A stretch of DNA of 40,388 nt from a virus, in IMG/VR virus record IMGVR_UViG_3300031673_000178, positions 1 through 40,388 of that record; one strand, given 5' to 3'. Both the position numbers and the translations under genes were made by a program. Positions 1-40,388 of this stretch are shown here, one piece after another. The stretch's first letter is position 1; each line of letters opens with the position of its first letter. A model generated the notes under the pieces. It was not told where the DNA came from and ran no database searches. It saw only the letters and a list, made by a program, of their open reading frames with translations.

Positions 1-48
1 GTACTGAAGAAAACAGCTAAAATAAAAAACACTCCCCCTACTATGCTA

Positions 49-399
49 TCAATGCAGCTTATGTCTCTTATGAATTTTGTTATGGCAGGCAACGCATAAT
101 GGTTGAAGGTTAGAGTCTTCATATTTATCGCCATGTTTTTTAAGATCTACAATGTGATGTATTAATGTAGCCGGGTTAGCACATTTAGAACAAATTGGAT
201 GTTGCCTTAAATAATACAACCTAAATTTTGTCCATCTTGTATCATAGCCGCGAACATGTCTCGACCCTCGCGCCTGATCATACAGCTTATTATTATTTCT
301 GTATTTTTCTTTTCTAATGTTTGAATGAAGTTCACAATAACCACGTTTTACCAATGCTTTGCATCCATATTCTTTGCATGGTCTCAATGGTCGTTTCAT
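49..399 (-). CDS. HNH endonuclease
   Basis: About 116 residues, small and basic. An N-terminal Cys/His cluster (CKEYGCKALVKRGYCELH) is followed by the HNH core: a CSKC knuckle, an IHHI pair, the invariant Asn in SNLQPLCVACH, and a final H near the C-terminus. Phage HNH proteins of this size nick or cut DNA and often assist terminase at cos sites. Here the gene is the last one of the tail operon, far from the terminase genes, unless the genome is circular. The ATG at 399 overlaps the upstream stop (TAATG); it is preferred over a longer reading from 429 that would begin inside the upstream gene. Confidence 0.88.
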   Translation of the reverse strand: MKRPLRPCKEYGCKALVKRGYCELHSNIRKEKYRNNNKLYDQARGSRHVRGYDTRWTKFRLYYLRQHPICSKCANPATLIHHIVDLKKHGDKYEDSNLQPLCVACHNKIHKRHKLH

Positions 400-1151
400 T
401 AGTAACCCTGATCTGCTTCTCCAAACCAAGTTCCATTACTGCGTATAAAAGTTAATATGTCCGATACTGTAGCTCCTGTGCTTATTGTCGGAGCTGCCCC
501 GCCTTTCCACTTTATGCTTCCTGCTGTAGCTCCGATGTCCAGTGTCCAACTACCGGTAGTGTCCTGCGTTACTCTTAATTTGTATTTGTGGCCATTCGTT
601 CCATTACTAATGATACATGAAGCATTGGTTGTTAATGAGAGATACCTTGTCTCTACAGTAGCAAAGCTAACCTCAAAAGTAGATGCGCATGTAATAGATG
701 ATTCATGTTGTACATCGTTTAAGATGCTATCAATATGTAGACTCAACTGATCCGGGTAAAATTGATTAGCTGTATTATTCACACCTAAGATGAATCTATT
801 GTTAGGAATTAACGCTGTTGATGCAGTTGAAAATGTAACATATGTGGCTGATACAGTAGCATTATTAACTGTTGATAATGGTACATATGCAATCCCATTT
901 ATCGGAATCGTAATAGCTCCAGCCTCTAATATGTTTGCAAACATTTTGCCATCTGATCCAATTGATGCAATATGCACATCAAGTGCCCAGGACAACGTGC
1001 CAGCAGTAGAATCCCATGCCAATGAACCACCGCAACATGTAATGGCTTTACTTGATGTTATAGCAGCGTCTAAAGACGCAAGAGGTGGGTTCATGTCTGT
1101 ATCTTTAAAAAGTGTGGCTGTCGTATATGGTGTATGATAATTACTACTCAT
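399..1151 (-). CDS. Tail fibre/tail tip-like structural protein
   Basis: 250 residues, rich in Ser, Thr and Ala with few charges, as in beta-structured virion proteins. The C-terminal ~60 residues (TTGSWTLDIG, IKWKGGAAPTIS, DILTFI, GTWFG) resemble a C-terminal module common in phage fibres and appendages, where it probably helps trimerise or bind. It lies at the distal end of the tail operon, next to the HNH gene, and has a GGGAGA ribosome site. The N-terminal half was not recognised. Structural role is well supported; receptor binding is inferred from position. Confidence 0.6.
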   Translation of the reverse strand: MSSNYHTPYTTATLFKDTDMNPPLASLDAAITSSKAITCCGGSLAWDSTAGTLSWALDVHIASIGSDGKMFANILEAGAITIPINGIAYVPLSTVNNATVSATYVTFSTASTALIPNNRFILGVNNTANQFYPDQLSLHIDSILNDVQHESSITCASTFEVSFATVETRYLSLTTNASCIISNGTNGHKYKLRVTQDTTGSWTLDIGATAGSIKWKGGAAPTISTGATVSDILTFIRSNGTWFGEADQGY

Positions 1152-1161
1152 CGTTATCTCC

Positions 1162-2259
1162 CTAATCTGTTATAATGTTGTTCGATGAATCTCTTAATAG
1201 TATCATTATATCAGACTCAATATCATAATTTGATATTGCTTTTGCTGTTAATATCGGGCTTATATCTAATGCTGTGCCAAGTCTTGTGTAAGTAAACGTG
1301 TATGAATTGCTTGTAGTTCCTGTATTTGCTCCAATTAAAGAAGTGCTGCTTCCTTCGGTTGATGACACCGATCCAGTCCCTTGAGCTATTTCTAATTCCA
1401 TTCTCCAGCCTGAGCCCTGATCTCTGTTGATATCAAGTCCATATTGATCTATAACTTTGATTGTTATTGCCGCTGTAGTTTGTATGGCGGAAAGATCATT
1501 GTTATCCCATGTTGTGTTTAAAAAAATTCCTTTTCCTACTATCCATTCCACATTTGCATCTTTATTTAATATTTGAGTTTTTCCATAAGGTATCAATATG
1601 CGTCCAATTTCGACATGATCTGTAGTAACACTCGAAATTGTTGCTGCTGTTGCTGTATTACGAAAAGTAGTCCCAGTTATGAGATCAATTACTGCATCAG
1701 CGCCAACCTGAAATAAATCATATCGGAGATTGCTTACGCAGGATGGGGCCACAGCGATAGTAGAGATCGCTGCCACATCATTCATTCTGCCACCCATGCC
1801 CATACGATAATTACATGTTGCACTCATTTTTATCGCGTCAATTGTTATCGTTGAACCTCCAATTCTTACAACTCCAGTATGTATTAATGCCATCATTTGC
1901 GGCTCGTTCGGTATTGATCCTATTTTGCAGCCTTCAATTATTCTATCGTCTGCTGTTGGTAAAGTGGGGTTTAAAGAATCAATCGGCAATATTTGACCTT
2001 GCGCGAATATCTCCATTGACCCTCTGAGTCCCAGTCGATGTCTCATTTGCACAGGAGCCCCTATTTTTACCCATCCTGGCAGAGTTCCCCATGATGCTGG
2101 ATACCAGGCTTTTATTTGATCTGTGCTTCCCTGAATTTTAATCATGCAATATTTATTTGCGGTAGATATGCTCCATACAATGCCGCTTTTTATTTCAAGA
2201 TTTTTTTCAGATATTTTTTTTATATTTGATGTCAAGAATCGTTTATTATATGTTCTCAT
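1162..2259 (-). CDS. Tail-associated structural protein, unknown
   Basis: 365 residues. Residues ~25-95 look like a compact beta (OB-like) segment ending in FAQGQILP; the remainder is Thr/Ser/Ile-rich beta structure with an Ig-like Gly/Ser/Thr stretch near residue 310. No enzymatic motif is visible. The ATG at 2259 forms an ATGA overlap with the upstream hub gene and follows GGAAG at good spacing; the ATG at 2268 is less likely. It sits between the hub and the fibre-like gene, so it is probably a tail-tip or baseplate component. Family not recognised. Confidence 0.55.
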   Translation of the reverse strand: MRTYNKRFLTSNIKKISEKNLEIKSGIVWSISTANKYCMIKIQGSTDQIKAWYPASWGTLPGWVKIGAPVQMRHRLGLRGSMEIFAQGQILPIDSLNPTLPTADDRIIEGCKIGSIPNEPQMMALIHTGVVRIGGSTITIDAIKMSATCNYRMGMGGRMNDVAAISTIAVAPSCVSNLRYDLFQVGADAVIDLITGTTFRNTATAATISSVTTDHVEIGRILIPYGKTQILNKDANVEWIVGKGIFLNTTWDNNDLSAIQTTAAITIKVIDQYGLDINRDQGSGWRMELEIAQGTGSVSSTEGSSTSLIGANTGTTSNSYTFTYTRLGTALDISPILTAKAISNYDIESDIMILLRDSSNNIITD

Positions 2260-5200
2260 AACTTCCAACCTTCGATTTGATCAAACATTCCACTAGCTGC
2301 GTTAGATTTACTAGGAATATTTACAATTCTTGTTATAGAAGTTATAAAAATTTTGAGATTATTATTGCTGTATGGATGAACTATTTGAATAGTGTCACCC
2401 TCCTCATCTTGCAGATGTCCTATTTTTTCAATCGAAATTTTATTTCGTTGTAACTTTGTAATTAATAATTCATGTTCGGCCACTTCTTGCAACTGAGCTA
2501 TAGTGTAAGCTAATGGCTCTTCTATAGTTCGCGCGACAATTTTTCCAATTTCATTTTGAAAATCTAAATCATCTGCTTGAGACTGAATGGCAGCCCTAAC
2601 AGAACCTTGAATTCTTCCAAAAATTCTAATTGACCAATTTGTGACAGTTGCAAGAATACGAAAAATTTCTAAAAAACCAGCGGCAGATAGAAAACCGCCG
2701 ATATATGGAATCACATCTACTATTAATGTGGCTGTTAAAGCAAATATTAACTTTTCTAATAGTAATGGAGCTTGTATCTGCAACGTGCAATAAGTATCGT
2801 GATTCGTTATTTTCCAATTTACGCTATCTTCCCATTTGAAAATTGCATTTAATTCAGTGTCAAATTTTGCGTTTACTGCTGTGCATTTCATAGAGTTGTC
2901 GTCAGAGTATGGAATACGAATAGACTCTGTGCCTTGCCACCATCCGATTGTTCCATTTCTTGTTTGTAATTCTTGCTCTGCATAAGTAATTTCTCTAAAA
3001 TCTCGCTCTTCTGATTGTGCTATTATGCGATTGACATAATCAGAAAAATTATTGTCTGGTGAATATGTGATTAATTTATCTGTTGATGAATATATATGAT
3101 CAATGCTATTAGAATCTGAAATTTTTCTAATTTTAAAAACATTATCTACGTCTATGCGTAAAAAATAACCAAATCTATCACATATTTCATTTACAATATC
3201 TAATAATTTTGAATTAATCCATTGATGATACAATATTGCTCTATTATCAATAGTATCAATCTGAATATTGCTATTTGAAATTGAACCTAAGTTTTCTAAT
3301 ATATTAGCGATGATATCTTCTGGATAATTTTCATCATAATCTGCTGGAGTCGTGATGAGTTCCATATCATCGAGAACGCTTCGTTCGTCTTCGCAGATAA
3401 CTTTCATGATCGGAATTATGCCTTTAGAAAAAGACACATCTTTGTTTTTTACTCGAAATGTTCCTTGATTTTGCCAATATTCAGTCCCTAGAACATTTTC
3501 TCCGAGCCGATATGTTATTATCGTTCCTTTTTTCAAATAATTATGATATATGCTATTAATATTAGTTTCGTCAAACAGTTGTCCTCGCGCAATATTAAAA
3601 GTTAATCTAGCTGGTTTGTCGATTGATCGTTCTGATATTATGTTTTTGTCAGTCACCAACAATGGAGAAAAATCAAAATCAGTTATTTCTTTATCCCAAT
3701 ATATTGATAGCTCTGATCCTGTTTGATGCGTCCAAAAAATCCAAAAATTAGAGGTTATCGGATCTAAGCATCCTTGTGTATTGGAATCAAATTGTCCTGA
3801 TATAAAATCAGAAGCCGCATTCATCGTCCAACCAGCGGAATAAGTGGCTATGCGATATTGTGGGCTACTTAGCGCTCCGCTTCCAGAGAACCCTATCAGC
3901 CCTTCCCAGCCTGCATTGTCTATTTTTCCAGAAAAAATCAATTCCAATGTTTCATCATAGATAATTGGCATAAAATCAGTATCAGAATTATCTGGAACAA
4001 GTCCGGGAACTGTATTATTATCAAATAGAGTCCAATCTCCGATGTCTATATTATATTTTGAAATTCCATACAATGATGACGAAACGAACAAATCATTATT
4101 ATCATTTTTGTAAAGTCTCAAAAATCCATAATCTGCATAGCTGCCCCAACTCGGTTCTAAAAAATAAGAAACCTCGCTATCTATAACTATCTTAACTATT
4201 CCTTTTCTTGCTGACTGAGAATAATTAGTTTCATAATTAAATGTGCAATATAGAGCCCCATCATAATATATAGCGTCTAATATACCTCTTCGTGGCAACA
4301 TAGTGCTAGTATCTAAATCATCATCCCAGCCAAGAAATGTTTTATAAGTAACCCAATTTTCACTATCAGTTGTGTCAAAAATAAACACAGACCCCCAAAA
4401 AGAAGCCCAACTAATCACAGTTGAAGCTAAAACAGCAATACCAGCCTCAGAAAATATTTTAAAGAATCCTGTATGCAAATACAAACGGTCTACTTCTGTC
4501 AATAATGTAGAGCTATAATAAACTGTGGTAGTTGCATATAACGCAGGAGAGCCTTGGTCTAAATCAATAGATATTATTTCAATGTCATAATTTGCGGCTG
4601 TTGTAACAAGATACAATATGCCATTGTTGATACTACAAAATTCTATTTGCAAATACTCTGTGTCAAGCGATGGAGACCAATCTATATTTTTTACTAAACT
4701 TTTGCTAACATCATTTTTTAAATAGTAATGAGTAATAGTGTCGACATCTACATCAAGCACAGCGCAAAAACCAATATTGCATCCAACAACTATATATTTA
4801 TCTTCGTGTTGATTGCACTGCCACCAACAATGCTCAGTTCCAAAATTTGTATTAAACGCAGGAGTAGAGGTTGTAGTCCAACTGTCTACTATTTCCCAAG
4901 TATCTATTTTTACTTTTACAACGCCGATTAAATATTTATCTCCGATATTCGTATAAGTGCATATCATATATATATGTTCATCATATATATGTAAGCTAGT
5001 TACACTCGCTACATCTCCTGGCCAATCAGTAGTATCTGCATCGATTGCCAATGCATTGCTTTTTTCATCCCAAATTATATGTAATTGATCTGTGGCTTGT
5101 TGAATCGATACAGGATGCTTTCCTATCGTCGCGGTATTAGTATAAGCGGTAATTGCGACTGCTGCGCCCCAAGAGCTGCCATTATCAGTAGATATAGAGT

Positions 5201-5921
5201 AATAAGAATTAATAATATTTGTTGTATTTTCATAATCTAAACAAAGAAAAATATCATCTGTATCTATTTGATTAATATGTATATTATGCTTTGCTTCAGT
5301 TGATATGCCGGCTATGCTGATTGCAGCTTCAGCCGACCAGGATGCGAAATCTGCGCTTGTTCTACTATATGCAGTAGATGCAGTTGAGCTAGTGTCTACT
5401 ATATATACAAGCAAGTAGCTCCCTGCTGCTATATATAGACAACATGGACTCGTTACTTCAGTGTAAGAAGTTTTTATATATGTCGCTATAAGTGCATTGC
5501 TTGACACGATGCCTACAACACTAATTATAGAAGTTCTTAAATAATAATTAGTGGCAGTATAACAAGTAAAAATTAAACCTATTGTTGTGTCAGATAATTC
5601 AACGATCGACACATCGTTAATAACCACATCAAACCCAAGACCTAGATCTGTCTGATCGTTTAAAGTGACTGTAAAAAATTCTTCTCTGCTTTCATCTGTG
5701 TACACATATTTGATATTATCGTCAAAAATATATGCGGCACAAATCCTACCTGAGGAGCTATGTGTTATAATGGTGGGCTGATCTTCATTGTCAGTTTCGG
5801 ATGTCAAAAGATTGCCCAAAAATGGAATGCCTGAATTAAGAGAATTTTTTATCTCAACAATTATTTTATGATTTGCGCTATCTTGAGCTGTTTGTAGAGT
5901 TGCGTCCAAAGTGAGTGACAT
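2256..5921 (-). CDS. Tail hub protein with N-terminal Asp-box beta-propeller
   Basis: 1221 residues. The first ~740 are beta-propeller-like, with an Asp-box at residues 244-252 (STDNGSSWG) and a degenerate one at 189-195 (SADFASW); Asp-boxes are typical of sialidase/BNR folds. Residues ~755-1040 resemble phage tail hub proteins (gp27/gpJ-like: NLxxKGTIITYRLG, GTFRVKNKDVSF, LDDMELITTP). A hydrophobic stretch at about 1053-1095 and a helical tail end the protein. The catalytic Arg triad and Asp/Tyr/Glu of a true sialidase could not be assigned, so the propeller may only bind glycans or be a scaffold. It starts in a TAATG overlap with the upstream gene. Confidence 0.65.
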   Translation of the reverse strand: MSLTLDATLQTAQDSANHKIIVEIKNSLNSGIPFLGNLLTSETDNEDQPTIITHSSSGRICAAYIFDDNIKYVYTDESREEFFTVTLNDQTDLGLGFDVVINDVSIVELSDTTIGLIFTCYTATNYYLRTSIISVVGIVSSNALIATYIKTSYTEVTSPCCLYIAAGSYLLVYIVDTSSTASTAYSRTSADFASWSAEAAISIAGISTEAKHNIHINQIDTDDIFLCLDYENTTNIINSYYSISTDNGSSWGAAVAITAYTNTATIGKHPVSIQQATDQLHIIWDEKSNALAIDADTTDWPGDVASVTSLHIYDEHIYMICTYTNIGDKYLIGVVKVKIDTWEIVDSWTTTSTPAFNTNFGTEHCWWQCNQHEDKYIVVGCNIGFCAVLDVDVDTITHYYLKNDVSKSLVKNIDWSPSLDTEYLQIEFCSINNGILYLVTTAANYDIEIISIDLDQGSPALYATTTVYYSSTLLTEVDRLYLHTGFFKIFSEAGIAVLASTVISWASFWGSVFIFDTTDSENWVTYKTFLGWDDDLDTSTMLPRRGILDAIYYDGALYCTFNYETNYSQSARKGIVKIVIDSEVSYFLEPSWGSYADYGFLRLYKNDNNDLFVSSSLYGISKYNIDIGDWTLFDNNTVPGLVPDNSDTDFMPIIYDETLELIFSGKIDNAGWEGLIGFSGSGALSSPQYRIATYSAGWTMNAASDFISGQFDSNTQGCLDPITSNFWIFWTHQTGSELSIYWDKEITDFDFSPLLVTDKNIISERSIDKPARLTFNIARGQLFDETNINSIYHNYLKKGTIITYRLGENVLGTEYWQNQGTFRVKNKDVSFSKGIIPIMKVICEDERSVLDDMELITTPADYDENYPEDIIANILENLGSISNSNIQIDTIDNRAILYHQWINSKLLDIVNEICDRFGYFLRIDVDNVFKIRKISDSNSIDHIYSSTDKLITYSPDNNFSDYVNRIIAQSEERDFREITYAEQELQTRNGTIGWWQGTESIRIPYSDDNSMKCTAVNAKFDTELNAIFKWEDSVNWKITNHDTYCTLQIQAPLLLEKLIFALTATLIVDVIPYIGGFLSAAGFLEIFRILATVTNWSIRIFGRIQGSVRAAIQSQADDLDFQNEIGKIVARTIEEPLAYTIAQLQEVAEHELLITKLQRNKISIEKIGHLQDEEGDTIQIVHPYSNNNLKIFITSITRIVNIPSKSNAASGMFDQIEGWKL

Positions 5922-6295
5922 TATGTCACCTCTGACATAATCAACATTTTAAGATTACAATCTTTCCGATAATATTTTGAAGATGATTCTTGAGAAATAA
6001 AATAACTTCCATCAAGTCCAATAAGATTAACTTTATATGTCTTTGTCGATCCTGGAATGTTGGGTGTCCAAATCATAGTTGTGTCTGTATTTATGAGGAT
6101 ATCAATAGCGTCAAACATCGTCGAAGGCATTGCATTCCATTTCAGATCGATTACTTTTCCTGTGATGGTAGATCCCCATGAATAATACACTACACTAGAA
6201 TAAGTTTTAATGTAGCTGCATACCTTGTCTGATTTTAAAATCGTCATATCTGAAGGATCGAATGCAAAAGTTGTGGTGCTAATAGACATTACCAT
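5921..6295 (-). CDS. Small tail protein, probable distal-tail type
   Basis: 124 residues, beta-rich (TGKVIDLKWNAMPS, TKTYKVNLIGLDG), located between the tape measure and the hub, where siphoviruses place distal tail or minor tail proteins. Its stop overlaps the hub start (TAATG). Two in-frame ATGs lie six bases apart (6295, 6289). The only Shine-Dalgarno-like GAGG upstream lies inside an 18-bp duplication of the tape-measure gene end. No signature motif was recognised, so the role rests on position and length. Confidence 0.5.
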   Translation of the reverse strand: MVMSISTTTFAFDPSDMTILKSDKVCSYIKTYSSVVYYSWGSTITGKVIDLKWNAMPSTMFDAIDILINTDTTMIWTPNIPGSTKTYKVNLIGLDGSYFISQESSSKYYRKDCNLKMLIMSEVT

Positions 6296-6330
6296 TATGT
6301 ATATTGCCTCATTTATGTATATTGCCTCAT
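6295..6330 (-). repeat. 18-bp tandem duplication at the tape-measure stop
   Basis: The 18 bases encoding the last five residues and stop of the tape measure (MRQYT-stop, 6313-6330) are repeated exactly and immediately (6295-6312). The second copy is untranslated and places a GAGG about 11 bases before the ATG at 6295. Confidence 0.9.
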
Positions 6331-9066
6331 TACTTCAATAACTGTTTTTTCTATAGATTTTTTAAGCAAATTTTCTATGCCTGCAAATTGTTCTCCAATG
6401 GATATGGGAATATTGATTGTCATGTTGCCACCTTCTTGAACTTCTCTTTTGCTCAAAACACGTTCACCGCGTTGGAGAACAGCAAATTCTTCGTCAGATT
6501 TTAGGCCATTATGTAATCTTGGTATTTCCGCAATATTTGGATATCCTCCAACCATGCCTCCGTGATGCCACCAATTGGGTTTTTTTATGCCAATTTTTGA
6601 AGCTGCATTTGTAATTTCTTTCCCAGCTCCAGTAATTACACTTTCTGTCTCTTTCGCTACTATTGTGGCAGCTTCTCCAACTGAATCAAGGCCATCTTTT
6701 ACTAATCCTTTAATGTCGCCATGATAAATATCAGTAAAAATATCACCAGTATTTTGAGCAATATTAGTATTTACTAAATCTACTATTTTTAATGAGTCGC
6801 CAGTTATTTTATTAAAATCGTTCATCCATCGATTAACTTCCCTCCCCATATCATTGAAACCCCATTTTTCCCATAAATCCATATCATTCATTCCCCATTT
6901 TTCCCATAAATCCATATCTTCAGTATTTATAACAGCTCCGCCAACACTGCCACTTCCAACACTGCCAACAGTACCGCCAACACTTCCACCGCCAACAGCG
7001 TCAGCGCCGCCAACAGTACCGCCAACACTTCCACCGCCAACACCGCCAACGCCGCCAACGCCGCCAACGCCGCCAACGCCGCCAACACCGCCAACACCGC
7101 CAACACCGCCAACAGAACTATATAAATTTTTTCGCATTCTAACACCTAATAAATCATATTGATTGCCAGCATTTTTTACAAATTCTTCAACTTCGCTACT
7201 CATGAAAAATGTATTTTCAGATACAATATTTTTCATATTATTGGATAAATCAATATTTTCTTTAGCCAGGCCGCCTTTTTTTAAACTTTTTCGCGCTAAA
7301 GAGTTGCCACTATTTTGAGAGCTGCCACTATTTTCGCTCAACAAACCAATTGGAACAAGAGATGTGCTTCCAGCGTTGTCTATGCCAAGATTATTTAACA
7401 AAGGCATTATTAATTTTTGTCTTATATAAATTCTTAAAATATCTGCAATAATGGAATCAGCCATTGATTTCCAACTTATTTTAGCTCCCATGGCAAAATC
7501 CACAAAAGCATCTTCCATGCTTTTAGCCGCTTTTATTGTAACATTTTGAATTTGAGAGCTTCTATCTTTAATTGTATCATAATAATCTTCCATGCCTTTT
7601 TTAATATTGCCCCAAATTGTAGCGGGAACTTTTAAGTTTTTTATTTCTTCATTTATAATAGATAATCTTTTTGCAATAGCCGCATATTCCGCGCTATCTG
7701 TTTTGAGTTGCATTCCAATGCTCCATGCATACCCTTGTTCCTCTTCCAACAACTGAACTTTTGTTTTTTGCGCTTGTATTATTTTTTCTAAATATGCTTC
7801 TTGTTTCGCTAATGCTTCTGCGGGAACTTTTAAGTTTTTTATTTCTTCATTTATAATAGATAATCTTTTTGCAATAGCCGCATATTCCGCGCTATCTGTT
7901 TTGAGTTGCATTCCAATGCTCCATGCATACTCTTGTTCCTCTTCCAACAACTGAACTTTTGTTTTTTGCGCTTGTATTATTTTTTTTAAATATGCTTCTT
8001 GTTTCGCTAATGCTTCTGCTGCATCTATCCCGCTGCCAGAATCTCCCCCGATATTTGTTTCTATGTTTAATTCGATTGGTTTATCTAATTTATCTAATAA
8101 TTCGTTTGTATGATTGATGATATTTTGAACAGAAATGGCATATTCTTGTTCAGCATTTTTTGCAAGATTGCCTTTAAAAAAGTCTGTATAATATTGTAAA
8201 CCTTCATTTAGAATTCTAATTGCTCCAGATGCCGCAATATAATTTTTTGTAAGATTTAGCATAACAGCCCCAGCGGTTTTCCCCGCTTGTTCCCATTCGC
8301 TTAAAGCTGTTGTACTGTCTACCATAGCAGTTGTAATAGTCAATAGAGCATCGGACAATCCAGCTAATACTTGCAGTTTGATGGATCCAATTGCCACCCC
8401 CATATCTTTAAAATTCTGATTAACTCTATCCATCTTGCTGAACGTATCATCAGTGATAATTCCGCCCAATCGCTCTAATCTATCTATTACTTTTTTTATG
8501 CCTTCTGATCCATTTTTCATAACCGGAATTAAATCCGATCCTGATCGACCTAACAATTTCACTAAAAGCGCAGCCGCTTTTGACTTGTTACCCATTTTTG
8601 ATATTTTGTCTACAATATCAAAAAATACATCTTCAGTCTTTCTCATTTCTCCAGTAGCTGTTTTGTACGATATCCCCATATCGTCAAACAATCTGGTAGA
8701 TTCTTTTAACCCATAATTTGCGTCAAGTATGTTTGTGTTTAATCGCTTAAGCCCTGTAGCTACGCCACTCATATCAATGCCTGCATATTTTGCGGCTTGT
8801 GACAATCCCTGAAATGTGCGTGTTGATATCGCTGACTTTTGAGCCATATCTTGCAAAGAATCGATAGCTGCGGTTCCATCAATCACAAATCTTTTAAGCG
8901 CTCTAACGCTAAATGCAGCGGCGAGGGACACGCCGATCCCTAGAAGCATTTTTTTAGCATTTTTTGAAAATTTATTAATGTGACCAGATATTTGCTCGAA
9001 GTCTTTTTTAACTTTTGCAACATTTGTTGCAATATCGATTAAGACTCCGCCTACTTTTTGAGCCAT
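6313..9066 (-). CDS. Tail tape measure protein
   Basis: 917 residues, the typical length and position (after the chaperones, before the tail tip) of a siphovirus tape measure, which sets tail length and is ejected with the DNA. The N-terminal ~300 residues are helical with a short hydrophobic stretch (KMLLGIGVSLAAAFSV) and a TMP-like core (MAQKSAISTRTFQGLSQAAK). A 66-residue unit is perfectly tandem duplicated (about residues 350-481). A Gly-Gly-Val repeat, Gly/Ser/Val-rich linkers and a doubled DMDLWEKWG motif follow. The C-terminus (GGMVGG, LQRGERVLSKREV) matches a module common at the ends of phage tape measures. No ribosome site is evident; translation is probably coupled to the upstream chaperone. 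Confidence 0.93.
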   Translation of the reverse strand: MAQKVGGVLIDIATNVAKVKKDFEQISGHINKFSKNAKKMLLGIGVSLAAAFSVRALKRFVIDGTAAIDSLQDMAQKSAISTRTFQGLSQAAKYAGIDMSGVATGLKRLNTNILDANYGLKESTRLFDDMGISYKTATGEMRKTEDVFFDIVDKISKMGNKSKAAALLVKLLGRSGSDLIPVMKNGSEGIKKVIDRLERLGGIITDDTFSKMDRVNQNFKDMGVAIGSIKLQVLAGLSDALLTITTAMVDSTTALSEWEQAGKTAGAVMLNLTKNYIAASGAIRILNEGLQYYTDFFKGNLAKNAEQEYAISVQNIINHTNELLDKLDKPIELNIETNIGGDSGSGIDAAEALAKQEAYLKKIIQAQKTKVQLLEEEQEYAWSIGMQLKTDSAEYAAIAKRLSIINEEIKNLKVPAEALAKQEAYLEKIIQAQKTKVQLLEEEQGYAWSIGMQLKTDSAEYAAIAKRLSIINEEIKNLKVPATIWGNIKKGMEDYYDTIKDRSSQIQNVTIKAAKSMEDAFVDFAMGAKISWKSMADSIIADILRIYIRQKLIMPLLNNLGIDNAGSTSLVPIGLLSENSGSSQNSGNSLARKSLKKGGLAKENIDLSNNMKNIVSENTFFMSSEVEEFVKNAGNQYDLLGVRMRKNLYSSVGGVGGVGGVGGVGGVGGVGGVGGVGGGSVGGTVGGADAVGGGSVGGTVGSVGSGSVGGAVINTEDMDLWEKWGMNDMDLWEKWGFNDMGREVNRWMNDFNKITGDSLKIVDLVNTNIAQNTGDIFTDIYHGDIKGLVKDGLDSVGEAATIVAKETESVITGAGKEITNAASKIGIKKPNWWHHGGMVGGYPNIAEIPRLHNGLKSDEEFAVLQRGERVLSKREVQEGGNMTINIPISIGEQFAGIENLLKKSIEKTVIEVMRQYT
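6945..7116 (-). repeat. Gly-Gly-Val/Gly-Ser-Val codon repeats in the tape measure
   Basis: Nine-base units (GGCGGTGTT-like on the coding strand) are repeated about eight times at 7042-7114, with diverged copies to 6945. They encode a flexible GGV tract and a GGGSVGGTVG pair. Such arrays are slippage-prone. Confidence 0.85.
7622..8017 (-). repeat. 198-bp tandem duplication in the tape measure
   Basis: Copies at 7622-7819 and 7820-8017 are nearly identical at the DNA level. Each encodes 66 residues (ALAKQEAYLKKIIQAQKTKV onward, to LKVPA). The very low divergence implies a recent event; it keeps the frame and adds 66 helical residues. Confidence 0.92.
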
Positions 9067-9069
9067 TTT

Positions 9070-9306
9070 TTATTTATTTTTACCTTTTGATTTCAATTTT
9101 CCACCCATAATAGACATAAATTTATTTTTTAAATTAACCTGATTTTTTTCTTGTTTATTTATTTCTTTTTTATTATCTTTATAAATATGAAAAGCTATTT
9201 GTTTGCTAATATCCTGACTATCCATCTCATGAAGCAGCCTGTTTATCGACATATGCAAATCCTGTGCAAGCTGCATAATAAAAAATTCAAAAGGATTTGC
9301 CTCTAA
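9070..9306 (-). CDS. Tail assembly chaperone C-terminal extension (gpGT-like, made by -1 frameshift)
   Basis: This frame is open from the slippery site at 9306-9312 to a stop at 9070. It adds 78 residues (LEANPFEFFIMQLAQDLHMS...) to the 120-residue product of the preceding gene, giving a ~198-residue fusion. An internal ATG at 9276 has no ribosome site, so fusion is the likely expression route. In lambda the equivalent T domain recruits major tail subunits while G binds the tape measure. The extension is Lys/Asn-rich and helical. The position directly before the tape measure is the canonical one. Confidence 0.8.
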   Translation of the reverse strand, partial: LEANPFEFFIMQLAQDLHMSINRLLHEMDSQDISKQIAFHIYKDNKKEINKQEKNQVNLKNKFMSIMGGKLKSKGKNK

Positions 9307-9665
9307 TTTTTTATATATTCTTCCCTAGAAGCTGTGGTTAAACCATTCAAATTTGCCGAAATAGTAAATATTTTTTCTTGAATAGTAATCGGAATATTAT
9401 CTATTTCTTTAATTTTTTCGATATTAAAGATCAATTCTTCTGTATTATATGTTATTGCAGTCATCGCTATTAATGTAGAAAACATATGATCTGGAACATC
9501 ATCTTTATTTTTAGTGTCATTCGCCATTTTTTGTTGAAACATTCTTCTTTCAAACCCAGACATTACTTTTACTTTAATCTTTGTTTTCATTTCTGGAATA
9601 TCAACTACTTCTGTAATTTTTTTATTAAAGAAATCATTTTCTGTCACATCTTTTATTTTTTCCAT
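9303..9665 (-). CDS. Tail assembly chaperone (gpG-like)
   Basis: 120 residues, located between the major tail genes and the tape measure. It is acidic/basic mixed and alpha-helical (FERRMFQQKMANDTK, LIAMTAITYNTEEL), like short siphovirus tail chaperones that coat the tape measure before tube assembly. Its last sense codons form a classical -1 slippery heptamer followed at once by the stop. The start ATG at 9665 has a GGTGGAG 12 bases upstream. Family membership comes from position, size and the frameshift, not from a strong sequence signature. Confidence 0.75.
   Translation of the reverse strand: MEKIKDVTENDFFNKKITEVVDIPEMKTKIKVKVMSGFERRMFQQKMANDTKNKDDVPDHMFSTLIAMTAITYNTEELIFNIEKIKEIDNIPITIQEKIFTISANLNGLTTASREEYIKN
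9306..9312 (-). promoter_or_regulatory. Programmed -1 ribosomal frameshift site (A AAA AAT)
   Basis: Reading the minus strand, the zero frame is ATA-AAA-AAT-TAG. The heptamer A_AAA_AAT fits X_XXY_YYZ exactly, one codon before the stop. After a -1 slip the frame continues TTA-GAG-GCA for 78 codons to 9070. A short GC-poor hairpin (AGAGG-CAAAT-CCTTT) lies just downstream but is weak. Confidence 0.82.
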
Positions 9666-9689
9666 ACTATTTTATTTTCTCCACCTTAT

Positions 9690-10349
9690 TTATGTTGTTA
9701 CTTTAGTAGACCAGTTGACAGCGCCAGTTATTTCTAGCGCTGCATTGGCAGTTATCTTATCGTCTTTTGCCCCAGCCACAGAAAATTGCTGACAATACGC
9801 AAAAAAATCAACTCTACTAGGCATAGCTGAATCACTTTTTGAAATATCGTGAAACATAATATCATACATATTTTTCACTCTTCCAGATCTATCTGTAATA
9901 AGCCCAGTCTGCCCTGTGTCAGTGGCATTATAATTAAGAGTTAGGCTAAGCTGTCCTTCGTCCCTTAAGCCGATCAATTTTTCTTTAGCCGTGCTTTGAA
10001 GATGCGTTATATCGATTACAGCGGCCGCGCCGCCTGGACCGCTAAAGTCTGTCACTTCTCCAATATTTTCCATCGCATATCCAGTTACGATTATATCTGT
10101 GCTGCCGGTAGTTTCAAACGTCCCATATATGCCGATTGCTGTGGCTGCCACACTTTTTATTGCATAGACATTAGTGTCTTTCGCATTGCATTGTATTAGC
10201 ATAGAAGTTGTAAAACCTAATGCTGTAAAATCTATAGTTCCAACGCATACTAAACTAGTAGACTGTATATCGATTGCTGTTGCAGCGGAGGAGTTGACTG
10301 TCACTGTAGAAGCCCGTCTAATCAGTGTTCCTTGTGTTTCAATAGCCAT
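9690..10349 (-). CDS. Major tail protein, paralogue 2 (with insert)
   Basis: 219 residues. From about residue 97 on it is nearly the same as the neighbouring 138-residue protein (GEVTDFSGPGGAAAVIDITH, EKLIGLRDEGQLSLTLNYNA, AYCQQFSVAGAKDDKITANA, LEITGAVN), a pattern of siphovirus tail tube proteins. It differs by an extra ~80-residue Ser/Thr/Ala/Ile-rich segment near the N-terminus (about residues 18-97). The ribosome site is AAAGGAG. It precedes the chaperone genes, as major tail genes do. Either paralogue could be the main tube subunit. Confidence 0.8.
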   Translation of the reverse strand: MAIETQGTLIRRASTVTVNSSAATAIDIQSTSLVCVGTIDFTALGFTTSMLIQCNAKDTNVYAIKSVAATAIGIYGTFETTGSTDIIVTGYAMENIGEVTDFSGPGGAAAVIDITHLQSTAKEKLIGLRDEGQLSLTLNYNATDTGQTGLITDRSGRVKNMYDIMFHDISKSDSAMPSRVDFFAYCQQFSVAGAKDDKITANAALEITGAVNWSTKVTT

Positions 10350-10361
10350 GTTTTATCTCCT

Positions 10362-10778
10362 TTATGCCGTAGTAAAATTAACGGCGCCAGTTATTTCCAA
10401 CACTGTGTTGGCAGTTATCTTATCGTCTTTTGCTCCAGCCACAGAAAATTGTTGACAATATGCATCAAATACAGCGCAATGTGTGGCATCATCAGTGAAT
10501 TTTAGCAATGCTTTTCTTTTTGATCTGCTCGCTCTATCTGCAATAAGCGCAATCTGCCCTGTGTCAGTGGCATTATAATTCAGAGTTAGGCTAAGCTGCC
10601 CTTCGTCTCTTAAGCCGATTAATTTTTCTTTAGCTGTGCTTTCTAAATGTGTTATATCGATTACAGCAGCCGCGCCGCCTGGACCGCTAAAATCTGTCAC
10701 TTCTCCAACTTTTTGAGCTGTGCTTTGCGCTGTTGATGCGCTCCAAAAGAATTTACAACCTTGGGTTTCCATTGCCAT
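10362..10778 (-). CDS. Major tail protein, paralogue 1 (short form)
   Basis: 138 residues, consisting of a short N-terminus and the tube-protein core shared with the downstream gene. The DNA of the core is also highly similar, indicating tandem duplication followed by divergence in the loop before the C-terminal AYCQQFSVAGAKDD segment. The ribosome site is TAGGAG. Together the pair may form a mixed tube, or one may be a terminator or decorated variant. Confidence 0.8.
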   Translation of the reverse strand: MAMETQGCKFFWSASTAQSTAQKVGEVTDFSGPGGAAAVIDITHLESTAKEKLIGLRDEGQLSLTLNYNATDTGQIALIADRASRSKRKALLKFTDDATHCAVFDAYCQQFSVAGAKDDKITANTVLEITGAVNFTTA

Positions 10779-10852
10779 AATTTCATACTCCTATTTTTAA
10801 TTTTTAATTTTTATTTTTTATAAATAAAAAAAAATAAATAAAAAAATAAAAA

Positions 10853-11230
10853 TTATTCATGCTTCCAAATTGAAAAATCTATAATTCTTTTATATTCAGT
10901 TGTGTATGGATCATAAAAATCCAAAGGGGACATAGCCGCTATTGCATTTATAGAACTACTATTTTCCATCGTTGTTAACACAGCTTCGCCTATTTCGCGT
11001 CTAGCATCAATAGACGATGAATATATCTCGATTGAAATTCTAGGATTTTCAAGATTAACATATCCGCCGTCTATTGTTATCTCTCTATGCCCGCCAACTC
11101 TAAAATATACTATAGATGGTTTTCCCGCTGCTTGAGGTCTGTGCTGAGGATATATTCTAGAGTCAACATAGCTTGTTATGCTAGTTGCCGCTGCTAACAC
11201 AGTATATATTACACTCTCAATTGATGCCAT
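10853..11230 (-). CDS. Tail terminator / tail completion protein (DUF3168-like)
   Basis: 125 residues. The N-terminus (IYTVLAAATSITSYVDSRIY) followed by PQHRPQAAGKPSIVYFRVGG matches the DUF3168/gp17-type tail completion family, which caps the tail tube and joins it to the head. It lies between the HK97 gp10-like gene and the major tail gene, as expected. The ribosome site is poor. A 70-base T/A-rich spacer separates it from the major tail gene. Confidence 0.78.
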   Translation of the reverse strand: MASIESVIYTVLAAATSITSYVDSRIYPQHRPQAAGKPSIVYFRVGGHREITIDGGYVNLENPRISIEIYSSSIDARREIGEAVLTTMENSSSINAIAAMSPLDFYDPYTTEYKRIIDFSIWKHE

Positions 11231-11236
11231 ATTTTT

Positions 11237-11752
11237 TTATTTATATTTTTTAAGCGCTCTATTAAATGCTTTTTGGCCAGTTTTTATTGCTTTATCGTAA
11301 CTTTCTTCAAACGATTTTGTTACGAATCTCGTCGGTTTTGATCCTGGATGCTGAATCGGCCCAACAAAAAAATTTTTTCCAATTTTCATTTTAATTTTTG
11401 TAAGTCCTAATGCAGCCATTTTTTTTCCAATTTTAGGAATTGTATGCGGCGCTGATCCAAATTCGACATAAGGCGCATAATAACCATTATGCTTTACTTT
11501 TTTTCCAGAAGAAAAACCAACTTTATAATATATTATGCCATGAACATTTTTTAAAATTCTAACACTTTTTATAGTTTTTTTTAAATTTCCAGTTTTTACA
11601 GGACAATTTTTTCTTATTGCCCTAGCGAATACACCGCTTGCGGCTTTTGTCATATCGACTGCCGCTTTTTGCTGAATTACGCTGCCATATTCACGCAATT
11701 TTTTAAAAGTTTCGTCTAATCCTTTTATCGTTATTTCAGTATATTCTGGCAT
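11237..11752 (-). CDS. HK97 gp10-like head-tail/tail completion protein
   Basis: 171 residues. The pattern KGLDETFKKLREYG ... CPVKTGNLKKTIKSVR ... YYAPYVEFGSAPHTIP is the hallmark of the HK97-gp10 family (the 'PVdTGnLr' and 'YaxyvEfGt' motifs). These proteins act in joining head and tail. The stop-start overlap with the next upstream gene (TAATG at 11752) shows operon coupling. It is longer and more basic than usual, with Lys-rich inserts. Confidence 0.88.
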   Translation of the reverse strand: MPEYTEITIKGLDETFKKLREYGSVIQQKAAVDMTKAASGVFARAIRKNCPVKTGNLKKTIKSVRILKNVHGIIYYKVGFSSGKKVKHNGYYAPYVEFGSAPHTIPKIGKKMAALGLTKIKMKIGKNFFVGPIQHPGSKPTRFVTKSFEESYDKAIKTGQKAFNRALKKYK

Positions 11753-12075
11753 TATTTTATTAATCTTCCTAAAATTTCTAATGTTCGATGTTTATCAACG
11801 AAATCTATATATTTTTTTATATCATAAAAATTATTGTCAAATTTTATCTGACATAATTCTGTTAATGCTGTTGTATATCTCATTGTAAAAACAGTATCAG
11901 CTTCATAAAGCTGCGCATTGTTTATAAATGTTTCTCTGCCTGTTATGGGTTTAACTTCTGCCCATATATTGCTTGCTAAAGTAGAAATTGTTATCACCGG
12001 AGCGCCGTCAGCGCTTCTAGCTGTAGAAACAGGCTTTACTATGCTCACTGTTCTATTCATTCTTCCAGCATTCAT
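11752..12075 (-). CDS. Head closure / head-tail adaptor protein
   Basis: 107 residues. MNRTVSIVKPV ... DGAPVITISTLASNIWAEVK ... GRETFINNAQLYEADTVFTM ... RTLEILGRLIK matches the SPP1 gp16-type phage head-tail joining family. It plugs the connector after packaging and docks the tail. Two ATGs (12075 and 12060) are possible; an AGAAAG lies before the first. Confidence 0.85.
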   Translation of the reverse strand: MNAGRMNRTVSIVKPVSTARSADGAPVITISTLASNIWAEVKPITGRETFINNAQLYEADTVFTMRYTTALTELCQIKFDNNFYDIKKYIDFVDKHRTLEILGRLIK

Positions 12076-12114
12076 TTTTTTTCTTTCTATATTTTTTATT
12101 AATTTTTTTTATTT

Positions 12115-12705
12115 TTAAGTAACTGTAGAAAAAACTAAAAGATTGTCCACTAATCCATCAATGAAGTCTCTTTTTATGTATGAAATTGTTCGGCCTTCAA
12201 ATATTGGTTCTCTATGCTCGTACATCATGCCTACTCTATATTTCATCCATAATTTTGCATTTTCTGGCATTGTGGCAGTAGTATATCCCGTTCGAAATGC
12301 TATTTTAACCGCGCTTTCGATCAATCTTATATCAGTCGGCCATGCCGCGTTGTAAGCCAAATATATTTTGCCAGGCTCCGATTCATAATCTACCGTATAA
12401 CATGTGCTAGCGCAAATAGAAGTGGTCCCAGTGGCATTTATATATGTAATTACAACATTAGCGATAGTAGAAGAAAGAGGCGGGTATGGCATAGTAATAA
12501 TATCTTGAAAACTATCTAGTTTCATGTTGTATGAAGTTGGGATGAGCGCCCTTTTTATTTTATTTTCCAACTGAATTCTTGACGCTTTTATGTATCCCTT
12601 TATTAGCCGATCTTCTGCTGTTGTTTGTATTTTAAGATGTTCCTTTGCATCCGACAAGGTGAGTGGTTCTGTTGTTGAGATTGAACTAATTGTCAACGAT
12701 CTCAT
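12115..12705 (-). CDS. Head-tail connector protein (HK97 gp6-like)
   Basis: 196 residues. PLTLSDAKEHLKIQTTAEDRLIKGYIKASR is the typical N-terminus of phage gp6-like connectors ('vtLaeaKahLRv...eDalI'); later KIAFRTGYTTATMPENAKLWMKY is equally diagnostic. The protein forms the ring below the portal. The ATG at 12705 overlaps the upstream stop (ATGA) and has GGAGG eight bases upstream, so the longer frame from 12753 is rejected. Confidence 0.9.
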   Translation of the reverse strand: MRSLTISSISTTEPLTLSDAKEHLKIQTTAEDRLIKGYIKASRIQLENKIKRALIPTSYNMKLDSFQDIITMPYPPLSSTIANVVITYINATGTTSICASTCYTVDYESEPGKIYLAYNAAWPTDIRLIESAVKIAFRTGYTTATMPENAKLWMKYRVGMMYEHREPIFEGRTISYIKRDFIDGLVDNLLVFSTVT

Positions 12706-13028
12706 GAAGACGCCTCCATATCTGTTATAAGATTTAATGGAACATCTCCCCAAAACACGCCGGCTGTATCTGTCGGAGAATATATTATTAATGGAGCCTC
12801 ATAAATTCCAGCGACAAGTGTGCTTTGATTTCCAAAATGAATGCGAATTTCTCCAGTGGCATATCCAGACTGATTCCATGTTATAGATTCAGTGCTATTG
12901 GTGCTTTCAAGTAAAACATCTTTAAACGATAGTGTAATTTTATTGACTGCGCTTAAATCTACAGCAGTAGAATTAGATTTAAGAATTAAATTAACAGTAT
13001 TCGAATGTCCTAAATATGCATTTATCAT
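12702..13028 (-). CDS. Small virion-associated protein, unknown
   Basis: 108 residues, beta-rich with no charged clusters (VNLILKSNSTAVDLSAVNKI, GIYEAPLIIYSPTDTAGVFW). It resembles short N-terminal domains of phage upper baseplate or fibre adaptor proteins, but the match is weak. It lies between the gp6-like connector, which it overlaps by four bases, and a short structural gene. No ribosome site is visible. Function unknown. Confidence 0.5.
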   Translation of the reverse strand: MINAYLGHSNTVNLILKSNSTAVDLSAVNKITLSFKDVLLESTNSTESITWNQSGYATGEIRIHFGNQSTLVAGIYEAPLIIYSPTDTAGVFWGDVPLNLITDMEASS

Positions 13029-13031
13029 TTT

Positions 13032-13418
13032 TTATGTCGCATCATCCAATGTAATCTTGAATGCTGGCACTGTTACTTTTCCGCTAGTATTCGGCAATGC
13101 CTGGGTTGTACAAGTAACAACATAATGAAGACCAGTGGTTCCGACACTTGAAAAAAGCGCAACATGCGAAGCAACACCTGTTGTTACAACAGCAAGCGTT
13201 GCCTGTGCGGCTACTGTAAGTTTTCGTCCGCCATTAGTGGAATCATCAGCGATAACGAAGCTTCCTGTGGTTAATGCGCCGCTGAAAGCTAAAGCTGTGC
13301 TAGCAGTGCACTCTGCAAGAGAAACCGGCTGCGCTGTATATATTCCCATTTTTATAACGCTATCTTGAAGCCATGCTAATCCAGCGTCGAGCATTAAATC
13401 ATTTTGATATTTAGCCAT
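13032..13418 (-). CDS. Small Ser/Thr-rich virion protein, unknown
   Basis: 128 residues, starting MAKYQNDLMLDAGLAWLQ, with a central IADDSTNGGRKLTVAAQ and a SHVALFSSVGTTGLHYVVT segment. This pattern recurs in short phage proteins encoded near head genes, usually annotated as hypothetical. It probably contributes to a head decoration or fibre. The start is well supported by AAAAAGGAG. Confidence 0.6.
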   Translation of the reverse strand: MAKYQNDLMLDAGLAWLQDSVIKMGIYTAQPVSLAECTASTALAFSGALTTGSFVIADDSTNGGRKLTVAAQATLAVVTTGVASHVALFSSVGTTGLHYVVTCTTQALPNTSGKVTVPAFKITLDDAT

Positions 13419-13431
13419 AATTTACTCCTTT

Positions 13432-14523
13432 TTAATTGATTGTTAGATTTGGAGTTATATTTTTAAAATTTTTTACAGGTGTTGCATCGTTCCAAGTAGG
13501 AAAGTTAATAGCTAATAATACAGCTATTACTAAATTGTCAGCGATATGGCTATGTAGACTGTTCTGTACAGCAAGTAATTGCTCTTGAATCAAATCTACA
13601 TTGTCAGCGATATGGCTATGTAGACTGTTCTGCAATGCAAGTAATTGCTCTTGAATCAAATCTATATTATCAACTATATGCTCGTGCAAACTGTTCTGTA
13701 CAGCAAGTAATTGCTCTTGAATCAAATCTACATTGTCAGCGATATGGCTATGTAGACTGTTCTGCAATACTAAAAGTTGTTCTTGTTCGCCAGAGGTCAA
13801 AAAAGACAATAAATCCAGACATTCAAACATCGCATATGGCTCATAATACAATTGTTGCGCCTCATCGGGCGTTAACGCTCGATTATAGATTTGAATATTG
13901 TCTATAAGCCCATCAAAGTAAGCTGCCCATAGTACACTCCATCTTCCTATAGCAACATTTTCAGGCCCTGCATAAATAATTGAGGATAACCCGCCTGCAC
14001 TACTAATGAACTGACCATCTTTATAGAAATAACCTACAGTGCCTTTCTTAACAACGACTATATGAGTTAATACATTGTTTGTAAGATTAAATCCTGAACT
14101 TTCGACATGAGCATGGATTGTTCCATCGCCAGATATAAATAACTGTATTTCGTTGTTGGCTTCGGCTTGCCTAACTGCCCAGCTTCTTTTTCCATTTACC
14201 GCATCCCATTTTGAGATAAATCCCGCCGTATTCTCGGCGATATCTCTGGGAATAACCCAAAATGACCATGACATCTCCGCATAACCGTCAAGACTATCAT
14301 TATCCTCAATCTCAACGCTGGAATTAGTATCATTAAAATCTAATGCACTGCCGTTCTCGTAGAGCGTCCAGCTTGCGTTGTTCAATGTCCCGGTGTTTCC
14401 ATTTTCGCTTAAATCGTATATTTTATTTCCGCATCCCTCGTTCATGATCCAACAGCCAACAAGCCCTTGCGCCAAAGGATGGGCAAAATTTATTTGACTT
14501 CCCAATATCGGCTTTTGATTCAT
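13432..14523 (-). CDS. LamG (concanavalin-like) domain protein with 22-residue repeats
   Basis: 363 residues. Residues 1-230 form a LamG/concanavalin A-like lectin domain: GLVGCWIMNEGCGNKIYDLS at the start and FDGLIDNIQIYNRALTPDEA at the end are typical. Residues ~255-335 carry four 22-residue repeats (LIQEQLLAVQNSLHSHIADN), probably helical and oligomerising. LamG domains bind carbohydrates. The position between capsid and connector genes suggests a head fibre or decoration lectin rather than a tail fibre. No ribosome site is evident, so it is probably coupled to the upstream gene. Confidence 0.78.
   Translation of the reverse strand: MNQKPILGSQINFAHPLAQGLVGCWIMNEGCGNKIYDLSENGNTGTLNNASWTLYENGSALDFNDTNSSVEIEDNDSLDGYAEMSWSFWVIPRDIAENTAGFISKWDAVNGKRSWAVRQAEANNEIQLFISGDGTIHAHVESSGFNLTNNVLTHIVVVKKGTVGYFYKDGQFISSAGGLSSIIYAGPENVAIGRWSVLWAAYFDGLIDNIQIYNRALTPDEAQQLYYEPYAMFECLDLLSFLTSGEQEQLLVLQNSLHSHIADNVDLIQEQLLAVQNSLHEHIVDNIDLIQEQLLALQNSLHSHIADNVDLIQEQLLAVQNSLHSHIADNLVIAVLLAINFPTWNDATPVKNFKNITPNLTIN
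13534..13797 (-). repeat. Four 66-bp in-frame repeats in the LamG gene
   Basis: Near-identical units begin at about 13534, 13600, 13666 and 13732. The third is diverged at about eight bases (SLHEHIVDNI). The period is exactly 22 codons, so copy number can change without breaking the frame. Confidence 0.92.
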
Positions 14524-14525
14524 AA

Positions 14526-15119
14526 TTATATCGCAGTTGTTTGTGTCGTTCTTAATTTAAAATTTAGGGTTGAGCCATCAACATCGTAACTATTATCTAC
14601 AATCATCCTTGCCCTCATCCCTGCGTTTATCGGAATTTGTATTACTTTTGAAATAGCTATATTGAAAATAGCTGTATTCTGTGCATGTGCATTGGTGGTG
14701 CCATCCAAAGCCACTATTTCATTTGTGCTTTGTGAAGCCAAAAAAATAAGCTCGCTATTTGCCAATGTTCCATCTTCAATTAGCAGCCATATCCCTTCTG
14801 TCGTCAGCAAGTGCCCTGTCAGCGCTATCGCTGTTGAAGATGCCGCCAATGGGTTATCTTCTATCAAGTCAGTTACCGCGGTGCCGATTAATGCCACAAA
14901 CTCTAAAAATGATTGCCAGTCTTCGTCTCCTGTGGCATTGCTCGACACCTGCACCACAAATTTTGTGCCGGTATGCGCTGTTGTCGTGTCTAATGCTGCT
15001 TGGAGATGCAGCATAGTACTGTAATTAGAAGATAGCGTTATAATGCCTGATTCTGCTATTGTATTTTGCGCCACAGCAGTCCAATCCGTAACCGCCGATG
15101 CCCCGATCGTTAAAGCCAT
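14526..15119 (-). CDS. Virion structural protein, unknown
   Basis: 197 residues, Ala/Thr/Ser-rich and beta-structured, with N-terminal MALTIGASAVTDWTAVAQNT and C-terminal MRARMIVDNSYDVDGSTLNF. The latter resembles a jelly-roll-like strand pattern common in phage decoration proteins ('lvdNsydadGst'). It has a strong GGGAGAG ribosome site and abuts the LamG gene, so the two may act together. Not assignable to a named family by eye. Confidence 0.55.
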   Translation of the reverse strand: MALTIGASAVTDWTAVAQNTIAESGIITLSSNYSTMLHLQAALDTTTAHTGTKFVVQVSSNATGDEDWQSFLEFVALIGTAVTDLIEDNPLAASSTAIALTGHLLTTEGIWLLIEDGTLANSELIFLASQSTNEIVALDGTTNAHAQNTAIFNIAISKVIQIPINAGMRARMIVDNSYDVDGSTLNFKLRTTQTTAI

Positions 15120-15130
15120 TTTTCTCTCCC

Positions 15131-15460
15131 TTACCCAACCAATGCGGCTGTCAGATTAGTTACAATTGAGTCGAGCAAGACGTTTTCCAGCAACGCTTGT
15201 TCCCGCTTATATCTGTCAATCGTTTCTTGCATCTTTGCCAAAATATCGTTATATGTGATGGTTAATCGCTGCACGATAGTAAGCCCTGGTATTTCCGAGT
15301 ACTGCGAAGTAAAATTTTGGTCGATAACGGGATCCGTAATTTCAGTGTCAACGCCCTCTTCCCAGCATTTTAAATTTATCGTGACATTTAATAATTTCCC
15401 GCCGAACTCAAGTCCGGCATCTACTACAGAAACTTTTTCAACTTCTATTTGTAAAGTCAT
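15131..15460 (-). CDS. Hypothetical phage protein, head module
   Basis: 109 residues, with a beta-rich first half (VSVVDAGLEFGGKLLNVTIN) and a helical second half (NDILAKMQETIDRYKREQAL). This shape suits an assembly or adaptor factor. It lies within the structural operon 11 bases from the next gene. Only a weak GGA precedes the ATG. No recognised family. Confidence 0.55.
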   Translation of the reverse strand: MTLQIEVEKVSVVDAGLEFGGKLLNVTINLKCWEEGVDTEITDPVIDQNFTSQYSEIPGLTIVQRLTITYNDILAKMQETIDRYKREQALLENVLLDSIVTNLTAALVG

Positions 15461-15474
15461 AATATTTATTCCAT

Positions 15475-15624
15475 TTATCTTTTTTCAAAAGGTTTTTTTT
15501 GTGTAGCTGTTTCAAAATTATTTAATTTTTTTTTTAAATTATTTATTTCTATTTTATTTAATCCTTGTTTAGATAAATTATTTAAATGTATTTTTTCAAT
15601 TTGTTTTATTTCTTTTTTTGTCAT
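15475..15624 (-). CDS. Small Lys/Asn-rich protein, 49 residues
   Basis: Starts MTKKEIKQIEKIHLNNLSKQ and ends KKPFEKR; predicted helical and basic. It overlaps the end of the upstream 59-residue gene by 29 bases in another frame, and a GAGG lies 14 bases upstream of the ATG, which is far. The open frame fills an otherwise empty 130-base stretch of the operon. Very AT-rich composition makes chance possible. Confidence 0.45.
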   Translation of the reverse strand: MTKKEIKQIEKIHLNNLSKQGLNKIEINNLKKKLNNFETATQKKPFEKR

Positions 15625-15775
15625 TTTTTTTACTTATATCCTCTATATTCTGAAATGCAAGAAGACGTCCAAGCTCCCCCTCGGAAAGTTCATAGACGAT
15701 ATCGTCAGTATCAAGTCTATCTCCACAATCTTGATTGACGCAAGGCGCTACAACCCGCCATTTGCCTTTTACCAT
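15596..15775 (-). CDS. Small protein, 59 residues
   Basis: Starts MVKGKWRVVAPCVNQDCGDR and continues LDTDDIVYELSEGELGRLLA. A GGAGGGG sits eight bases before the ATG, which is two bases after the upstream stop, so translation is well supported. The sequence is mixed acidic and resembles small phage head-module proteins of unknown role. Two cysteines spaced like a CxxxxC knuckle are present. Confidence 0.65.
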   Translation of the reverse strand: MVKGKWRVVAPCVNQDCGDRLDTDDIVYELSEGELGRLLAFQNIEDISKKNDKKRNKTN

Positions 15776-15776
15776 T

Positions 15777-16538
15777 TTAGCACCCCTCCCAAATTTTTAA
15801 CATTTCATTTAGTCCAACTTCGCCGCCGATATATTGTTCAACTTGCTTTCCGAAATGAGTTCGTTGAACCTCTGCTTGTTGTCTTCTTTGCTGCATAGAA
15901 AGAATTGCGTGCTTAATTTTTTTCGTAAAAGCTGTTTCTTTTTGTTGTTCAAAGCCATAAAGGAATCTAGTTTTTAATAAATCCGCTTCATCTGGCAAGA
16001 CAACATTAACTCCCATGCCCCTAGCAATCCCAATAAAATATTCGCAAGATGGTCGTTGGTGAGCATATTCACTACCCACCGCCATATCAACTCCATATAT
16101 ATATATTTCTTTAAATCCTTCAAATAACGCTAAAGCTATTTCCCAAGAAATGGTATTAGTAAAATATCGGCCAAATTGTTTTATGACTTTTTGCACTGGA
16201 TAGACAATGCTGTTCTGGATTGAAGGCCATTTCTGTTGCATATATACCGGACATTGTATTTGCGAAATTTGTTCGAGATATTTATTTACAGACAATCCTC
16301 TGAACACTGGCTTTCCACGCCTCAAAAAATTCATGCCGTCAAAAGTTATTTCGTGTATTTCAAACCATCGTGTCCAAGGGACGTTCGGTAGAGATAAAAA
16401 TAAATTATTAACCCCCCAAAATTCAAAATTCGGATCTTTTAATGGAGCCAATGATTTTGAATCGGAGCACCCCATGATGCATACTTTGTCTTTATTCGCT
16501 TTGATTGCTGTCGATATTTTTTTATTATTATTTTCCAT
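15777..16538 (-). CDS. DUF115/Maf-like Rossmann protein, possible glycosyltransferase
   Basis: 253 residues. Ordered motifs are VCIMGCSDSKSLAPL, EFWGVNNLFL, WTRWFEIHE, QKWPSIQNSIVYPV, TISWEIALALFEGFKEIYIY-GVDM, SEYAHQRPSCEYFIGIARGM and LPDEADLL. Relatives occur in many phage head or tail operons as hypothetical proteins. The motifs recall the DUF115/MAF_flag10 fold, whose bacterial members transfer pseudaminic or legionaminic acid to flagellin Ser/Thr. This phage also encodes NeuB- and NeuA-type enzymes, so a nonulosonate transferase role is attractive but unproven. The family also occurs in phages that seem to lack such enzymes. Confidence 0.6.
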   Translation of the reverse strand: MENNNKKISTAIKANKDKVCIMGCSDSKSLAPLKDPNFEFWGVNNLFLSLPNVPWTRWFEIHEITFDGMNFLRRGKPVFRGLSVNKYLEQISQIQCPVYMQQKWPSIQNSIVYPVQKVIKQFGRYFTNTISWEIALALFEGFKEIYIYGVDMAVGSEYAHQRPSCEYFIGIARGMGVNVVLPDEADLLKTRFLYGFEQQKETAFTKKIKHAILSMQQRRQQAEVQRTHFGKQVEQYIGGEVGLNEMLKIWEGC

Positions 16539-16587
16539 ACTATTTTTGCCTTTCTATTTTTTATATATATTTTGGATAAAATGGGAG

Positions 16588-16627
16588 TGAGGGCACGAAT
16601 GAAAAAATCAAAAAAAACGTGCCCCCA
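16588..16627. other. Hairpin between structural genes
   Basis: Perfect 7-bp arms, GGGCACG at 16591-16597 and CGTGCCC at 16618-16624, with a further pair beyond one mismatch and a 20-base A/T loop. GC-rich arms stand out in AT-rich surroundings. On the minus strand the T tract is in the loop, not after the stem, so this is more likely an RNA processing or stability element than an intrinsic terminator. Confidence 0.6.
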
Positions 16628-16639
16628 GGGGTAAAACAA

Positions 16640-17422
16640 TTATACTATTGTATGTCCTGCCGATATAGTTTTTGGAGCATAGACTGGATCTCTAAAAACA
16701 TTTACAGCCATCGCAATAGCGCTTGAATCAGTCGACACAACCCTAATCGCAAAATTTGTAAAACTTGATGCAGTCGCAACAAGCTTTCCCGCGCTCATAG
16801 ACACTATGCCTTGAGTTTTTAGAGATTGCACATTCAGCCCGCTGATAGTCGATTGTGCTGTAGTTTTTGCGTATATTCCTGTGGTTTCCGGCACAAGATT
16901 ATTAAGTTCAACATCTACGCTGATAGTTGAGGCTCCAGTTGCGCTATATGTAGTATTATATTGCGGATACCAAGTTTGTATCAATGTAGTTAACGACTTT
17001 GCCACAACCGAAGCAAGTCCGGTTAAAAAGTGCCCTGCTGTCGAATCGGCTGTTGCGCTAGTGAGGAATGTCGATGTTCCAAAATTTAGCGTGAGCCCAG
17101 CCGCTACAGTAGCCGCCGCTGATCCCATGCAATTAATTCTGATTTTATGAGCATTATTAACTAATCCGCTAGTGCTCGATGTGCCGATATTAACATAAGC
17201 GCCGGCAATGCTTGACATCGCCGAAGGCGCTGTTGTGGCGTCGCCGCCCATGATAGTCATTTGAACTTGCGCGACGCCAGTGGCTGGCAATGTGCCAACT
17301 TGAATAACTGCGGCTGCTCTGTGATACCCTCGCATAGAAAATGACTGACTATATATCGCGCTTGATGTAGTGTTTGACACTATTGCAGCGTCAACTTGTA
17401 TATTTTCTAATAATGAATTCAT
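16640..17422 (-). CDS. Ser/Thr/Ala-rich virion protein, unknown
   Basis: 260 residues, about a third Ser+Thr, nearly devoid of charge in the middle; beta-structured (SFSMRGYHRAAAVIQVGTLP, AHKIRINCMGSAAATVAAGL). Directly downstream of the major capsid gene, with a GGGAGA ribosome site. Composition and place suggest a capsid decoration or head fibre protein, and its many Ser/Thr residues would suit O-glycosylation. Not assigned to a family. Confidence 0.55.
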   Translation of the reverse strand: MNSLLENIQVDAAIVSNTTSSAIYSQSFSMRGYHRAAAVIQVGTLPATGVAQVQMTIMGGDATTAPSAMSSIAGAYVNIGTSSTSGLVNNAHKIRINCMGSAAATVAAGLTLNFGTSTFLTSATADSTAGHFLTGLASVVAKSLTTLIQTWYPQYNTTYSATGASTISVDVELNNLVPETTGIYAKTTAQSTISGLNVQSLKTQGIVSMSAGKLVATASSFTNFAIRVVSTDSSAIAMAVNVFRDPVYAPKTISAGHTIV

Positions 17423-17451
17423 TTATTTGTGTCTCCCTTTTTTAATTAAAA

Positions 17452-18711
17452 TTAATTCAAAACAACAAATGGAGATATAGTGTTACCAGTAGATCCCTCC
17501 AACGGGATTGGGGCTTTAAGCCAACTTTGACCATCTACCATCCACACGATTCTGAATGCGGTTTCATCATTTTGGAATAAAAAATCTTTTGAAATATCAA
17601 CACGCGGTCCTGATCCATCTTTGATCAGATAATATGACGCATCAACTAAAGCTAAATCACCGGCTGTGCCTAATGCTGGCGCCCTGTCACTAAAAATCAC
17701 AGGAAACCCTAAAATATTTGTTGGAATGCCTGCAACTGAACTTTGAATCCAAATATTATTTGATCCAGCGTCAGCCATTGTTGCCAATTGTGGAATTGTA
17801 GTTTGGCTTGCAATCCAAGCTAAAACTCCTCCCATTTTAGCTCGGGCTAACATTCCCACAATATCATTGTATACTATTGTATTTGCTGTAGCTCTCGTAT
17901 AATTTACACGACAAGCGCTATTTAATATTCCAGTGGCGCTATTAACGCCGGTGCCTCTGTAAAAATCATAGTCTTCTGCCCCATTGATAGCTAATCTCAT
18001 TTGAGCTTGAAGGAAAGAGGTAGCAGCAGACCAGTTGTTTATGAGTTCATTGGAAACCGGGATAAAACCTTTTAAAGATTTCGGCTCTAATGTAACTTGT
18101 CTCAAAGCTGCGTTAGTTTCTGTAATAGAGAAAGTTTCTCCGCCATGAATAACTTCAATTCCACCATACATATTTTTTGAGGCCCCTTGATCTAGAGCGG
18201 GAATGTTTATCTTAGCATCTGGTGGACTTCCAGCTTTTATTACGGTAGCCCGCGGCCTAATTATGCTGCCTTGCGGAGTCACGCTTTTAATTTCATTTAA
18301 GAATTGCTCTGGTATTGCAAAGCCACCCAATGAGCCAGTTCCCATCTGCTGCGCTGTTCTGTTTTCTTTGAACGGCAACAATCTTTCATCGTTGCGATTT
18401 GTTGCTACTGTCGCAAAAAATTCACCAATATTTTCAAATCTATTTTCCGGTGGTGAATTTGTATTGTTAGAATCATCTGCAGGAATTTTAGTGCTTTGAT
18501 TTCTTAACTCATTTTCTTTTTCCAAAGCAGCTAAAGTTTCTTCTCGTTTAATACTAGCGGTTATATCCTTCGTTTCCGATTCAATAGTGTTAAATTTTGT
18601 AATTTCAACATCCGTTAGATTCCTTTTTTCCTCTTGAGATTTTGTCAGTATAGATCTCATCTCTTCAAGTTTTACTGTTTTTTCTCTTTGTAATTGCAAT
18701 ATATCAGGCAC
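17452..18711 (-). CDS. HK97-fold major capsid protein
   Basis: 419 residues. The first ~100 are a charged coiled-coil delta (scaffolding) domain (LQREKTVKLEEMRSILTKSQ), normally cut off by the prohead protease. Then come the HK97-fold signatures: GSLGGFAIPEQFLNEI (N-arm), a GGETFSITETNAALRQVTLE strand, FIPVSNELINN (spine helix) and YDFYRGTGVNSATGILN. Start is GTG at 18711, with AAAGGGAG eight bases upstream. It follows the protease and portal genes, the canonical order. Confidence 0.95.
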   Translation of the reverse strand: MPDILQLQREKTVKLEEMRSILTKSQEEKRNLTDVEITKFNTIESETKDITASIKREETLAALEKENELRNQSTKIPADDSNNTNSPPENRFENIGEFFATVATNRNDERLLPFKENRTAQQMGTGSLGGFAIPEQFLNEIKSVTPQGSIIRPRATVIKAGSPPDAKINIPALDQGASKNMYGGIEVIHGGETFSITETNAALRQVTLEPKSLKGFIPVSNELINNWSAATSFLQAQMRLAINGAEDYDFYRGTGVNSATGILNSACRVNYTRATANTIVYNDIVGMLARAKMGGVLAWIASQTTIPQLATMADAGSNNIWIQSSVAGIPTNILGFPVIFSDRAPALGTAGDLALVDASYYLIKDGSGPRVDISKDFLFQNDETAFRIVWMVDGQSWLKAPIPLEGSTGNTISPFVVLN

Positions 18712-18748
18712 TTTAATTTCTCCCTTTTAAATTATTGCTATTTAAAAA

Positions 18749-19363
18749 TTAAATAATTAATTCAAAATAGCGTCGATAATATTCTAAATTATTTTCTATG
18801 TTATCATATCTATTCTTATATATGTTTTCAATTGATCTTTCTTCTGACCTGTATTTTATCGAAGTTTGGGCATACGCAGGATAAGTTACTATAGAAACAT
18901 CCCGCAAAGAAACATCTATCAACTGTCTCAGATCGTTTTTATTTTTGCCTCGACTTTTTGAACTAATCCATTTTTCTTCATTTACTAAAAATCCAAATGA
19001 CATGCCTGTCACATCGCCACGCTCAACTGAAACTATAATATCGCGCCCGATTGTAGTGTCAGATGGATCAATATCCACAAAAAGGCCTTTTTTATCTTCA
19101 GTAAGATGAAGTGTTTGCGCGATATTTCTGCCAATTATTTTAGATTCATCATGATTTACTAGCGCTCTTATATCGTCACTTTTAATCGCATTCGTAAAAG
19201 CGCCGGGCAAAATTTCTTCGTCGAACCAATATAGATCAGCTATTCTATTAAATACCGCCGCATATCCTCGAAGTTTTTTATTTTCTTCTTTATCATCAAT
19301 AGCTCTATATTCTATTTTTTCGTCAATATTTCTACGCTCAATTAATTTAATTTCATTTGCCAT
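18749..19363 (-). CDS. HK97-family prohead protease
   Basis: 204 residues (family U35/S78). LRGYAAVFN at the N-terminus, EEILPGAFTNAI, then the catalytic pair: His71 in LVNHDESKIIGR and Ser122 in GDVTGMSFGFLV. The enzyme removes the capsid delta domain during maturation. It overlaps the end of the portal gene by 11 bases, and its GGAG ribosome site lies in portal codons. Length is normal. Confidence 0.94.
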   Translation of the reverse strand: MANEIKLIERRNIDEKIEYRAIDDKEENKKLRGYAAVFNRIADLYWFDEEILPGAFTNAIKSDDIRALVNHDESKIIGRNIAQTLHLTEDKKGLFVDIDPSDTTIGRDIIVSVERGDVTGMSFGFLVNEEKWISSKSRGKNKNDLRQLIDVSLRDVSIVTYPAYAQTSIKYRSEERSIENIYKNRYDNIENNLEYYRRYFELII

Positions 19364-20582
19364 CTATTTTTTCTCCTTTTTTCTTTCGAGGATTTTGAAC
19401 GTTTTCCATATTAAGCGGCATAAGATATATTTTGCCTGCGTTCCCTTTGATTGGATTCATATTTTCAAATTGTCTTACGTCATCGGCACACAACCACCCC
19501 CACTGTCTGCCGATGGCGTAAGAACGATATCTGGCTTGTATGTCACCTCGTAAAAGTCCATCAACTTTGAATTCAAAAAATATTCTATTTTGATCTTCAA
19601 ATGGGACTAACCCCGTATTTATGCGCTGTTCTATTTTAACGACCCACGGTCGTATTGTATGCACTACAAAAGATAGCATAAATTGTTCAACGCTAGCATA
19701 AGACGAAGTCTTTGAAGGATGTTGCAATAATTCTAGAGGCACTCTATACCAACGCGCAATGTCTTCTACAGAAAATTGTCTAGTTTGAAGATATTGACTA
19801 TCTTCATTTGTCATTGCTGCCGTTACAAAATCCATTCCTTCCTCAAGAATTTGAATTTTAAATTTTTCTTCTCCTGACATTTTATTGTTCATAGATTTTT
19901 TCAAATTGTCATATGCCTGGCCTTTGAGCTGTCCAGGATGCTTTAAATATCCGCTTGCTCTTGTGCCATTTTTGAAATATCGATATCCATGATCTTCTGA
20001 CTCTATAGCAAGATTGATAGCTTTTCTAGCATATGCTATAGGAGAAAGTCCGGTTAAACCGTCTAATGTAAGGTTTTTATTGTGAAAAATTCTATTGGCA
20101 GGATATTCTTTTTGTCCTTTATTTTTTCCGACAAAATTGTGATTATATGTATATATTATTTTATTATTTTTAATTTCAGATTGCATATTTAAGGGATTCA
20201 TGGGAATTAATTCTTTAACATAACCATTTTTATAATTTATTCCAGCATAATGATTGCCGTCCATATTGATCTGAGTTACAAGATTTTCGAAAAATTCTGA
20301 TTTTGTCTGTAGAAAATTGGGTTTATTAAAAACTTTTGATAAAAAATAAGACGAATATTCTTCTCTAGCTCCATTTTGTGTACGTTCATAACATTTCAGC
20401 GGCAAAGTTCCAATAGTCTCTGATAATACTTTGTTACAAGCATAGACTGTCGCGACTTTTAGAGCTTTTTCATTTGAAATGCTTAATTTTGAAAAAAGTT
20501 GATTAATCCAATTTTCTTTTGATCTTAGAGAATCAGAAGATCTTGAAAAAAAATTTTTTACAAATTCTACAGCTCTAAACAT
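19353..20582 (-). CDS. Phage portal protein (HK97 family)
   Basis: 409 residues. VATVYACNKVLSETIGTLPL-KCYE, NLTLDGLTGLSPIAYARKAI, FKNGTRASGYLKHPG, and SVEDIARWYRVPLELL are typical HK97-type portal motifs. The dodecameric portal forms the DNA entry pore for packaging. The ATG at 20582 is chosen because GAAGG precedes it at good spacing; an upstream ATG-like reading to 20615 lacks one. It is the first gene of the structural operon, behind its own promoter. Confidence 0.95.
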   Translation of the reverse strand: MFRAVEFVKNFFSRSSDSLRSKENWINQLFSKLSISNEKALKVATVYACNKVLSETIGTLPLKCYERTQNGAREEYSSYFLSKVFNKPNFLQTKSEFFENLVTQINMDGNHYAGINYKNGYVKELIPMNPLNMQSEIKNNKIIYTYNHNFVGKNKGQKEYPANRIFHNKNLTLDGLTGLSPIAYARKAINLAIESEDHGYRYFKNGTRASGYLKHPGQLKGQAYDNLKKSMNNKMSGEEKFKIQILEEGMDFVTAAMTNEDSQYLQTRQFSVEDIARWYRVPLELLQHPSKTSSYASVEQFMLSFVVHTIRPWVVKIEQRINTGLVPFEDQNRIFFEFKVDGLLRGDIQARYRSYAIGRQWGWLCADDVRQFENMNPIKGNAGKIYLMPLNMENVQNPRKKKGEKIDGK

Positions 20583-20605
20583 AAACCACCCTTCTTTAAA
20601 ATACA

Positions 20606-20634
20606 ATAATATCAATATACAAAATATATATCAA
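20606..20634 (-). promoter_or_regulatory. Sigma70-type promoter for the structural operon
   Basis: On the minus strand, TTGATA (20634-20629), a 17-base spacer, and TATTAT (20611-20606), ending about 23 bases before the portal start. It is back-to-back with the plus-strand promoter at 20678-20706. Confidence 0.6.
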
Positions 20635-20665
20635 TAAAAAATAAAAATAAATTTTTTTATTTTTT

Positions 20666-20765
20666 ATTGATTTTTGCTTGACAAAAAACAATAAAGGGTG
20701 TATAATATTAATATAAAGAGTGAGTGATTAATTAATAATTTTTTAAGGGAGAAAAAAAGATGAAA
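20666..20765 (+). repeat. Promoter-leader module, copy 1
   Basis: About 98 bases covering the region before -35, promoter, leader and ribosome site, ending in ATGAAA. Nearly identical to 21630-21728; the differences cluster in the -35/-10 spacer and one A in the leader. An A/T inverted repeat (20632-20671) lies just upstream of both copies in related form. Confidence 0.9.
20678..20706 (+). promoter_or_regulatory. Perfect consensus sigma70 promoter P1
   Basis: TTGACA (20678-20683), exactly 17 bases, TATAAT (20701-20706). The leader carries an ATTAATTAAT palindrome-like element at about 20728-20738, a possible operator, and AAGGGAG before the first gene. The whole module is repeated at 21642. 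Confidence 0.92.
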
Positions 20766-20936
20766 GAATATTACAAATTAGACGAAATGGAACAATTAAT
20801 CGAGTGTCCAAAAAAAGAAGCAACCGAAAAACATATTAGAGAAACAAGTATAAGCGGCAAAATGCTTTGGTCTGTTTATAGAAAAGAAACTCCAGAAGAA
20901 AAAAAATTTAGTCATATTTTTACAAAGGAAATTTAA
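20760..20936 (+). CDS. Early small protein, 58 residues
   Basis: Starts MKEYYKLDEMEQLIECPKKE. Strongly charged and helical, with no recognised domain. It is the first gene after promoter P1, with GGGAGAAAAAAAG before its ATG and only 11 bases to the next gene. The N-terminus looks like small phage proteins of the 'take-over' or early type, but function is unknown. Translation is well supported by context. Confidence 0.7.
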   Translation: MKEYYKLDEMEQLIECPKKEATEKHIRETSISGKMLWSVYRKETPEEKKFSHIFTKEI

Positions 20937-20947
20937 GGAGAAAAAAG

Positions 20948-21163
20948 ATGAAAATAAAAGAGATTATAGGGCAAAGTAGAAGAGATTTTAGTGCAATTTT
21001 TGAATGTGAACATTGCGGAGCAGAAGAAAAACATAGCGGTTATGATGATGCAAATTTTCATAGCAATGTAATACCAGACCTTGCTTGTAAAAAATGTGGG
21101 AAAAAGGCAAAAGATACATATAGGCCAATGGCAACAAAATATCCCGAAGGAATGTGTATCTAA
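20948..21163 (+). CDS. Zinc-ribbon protein, 71 residues
   Basis: CEHCGAEEKHSGYDDANFHS followed by DLACKKCGKKAKDTYRP: two CxxC pairs about 26 residues apart form a zinc ribbon. Very similar small proteins are common in phage early regions and are annotated as hypothetical. GGAG precedes the ATG. Its stop codon is part of an attC-like R box (ATCTAAC), as is usual for genes in integron cassettes. Confidence 0.78.
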   Translation: MKIKEIIGQSRRDFSAIFECEHCGAEEKHSGYDDANFHSNVIPDLACKKCGKKAKDTYRPMATKYPEGMCI

Positions 21164-21223
21164 CAAGCAAATGCACTAGACCAAAATAAAAGGCGATTTT
21201 GTCCGGTGATTAGGACGTTATAA
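21158..21223 (+). other. attC-like site A (integron cassette recombination site)
   Basis: Left R box ATCTAAC (fits RYYYAAC) and right box GTTATAA flank paired arms: CACTAGAC-C-AAAAT and ATTTTGTCCGGTG, with one extrahelical C and one mismatch, closed by an AAAAGGCG loop. Unpaired spacers AAGCAAATG and ATTAGGAC sit between R and L parts. Length is 66 bases. Confidence 0.6.
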
Positions 21224-21242
21224 ATAAAAGGGAGGAAAAAAG

Positions 21243-21575
21243 ATGAGAGAGAGGGATGGACTAAGCGAGGAGTTTAATGAAGTAATGAGGAAGATTGTTT
21301 CCAGCAAAAACAATAAAGATGTTTTTGTTGAAAAAAACCCGTGGAATAAAAATTCTGTCTTAAAGGCAATAAATATCACTACCGGAGTTGTCACGTTCAG
21401 GATTATTGAGGATAAAACAGGGTGTTTTTTTCCAATATCTATAAAATTACAGAACTGTGAGGAAGAGTTTTGTTTGCAGTATGGCAACGAAGACGGCGAA
21501 TATGCCGGCGTTTTGCTTTCGTCAGGCTCGGTGGCGAGTACGTACAAGCGTCTATTGATACAAGTAGTAAACTAG
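21243..21575 (+). CDS. Hypothetical protein, 110 residues
   Basis: Starts MRERDGLSEEFNEVMRKIVS and contains a GVVTFRIIEDKTGCFFPISI beta segment and LQYGNEDGEYAGVLLSSGSV. It looks like a compact alpha-beta protein. GGGAGG is at good spacing. It lies between attC-like site A and the second promoter module, as a single-gene unit with less AT-rich codons than its neighbours. No family recognised. Confidence 0.65.
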   Translation: MRERDGLSEEFNEVMRKIVSSKNNKDVFVEKNPWNKNSVLKAINITTGVVTFRIIEDKTGCFFPISIKLQNCEEEFCLQYGNEDGEYAGVLLSSGSVASTYKRLLIQVVN

Positions 21576-21629
21576 ACAAAAATAAGTGGAATAAAGTCAA
21601 TAAAAAAATTAAAAAAATATCATTTTTTT

Positions 21630-21728
21630 ATTGTTTTTTGCTTGACAAAAAACAAATATAGGTGTATAATATTAATATAAAGAGTGAGTGATTAATTAAT
21701 AATTTTTTAGGGAGAAAAAAAGATGAAA
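21630..21728 (+). repeat. Promoter-leader module, copy 2
   Basis: Second copy of the ~98-base module at 20666-20765. From the -10 box to the ribosome site the copies differ by a single missing A. Confidence 0.9.
21642..21670 (+). promoter_or_regulatory. Perfect consensus sigma70 promoter P2
   Basis: TTGACA (21642-21647), 17 bases, TATAAT (21665-21670). Copy of P1, with the same leader and ATTAATTAAT element. An A/T-rich inverted repeat at about 21599-21633 just upstream may terminate the preceding gene. Confidence 0.92.
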
Positions 21729-22010
21729 TTTGAAGAAAAAAAAGAAATAACTGACCGAAAAATAATCACTAGTGAAGAGACAAGAGTGATAAAACGCATA
21801 GTTGATGATCTCTTGTTGGTGACGCACATAAAAAACAAAAAATTCATAAATACCTTTTCGACTTTGCAAAAGCTAAAAAATATTGTAGCACAAAGCGTTG
21901 AAGTTTTTTGGCACTCGCACAAAATGCGTCTTAATGTAGAAAAAATATATTTAGGCGTTTTAGAAGGGCTTTTTATAGAAGACGTTTACGAAAACGCTGA
22001 CGAAGAATAG
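21723..22010 (+). CDS. Hypothetical helical protein, 95 residues
   Basis: Starts MKFEEKKEITDRKIITSEET and is mainly helical and charged (RVIKRIVDDLLLVTHIKN, EVFWHSHKMRLNVEKIYLGV). It is the first gene after promoter P2, with GGGAGAAAAAAAG before the ATG. The strong promoter suggests high early expression, perhaps to act on the host, but no domain is recognised. Confidence 0.7.
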   Translation: MKFEEKKEITDRKIITSEETRVIKRIVDDLLLVTHIKNKKFINTFSTLQKLKNIVAQSVEVFWHSHKMRLNVEKIYLGVLEGLFIEDVYENADEE

Positions 22011-22037
22011 ACATTTTAACCTTAGGGGGAAAAATGA

Positions 22038-22136
22038 ATGGAAGATGTTGAATGCCCATATTGTGAAAAATGGAACAAAATAAATCATGCTGATGGGATT
22101 GAAAAAACAATCCATAAGAATGGAAAAAACATTTGA
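22038..22136 (+). CDS. Truncated zinc-ribbon protein, 32 residues
   Basis: MEDVECPYCEKWNKINHADG resembles the N-terminus of common phage zinc-ribbon proteins (VECPYCgkwqeiNHdDG), which normally carry a second CxxC about 20 residues later. Here the frame stops before it, so only half a zinc site remains. TAGGGGGAAAAATGA provides a ribosome site; the ATG at 22038 is used, since the one at 22034 meets a stop after five codons. Either a degraded gene or a minimal peptide. Confidence 0.5.
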   Translation: MEDVECPYCEKWNKINHADGIEKTIHKNGKNI

Positions 22137-22156
22137 AAGGATGAAATAAAATAGAC

Positions 22157-22522
22157 ATGTTTGATAGAAGACCATATGAATCACCAGATTCGTATTATGT
22201 TAGAAAATGTGAAGAAGAATATGGTAAGAATTGGTATGACGAACACAATAGAAAAGATCCTCGTGATTATACATCAAGGGAAATGGACAAAAAAAAATTC
22301 GCAGAAAGGGCAGCTATATACTTTAGGAGATGCGGCGGAGTCCTTATGTACTTTGAAAATATAGAAGCAGGAAGTCTGTTTGCAATTAGACTTAAGACAG
22401 ATTTTAATACTATTGTTGTATTTCAAATCGACTCCAATGAGCCGATTGAATATAAAAATATTCTTAAACATGTGGATAAAAATCTAAAAGTTGATTATGA
22501 AAAAATTAAAAAAAGAAACTAG
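22157..22522 (+). CDS. Hypothetical protein, 121 residues
   Basis: Starts MFDRRPYESPDSYYVRKCEE, with a charged N-terminal half and a beta-alpha C-terminal half (GSLFAIRLKTDFNTIVVFQI). The ribosome site is weak: AAAGGA lies about 16 bases upstream. Part of the plus-strand early operon. No family recognised. Confidence 0.6.
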   Translation: MFDRRPYESPDSYYVRKCEEEYGKNWYDEHNRKDPRDYTSREMDKKKFAERAAIYFRRCGGVLMYFENIEAGSLFAIRLKTDFNTIVVFQIDSNEPIEYKNILKHVDKNLKVDYEKIKKRN

Positions 22523-22700
22523 AGGAGCACCTAAAGGTAATAAAAATGCTTGCGGAAAGCGAGGACAAAAAAAATATTTTCAGATATTTGGCCAGCGGTG
22601 GAGTATTGAAATAGGAAATAAAATTAAAGATTTTTTAGAAAAAAGAAAGCAATCACAAAAAGAGTTCCTTATAGAAGTTTTAAAAAAATATTTTACGTGA
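22497..22700 (+). CDS. Small basic protein with GAPKGNKNA motif
   Basis: 67 residues from the ATG at 22497. RGAPKGNKNACGKRGQKKYF is a motif seen at the N-termini of many phage and plasmid proteins thought to bind DNA. The C-terminal helix (GNKIKDFLEKRKQSQKEFLI) resembles a ribbon-helix-helix or short HTH region. It overlaps the preceding gene by 26 bases in another frame and is the last gene of the plus-strand cluster, before a bidirectional terminator. Possible regulator of the operon. Confidence 0.6.
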   Translation: MKKLKKETRGAPKGNKNACGKRGQKKYFQIFGQRWSIEIGNKIKDFLEKRKQSQKEFLIEVLKKYFT

Positions 22701-22711
22701 TTAATTTTTTA

Positions 22712-22753
22712 TTATAGCCTTCTCTATTATTAAAATAATAGAAAAGGCTATAA
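22712..22753. terminator. Bidirectional terminator between convergent operons
   Basis: TTATAGCCTT and AAGGCTATAA arms are followed inward by TCTATTATT and AATAATAGA, giving a near-perfect ~19-bp stem with one mismatch and a tiny loop. Flanked by T/A runs on both sides (AATTTTTTA to the left, TAATTTAATTT to the right). It separates the plus-strand early genes from the minus-strand sugar operon. Confidence 0.85.
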
Positions 22754-22754
22754 T

Positions 22755-23474
22755 TTAATTTCTTACAAAAACAACATTAGTAACATTAATATTTTCTTTA
22801 GCTCTTCTAAAGCTAGAATGATTATACAAACTATTAAATCTGTTGCTTGCAGAGTATCCATTATTTTCGATAAAATCCATAGCAAGCGTATATTTATTAA
22901 GATTTTCGATTGATATTTCTATTAACATTGTTATTATTTCTTTTTTTTCAAGCGTGCTCATCATGCCGCTTATAGCTTGGAATTCTCCACCATCAATATC
23001 AATTTTTAAAAAATCGACATAATGAACAATCTCTTTTATCGCATCGATACTCATAGATATTATTTTTTTATTATTTTTTTTTACATTATGTGCATTTAAC
23101 GCGCCAGAACTATTGCCAGATTTTATTTTTTTATCTACAGAAAATATTTTAATAGAATTAAATCCGTCAATTGCCACTTGTAGCGGAATTATATTCTTAA
23201 AATTATTTAATTTTATGTTTTCTAATAAAGCTTTATAATTTTCTGTTTCTGGCTCAACTGAAATAATAATCATATCTGGATATAAGCTAGCGGCATAGAG
23301 AGAATATATCCCGACATTAGCTCCCACATCTAAAAAAACATATGGTCTAGCAGGCATAATATGATTTGAAAAATCTTTAATTATTTCAATGGTTTCTGGT
23401 TCTTTAGTCCAGAAACTATCAGCCCTCATTTTTTCAATTTCATTTGTGACATTCATCAAAAATGGTAATTTCAT
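22755..23474 (-). CDS. FkbM-family SAM-dependent methyltransferase
   Basis: 239 residues. SAM-binding motif FLDVGANVGIYSLYAA, then ISVEPETENYKALLENIKLN, a VDFLKIDIDGGEFQAISGM metal/SAM motif and LIEIS are the hallmarks of the FkbM family. Members O-methylate sugars or peptides; here the neighbours suggest a sugar. The ATG at 23474 follows GGGAGGG; the reading from 23495 would start before that site. It is the last gene of the nonulosonate cluster and ends two bases from the terminator. Confidence 0.88.
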   Translation of the reverse strand: MKLPFLMNVTNEIEKMRADSFWTKEPETIEIIKDFSNHIMPARPYVFLDVGANVGIYSLYAASLYPDMIIISVEPETENYKALLENIKLNNFKNIIPLQVAIDGFNSIKIFSVDKKIKSGNSSGALNAHNVKKNNKKIISMSIDAIKEIVHYVDFLKIDIDGGEFQAISGMMSTLEKKEIITMLIEISIENLNKYTLAMDFIENNGYSASNRFNSLYNHSSFRRAKENINVTNVVFVRN

Positions 23475-23503
23475 TTTAAATACCCTCCCGCCCAATTATA
23501 TTA

Positions 23504-23593
23504 TTAAAATATAATATTAATAGTATAAATAATACTATAAATAACTATTAAAAATAAAATAAAAAATATAAATTCTTCTAAGTCTTTTTTCAT
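23504..23593 (-). CDS. Possible tiny membrane peptide, 29 residues
   Basis: Starts MKKDLEEFIFFILFLIVIYS, one hydrophobic helix of about 22 residues behind a charged N-terminus. It occupies the 155-base gap between the FkbM and CMP-sugar synthetase genes. No good ribosome site (GAGG about 16 bases away), and A/T richness alone can give hydrophobic codons. Listed as possible only. Confidence 0.3.
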   Translation of the reverse strand: MKKDLEEFIFFILFLIVIYSIIYTINIIF

Positions 23594-23629
23594 ATCTTTT
23601 TTAAAAATGCCTCTTTAAATTGTATTAGC

Positions 23630-24397
23630 CTAGCTCTGGTAGAGAGAATGCTGTATTATAATTTCTGAAATAGAAAAATCTGTTTCAGTATTTATATCAA
23701 ATCCTTCCAAAAATTGAGTATAAAATGGATATATAACATCTCCTATATATCTATTGTTATGTTTTTTTATTATAGATGTCGGACAAATATCGATGCATCC
23801 GTTTTGGCAGTATAATTTATTGAAATTAAAAGATTGTTGTTCATATGTTGGAACGCCATTTTTTACTCCCGCAGCATAATAAGGCAACAATAATTTCGAT
23901 TTTTCAACTCTCTTAAACCACATCTTTTCTGGTCTCTCTTTAACTTCAGATACAGATTTAAGAGAAATTTTACTTTTAATACAATTGATTTGATATTCTT
24001 TCCAAGCTTTTATAATAATTTTCTCAGATCTAAAAATATTCGTTGGCCTTAAAATAATGTAATGATTATATTTTTCCCAACCAATTGTATTAAATATATT
24101 AGCAATCCATTCGCAATCATTACTATTATTTTGAGATATTTCAACAGGTCTATTATGTATAGTAATTAATTTTTTATCATCTTCTTTTTTAAAATTATCA
24201 ATTATTTTTCGCACAATATTAGGAACATCGGTGCTTACAATAATTTCGGAAAAAATATTACTTTTTATGGCGTTATAAAAAGTATATACAATCAGAGGAA
24301 CACCATTTAATAACTTAAAATTTTTATTTTTTACGCGCACAGATCCCGTTCGAGCAGGAATGAAAGCCACTGGTTTTTCTATATTTTTTTTTACCAT
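23630..24397 (-). CDS. neuA: NeuA-like CMP-nonulosonate cytidylyltransferase
   Basis: 255 residues. The nucleotide-binding P-loop-like motif FIPARTGSVRVKNKN (residues 12-26) replaces the common IPARGGSKRIPRKN. It is followed by LNGVPLIVYT, IIVSTD and a YIILRPTN motif for the product. C-terminal QNGCIDI ... GFDINTETDF is typical (GfDIdtxxDf). The enzyme activates sialic acid, legionaminic acid or a relative with CTP. The start overlaps the SDR stop. The changed P-loop (T for G, V for K) is unusual but in family range. The symbol marks the family, not a known substrate. Confidence 0.8.
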   Translation of the reverse strand: MVKKNIEKPVAFIPARTGSVRVKNKNFKLLNGVPLIVYTFYNAIKSNIFSEIIVSTDVPNIVRKIIDNFKKEDDKKLITIHNRPVEISQNNSNDCEWIANIFNTIGWEKYNHYIILRPTNIFRSEKIIIKAWKEYQINCIKSKISLKSVSEVKERPEKMWFKRVEKSKLLLPYYAAGVKNGVPTYEQQSFNFNKLYCQNGCIDICPTSIIKKHNNRYIGDVIYPFYTQFLEGFDINTETDFSISEIIIQHSLYQS

Positions 24398-25173
24398 GCT
24401 GTATACCCCGAATCAACTAGAATTTGCTGCCCGGTTAACTCTGGACAATCAACGGCAAATTTTAACGCGGCTTCTAAAGAAGCTTTTGATATTAATTTTT
24501 TCAGAGGCAAACAATTTAGAAATTTTGATTTAAAAGGTTCTTTAAATTTTCCAGTTTCAACAGCGCTGAACGCAAGACATACCGATCTGATGCCATATTT
24601 TCCGTACTGCACAGCTAAAGACCTTGTAAATTGTATTAGCCCAGCTTTGGACACATTGTATCCCACTGGTTTTGAGAATCCTGGTTCATAATTTCTTGTA
24701 TCAGCGGCTATGTTGCCTTGTATGCTGCCTATGTTTATTATCAATCCTCTGCCCGCCCTGCACATATCGTCAATGAACATACTAGTTAGGTTAATCGCGC
24801 CGATGAGATTGGTGTCAACTATTTCAAGCGCATTAGAAAAAAAACCTACCTCTGATTTTGGTTTCATTAGATTAGAAATTGTTGGAGGATTGTCGATCGC
24901 CGCATTATTTATGATTATATCCGGCGGACCGAATTCATAGATAAGCGGATCTTGTTTTTTGATCTGTTTATAATATTCATTTTTAAAATCAGCAAGTAGT
25001 TTAAGCGATCTTACATCGACATTATTGATTCCCCAAGGGTGTTCTTTGTTTAGATCAAATCCAAATACTTGAGCTCGGCCATCCTCAAGAATTTTTTGCC
25101 AAATAGGCCCGAGATTCCCTTTGTTTCCAGACAATACAACACGTTTATTTATAAAACTAGTTTCTGGTAACAT
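24391..25173 (-). CDS. SDR-family oxidoreductase of the nonulosonate cluster
   Basis: 260 residues. Rossmann motif GNKGNLG (16-22), NNAA (89-92), catalytic Ser150 in NIGSIQGNIAAD, and YNVSK (Tyr172, Lys176). C-terminal GQQILVDSGYTAW closes the fold. Similar SDR genes sit beside neuB/neuA homologues in legionaminic-type clusters (PtmA in Campylobacter). The reaction is unknown; oxidation or reduction of a nucleotide sugar or nonulosonate precursor is inferred. Confidence 0.82.
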   Translation of the reverse strand: MLPETSFINKRVVLSGNKGNLGPIWQKILEDGRAQVFGFDLNKEHPWGINNVDVRSLKLLADFKNEYYKQIKKQDPLIYEFGPPDIIINNAAIDNPPTISNLMKPKSEVGFFSNALEIVDTNLIGAINLTSMFIDDMCRAGRGLIINIGSIQGNIAADTRNYEPGFSKPVGYNVSKAGLIQFTRSLAVQYGKYGIRSVCLAFSAVETGKFKEPFKSKFLNCLPLKKLISKASLEAALKFAVDCPELTGQQILVDSGYTAW

Positions 25174-25175
25174 TG

Positions 25176-25451
25176 TTATTCTATCTCCTTAGAAAATTTT
25201 CTAAGCATAACATACAAAATGCCAACAATAGCAGGTTTTGAAAAACCTTCGCTTGTCATATTCATTTCAATGCCATTATCTTCAAAATGGATGAATGGAT
25301 TTTTTTTAATTTTTTCTGTTGTATCAATTGCTTCATCAACAAGCTCAAAAGTATTAGACTTGCATTTTTCATCACTGTAAGAATTTATTGCCCCTGGAAT
25401 TTTTTTTAATTTTTTAAATAAATTTTGTTGTATCTCTTGTGGTGTTTCCAT
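25176..25451 (-). CDS. Hypothetical protein within the nonulosonate cluster
   Basis: About 91 residues from the ATG at 25451, which follows GAAGGAG by nine bases. Sequence such as GAINSYSDEKCKSNTFELVD and MNMTSEGFSKPAIVGILYVM suggests a helical, charged protein ending in a hydrophobic helix. Translation is coupled to the NeuB-like gene, whose stop lies just upstream. Not recognised; it may be an unrelated phage gene trapped in the cluster. Confidence 0.6.
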   Translation of the reverse strand: METPQEIQQNLFKKLKKIPGAINSYSDEKCKSNTFELVDEAIDTTEKIKKNPFIHFEDNGIEMNMTSEGFSKPAIVGILYVMLRKFSKEIE

Positions 25452-25452
25452 A

Positions 25453-26520
25453 TCATTCATCTCCTTCAAATATTTTATTTGTTAATAATTCGCCTTTTTG
25501 ACAATTTCTTTTAACTGTTATATTTTCTTTTTCAATTTCGCAAAAATAAGCTATTGAAGTTCCTGACTTATCTTTCGGACTTTGCATACAAATATTTTCA
25601 AAGCTCAAAATAGTATTTTTCTTAACATTATGCTTAAAATACAATGACTTTCCTAACTTTGCTATATTTTCTTTTTGTTGTTCGATTTGAATAAATTTTT
25701 TATAATCATCTCTTCGCATGTAATACAACTCGTCTAGATAATGTCTAAGCTCGCTAAGTCCCGCCGGTTGCAAACTTAACGCGTGATCTGTGCCTTTTGC
25801 TGTATGATCTAAAGTAAAATGCTGCTCTATTACATTTGCTCCACACATATAGGCTCCCACGCTTGCCAAAATGCCATTGTAATGAGAAGAAAAACCTATT
25901 GTCGCGGCGGGAAATTCTTTTTTTAATACTTCAATAATTTTTAAACTCATGTTGTATGCTTTGGTTGGATACATAGCGACACAGTGCATAATAACAAGAG
26001 AATTTTGTCTTTCTATAATAAATTCATAAGCTCGTCGTATATCTTCAAAATATGCGCCGCCAGTGCTTATAATCAAAGGAACGTCTAAATTACAAGCAGC
26101 TTCGATTAATTTTATATTATCAATATCAGCGGATTGAATTTTTATAATTGGAAAATCTAATTTTTTGATGAAATTAACGCTTTCAATATCAAAAGGAGTG
26201 GCAAATAAAGTTATGTGATTTCTATGAGCGCATTCAACAAAATCAACATAATCAGTCTCAGTGAACTCTAAAAATTTTCTATGCTCACCATAAGTTTTTC
26301 CAAAAGAATTTTTGTTCAGATATGGCTGATTATATAATTTATCGGTAAATAATGTTTCATTATTTCTTTTTTGAAATTTGACCGCATTCGCTCCATTTTT
26401 CGCCGCGGCTTCTATCATTTCACAAGCATATAATTTGCTGCCCATATGATTATTACCGATTTCAGCAATTATGTAGGCTTTTTCATTATCGGCAACTAAT
26501 TTTTTATCTAACACAATCAT
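25453..26520 (-). CDS. neuB: NeuB-like nonulosonic acid synthase
   Basis: 355 residues: a (beta/alpha)8 NeuB domain and a C-terminal SAF (antifreeze-like) domain from about residue 285. Motifs AEIGNNHMG (19-27), AVKFQKR, LFATPFDIESV, IKIQSADI, IGFSSHY and EQHFTLDHTAKGTDHALSL contain the metal and phosphoenolpyruvate ligands. The enzyme condenses PEP with an N-acetylhexosamine or its 6-phosphate to make sialic acid, legionaminic acid or a relative. Strong GGGAGGG ribosome site. First gene of the sugar operon; the exact product cannot be told from sequence. Confidence 0.92.
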   Translation of the reverse strand: MIVLDKKLVADNEKAYIIAEIGNNHMGSKLYACEMIEAAAKNGANAVKFQKRNNETLFTDKLYNQPYLNKNSFGKTYGEHRKFLEFTETDYVDFVECAHRNHITLFATPFDIESVNFIKKLDFPIIKIQSADIDNIKLIEAACNLDVPLIISTGGAYFEDIRRAYEFIIERQNSLVIMHCVAMYPTKAYNMSLKIIEVLKKEFPAATIGFSSHYNGILASVGAYMCGANVIEQHFTLDHTAKGTDHALSLQPAGLSELRHYLDELYYMRRDDYKKFIQIEQQKENIAKLGKSLYFKHNVKKNTILSFENICMQSPKDKSGTSIAYFCEIEKENITVKRNCQKGELLTNKIFEGDE

Positions 26521-26559
26521 ATTACACCCTCCCTTTGCATATTTCTAATGGTTAGTTAT

Positions 26560-26760
26560 TTATTCTAAAATTAATATAGGTTCAAAATTATTAGCTATGC
26601 CCATTAAATTTTGAACCTCTTTGGATGTGAACTTGTATTTGTCTTTAATGTCATCTATTTTAGACAAAGATACAGAATACAAACCCTCTTTTGCTGTCAT
26701 GGCTATAATTTTTTTAATTTCAAGCAATTCACCTATTGTTACGTGTAAATATCTGTCCAT
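26560..26760 (-). CDS. Hypothetical protein, 66 residues
   Basis: Starts MDRYLHVTIGELLEIKKIIA and continues as a helical protein (KIDDIKDKYKFTSKEVQNLM). The ribosome site AAAAGGA lies 11 bases upstream. It lies between the sugar operon and the cassette region, and could be part of the last cassette. No domain recognised. Confidence 0.55.
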   Translation of the reverse strand: MDRYLHVTIGELLEIKKIIAMTAKEGLYSVSLSKIDDIKDKYKFTSKEVQNLMGIANNFEPILILE

Positions 26761-26766
26761 GTTTTT

Positions 26767-26841
26767 TTATATCCTTTTCACTAACGCCCTAATCAGCCTA
26801 AAAAATTTTCCATCATTCCAAACAAATTTCCAATTACTCAT
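26767..26841 (-). CDS. Possible 24-residue peptide
   Basis: MSNWKFVWNDGKFFRLIRAL then VKRI; basic and amphipathic. GGAGGG sits at good spacing before the ATG, which overlaps the end of the upstream gene. The reading frame passes through GGCTGATTAGGGCGTTAG, which resembles the right half of an attC site, so coding could be accidental. Confidence 0.35.
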   Translation of the reverse strand: MSNWKFVWNDGKFFRLIRALVKRI

Positions 26842-27040
26842 TTTTCCCTCCTAAGGTTAAAAGGTTTATATCGTCACCGTATATTTTCTTTTCCCACCAG
26901 CCCTCTATCCCTTGCGCTTCTATAGCTTCATCCCATGCAATTTTATCGAGGTCTTCATCGGATATGTTGTCATCGACTTCGATTTCTTCTTCTTGCTCTG
27001 TACCAACCCAACAAGAACGATTTTTTAGTAATATTTTCAT
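26834..27040 (-). CDS. Small acidic protein (DUF7167-like)
   Basis: 68 residues. MKILLKNRSCWVGTEQEEEI then DVDDNISDEDLDKIAWDEAI and GWWEKKI: the 'VGTEqeeeievdDdasDEelde.a' pattern matches small acidic phage proteins of the DUF7167 type, of unknown role. AAGGAGG precedes the ATG and is partly supplied by the attC-like right box GTTATAAGGAGG. Confidence 0.6.
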   Translation of the reverse strand: MKILLKNRSCWVGTEQEEEIEVDDNISDEDLDKIAWDEAIEAQGIEGWWEKKIYGDDINLLTLGGKNE

Positions 27041-27336
27041 TTTTTTTCCTCCTTATAACGACCTGACCGGACGATAGAAAATCTTTGGCTTTGTTCAGCC
27101 AAGAATTTAGAAAATATAGATTTGTATTGATTTTTCATCTGACTAATAGTTTTGTCTGGTATTCCATTTAAAAATTCTGCTATACTATTCAATTGACAGA
27201 TTATCCTATTTACATTATCTCCCGACTCACAGAAGATAGTATGTATATCCTCTGCTGTTATGTCTACCATGATTGTATCCTGCAATGTAACAACTTTTTC
27301 AATTATCATTTTCAATAATTTTTGTTTCGTCCCCAT
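27037..27336 (-). CDS. Hypothetical protein whose 3' end crosses an attC-like site
   Basis: 99 residues, helical (LLKMIIEKVVTLQDTIMVDI, IHTIFCESGDNVNRIICQLN). The last ~25 codons (LAEQSQRFSIVRSGRYKEEK) are encoded by attC-like site D, so the tail of the protein may be a by-product of cassette loss of its own stop. No Shine-Dalgarno; the ATG lies in the right arm of a hairpin (CCCC-TC-ATGAT / ATCATGGGG). The start is uncertain. Confidence 0.5.
   Translation of the reverse strand: MGTKQKLLKMIIEKVVTLQDTIMVDITAEDIHTIFCESGDNVNRIICQLNSIAEFLNGIPDKTISQMKNQYKSIFSKFLAEQSQRFSIVRSGRYKEEKK
27053..27113 (-). other. attC-like site D (degenerate)
   Basis: On the minus strand it runs TTCTAAA (left box, weak), GGCTGAAC (same L box as site B), ~25 bases, GGTCAGGTC, then GTTATAA. 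The arms pair as CTG-A-AC with GTCAG, leaving one extrahelical A. It lies inside the end of the 99-residue gene and just before the next gene's ribosome site. Confidence 0.45.
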
Positions 27337-27377
27337 GATCGATAGTAATCATCATGAGGGGGCCTTTGTTTGCTCTA

Positions 27378-27851
27378 TTATAAATTCTTCTTTAGCCATG
27401 TAGTATGCTTTTCGCCGTAGCTATTGACCCATGTAGCTTCAGTTCCTGAACGAATAACAAAAACTCGTTCAGTAGCGGAAAGTATAGACTGAACCTTATC
27501 TCGAATTTGAATCGCTTTTTCCTCTGTTTTTATCGCCCAACAATATTTGTGAATGGGACAATAACAACCATAGGCCTTAAGAACTTCTATTACCTTGTCT
27601 CGGGAAGTCTCACTATTTGTTTCGAATATCACGATGTAACATGTCATCAATTTTCTACGGCTAACGATTGCATCAGCCGCGCAGCTTTTACGTAACACCA
27701 ATAGTTCATTAAGTGCTTCATATATAATTAAATAATACACAAACGGTATTGGTTTCATTGTTACCAATCCTTTTTGAATTTCATCCCTTGCTTCAATTAT
27801 TTCTGCGTAATCTCGTGGGGTGCCACTTTTGTCTACGAACTCTACTCCCAT
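27378..27851 (-). CDS. SinR/Cas2-like small protein with N-terminal extension
   Basis: 157 residues. The C-terminal ~90, from MTCYIVIFETNSETSRDKVI through KYCWAIKTEEKAIQIRDKVQ, VFVIRSGTEATW and TTWLKKNL, closely follow the pattern of SinR-like proteins, ferredoxin-like folds related to Cas2/VapD-type nucleases. The N-terminal ~67 residues (SGTPRDYAEIIEARDEIQKG onward) are another helical segment not usual in that family. GAAGGGG precedes the ATG. attC site B ends just upstream, so this is a one-gene cassette. An internal start at the MTCY methionine could give a stand-alone SinR-like protein. Confidence 0.68.
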   Translation of the reverse strand: MGVEFVDKSGTPRDYAEIIEARDEIQKGLVTMKPIPFVYYLIIYEALNELLVLRKSCAADAIVSRRKLMTCYIVIFETNSETSRDKVIEVLKAYGCYCPIHKYCWAIKTEEKAIQIRDKVQSILSATERVFVIRSGTEATWVNSYGEKHTTWLKKNL

Positions 27852-27876
27852 TTCATTTTTCCCCTTCTTTTAAGAT

Positions 27877-27943
27877 TTATAACGCACGGCTAACCAGCGC
27901 CGCGGGCTTTATCGCGGCGTCTGTGTTCAGCCGCTTGTTATGT
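27877..27943 (-). other. attC site B (integron cassette recombination site)
   Basis: Minus strand, 67 bases. Left box ACATAAC, spacer AAGC, then GGCT-G-AAC-A-CAG-A-CGCCGCG; the other arm is CGCGGCG-CTG-GTT-AGCC, spacer GTGC, right box GTTATAA. The arms pair perfectly apart from three single extrahelical bases (G, A, A), all on one arm, as in genuine attC hairpins recognised by integron integrases. The L boxes are GGCTGAAC/GTTAGCC. GC content is far above that of the phage. Confidence 0.88.
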
Positions 27944-27970
27944 GCTTATGGCGTGCCCCCTGGGAAGCAG

Positions 27971-28120
27971 TTATTCCCCGGCTTGGCTTCCTCCGCGCGA
28001 TACCCTTTTGGTATTTCGAGGCGTTACTCTCTCATCAGGCTTAATTAATGCCGGGCTAGATGTCAGCTGCACAGGGGCACATTGCTGACCCACGCCAAAA
28101 ACACACAACCAATCATTCAT
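27971..28120 (-). CDS. Possible cassette ORF or structured element
   Basis: A 49-codon frame, MNDWLCVFGVGQQCAPVQLT ... VTPRNTKRVSRGGSQAGE, ending between attC sites B and C. GC-rich (unlike the phage) with a weak AAAGG upstream. The same DNA contains long-range palindromes: GTGCCCC (about 27953-27959) with GGGGCAC (28074-28080), and GGAAGC with GCTTCC. It may be a structured non-coding cassette rather than a gene. Confidence 0.35.
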   Translation of the reverse strand: MNDWLCVFGVGQQCAPVQLTSSPALIKPDERVTPRNTKRVSRGGSQAGE

Positions 28121-28153
28121 GTCTTTAATGCCTTTTTTTAAATGCCTTTTTCC

Positions 28154-28250
28154 ACATAACCTTAAGCTAATTAGTATGTTCAAATTTGGTCGCCTTATTG
28201 ATGAGGCGACCAAATTTCTGACAGTTCTATTCCCTTTAGCACCATAACGG
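28154..28250 (-). other. attC-like site C with long perfect stem
   Basis: Right box GTTATGT (28160-28154) preceded by AATTAGCTTAAG; inside lies a perfect 14-bp stem, AAATTTGGTCGCCT at 28182-28195 and AGGCGACCAAATTT at 28204-28217, with an 8-base loop. GCTAA/TTAGC could form L boxes. The left side merges with a second half-site whose right box is GTTATGG (28248-28242), preceded by CGGCTTATCAAGC, a class-1-attC-like half. Degenerate, but in line with the other sites. Confidence 0.45.
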
Positions 28251-28296
28251 CTTGATAAGCCGCTGGCAGCTTTATCGCCGGCCCGCTCCACATTAC

Positions 28297-28413
28297 TTAA
28301 TCGCAATGGCCAGAACCACCAGAATCACCAGAATCACCTATTTTTTCCGAACAATGACCACTTGAAACAATTTTTGAAATAGCAACGATCTTTCTTAAAA
28401 TTTTTGTATACAT
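28297..28413 (-). CDS. Candidate RiPP precursor peptide, 38 residues
   Basis: A basic, amphipathic leader (MYTKILRKIVAISKIV, residues 1-16) is followed by a low-complexity core: SGHC (18-21), SEKIGDSGDSGG, SGHC (34-37), final D. The start overlaps the stop of the radical SAM gene (TAATG), so the two are translationally coupled. Small Cys-containing Gly/Ser/Asp cores next to a radical SAM enzyme are typical of peptides whose Cys, Ser or Asp side chains are cross-linked after translation. No known precursor family could be named. There is no independent ribosome site. Confidence 0.6.
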   Translation of the reverse strand: MYTKILRKIVAISKIVSSGHCSEKIGDSGDSGGSGHCD

Positions 28414-29267
28414 TATACCCATCCTTTCGTTAATACACCATTACCATAGACTACACCATATTTATTTTTGTTTGGCTTAAATAATTTTGCAATTACCTTT
28501 ACCCCGTCCCACAAAGAAGCTTTTAGACTATCCTCACAAAGGAAACATGACCTTTTTAATAACATCGGAGTTGAAAACCTAGGCAATATTTTATCCATAT
28601 CAAGATATGTTTGGCATCCATAAGAATAAGCTGGCTTCATCTTAAGTCCAAAAACAGCAGCGAATGAAACATATACATCTTTGCCATGTTGGATTTCAGA
28701 AAGTTTAATAGAACTAAATCCCATAGAATCGTAATGCCACAAACAAGCTGCTATATCTTCCTTGGTGTAGAGAAAAGGCTTTACTATATTGATATTTATT
28801 CTGATTTTCTTTTTCTGCGGGAGATTTGCATAGAATTTCTGACGGTCATATTGTGATTTTGTGCGTCTAATTTTATCGGCTACCTCTTCACGATAGTGCT
28901 GAACAGATAAATTAATGCCGTCTAAGATATCGATTAGTTCATGGAAAATATCAATTTTATCATGACATATTTTCGGGACAGCAGTGGTGACATATAGTTT
29001 TAGCCTTGTTTTTGTTCTTAATTGCTTTACACAACTAAGAAGCTCTTCAAGGTATAGGCAAGGTTCTCCACCGAGGAATAGTACATCATCAATCCCTTCT
29101 TGTTGGCCTATTACCGTTTCGACAATGGCAGAAATATTTGGTTTCTTTATTCCAAGACCATTAAATCTCAAATCTACACAATGAGCACATTTATTGTCAC
29201 AAGCACTCGTAAAGTGTATGTCTAAAGAATTATATAAACCGTCACAGCAATTACATGTCATATTCAT
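28413..29267 (-). CDS. Radical SAM enzyme, candidate RiPP maturase
   Basis: 284 residues. CDNKCAHC (Cys23, Cys27, Cys30) binds the 4Fe-4S cluster; LFLGGEP (64-69) binds SAM. Further Cys clusters at the N-terminus (CNCC, 5-8) and C-terminus (YGCQTYLDMD, SCFLCED) could hold auxiliary iron or zinc, although no full SPASM signature is seen. The length is that of a bare radical SAM core. It overlaps a 40-residue gene upstream and a 38-residue Cys/Gly-rich peptide downstream. The chemistry is unknown; peptide modification is inferred from that peptide, and other roles, such as nucleotide modification, remain possible. Confidence 0.82.
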   Translation of the reverse strand: MNMTCNCCDGLYNSLDIHFTSACDNKCAHCVDLRFNGLGIKKPNISAIVETVIGQQEGIDDVLFLGGEPCLYLEELLSCVKQLRTKTRLKLYVTTAVPKICHDKIDIFHELIDILDGINLSVQHYREEVADKIRRTKSQYDRQKFYANLPQKKKIRININIVKPFLYTKEDIAACLWHYDSMGFSSIKLSEIQHGKDVYVSFAAVFGLKMKPAYSYGCQTYLDMDKILPRFSTPMLLKRSCFLCEDSLKASLWDGVKVIAKLFKPNKNKYGVVYGNGVLTKGWV

Positions 29268-29373
29268 CGTTTATTCCTTTATATTCGACTATTTCAAAAA
29301 ACTCACCGATAAATATTGCTTTTGCATTATTCTCAGCGGTTAATTCTTTTGGCATTAATATTTGATCTTTCAT
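29251..29373 (-). CDS. Small protein, 40 residues, upstream of the radical SAM gene
   Basis: MKDQILMPKELTAENNAKAI then IGEFFEIVEYKGINDEYDM. The PKELTAENgAK...iGEFfE pattern is common at the N-terminus of small phage and bacterial proteins of unknown role; this one is shorter than usual. AAAAGGAGAG precedes the ATG (strong). It overlaps the radical SAM start by 17 bases, so the two are co-translated. It might be an accessory peptide-binding partner, but nothing in the sequence shows that. Confidence 0.65.
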   Translation of the reverse strand: MKDQILMPKELTAENNAKAIFIGEFFEIVEYKGINDEYDM

Positions 29374-29389
29374 TACTCTCCTTTTAGGT

Positions 29390-29450
29390 GGATAACCGCG
29401 CTAATCAGCCGCACGGTCCTTTGTGTCGGCTGAATTAGCCTTCTTATAAG
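29390..29450 (-). other. attC-like site F overlapping a gene end
   Basis: Minus strand: CTTATAAG (a one-base variant of an R box), AAG, GCTAAT-T-CAGCCG-A-CAC, loop AAAGGACC, GTGCGGCTGATTAGC, GCG, GTTATCC. The arms pair perfectly except for two extrahelical bases (T and A) on the same arm. The stop codon of the 91-residue gene lies in the right arm. Confidence 0.72.
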
Positions 29451-29676
29451 ATTCCAGCTCTTTCTTCAGTCTCGATATTTTTTGCCGCATATTTTTCAAG
29501 TCTTCAATGTGTGTCTTTTTCAGCCAATTCAATTTACCATTGTATTGAGACTCCGCATAATACAATTCAGACTCCAAATAGCACTTTTGGCATCTTTGAA
29601 TATGGTCATAGTCCTCACAAATACGACCCTTGATTATTTCTCCGCAAGCGTCACATTCTGCTTTTAGTGTTGTCAT
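29401..29676 (-). CDS. Zinc-binding coiled-coil protein, 91 residues
   Basis: CDACGEIIKGRICEDYDHIQ then RCQKCYLESE: a CxxC...CxxC zinc site in the first 35 residues, followed by a long coiled coil (LKNMRQKISRLKKELESYKK). It resembles small TraR/DksA-like or phage zinc-knuckle proteins without being assignable. AAGGA is provided by the attC-like right box GTTATAAGGA upstream; the end of the gene lies inside site F. First gene of the cassette series. Confidence 0.68.
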   Translation of the reverse strand: MTTLKAECDACGEIIKGRICEDYDHIQRCQKCYLESELYYAESQYNGKLNWLKKTHIEDLKNMRQKISRLKKELESYKKANSADTKDRAAD

Positions 29677-29685
29677 TCTCTGTCC

Positions 29686-29733
29686 TTATAACGTTAAGCT
29701 AACCTGCACAAGCTCTGATTAAGTTCTGTCAGC
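29686..29733 (-). other. attC-like half-site E next to terminase
   Basis: Right half GGTTAGC-TTAAC-GTTATAA matches site B (GTTAGCC-GTGC-GTTATAA). The left half is only GCTGAC and has no clear R box; it merges with DNA following the terminase stop. This would fit the outer edge of a cassette insertion. Confidence 0.5.
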
Positions 29734-29750
29734 ATTTTTTTCTTTATTAA

Positions 29751-31301
29751 TCACAATGCCATAATTCCTCTTTCTTCATATACGCTTTTTTTATCAAAAT
29801 CATTTAAAATAGCTCGTCCCCAAGCCATTATTAAAGCTACAAAAACATCGATTCTACCGGTGCTTTTATCTTTAACCGGTCTGATATTTTCGTTAGCGTC
29901 ACTTATCATAACGACATTATCAACGCACCATCGAAGCACGGGATTTCCATCATGCATAATACCTTTGCTAAGAATGCTTTTTAGAATTGCTTTCGTCGGC
30001 GCGCTCAATGTTATTGCCCCTTGCCTCATTTCTACCATACTTATATTGTAGTCTGTGGTTAAAGTTCCTGCTAATTGAGCTGCCGCCCAAGGATCGAATC
30101 CTATTTCGCGTATATCATATATTTCATTTGTCGCAATTATATCCCGCTGAATATACGCATAATCTACATAATCACCAGGCGTCGGCGTTATATGCCCTTG
30201 CTCTGCCCAAACATCATAATGCACCTTATCCTGATGTGATTTTTTTAAAATTATGTCTTCTGGACAATAACTTTTAATAATAATTTTCCAAGGACCATCA
30301 TTCGTCGGAAATACTAAAACGTAAGCAGTCAAATCTTGAGTTGATGATAGATCAACACCGCCATAAGCAACCTTGCCTTTTAATTTTTCAATATCGAATT
30401 TTCCTGCGCATGAATCCCATTTATCCATGTCAATCCATTTTGACACTTGATTAATCGGAATATTTAATCTAAATCGTTTAAAATCTTGTAAATCTACAGG
30501 ATCTTCTCTTGCTGCTTCGTAATCTTTTCTTATTTTCTCTAATGTAAAAATTCTCCCTAAGGAGGGATTAACTCTTTCCCAAACTTTTTCATCATCAACT
30601 CTATCTTTTTCTTTATCCGCGATATAAAGCACAGAAAAAAAACTTTTTTCTTTTATAATTCCTTTTTTAATTTGAATTGCTTTATTCCTAATTTTCCACC
30701 AAATAGAATTTATATTGTAAACTCCCGCAGTTGTAAGCACTATAACTAATTGTTGTTTCCTAGCATAATCTGTGCCCGCCGTTAAAACTCTCCACAGATA
30801 ATCGTTTGGCTGTGCGTGCAACTCATCAAAAATGACACAAGACGGATTTAACCCATGCTTCGTTTTCACATCAGAAGAAAGAGCTTGATAAAATCCATTT
30901 TTGGCAGGATACGTTATTCTTTTTCTAGAATCTCTTACTTTTAACGCTTTGCTTAAATCTTGATCATTCCGAACCATTTGAGCTGCTACCATATACACTA
31001 GACCTGCCTGCTCCCTATCCGCTGCGGCGCTGTATACTTCTGGCGCCTCCTCGTAATCTGCCGTCAACATGTACAAAGACAACGCCGCTCCAAGCTCTGT
31101 CTTGCCATTTTTTTTTGGTATCTCTACATAACAAATTCGATATCGACGCAATTGATTTTCGTCAATTGTTCCATACACATTCTGAATAAGATCAATTTGC
31201 CAATCGAGCAGTTGAAAAGGCTTCCCCGCCCACGCCCCCTTCGTATGCGTAAGCATAGAAATGAACTGAATCACCCTTTCATATTTTTCTTTATTTTGCA
31301 T
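29751..31301 (-). CDS. terL: Terminase large subunit
   Basis: 516 residues, Terminase_1 type. ATPase: Walker A-like EIPKKNGKT (60-68), Walker B VIFDE (156-160) and coupling motif VLTTAG. Nuclease: GVDLSSTQDL (315-324) with later GFDPWAAAQ and DVFVALIMAWG carrying the remaining acidic residues. It packages DNA into the prohead through the portal. It follows the small terminase, whose end supplies an AGGG ribosome site. The portal gene is 9 kb away, not adjacent as usual. Confidence 0.96.
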   Translation of the reverse strand: MQNKEKYERVIQFISMLTHTKGAWAGKPFQLLDWQIDLIQNVYGTIDENQLRRYRICYVEIPKKNGKTELGAALSLYMLTADYEEAPEVYSAAADREQAGLVYMVAAQMVRNDQDLSKALKVRDSRKRITYPAKNGFYQALSSDVKTKHGLNPSCVIFDELHAQPNDYLWRVLTAGTDYARKQQLVIVLTTAGVYNINSIWWKIRNKAIQIKKGIIKEKSFFSVLYIADKEKDRVDDEKVWERVNPSLGRIFTLEKIRKDYEAAREDPVDLQDFKRFRLNIPINQVSKWIDMDKWDSCAGKFDIEKLKGKVAYGGVDLSSTQDLTAYVLVFPTNDGPWKIIIKSYCPEDIILKKSHQDKVHYDVWAEQGHITPTPGDYVDYAYIQRDIIATNEIYDIREIGFDPWAAAQLAGTLTTDYNISMVEMRQGAITLSAPTKAILKSILSKGIMHDGNPVLRWCVDNVVMISDANENIRPVKDKSTGRIDVFVALIMAWGRAILNDFDKKSVYEERGIMAL

Positions 31302-31308
31302 ACTTTTT

Positions 31309-31782
31309 TTACCCTAACATTTTTTGCATATCAGATTTTTTTTTCTTGCTTTCAGCTTGCAAACAACCCAGTTTGGCTAATCCCATACTCGATAATCCTA
31401 ATAAATTCAAATGTTTGATTATATTTTCTTCACATTTATTTTTTATTATCCAATAAGGATTTTGATATTGTTTCCCATTTTCTTTACAAATTATTCCATT
31501 TAAATCTATTTCATCGATGCATTCTTCTCGCTCAGAAATATTTCGCACTAAAAGAGTCAATATTTCTGAGTTTGCTATATTTAACAACCCAAATTGATCA
31601 AGTATTTTTTTATATTTATTCCATATTTTTCTTTGATTTTTATTAAAATTTTTAGGACATTTAGTTTTTAATTTTTTATTTTTTTCTATAGGCTCAGTTT
31701 CAATTCGAGTTTTAATTTTTCCATACACTTTCTCTTTTTCAAGAAGATGTATTTTTATACTTTTTGGAGGTCTGCCACCCAT
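31309..31782 (-). CDS. terS: Terminase small subunit, P27 family
   Basis: 157 residues. MGGRPPKSIKIHLLEKEK at the N-terminus, CPKNFNKNQRKIWNKYKKIL and LTLLVRNISEREECIDEI match P27-type small terminases ('GRPpkp...LkG', 'AkeeWkri...L'). It binds the packaging start site and activates the large subunit. The C-terminal lysines (ESKKKKSDMQKML) are usual. AAAGGA is at good spacing. Confidence 0.9.
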   Translation of the reverse strand: MGGRPPKSIKIHLLEKEKVYGKIKTRIETEPIEKNKKLKTKCPKNFNKNQRKIWNKYKKILDQFGLLNIANSEILTLLVRNISEREECIDEIDLNGIICKENGKQYQNPYWIIKNKCEENIIKHLNLLGLSSMGLAKLGCLQAESKKKKSDMQKMLG

Positions 31783-31800
31783 CTATTCTTTTCCTTTTGT

Positions 31801-32292
31801 TTATTTTGCTTTTAGTGAAAAAAATTCTTTTAACATTTTTGCAAAAAATCTAACAACGCCACATCCGCCATTGATCGGAACAACAAGAGTAGATATATCC
31901 TTTATTTCTTGCGTTGCGTTAGCAGGACAAAACGACATGCCAACATTTTTCATAACTTCGTAATCATTTAAATCATTTCCGACAAAAATGACATTTTCTA
32001 ATTTTAAATTTTTTGAATAACAATAATCTTTAAGGGTTTGTAATTTATTTTTACAACCAGAAAAACATTTTATTCCCATTTTACAAGCTCGCTCTTCAGC
32101 TATCAATTTTTGTTCCGTTGTAATAATTATTTGTTTTATTCCCATAGTTTTTATTATATTAATTCCAATTCCATCTGATCTATTGCATCTCACAAATTCA
32201 ACTCCTTTTTCATCGACATACACATAATTATTTGTAAAAACACCATCAAAATCATATGCTATTAATTCTAAAGAATTTAAAAAAATTTTCAT
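31801..32292 (-). CDS. KdsC-like HAD phosphatase
   Basis: 163 residues. HAD motif I YDFDGVFTNN (Asp14, Asp16), motif II ITTEQK, a motif III lysine in GCKNKLQTLKDYCY and motif IV FVGNDLNDYEVM; no cap domain. This is the C0 type that includes KDO-8-P and nonulosonate-9-P phosphatases. If the NeuB enzyme uses hexosamine-6-phosphate, this enzyme could remove the phosphate. It lies 5.3 kb from the neuB cluster, next to terminase. The ATG at 32292 overlaps the upstream stop (ATGA) and follows AAGGA by eight bases; 32298 is an alternative. Confidence 0.82.
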   Translation of the reverse strand: MKIFLNSLELIAYDFDGVFTNNYVYVDEKGVEFVRCNRSDGIGINIIKTMGIKQIIITTEQKLIAEERACKMGIKCFSGCKNKLQTLKDYCYSKNLKLENVIFVGNDLNDYEVMKNVGMSFCPANATQEIKDISTLVVPINGGCGVVRFFAKMLKEFFSLKAK

Positions 32293-32612
32293 GGCCATTG
32301 TCCTTCTGTATCTTTTGTATCTTTCGTCAACTCTTCGCTGTCATCTTTGTTGTCATCTTTGTTGTCATCTTCGCTGTTATTTCTAACAAAAGAAGATAAT
32401 TTATTTTTATTCTTTTTTATAACATTTTTTTCTTTTATACTATTAAAAATTTTCTTATATTCTATAAAATATACTTTTTTGTTAAATTGTAGCTCTACAT
32501 CACTTTGATATTCTATCGCTATTTCCATCGCTTCTTTTTGACATTCAAATAGTTCAACTCCAAAAATATTTTTTATTACAATATTAATAATTGTTGTTTT
32601 TTTATTTTTCAT
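32289..32612 (-). CDS. Hypothetical protein with acidic repeat tail
   Basis: 107 residues. Beta-alpha N-terminal region (FGVELFECQKEAMEIAIEYQ), then a Lys-rich stretch and a low-complexity Asp/Lys/Glu tail (EDDNKDDNKDDSEE). The tail comes from a 12-base repeat (GATGACAACAAA-like). GAAGG precedes the ATG. Function unknown; it lies at the end of the replication genes. Confidence 0.6.
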   Translation of the reverse strand: MKNKKTTIINIVIKNIFGVELFECQKEAMEIAIEYQSDVELQFNKKVYFIEYKKIFNSIKEKNVIKKNKNKLSSFVRNNSEDDNKDDNKDDSEELTKDTKDTEGQWP

Positions 32613-32627
32613 TTTTTTCCTTCTCTT

Positions 32628-33014
32628 CTATTTTAATAAATTTAAGTAAAAATCTATTAATTCATTGCAATTATCTTCACCCAGCCCAAACCTGCAAAAA
32701 AAACCTTGTTTTTCAAGCAATTTTAACATTAGATATTGTTCTAAAATATGCTTATCTTTTTTTAACTTATTTTTTAATGTATAAACTGATGAACGATTTT
32801 TTTTTATTTCTAAAAAAAAACCTCCAAAATTTTTTCTTTTTTCAGCGATAAAAATATCCGGCCAAGATCGACATTTTTGTATTTTTGAATTTTTAACAGC
32901 TTGACCTTGGGTTAATTTTATCCCGCCTAAATCTACGCGATACAAAACATTTGGATATTTTTTTTTTAATCTAGCGCATACTACATTTTGTATGATTTCT
33001 TCATTTTTTCTCAT
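32628..33014 (-). CDS. VRR-NUC domain nuclease
   Basis: 128 residues. Pattern RKNEEIIQNVVCARLKKKYP ... RSWPDIFIAEKR ... GFFLEIKKNRS ... ILEQYLMLKLLEKQGFFCRF ... ELIDFYL is typical of phage VRR-NUC proteins: the PD and ExK residues form a PD-(D/E)xK nuclease site. They probably cut branched DNA during replication or repair. The ribosome site is weak. Length is normal. Confidence 0.9.
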   Translation of the reverse strand: MRKNEEIIQNVVCARLKKKYPNVLYRVDLGGIKLTQGQAVKNSKIQKCRSWPDIFIAEKRKNFGGFFLEIKKNRSSVYTLKNKLKKDKHILEQYLMLKLLEKQGFFCRFGLGEDNCNELIDFYLNLLK

Positions 33015-33047
33015 TTATTTTCATCATTTTTTTTCTTCTAATACAGC

Positions 33048-33065
33048 CTCATCATTTTTGATGAG
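33048..33065. other. Small hairpin between nuclease and helicase genes
   Basis: CTCATCA-TTTT-TGATGAG, a perfect 7-bp stem in a 61-base gap. No T run follows on the minus strand, so it is not a clear terminator; it may affect message processing. Confidence 0.45.
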
Positions 33066-33075
33066 ATTAGCAGCT

Positions 33076-34866
33076 TTAAAAAGGTAATTCATCAATATCA
33101 TACGAAAAATTATGATCCTCTGATATTTCTATTATTTTATCTTCTATTTTATCTTCATTAAATTCAAAATCTTTAATTTCAGGATATTCTTTATTGCTAT
33201 CAACTAATATTCTTGTCGGATATCTTATCGTACCCCACAATTTTCTAAATTCTTGGACGTGAAACGGAAAATCTCTATGAGAAAATTGTTTCCATCTTTT
33301 AGACGATTCTATAACCGCATAGCCTTCGTAATAATCTGAAAAACAAAACCATATATAAGCTTTCTTATAACTAAAATAATTTTCTTGATAATGAAGAGTT
33401 ATTTTACCCAACCTGTTTGGTTTGTTTGTTTCTTCATTTATTTTTTTGGTTGTATGAATACTAATTTCTGTTTTATCCACATCATACCACTGAAACGGTA
33501 TCTGCTTTTTTTTTATTTCTTTGGATCCGAATAAAACAGACTTTAATTCAGGTAATTTTTTCGCTATTATTTTTTCGTTTTCTTCTTTAGTCCATTCATA
33601 ACCACAATTAGAACAAAGCCGGATGGCAACATGAACTAATTCTGAACATTCTGGACATCGTTTTTGATTTGTGCCTATTTCTTTTTTATCATTATCTTGT
33701 TGTTTTTTTGGAATAGTTATTTCTATGTTATCAAGATCAAGGCCAAATTCTAAAGAATTTGGTGTAAGATCAATAAATAAAATTTTTTTTTTCTCAGGAT
33801 GCATTCTTAATGGCCTGCCCACCATTTGCTTAAAAAATCTCGCAGATTTTGTTGTTCGAGTACAAACAAGACAATCAAGCATTGGAAAATCAGATCCTTC
33901 CGAAAGAATATTTACAGATATCATAATTGGCCTAAAACCCATTTTCCACGCGTACATATTTGATGCTCGCTCCAATTTACTTAATATTTTAGTATTTGAA
34001 TGAACAATCGCAACTTTTTCAGGATATTCTTTTTTAATTGCATCATAAAGCAACATTGCATGTTCAATAGTGCACGCAAAAACACAAATTCTTTTATATC
34101 CATTACAATATTTTTTAATGGCTTCAACCGCCGTTTTAATATGTATAACTTTTTCCATAACTTGACTTAACTGCCTTAATACGAAATCGCCGTTAATATC
34201 TATATCTACATTTGCAAGATCATTTAATAATTCAGAATTCATATATATTTCACCATGTAAAGGCATTAATTGCTTTTGCTCTAGCATCTCAGCATAAGTT
34301 ATACGATGATTTAGTTTTGAAAAAAGATTTTCATTGCCATATTTTTTTTCATCCCCATAAATATAACCATGCCCCATTCTATAAGGTGTGGCAGTTAATC
34401 CTAATATTCTCATATTCGGATTTTTTATTCTTAAAGATTTTATTACTTGGTCATATTGGCTATTAGAGCCAATCGAAACATTATGAACTTCATCAATTAT
34501 CAACAGATCGCATTTATAATAATTTTTCACGGAGCCTATAAAAGTTTGAATCGATCCTATTGTGATTTGTTTTTTAACTTTTTTTTCATTTTTTGAAGTA
34601 CAACAAATTCCAAATTTGCTAGGTGGAATGTCTGTCATATCGACAAAAGTGTTGCAGAATTGATCTATCAAATCAGGTTTATGCATCAAAATCAAAAAAG
34701 ACATTTTTTTGAATTCAAAATAAAGTCTATTTATTAACCGAGCTGCTATCACAGTTTTCCCGCTACCCATGATAGCCTCTAGCAAAACTTCTTTTTGCGT
34801 CTTGAGGTCGTTGTATATGACCTCAAGAGCTTCATCCATATATTTTTTAGGTATGTATTTTGACAT
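33076..34866 (-). CDS. SF2 DEAD/DEAH-type helicase
   Basis: 596 residues. Walker A MGSGKT (33-38), DEVH box (125-128), motif III LGLTATPYR (about 156-163), then a helicase C domain with SVNILSEGSDFPMLDCLVCT and QMVGRPLRM (motif VI). A four-Cys zinc ribbon (CPEC ... CSNCGYEW) follows at about 400-420, and an unknown C-terminal domain after it. Related to the type III restriction R-subunit/UvsW-like helicases used in phage replication and recombination. It starts five bases after the DUF669 gene. Confidence 0.93.
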   Translation of the reverse strand: MSKYIPKKYMDEALEVIYNDLKTQKEVLLEAIMGSGKTVIAARLINRLYFEFKKMSFLILMHKPDLIDQFCNTFVDMTDIPPSKFGICCTSKNEKKVKKQITIGSIQTFIGSVKNYYKCDLLIIDEVHNVSIGSNSQYDQVIKSLRIKNPNMRILGLTATPYRMGHGYIYGDEKKYGNENLFSKLNHRITYAEMLEQKQLMPLHGEIYMNSELLNDLANVDIDINGDFVLRQLSQVMEKVIHIKTAVEAIKKYCNGYKRICVFACTIEHAMLLYDAIKKEYPEKVAIVHSNTKILSKLERASNMYAWKMGFRPIMISVNILSEGSDFPMLDCLVCTRTTKSARFFKQMVGRPLRMHPEKKKILFIDLTPNSLEFGLDLDNIEITIPKKQQDNDKKEIGTNQKRCPECSELVHVAIRLCSNCGYEWTKEENEKIIAKKLPELKSVLFGSKEIKKKQIPFQWYDVDKTEISIHTTKKINEETNKPNRLGKITLHYQENYFSYKKAYIWFCFSDYYEGYAVIESSKRWKQFSHRDFPFHVQEFRKLWGTIRYPTRILVDSNKEYPEIKDFEFNEDKIEDKIIEISEDHNFSYDIDELPF

Positions 34867-34868
34867 TC

Positions 34869-35363
34869 TTAATTAGGCCAGGAATTACCAGAATTATTTG
34901 TTGGCATCTGTTTAGGAATATCTAATTTAACAGATTTTTTCTGACTCGGCGTATCATCAACAGAATTGTAAGCCTCTACCCTATTAGATAATCTTTCTGT
35001 ATCTTTAATCGTTTTTACCGATATCGTAACCATAATAGGTATGCCATACAAATAACTATTTTCTCTAGTCATCGGGTATGGTTCGCCAACGATTCTACAT
35101 ATTCTTTTAATTGTGCCTTCCCCAATAGCTTGACAAGCAGAGGAAGGATTTTTAATATTAATATAATCTTTGAGAATTACACCACAATAATTACCTTCTA
35201 TGATTTGCAGTTTGGGGACGAATTGCTTTCCCTTGCCATCTTTTGTATCTTTTATTTGGTCGCCTATTATAACAACTTTGTATTCACCTGCCGGCATTAC
35301 TCTGCCAGCGCCATCATTCTCTTTTACATTTGGATCGAGATCCAAATCACATAGATTACTCAT
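34869..35363 (-). CDS. DUF669 protein, ssDNA-binding-like
   Basis: 164 residues. MPAGEYKVVIIGDQIKDTKD-GKGKQFVPKLQIIEGNYCG and VILKDYINIKNPSSACQAIG follow the DUF669 pattern. The family replaces or assists SSB in phage replication modules and usually sits beside a Sak4-like ATPase, as here. The C-terminal tail (PTNNSGNSWPN) is flexible as in SSB proteins. AAAGGA precedes the ATG. Confidence 0.86.
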   Translation of the reverse strand: MSNLCDLDLDPNVKENDGAGRVMPAGEYKVVIIGDQIKDTKDGKGKQFVPKLQIIEGNYCGVILKDYINIKNPSSACQAIGEGTIKRICRIVGEPYPMTRENSYLYGIPIMVTISVKTIKDTERLSNRVEAYNSVDDTPSQKKSVKLDIPKQMPTNNSGNSWPN

Positions 35364-35386
35364 TTTTTTTCCTTTCTTTATTTATT

Positions 35387-36145
35387 TTATTTATTTATTA
35401 ATTTAAGAATATCATTAAACCCAAATCCTTTAGGACAATTAATTTCAAATGGCAAATCATATCTGCTTTTAGCTTCAAACATTGGCCGAACATCAGTGTA
35501 AATCACTCTTTGTCCTTGACCAACCGCCTTATTTTTTTCCATTATATTTTCTGACGTTGTAACTGTCATACGATGATTTAAAAATAAAATAGCATAGGCG
35601 AGCTCTTTATATTTTGCCGCTGCTTTTTTGTGCAACTTCAGAGTAAATTTATCGAAAGATTCACCATTGATTGAAAAATTTTTAATTTCATTATGGCATA
35701 TTAATATAATAGCCATATTTTTTTCATCATGTAATTTCATTAAACCTTTAATAAATTTTTCATGATACACCATGGCTTTAGCATACCCGTGTTGATATCC
35801 AATATCACCCGGATGTTCAATATTTTTTGATTCATTTCTGTTGTAATCATTTACTACTGATGTCCAGAATAATTTTTCTAACCAATCTAAAGTATCAACA
35901 ACTAATGTTTTATATTGATGATCTTCTGTAATTAACATCGTTATATGCTTCCAAACTTCCTCGGTCGTTTTGGCCAGCGGAAAATGATCAACTATAATAG
36001 TAGTAAGACTCTTTTCAGTTTGCAAAAAAATTGGATTAGGCGAGTTGGCCGCCCAAGAACTCTTGCCTAACCCCTCTAAACTATGAATTAATATTATGGG
36101 CGCTCCCCCGTCCGGGTTGTCTGTCACAATATCAATAAGACTCAT
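35387..36145 (-). CDS. RecA-like ATPase (Sak4-type annealing protein)
   Basis: 252 residues. A degenerate Walker A (SLEGLGKSSWA) follows the first beta strand, FLQTEKS comes next, and Walker B is YKTLVVDTLDWLE. IILICHNEIKNF contains the sensor motif. This matches phage AAA_24/Sak4 ATPases, which stimulate single-strand annealing with a partner SSB-like protein (DUF669). GGAGG sits ten bases upstream. The frame stays open 100 bases further upstream, but without a normal start codon. Confidence 0.88.
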   Translation of the reverse strand: MSLIDIVTDNPDGGAPIILIHSLEGLGKSSWAANSPNPIFLQTEKSLTTIIVDHFPLAKTTEEVWKHITMLITEDHQYKTLVVDTLDWLEKLFWTSVVNDYNRNESKNIEHPGDIGYQHGYAKAMVYHEKFIKGLMKLHDEKNMAIILICHNEIKNFSINGESFDKFTLKLHKKAAAKYKELAYAILFLNHRMTVTTSENIMEKNKAVGQGQRVIYTDVRPMFEAKSRYDLPFEINCPKGFGFNDILKLINK

Positions 36146-36234
36146 TTTTTCAATTTCCTCCTTTTTTATGGGACAATTCTTTTTATTACAATTACCTTCA
36201 TTTTTATTTAAATTATTATCATTGCAACGTAAAG

Positions 36235-36270
36235 CATCACTGGCCGGGGCTTTTTCCGGTCCAGTGGATG
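36235..36270. other. Strong GC-rich hairpin upstream of the Sak4-like gene
   Basis: Plus strand CATCACTGGCCGGGG / CCGGTCCAGTGGATG: arms CATC-A-CTGG-C-CGG and CCG-G-CCAG-T-GGATG pair around a GCTTTTT loop. On the minus strand the frame in line with the ATPase reads STGPEKAPASDALRC, a phrase seen in many phage small proteins. The role is unknown. Confidence 0.55.
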
Positions 36271-36276
36271 CGCTGG

Positions 36277-36495
36277 TTATATTCTTCTTGTTCCTATCCC
36301 GTGTTTAGTGCTTTTGTCCCATGTTGTGGCTCGGTCAAAAATATCGTGCTTTGGTTTTTTAGTCTCTTCTAAATTTAAAGAATCAACTATCTTTTTTGCT
36401 GTCTCCTTTGTTCTTGCCATAACCTCAACACTGTTATGATTATGGGTATCTATGATGCTTTGTTCATCGGCTGAAAGTATATATCTTTTTCTCAT
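36277..36495 (-). CDS. Hypothetical protein, 72 residues
   Basis: From the ATG at 36495: MRKRYILSADEQSIIDTHNH then NSVEVMARTKETAKKIVDSL. Charged and helical. The start overlaps the upstream stop (ATGA). No ribosome site of its own. The family is not recognised; position suggests a replication-module accessory gene. Confidence 0.6.
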   Translation of the reverse strand: MRKRYILSADEQSIIDTHNHNSVEVMARTKETAKKIVDSLNLEETKKPKHDIFDRATTWDKSTKHGIGTRRI

Positions 36496-36605
36496 TTTAA
36501 CATCCCATGAATATAACAAAGAGATATTATTATCTCTCCATCAATTATTTGTTTGTGCAAAAATTCACATTGCAAAAAAAATGGTTCTAATTTTTTATAA
36601 ATCAT
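36492..36605 (-). CDS. Small protein, 37 residues
   Basis: MIYKKLEPFFLQCEFLHKQI then IDGEIIISLCYIHGMLK. It is linked by overlaps at both ends: its ATG overlaps the last codons of the HTH gene, and its stop forms ATGA with the next gene. The overlaps support coding, but it is short and has no ribosome site. Confidence 0.45.
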   Translation of the reverse strand: MIYKKLEPFFLQCEFLHKQIIDGEIIISLCYIHGMLK

Positions 36606-36795
36606 TATTTTTTTTAAATAAATAAGATTTATCTTTTTTAAAATAATCACATAAAATCTTCTCTTGATCTTCTGTGGCATCTCTTTTGCCTGTCACAATG
36701 CCACTCATATGAGATTCTATTATTCCACATTCAAGTCCAACTTGAGCTGAGGTTTTTTGAGATTTTATGATTTCAAACTTTAAATTTATTAACAT
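36595..36795 (-). CDS. Cro-like HTH DNA-binding protein
   Basis: 66 residues. MLINLKFEIIKSQKTSAQVG, then LECGIIESHMSGIVTGKRDA: helix 2-turn-helix 3 of a Cro/C1-type domain ('sqkeLAeklGises.iS.ivnGkr'), ending LCDYFKKDKSYLF. GGAGAGA directly precedes the ATG. An AT-rich repeat lies in the 66 bases upstream and is a likely autoregulatory operator. Confidence 0.75.
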   Translation of the reverse strand: MLINLKFEIIKSQKTSAQVGLECGIIESHMSGIVTGKRDATEDQEKILCDYFKKDKSYLFKKNNDL

Positions 36796-36817
36796 TCATT
36801 CTCTCCAATTTTATAAA

Positions 36818-36860
36818 TAATATATAATATATTATATATTACATAATATATAATATATTA
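36818..36860. repeat. AT-rich direct repeat, possible operator
   Basis: Two 18-base copies of ATAATATATAATATATTA (36818-36835, 36843-36860), 25 bases apart. Each contains the perfect palindrome TAATATATTA. They sit between the primase gene end and the HTH gene start. Confidence 0.6.
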
Positions 36861-36861
36861 T

Positions 36862-39153
36862 TCAATCTGTCAAATCTTTTGTTAAAAAATATTGAGTTGA
36901 AGGTCCAGATTCATCAATAAAAATTTCTTTTCTACCCGCAAGTGATTGAACTACATCTCTGAATTCATGCGGTTTTAAGTTTTTTATAATTCTTTTTCTA
37001 TCAGCTATCATCTTGCCAGTCGGTTTTTTTTTGTTTTTTATAACAAGAGCGATTCCTTGTTTGAAAATATCACATATCTTATGGAAATCACCTGTTTTTA
37101 TTTTTTCAAACAATACATTTAATTTCCAATCACCAACTAAATTCGCTACATTAATGCCATAATCTATATCATCAAGCTGCAACGGTCGAACAAAATCAAA
37201 ATTTTTGGATGCCCAATGAACTAATGCATATTTGATGCATTCATAGTATTTTCTGCTAATAATGCCAACTTTTCCTTCATTATTTTCTCTATTTGCAGTA
37301 TCTATTACAAATCGGGAAAAATCATTTAATCTGTTGTAACCCGAATTATCAATATCTAATTTCACTGTAGAATTCATTACTTCAGCAAGCGTGCTATTTG
37401 AAGATTCGTAAAGAAAAATCTTAAGTAATTCTTTTAAAAAATTATCTAATTTTTGATTTATGTTGTTTGATGTTGGTTTTCTATGTAACATTTTTCCGGC
37501 ATAATGCCAAAACGTAAACCTTTGAATTAAACCACTCGTAAAATCTTCGGGTAAAATATTATCAAAGATATCGGTTGTAGTATTTCCTATGATAATTAAA
37601 CATGGTTTTAAAATTATTATATTTTTTTTAAAATCTGCATAAGGTTTGCTATAACTTCGTCCACATCTCGTATATAATTGCAATAAGACTTCTATCTTAC
37701 CCGCTGTAATTGGATCATTTTTCCCAATTCTTTTAAATAAATATGAAATTTCATCTAAATTAATAATACATTGTGAATTATTTTGAAGAGCCTTTAAAAG
37801 CGCAGGCCCGCTTGAAAAATCATCAGGACCAAAAAACTCTTTAAAATCAAAATTTTCCATAGCCTCTCTAATTCGACTATCTGAATCAGTTTTTCCAGTG
37901 CCCGTCCCGCCAATTTTAACGTGATAAAAATTAGGCCATACATTTGAATAAGATATTTTGCCTACCAATGCCCTGGCAATAAGACTAATAATAAGAGGAA
38001 AATTATATTGAGGTATGTTTGGCGTATCTAATGTATTAAGCGCTTCCATACCCTCGGATATTAATCCGCCCGGATTTAATATTAATTTTGATATTTTCAA
38101 TGATTCATCATCGTCTTGTTCAATATCTTTTCTTTCTATTATTTGTATATTTATAGGTCTTTCAAGTTTAGATTTTTTCTCCTGCATATATTCTGTTTGT
38201 CTATTTTTTTGGCCTTCTGGATCAACTTTATTAGCCAAGCTCTTGATTGCTTTTTTGACACTGCCGCCATAATCCAAAATGCACAGAACATCAAAACAAT
38301 CAAGACTTTTACCATCATTGTTAAGATTTGATAAAGGATCGGCTGCGCCATGATGAGAATAACATCTATTTTCAGGCAACATAGAAACGCCAGGTATGCC
38401 GCTTTGAGAGTTTGGAGATAAAAACCTTGTCCCTTTTTTAATGTATCCACGCTCTGTCAACACAACAGCCAGGCTAAAATATTGGTTTACTTTTTCAATA
38501 ATAGTCCCATTGCTACCTGTATAAATTTTAGGCTGAGCAAAAGTTTCTTTTTGTTCTTTTTTTGTCTCTTCTTGAGTGTAGAAATTAAGACAATCAATTA
38601 CAAAACTATGTTTATTATCTGATAAATTTAAAAATGGTTTATCAATTTCAATAATAAATTCATAAGGGGAATTGTCTGTTATTTTATTGGGTACAAAAAA
38701 TACCTGCTGAGCTCTAAATTGAACCGGATCACCTTTGACTTTTAGGGTTGCACCGGCTGCGTATTTTATCCATATATTATATTCAACGGGACTTAGGAGA
38801 GGGATAATAACTTTCCATCTGTTACCCAGTTTTTCTTGTTTGTGTCTGCTGGTTGTATATGCAAGATAAGCAATATTGTATAAATCATAAACTTCTTTAA
38901 TATCTTTGTAGCTCAAATTATCATGATCGTGATCCACAACAACAATATAATACAAAGATTCAAGAGCGGTCTTTTTTGTCTTGTCATTGGCCTTGTATGG
39001 CGTTAATAATTTAGATTGTAGTTTGGCGCCTATTCTAGGATTTTGAGCCATATTCGTGAGTTGGTTCAGTGATATAAATTTATCAGGTGTCTTGTCTGAT
39101 AGATTTATATAAATAGGCAATATTTCTATATCTAGCATACTATTTTTATTCAT
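36862..39153 (-). CDS. Primase/helicase replication protein
   Basis: 763 residues. The N-terminal region (YYIVVVDHDHDN, residues 69-79; AYTTSRHKQEKLGNRWKVII, 98-117; VQFRAQQVFFVPN) resembles phage archaeo-eukaryotic (prim-pol) primases. The C-terminal half is a DUF3987-like/AAA+ helicase: Walker A IGGTGTGKTDS (414-424), Walker B CIINLDEIS (462-470) and sensor IIIGNTTTD. The combination starts and unwinds replication forks. It lies next to the iteron region and is probably the initiator's partner. Starts at 39153 or 39138; AAAAGGA is upstream. Confidence 0.85.
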   Translation of the reverse strand: MNKNSMLDIEILPIYINLSDKTPDKFISLNQLTNMAQNPRIGAKLQSKLLTPYKANDKTKKTALESLYYIVVVDHDHDNLSYKDIKEVYDLYNIAYLAYTTSRHKQEKLGNRWKVIIPLLSPVEYNIWIKYAAGATLKVKGDPVQFRAQQVFFVPNKITDNSPYEFIIEIDKPFLNLSDNKHSFVIDCLNFYTQEETKKEQKETFAQPKIYTGSNGTIIEKVNQYFSLAVVLTERGYIKKGTRFLSPNSQSGIPGVSMLPENRCYSHHGAADPLSNLNNDGKSLDCFDVLCILDYGGSVKKAIKSLANKVDPEGQKNRQTEYMQEKKSKLERPINIQIIERKDIEQDDDESLKISKLILNPGGLISEGMEALNTLDTPNIPQYNFPLIISLIARALVGKISYSNVWPNFYHVKIGGTGTGKTDSDSRIREAMENFDFKEFFGPDDFSSGPALLKALQNNSQCIINLDEISYLFKRIGKNDPITAGKIEVLLQLYTRCGRSYSKPYADFKKNIIILKPCLIIIGNTTTDIFDNILPEDFTSGLIQRFTFWHYAGKMLHRKPTSNNINQKLDNFLKELLKIFLYESSNSTLAEVMNSTVKLDIDNSGYNRLNDFSRFVIDTANRENNEGKVGIISRKYYECIKYALVHWASKNFDFVRPLQLDDIDYGINVANLVGDWKLNVLFEKIKTGDFHKICDIFKQGIALVIKNKKKPTGKMIADRKRIIKNLKPHEFRDVVQSLAGRKEIFIDESGPSTQYFLTKDLTD

Positions 39154-39177
39154 TTTAATAATTAAAAATCCTTTTAA

Positions 39178-39366
39178 TTATTCTTTTAGAAAATATTTAG
39201 GATTTATATTAAATATTTCACTCATCTTGACTGCAAAAGAAATAGGCTTATTTTTAAAAACATATGACACCATTGCCGGCGTCACATTTAACTTATTTGC
39301 TAACCATGTTTTATTTACTTTAATTCGCTTCATTTCTGTTATAATTATATCTACATCTAATTCCAT
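39178..39366 (-). CDS. XRE-family HTH regulator
   Basis: 62 residues from the ATG at 39366, eight bases after GGAGG. KVNKTWLANKLNVTPAMVSY then VFKNKPISFAVKMSEIFNIN is a classical Cro/C1 HTH (tWLAnkLgvs...vS...n). Size is that of a Cro-type repressor without a dimerisation domain. It lies right under divergent promoters with a palindrome covering both -35 boxes, its likely target. Confidence 0.88.
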   Translation of the reverse strand: MELDVDIIITEMKRIKVNKTWLANKLNVTPAMVSYVFKNKPISFAVKMSEIFNINPKYFLKE

Positions 39367-39398
39367 CTCATTAACCTCCTTTCTTCTAATTTGTAATA

Positions 39399-39427
39399 GT
39401 TTTAACAAATATTAAATTTATTGTCAA
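39399..39427 (-). promoter_or_regulatory. Leftward promoter for the replication operon
   Basis: Minus strand TTGACA (39427-39422), 17 bases, TAAAAC (39404-39399). The -10 box is weak; the -35 is perfect and lies in the left arm of a palindrome. Confidence 0.5.
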
Positions 39428-39458
39428 ACATAAATTAAAAATAAATTATATTTGACAA
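39421..39458. promoter_or_regulatory. Palindromic operator over divergent -35 boxes
   Basis: TTGTCAAACATAA (39421-39433) and TTATATTTGACAA (39446-39458) are 13-bp inverted arms with one mismatch around a 12-base A/T spacer. Each arm contains a TTGACA box, one per strand, so one repressor could block both promoters. Confidence 0.75.
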
Positions 39459-39480
39459 TAAAAATATATAAGAGTACATT
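39452..39480 (+). promoter_or_regulatory. Rightward promoter toward the iteron region
   Basis: TTGACA (39452-39457), 17 bases, TACATT (39475-39480). It would transcribe the iteron/TATA region and perhaps the membrane protein gene at 40049, or provide a replication primer. Confidence 0.6.
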
Positions 39481-39529
39481 AAACGTATGGAAAATAATTT
39501 TTTATTACTTCAAAAAATAATTTCAAACT

Positions 39530-39813
39530 TTAGTCCAACTAGTCCAACTTTAGTCCAACTCTTAAAAACGAAGCAACTCATTTAATTTCAATTAGTTAAG
39601 GCAGTTTAGTCCAATATTCCAACACCCCCCTATATACAATTATTTTTATTAAAAAAAAAATTCACTATGGTAGTAGTTGGAATATTGGATTTATATATAT
39701 ATATATAATATATATATTTATATATATATATATATTATATATATTTAAGCGCATTCCAATTTAATTTATTTTAGTCCAACGATGATTGGACTAAGTTGGA
39801 ATAGTTGGACTAA
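39530..39813. other. Putative replication origin with TCCAA iterons
   Basis: Twelve copies of TCCAA/TTGGA occur in about 285 bases, in two flavours: TTAGTCCAAC (39530, 39550, 39771; inverted at 39785 and 39804, plus variants at 39539 and 39606) and ATTCCAA(C/T) (39615, 39753; inverted at 39676 and 39795). ATCCAATATTCCAAC-type composites at 39608-39622 and 39676-39690 are inverted. A 57-base alternating TA tract (39691-39747) separates them and would melt easily. No gene can be supported from 39481 to 39876. Confidence 0.75.
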
Positions 39814-39936
39814 ATCATTATAATTAAAATTTATTATAAAAATATCAATAAAAATAAAATATGGTATACTATAATTATGGCTTTAGTCGAAATAGAGTGG
39901 GAGGGTGGCAATACTGTTAATTTGATTGGGTTTGAT

Positions 39937-39999
39937 TGGTTTGTTCGGTTTATCCGGTTTATCCGGTTTATCCAGTTTATTCGGTTTATCCGATTTTAC
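39937..39999 (+). repeat. Nine-base tandem repeat
   Basis: About seven units of CGGTTTATC and variants (39946, 39955 and 39964 perfect; then CAGTTTATT, CGGTTTATC, CGATTTTAC). They would read FIRFIRF in one frame from an ATG at 39877, but there is no ribosome site and no protein-like sequence outside the repeat. Confidence 0.8.
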
Positions 40000-40048
40000 T
40001 ACTTTAACCCCCATGAGTTATTTTTAAAAAAAACAGCAAAAATAAAAA

Positions 40049-40348
40049 ATGGATTCAAAAACAATAAAAATTTATAAATTTTATATAACTGCTATGCTTG
40101 CTCTTATAATTGTATGTGAAATAATTTTCAATTGGATTTATTATCCAATTAGAAATAGATTTGAAATTAATGAGGCTGCATACGCAGAAACTGAAAAAAA
40201 ATGTGATAAAAATTTTAAAATGTTATTTGAACAAAGAATAGATTTAAAATCAATAGAAACGAAATTAGATAATATAGAAAAAAATACTGAAGATCTAAAA
40301 AATTTATTTCAAATTTTGGATAATAAATTATTTGAGACAATTAAATAA
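40049..40348 (+). CDS. Membrane-anchored coiled-coil protein
   Basis: 99 residues. A single transmembrane helix at about residues 11-31 (YITAMLALIIVCEIIFNWIY) is followed by a hydrophilic helix with heptads (SIETKLDNIEKNTEDLKNLF). This is the form of phage i-spanins or small membrane effectors; no lysis partner was seen. No Shine-Dalgarno precedes the ATG. One of the few plus-strand genes and the last one in the window. Confidence 0.55.
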   Translation: MDSKTIKIYKFYITAMLALIIVCEIIFNWIYYPIRNRFEINEAAYAETEKKCDKNFKMLFEQRIDLKSIETKLDNIEKNTEDLKNLFQILDNKLFETIK

Positions 40349-40388
40349 TTTTTACATTTTCTCCATTAGTAAAAAATGTGCGCCTTTC

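Follow-up and report, generated by a model that had tools for sequence, protein, structure and literature searches.

RiPPs are usually studied as weapons or signals that bacteria secrete. Among the known systems nearest to the locus reported here are radical SAM (rSAM) RiPP maturases such as SuiB (streptide), CteB, SkfB and ChlB, with which it shares the rSAM core fold and a short adjoining precursor with a leader and a variable core. Unlike these, our enzyme has only 284 aa with about 15% identity to them and no RRE or SPASM match in Pfam, the twin His-Cys (HC) core of its peptide does not resemble their precursors, no exporter or protease accompanies the pair, and the pair is phage-borne. 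The RRE plus SPASM arrangement of sactipeptide and ranthipeptide maturases is likewise not recognised by Pfam in the phage enzyme. The nearest named profiles are those of prokaryotic viperins (NF038283, 34.6 bits, cut-off 180; pVip, 38.9 bits), which have a similar N-terminal strand and CX3CX2C region, but the match covers the core only and the phage enzyme has a constant peptide partner. Two further groups of rSAM proteins, TIGR04038 (35.9 bits against a cut-off of 129.7) and TIGR04100 (31.1 bits against 262), show weak core similarity far under their cut-offs. The system of Lak megaphages is related over the whole enzyme and has a neighbouring gene product that ends in two Gly-Gly-Cys motifs; it differs in that this substrate-like tail sits on a larger protein and its motif has no His. 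With regard to genomic context, attC clusters without an integrase, some of them functional with IntI1, have been described in phages (Qi et al., 2023; PMC9892861). The attC-bounded cassettes reported there in phage genomes are akin to those found here, and an rSAM gene with an HC peptide was not among the cargo encountered there.

The window (i.e., the whole stretch of DNA analysed) is one entire virus record of 40,388 bases with terminase and head genes. It carries an rSAM gene followed by a short gene for a putative precursor peptide (Table 1). As a first-pass annotation of the sequence had pointed out, the stop codon of the enzyme overlaps the ATG of the 38-codon gene, the two sharing one base (TAATG at 28413), and the basic leader and SGHC-flanked core that it described can both be read in the product. 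The ORF list places the start of the peptide three codons upstream, at 28422; relatives favour the inner ATG. The ribosome site that probably serves the peptide gene falls where the rSAM frame encodes its conserved Lys-Gly-Trp end. The same annotation had drawn attention to a 40-residue gene before the enzyme. This ORF exists and has a good ribosome site, but nothing similar is present at the loci of relatives and we rejected it as a component of the system; its likeness to other phage proteins is confined to a short stretch.

Table 1. Coordinates of the gene pair and neighbouring features in the window.
Feature	Position	Strand	Details
Radical SAM enzyme	28413..29267	-	284 aa; CDNKCAHC; CX3CX2C
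Putative precursor peptide	28297..28413	-	38 aa, MYTKILRKIVAISKIVSSGHCSEKIGDSGDSGGSGHCD; two SGHC motifs around GDSGDSGG
Leader part of peptide	28360..28413	-	MYTKILRKIVAISKIVSS, 18 residues, net charge +4
First GHC motif of peptide	28351..28359	-	
Second GHC motif of peptide	28303..28311	-	One residue (Asp) before the C-terminus
AAAGGATGGG, likely ribosome site of peptide gene	28418..28427	-	Putative function, from sequence and relatives
40-aa ORF upstream of enzyme	29251-29373		Good ribosome site
attC-like site upstream of unit	29382..29447	-	z about -3.5 (-3.47, DNA fold); L arms pair, extrahelical base; R'' poor
Degraded attC-like remnant just after peptide	28240..28300	-	z -0.22; R' GTTATGG present, left arm lost
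Well-formed attC-like site of next cassette	27877..27943	-	z -4.45; paired R/L boxes, extrahelical base
attC-like site	29688-29745		No structure

Relatives were collected by scanning IMG/VR three times with the enzyme and 84,980 genomes of bacteria and archaea once. Enzymes of these relatives are 53-72% identical to that of the window. The pair recurs in more than 20 other genomes, mostly viral, and a frame with two or four HC pairs directly follows the rSAM gene at 22/22 distinct loci with a whole enzyme region (a count that includes one locus, L003, where the enzyme gene is frameshifted). As a control, two HC pairs within 25 residues were found in 8 of 5,857 reading segments of at least 20 residues elsewhere in the same DNA. 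A blind scan of 2.9 million viral contigs for the peptide pattern, which excluded the window's own peptide because its spacing is longer than allowed, returned 19 contigs: 17 that were already known, the newly found L066, in which a partial rSAM gene directly precedes the peptide, and L075, an out-of-frame chance match. In six comparisons of equal-length peptides, pN (0.06-0.30) is well below pS (0.57-1.09; pN/pS about 0.1-0.4), so the peptide frame is translated and under purifying selection. Every synonymous codon of Gly, His and Cys is in use in the peptides. The first-pass annotation had proposed a candidate RiPP system and had named two findings that would speak against it, namely enzyme homologues consistently lacking a nearby Cys/Gly-rich peptide and a short frame that is not conserved; neither was borne out.

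Among cellular genomes, the single strict-pattern scan gave four matches, each with the peptide. Within three host groups, relatives were found in 1/397, 1/26 and 1/36 genomes, in each case the starting genome itself, and no relative was found on plasmids. The family thus seems rare in sequenced bacteria, as far as strict scan patterns, which would miss distant members, can tell. A Clostridium MAG (L058:3310-5047) contains two related rSAM genes in tandem, 26-28% identical to the query, between gpr-like and holA-like genes.

The peptides share the plan M-[YFW]-T-[KR]-x-L-R…(G/S/A/C)HC…GHC-X, with minor exceptions in the N-terminal part. The leader before the first motif has 16-20 residues (17 in most) and a net charge of +2 to +6; the N-terminus is basic and often amphipathic. 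Each peptide has two or four HC pairs with a spacing between 5 (L014) and 16 (the window), and all but two peptides end one residue after their last HC. At 47/54 motif positions the residue before His-Cys is Gly, the remaining 7/54 being S, A or C. One locus (L002) has two precursors in tandem. The arrangement matches that of an rSAM-modified RiPP system, i.e., an adjacent short precursor with a conserved leader and a variable core, co-conserved with the enzyme. Enzyme and precursor also diverge together: the enzymes that go with four-HC precursors group in a single clade (tree support 100/98). Such a pattern would be expected from co-divergence of enzyme and substrate, although a single inherited origin would also suffice. 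At one four-HC locus, a second rSAM gene (phrog_9298) lies about 1 kb downstream (L045:6074-7075). When 24 precursors were compared with NCBIfam and Pfam, no meaningful match to any precursor model was obtained, in agreement with the earlier impression by eye that no known precursor family was represented.

The enzyme belongs to the radical SAM superfamily: it matches PF04055 with 39.7 bits (cut-off 29.5) and the cysteines of its CX3CX2C motif (C23, C27 and C30) are invariant. Four cysteines outside this motif, C8, C101, C218 and C241, are invariant as well, Lak phages included, and are candidate ligands of an auxiliary cluster; the C-terminal C244 is missing from rumen and Lak members. No Pfam match to RRE or SPASM was found in the enzyme, and its rSAM core starts at the very beginning of the protein; a reduced C-terminal domain that escapes recognition may be present. 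An AlphaFold model (mean pLDDT 88) has its closest folds in a tie between SuiB (Z 17.4), MoaA (17.3), viperin (16.6), pyruvate formate-lyase activase with peptide (16.2) and a thioether-forming sactipeptide-type maturase (CteB-type, 5why, 16.0), with further matches to ChlB (15.2) and SkfB (14.5). This structure-library comparison does not tell RiPP maturase, viperin and MoaA apart; in its core the enzyme is similar to all of viperin, MoaA and SuiB, yet it belongs to none of their families. In L014, enzyme and peptide frames are joined through one stop codon; in a joint fold the peptide has a pLDDT below 50 and no docking is predicted.

Among phages of the annotated collection, relatives occur only in 15 Prevotella phage Lak records, whose enzymes are 34-36% identical over the whole length. 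The product of the next gene terminates in SGGCGNTY…SGGC at eight Lak-type loci where the frame is intact, as well as in Lak-A2, where it is broken. The linker of these tails varies and the twin SGGC is constant, the motif keeping Cys and not His; the protein bearing the tail has roughly 150-170 residues, and the records are without annotation. In Lak-A2, the frame of the tail-bearing gene is broken near an A run (L004:3877-4340), either by error or by a real shift, and Lak-A1 and C1 read through. Since both branches have Gly-x-Cys twice near the C-terminus, Cys and Gly, rather than His, would be the chemical centre of the modification.

Within about 4 kb, the enzyme is the only gene family common to the loci, barring near-identical viruses and a few matches between two or three loci. 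No exporter, protease, immunity gene or second modifying gene is shared within 4 kb among ORFs of at least 45 aa, a size limit that a smaller partner could escape. The neighbours are phage genes, among them an anti-repressor, a scaffold and a PAPS reductase. Elsewhere in the window we observed nonulosonate (sialic-acid-like) genes (23630-26520 and 31801-32298 (-)), with a NeuB-like synthase (PF03102, 223 bits), a PseF-like cytidylyltransferase, an SDR enzyme and, beyond the terminase genes, a KDN-9-phosphatase-like HAD protein, all under the NCBIfam equivalog cut-offs. A putative tape measure protein (6313-9066 (-)) has a long stretch of (GGV)n and two almost identical blocks in tandem.

The suggestion that the unit is a mobile cassette between attC-like sites is borne out on the contigs of two relatives and partly in the window. 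In L033 (IMG/VR 3300031918_000110) and L026 (IMG/VR 3300027740_000026), the pair forms exactly one cassette between same-orientation attC sites with classical R and L boxes. Both contigs carry terminase and portal genes, and head genes are also present on cassette contigs. Of the four attC-like sites in the window two are good, including the upstream site, which folds well, but one is structureless and the one by the peptide is degraded. No integrase was noticed in the window. Because the window, L007 and L008 share one branch of the enzyme tree (L026 being too short to place), carriage as a cassette may characterise a single lineage. On the podovirus-like L033 contig, several attC sites stand in a row (L033:3510-5240), and the two that border the rSAM cassette are followed by the same ACACAACCTTCGGTTGGATCGAGGAG stretch. 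In L026 (3001-3456), inside an intact attC cassette, the rSAM gene lacks everything beyond about residue 119 and is joined in frame to a twin-GHC peptide; such a fusion would need another enzyme or be a dead remnant, and it may stem from a deletion, a natural fusion or an assembly error. The neighbouring cassette of the window encodes a 157-aa protein (27378-27851 (-)) whose C-terminal half matches phrog_1090 (unknown function).

We consider it likely that the pair is a two-gene, phage-borne module of RiPP type, in which the enzyme modifies the peptide and the product acts inside the infected cell. Counting against this reading are the short enzyme, its lack of a Pfam match to RRE or SPASM, a core no nearer to RiPP maturases than to viperin and MoaA, the undocked peptide in the joint fold of L014 and the truncated, fused enzyme of L026. 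An enzyme that modifies nucleotides as viperins do, with the HC peptide not as its substrate but as a partner that binds metal or carries a cluster, would accommodate the nearest named profiles and the PDB sequence matches, which are mostly viperins, and two His and two Cys per peptide make a plausible metal site. However, the viperin profile match, besides being far under its cut-off, stops near residue 175, viperin ties in fold with MoaA and SuiB, and the Lak tails retain Cys and drop His from the motif, contrary to a His2Cys2 site; we regard this explanation as unlikely. An unmodified metal-binding or membrane-active small protein beside an rSAM enzyme that acts on something else is a distinctly improbable alternative: the paired HC motifs, the basic and often amphipathic N-terminus and the lack of a leader-cleaving protease agree with it, but the pairing with the rSAM gene is exclusive and one-to-one with co-divergence, many members have no significant hydrophobic moment, and in Lak phages the motif sits on a larger, unrelated protein.

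The chemistry could also be of glycyl-radical type, with H abstracted from the Gly of S/A-G-H-C to leave a stable Gly radical or to cleave the backbone. The match to Fer4_12 (PF13353, 27.5 bits), the fold similarity to pyruvate formate-lyase activating enzyme with peptide and the predominance of Gly before His-Cys point in this direction, but Gly is not strictly needed, given its replacement by S, A or C, and no glycyl radical domain is present, which makes this version highly improbable. That the peptide is a chance frame beside an ordinary phage rSAM gene is scarcely credible: short frames are common in AT-rich DNA, but here the frame is found at every one of the 22 loci, evolves under purifying selection and leads a blind peptide scan to the same loci.

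For the favoured RiPP-type module, we propose that enzyme and peptide would be made from one message by coupled translation and that the enzyme would recognise the conserved basic, helix-like N-terminal leader of about 17 residues. SAM and a 4Fe-4S cluster would then support radical chemistry at the C-terminal Gly-x-Cys motifs (GHC in most phages, GGC in Lak megaphages), the likeliest change being a sulfur-to-carbon (thioether-type) bond or another Gly/Cys-centred one. Because no exporter, leader protease or immunity gene accompanies the pair, the product would most likely stay intracellular and full-length, and it may act as an accessory (moron) gene that helps in taking over the host, in exclusion or in evading defences. 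Given its recurrence across genomes, the pair is very probably a phage-borne system, not described before, whose product is a chemically modified peptide; no description of it was found in the open-access literature. More tentatively, and with somewhat less than even confidence, we suggest a phage-specific RiPP class with a minimal rSAM enzyme, Gly-(His/Gly)-Cys tails, no export or proteolysis, an intracellular product, partial spread as integron-type cassettes and the same chemistry on the Lak tail protein. The pair is small enough for a direct test, and the twin-HC rule predicts the residues that would be modified. If the proposal is true, a conserved, self-contained pair that is nearly restricted to phages of anaerobes would mean that viruses use radical peptide chemistry in infection.
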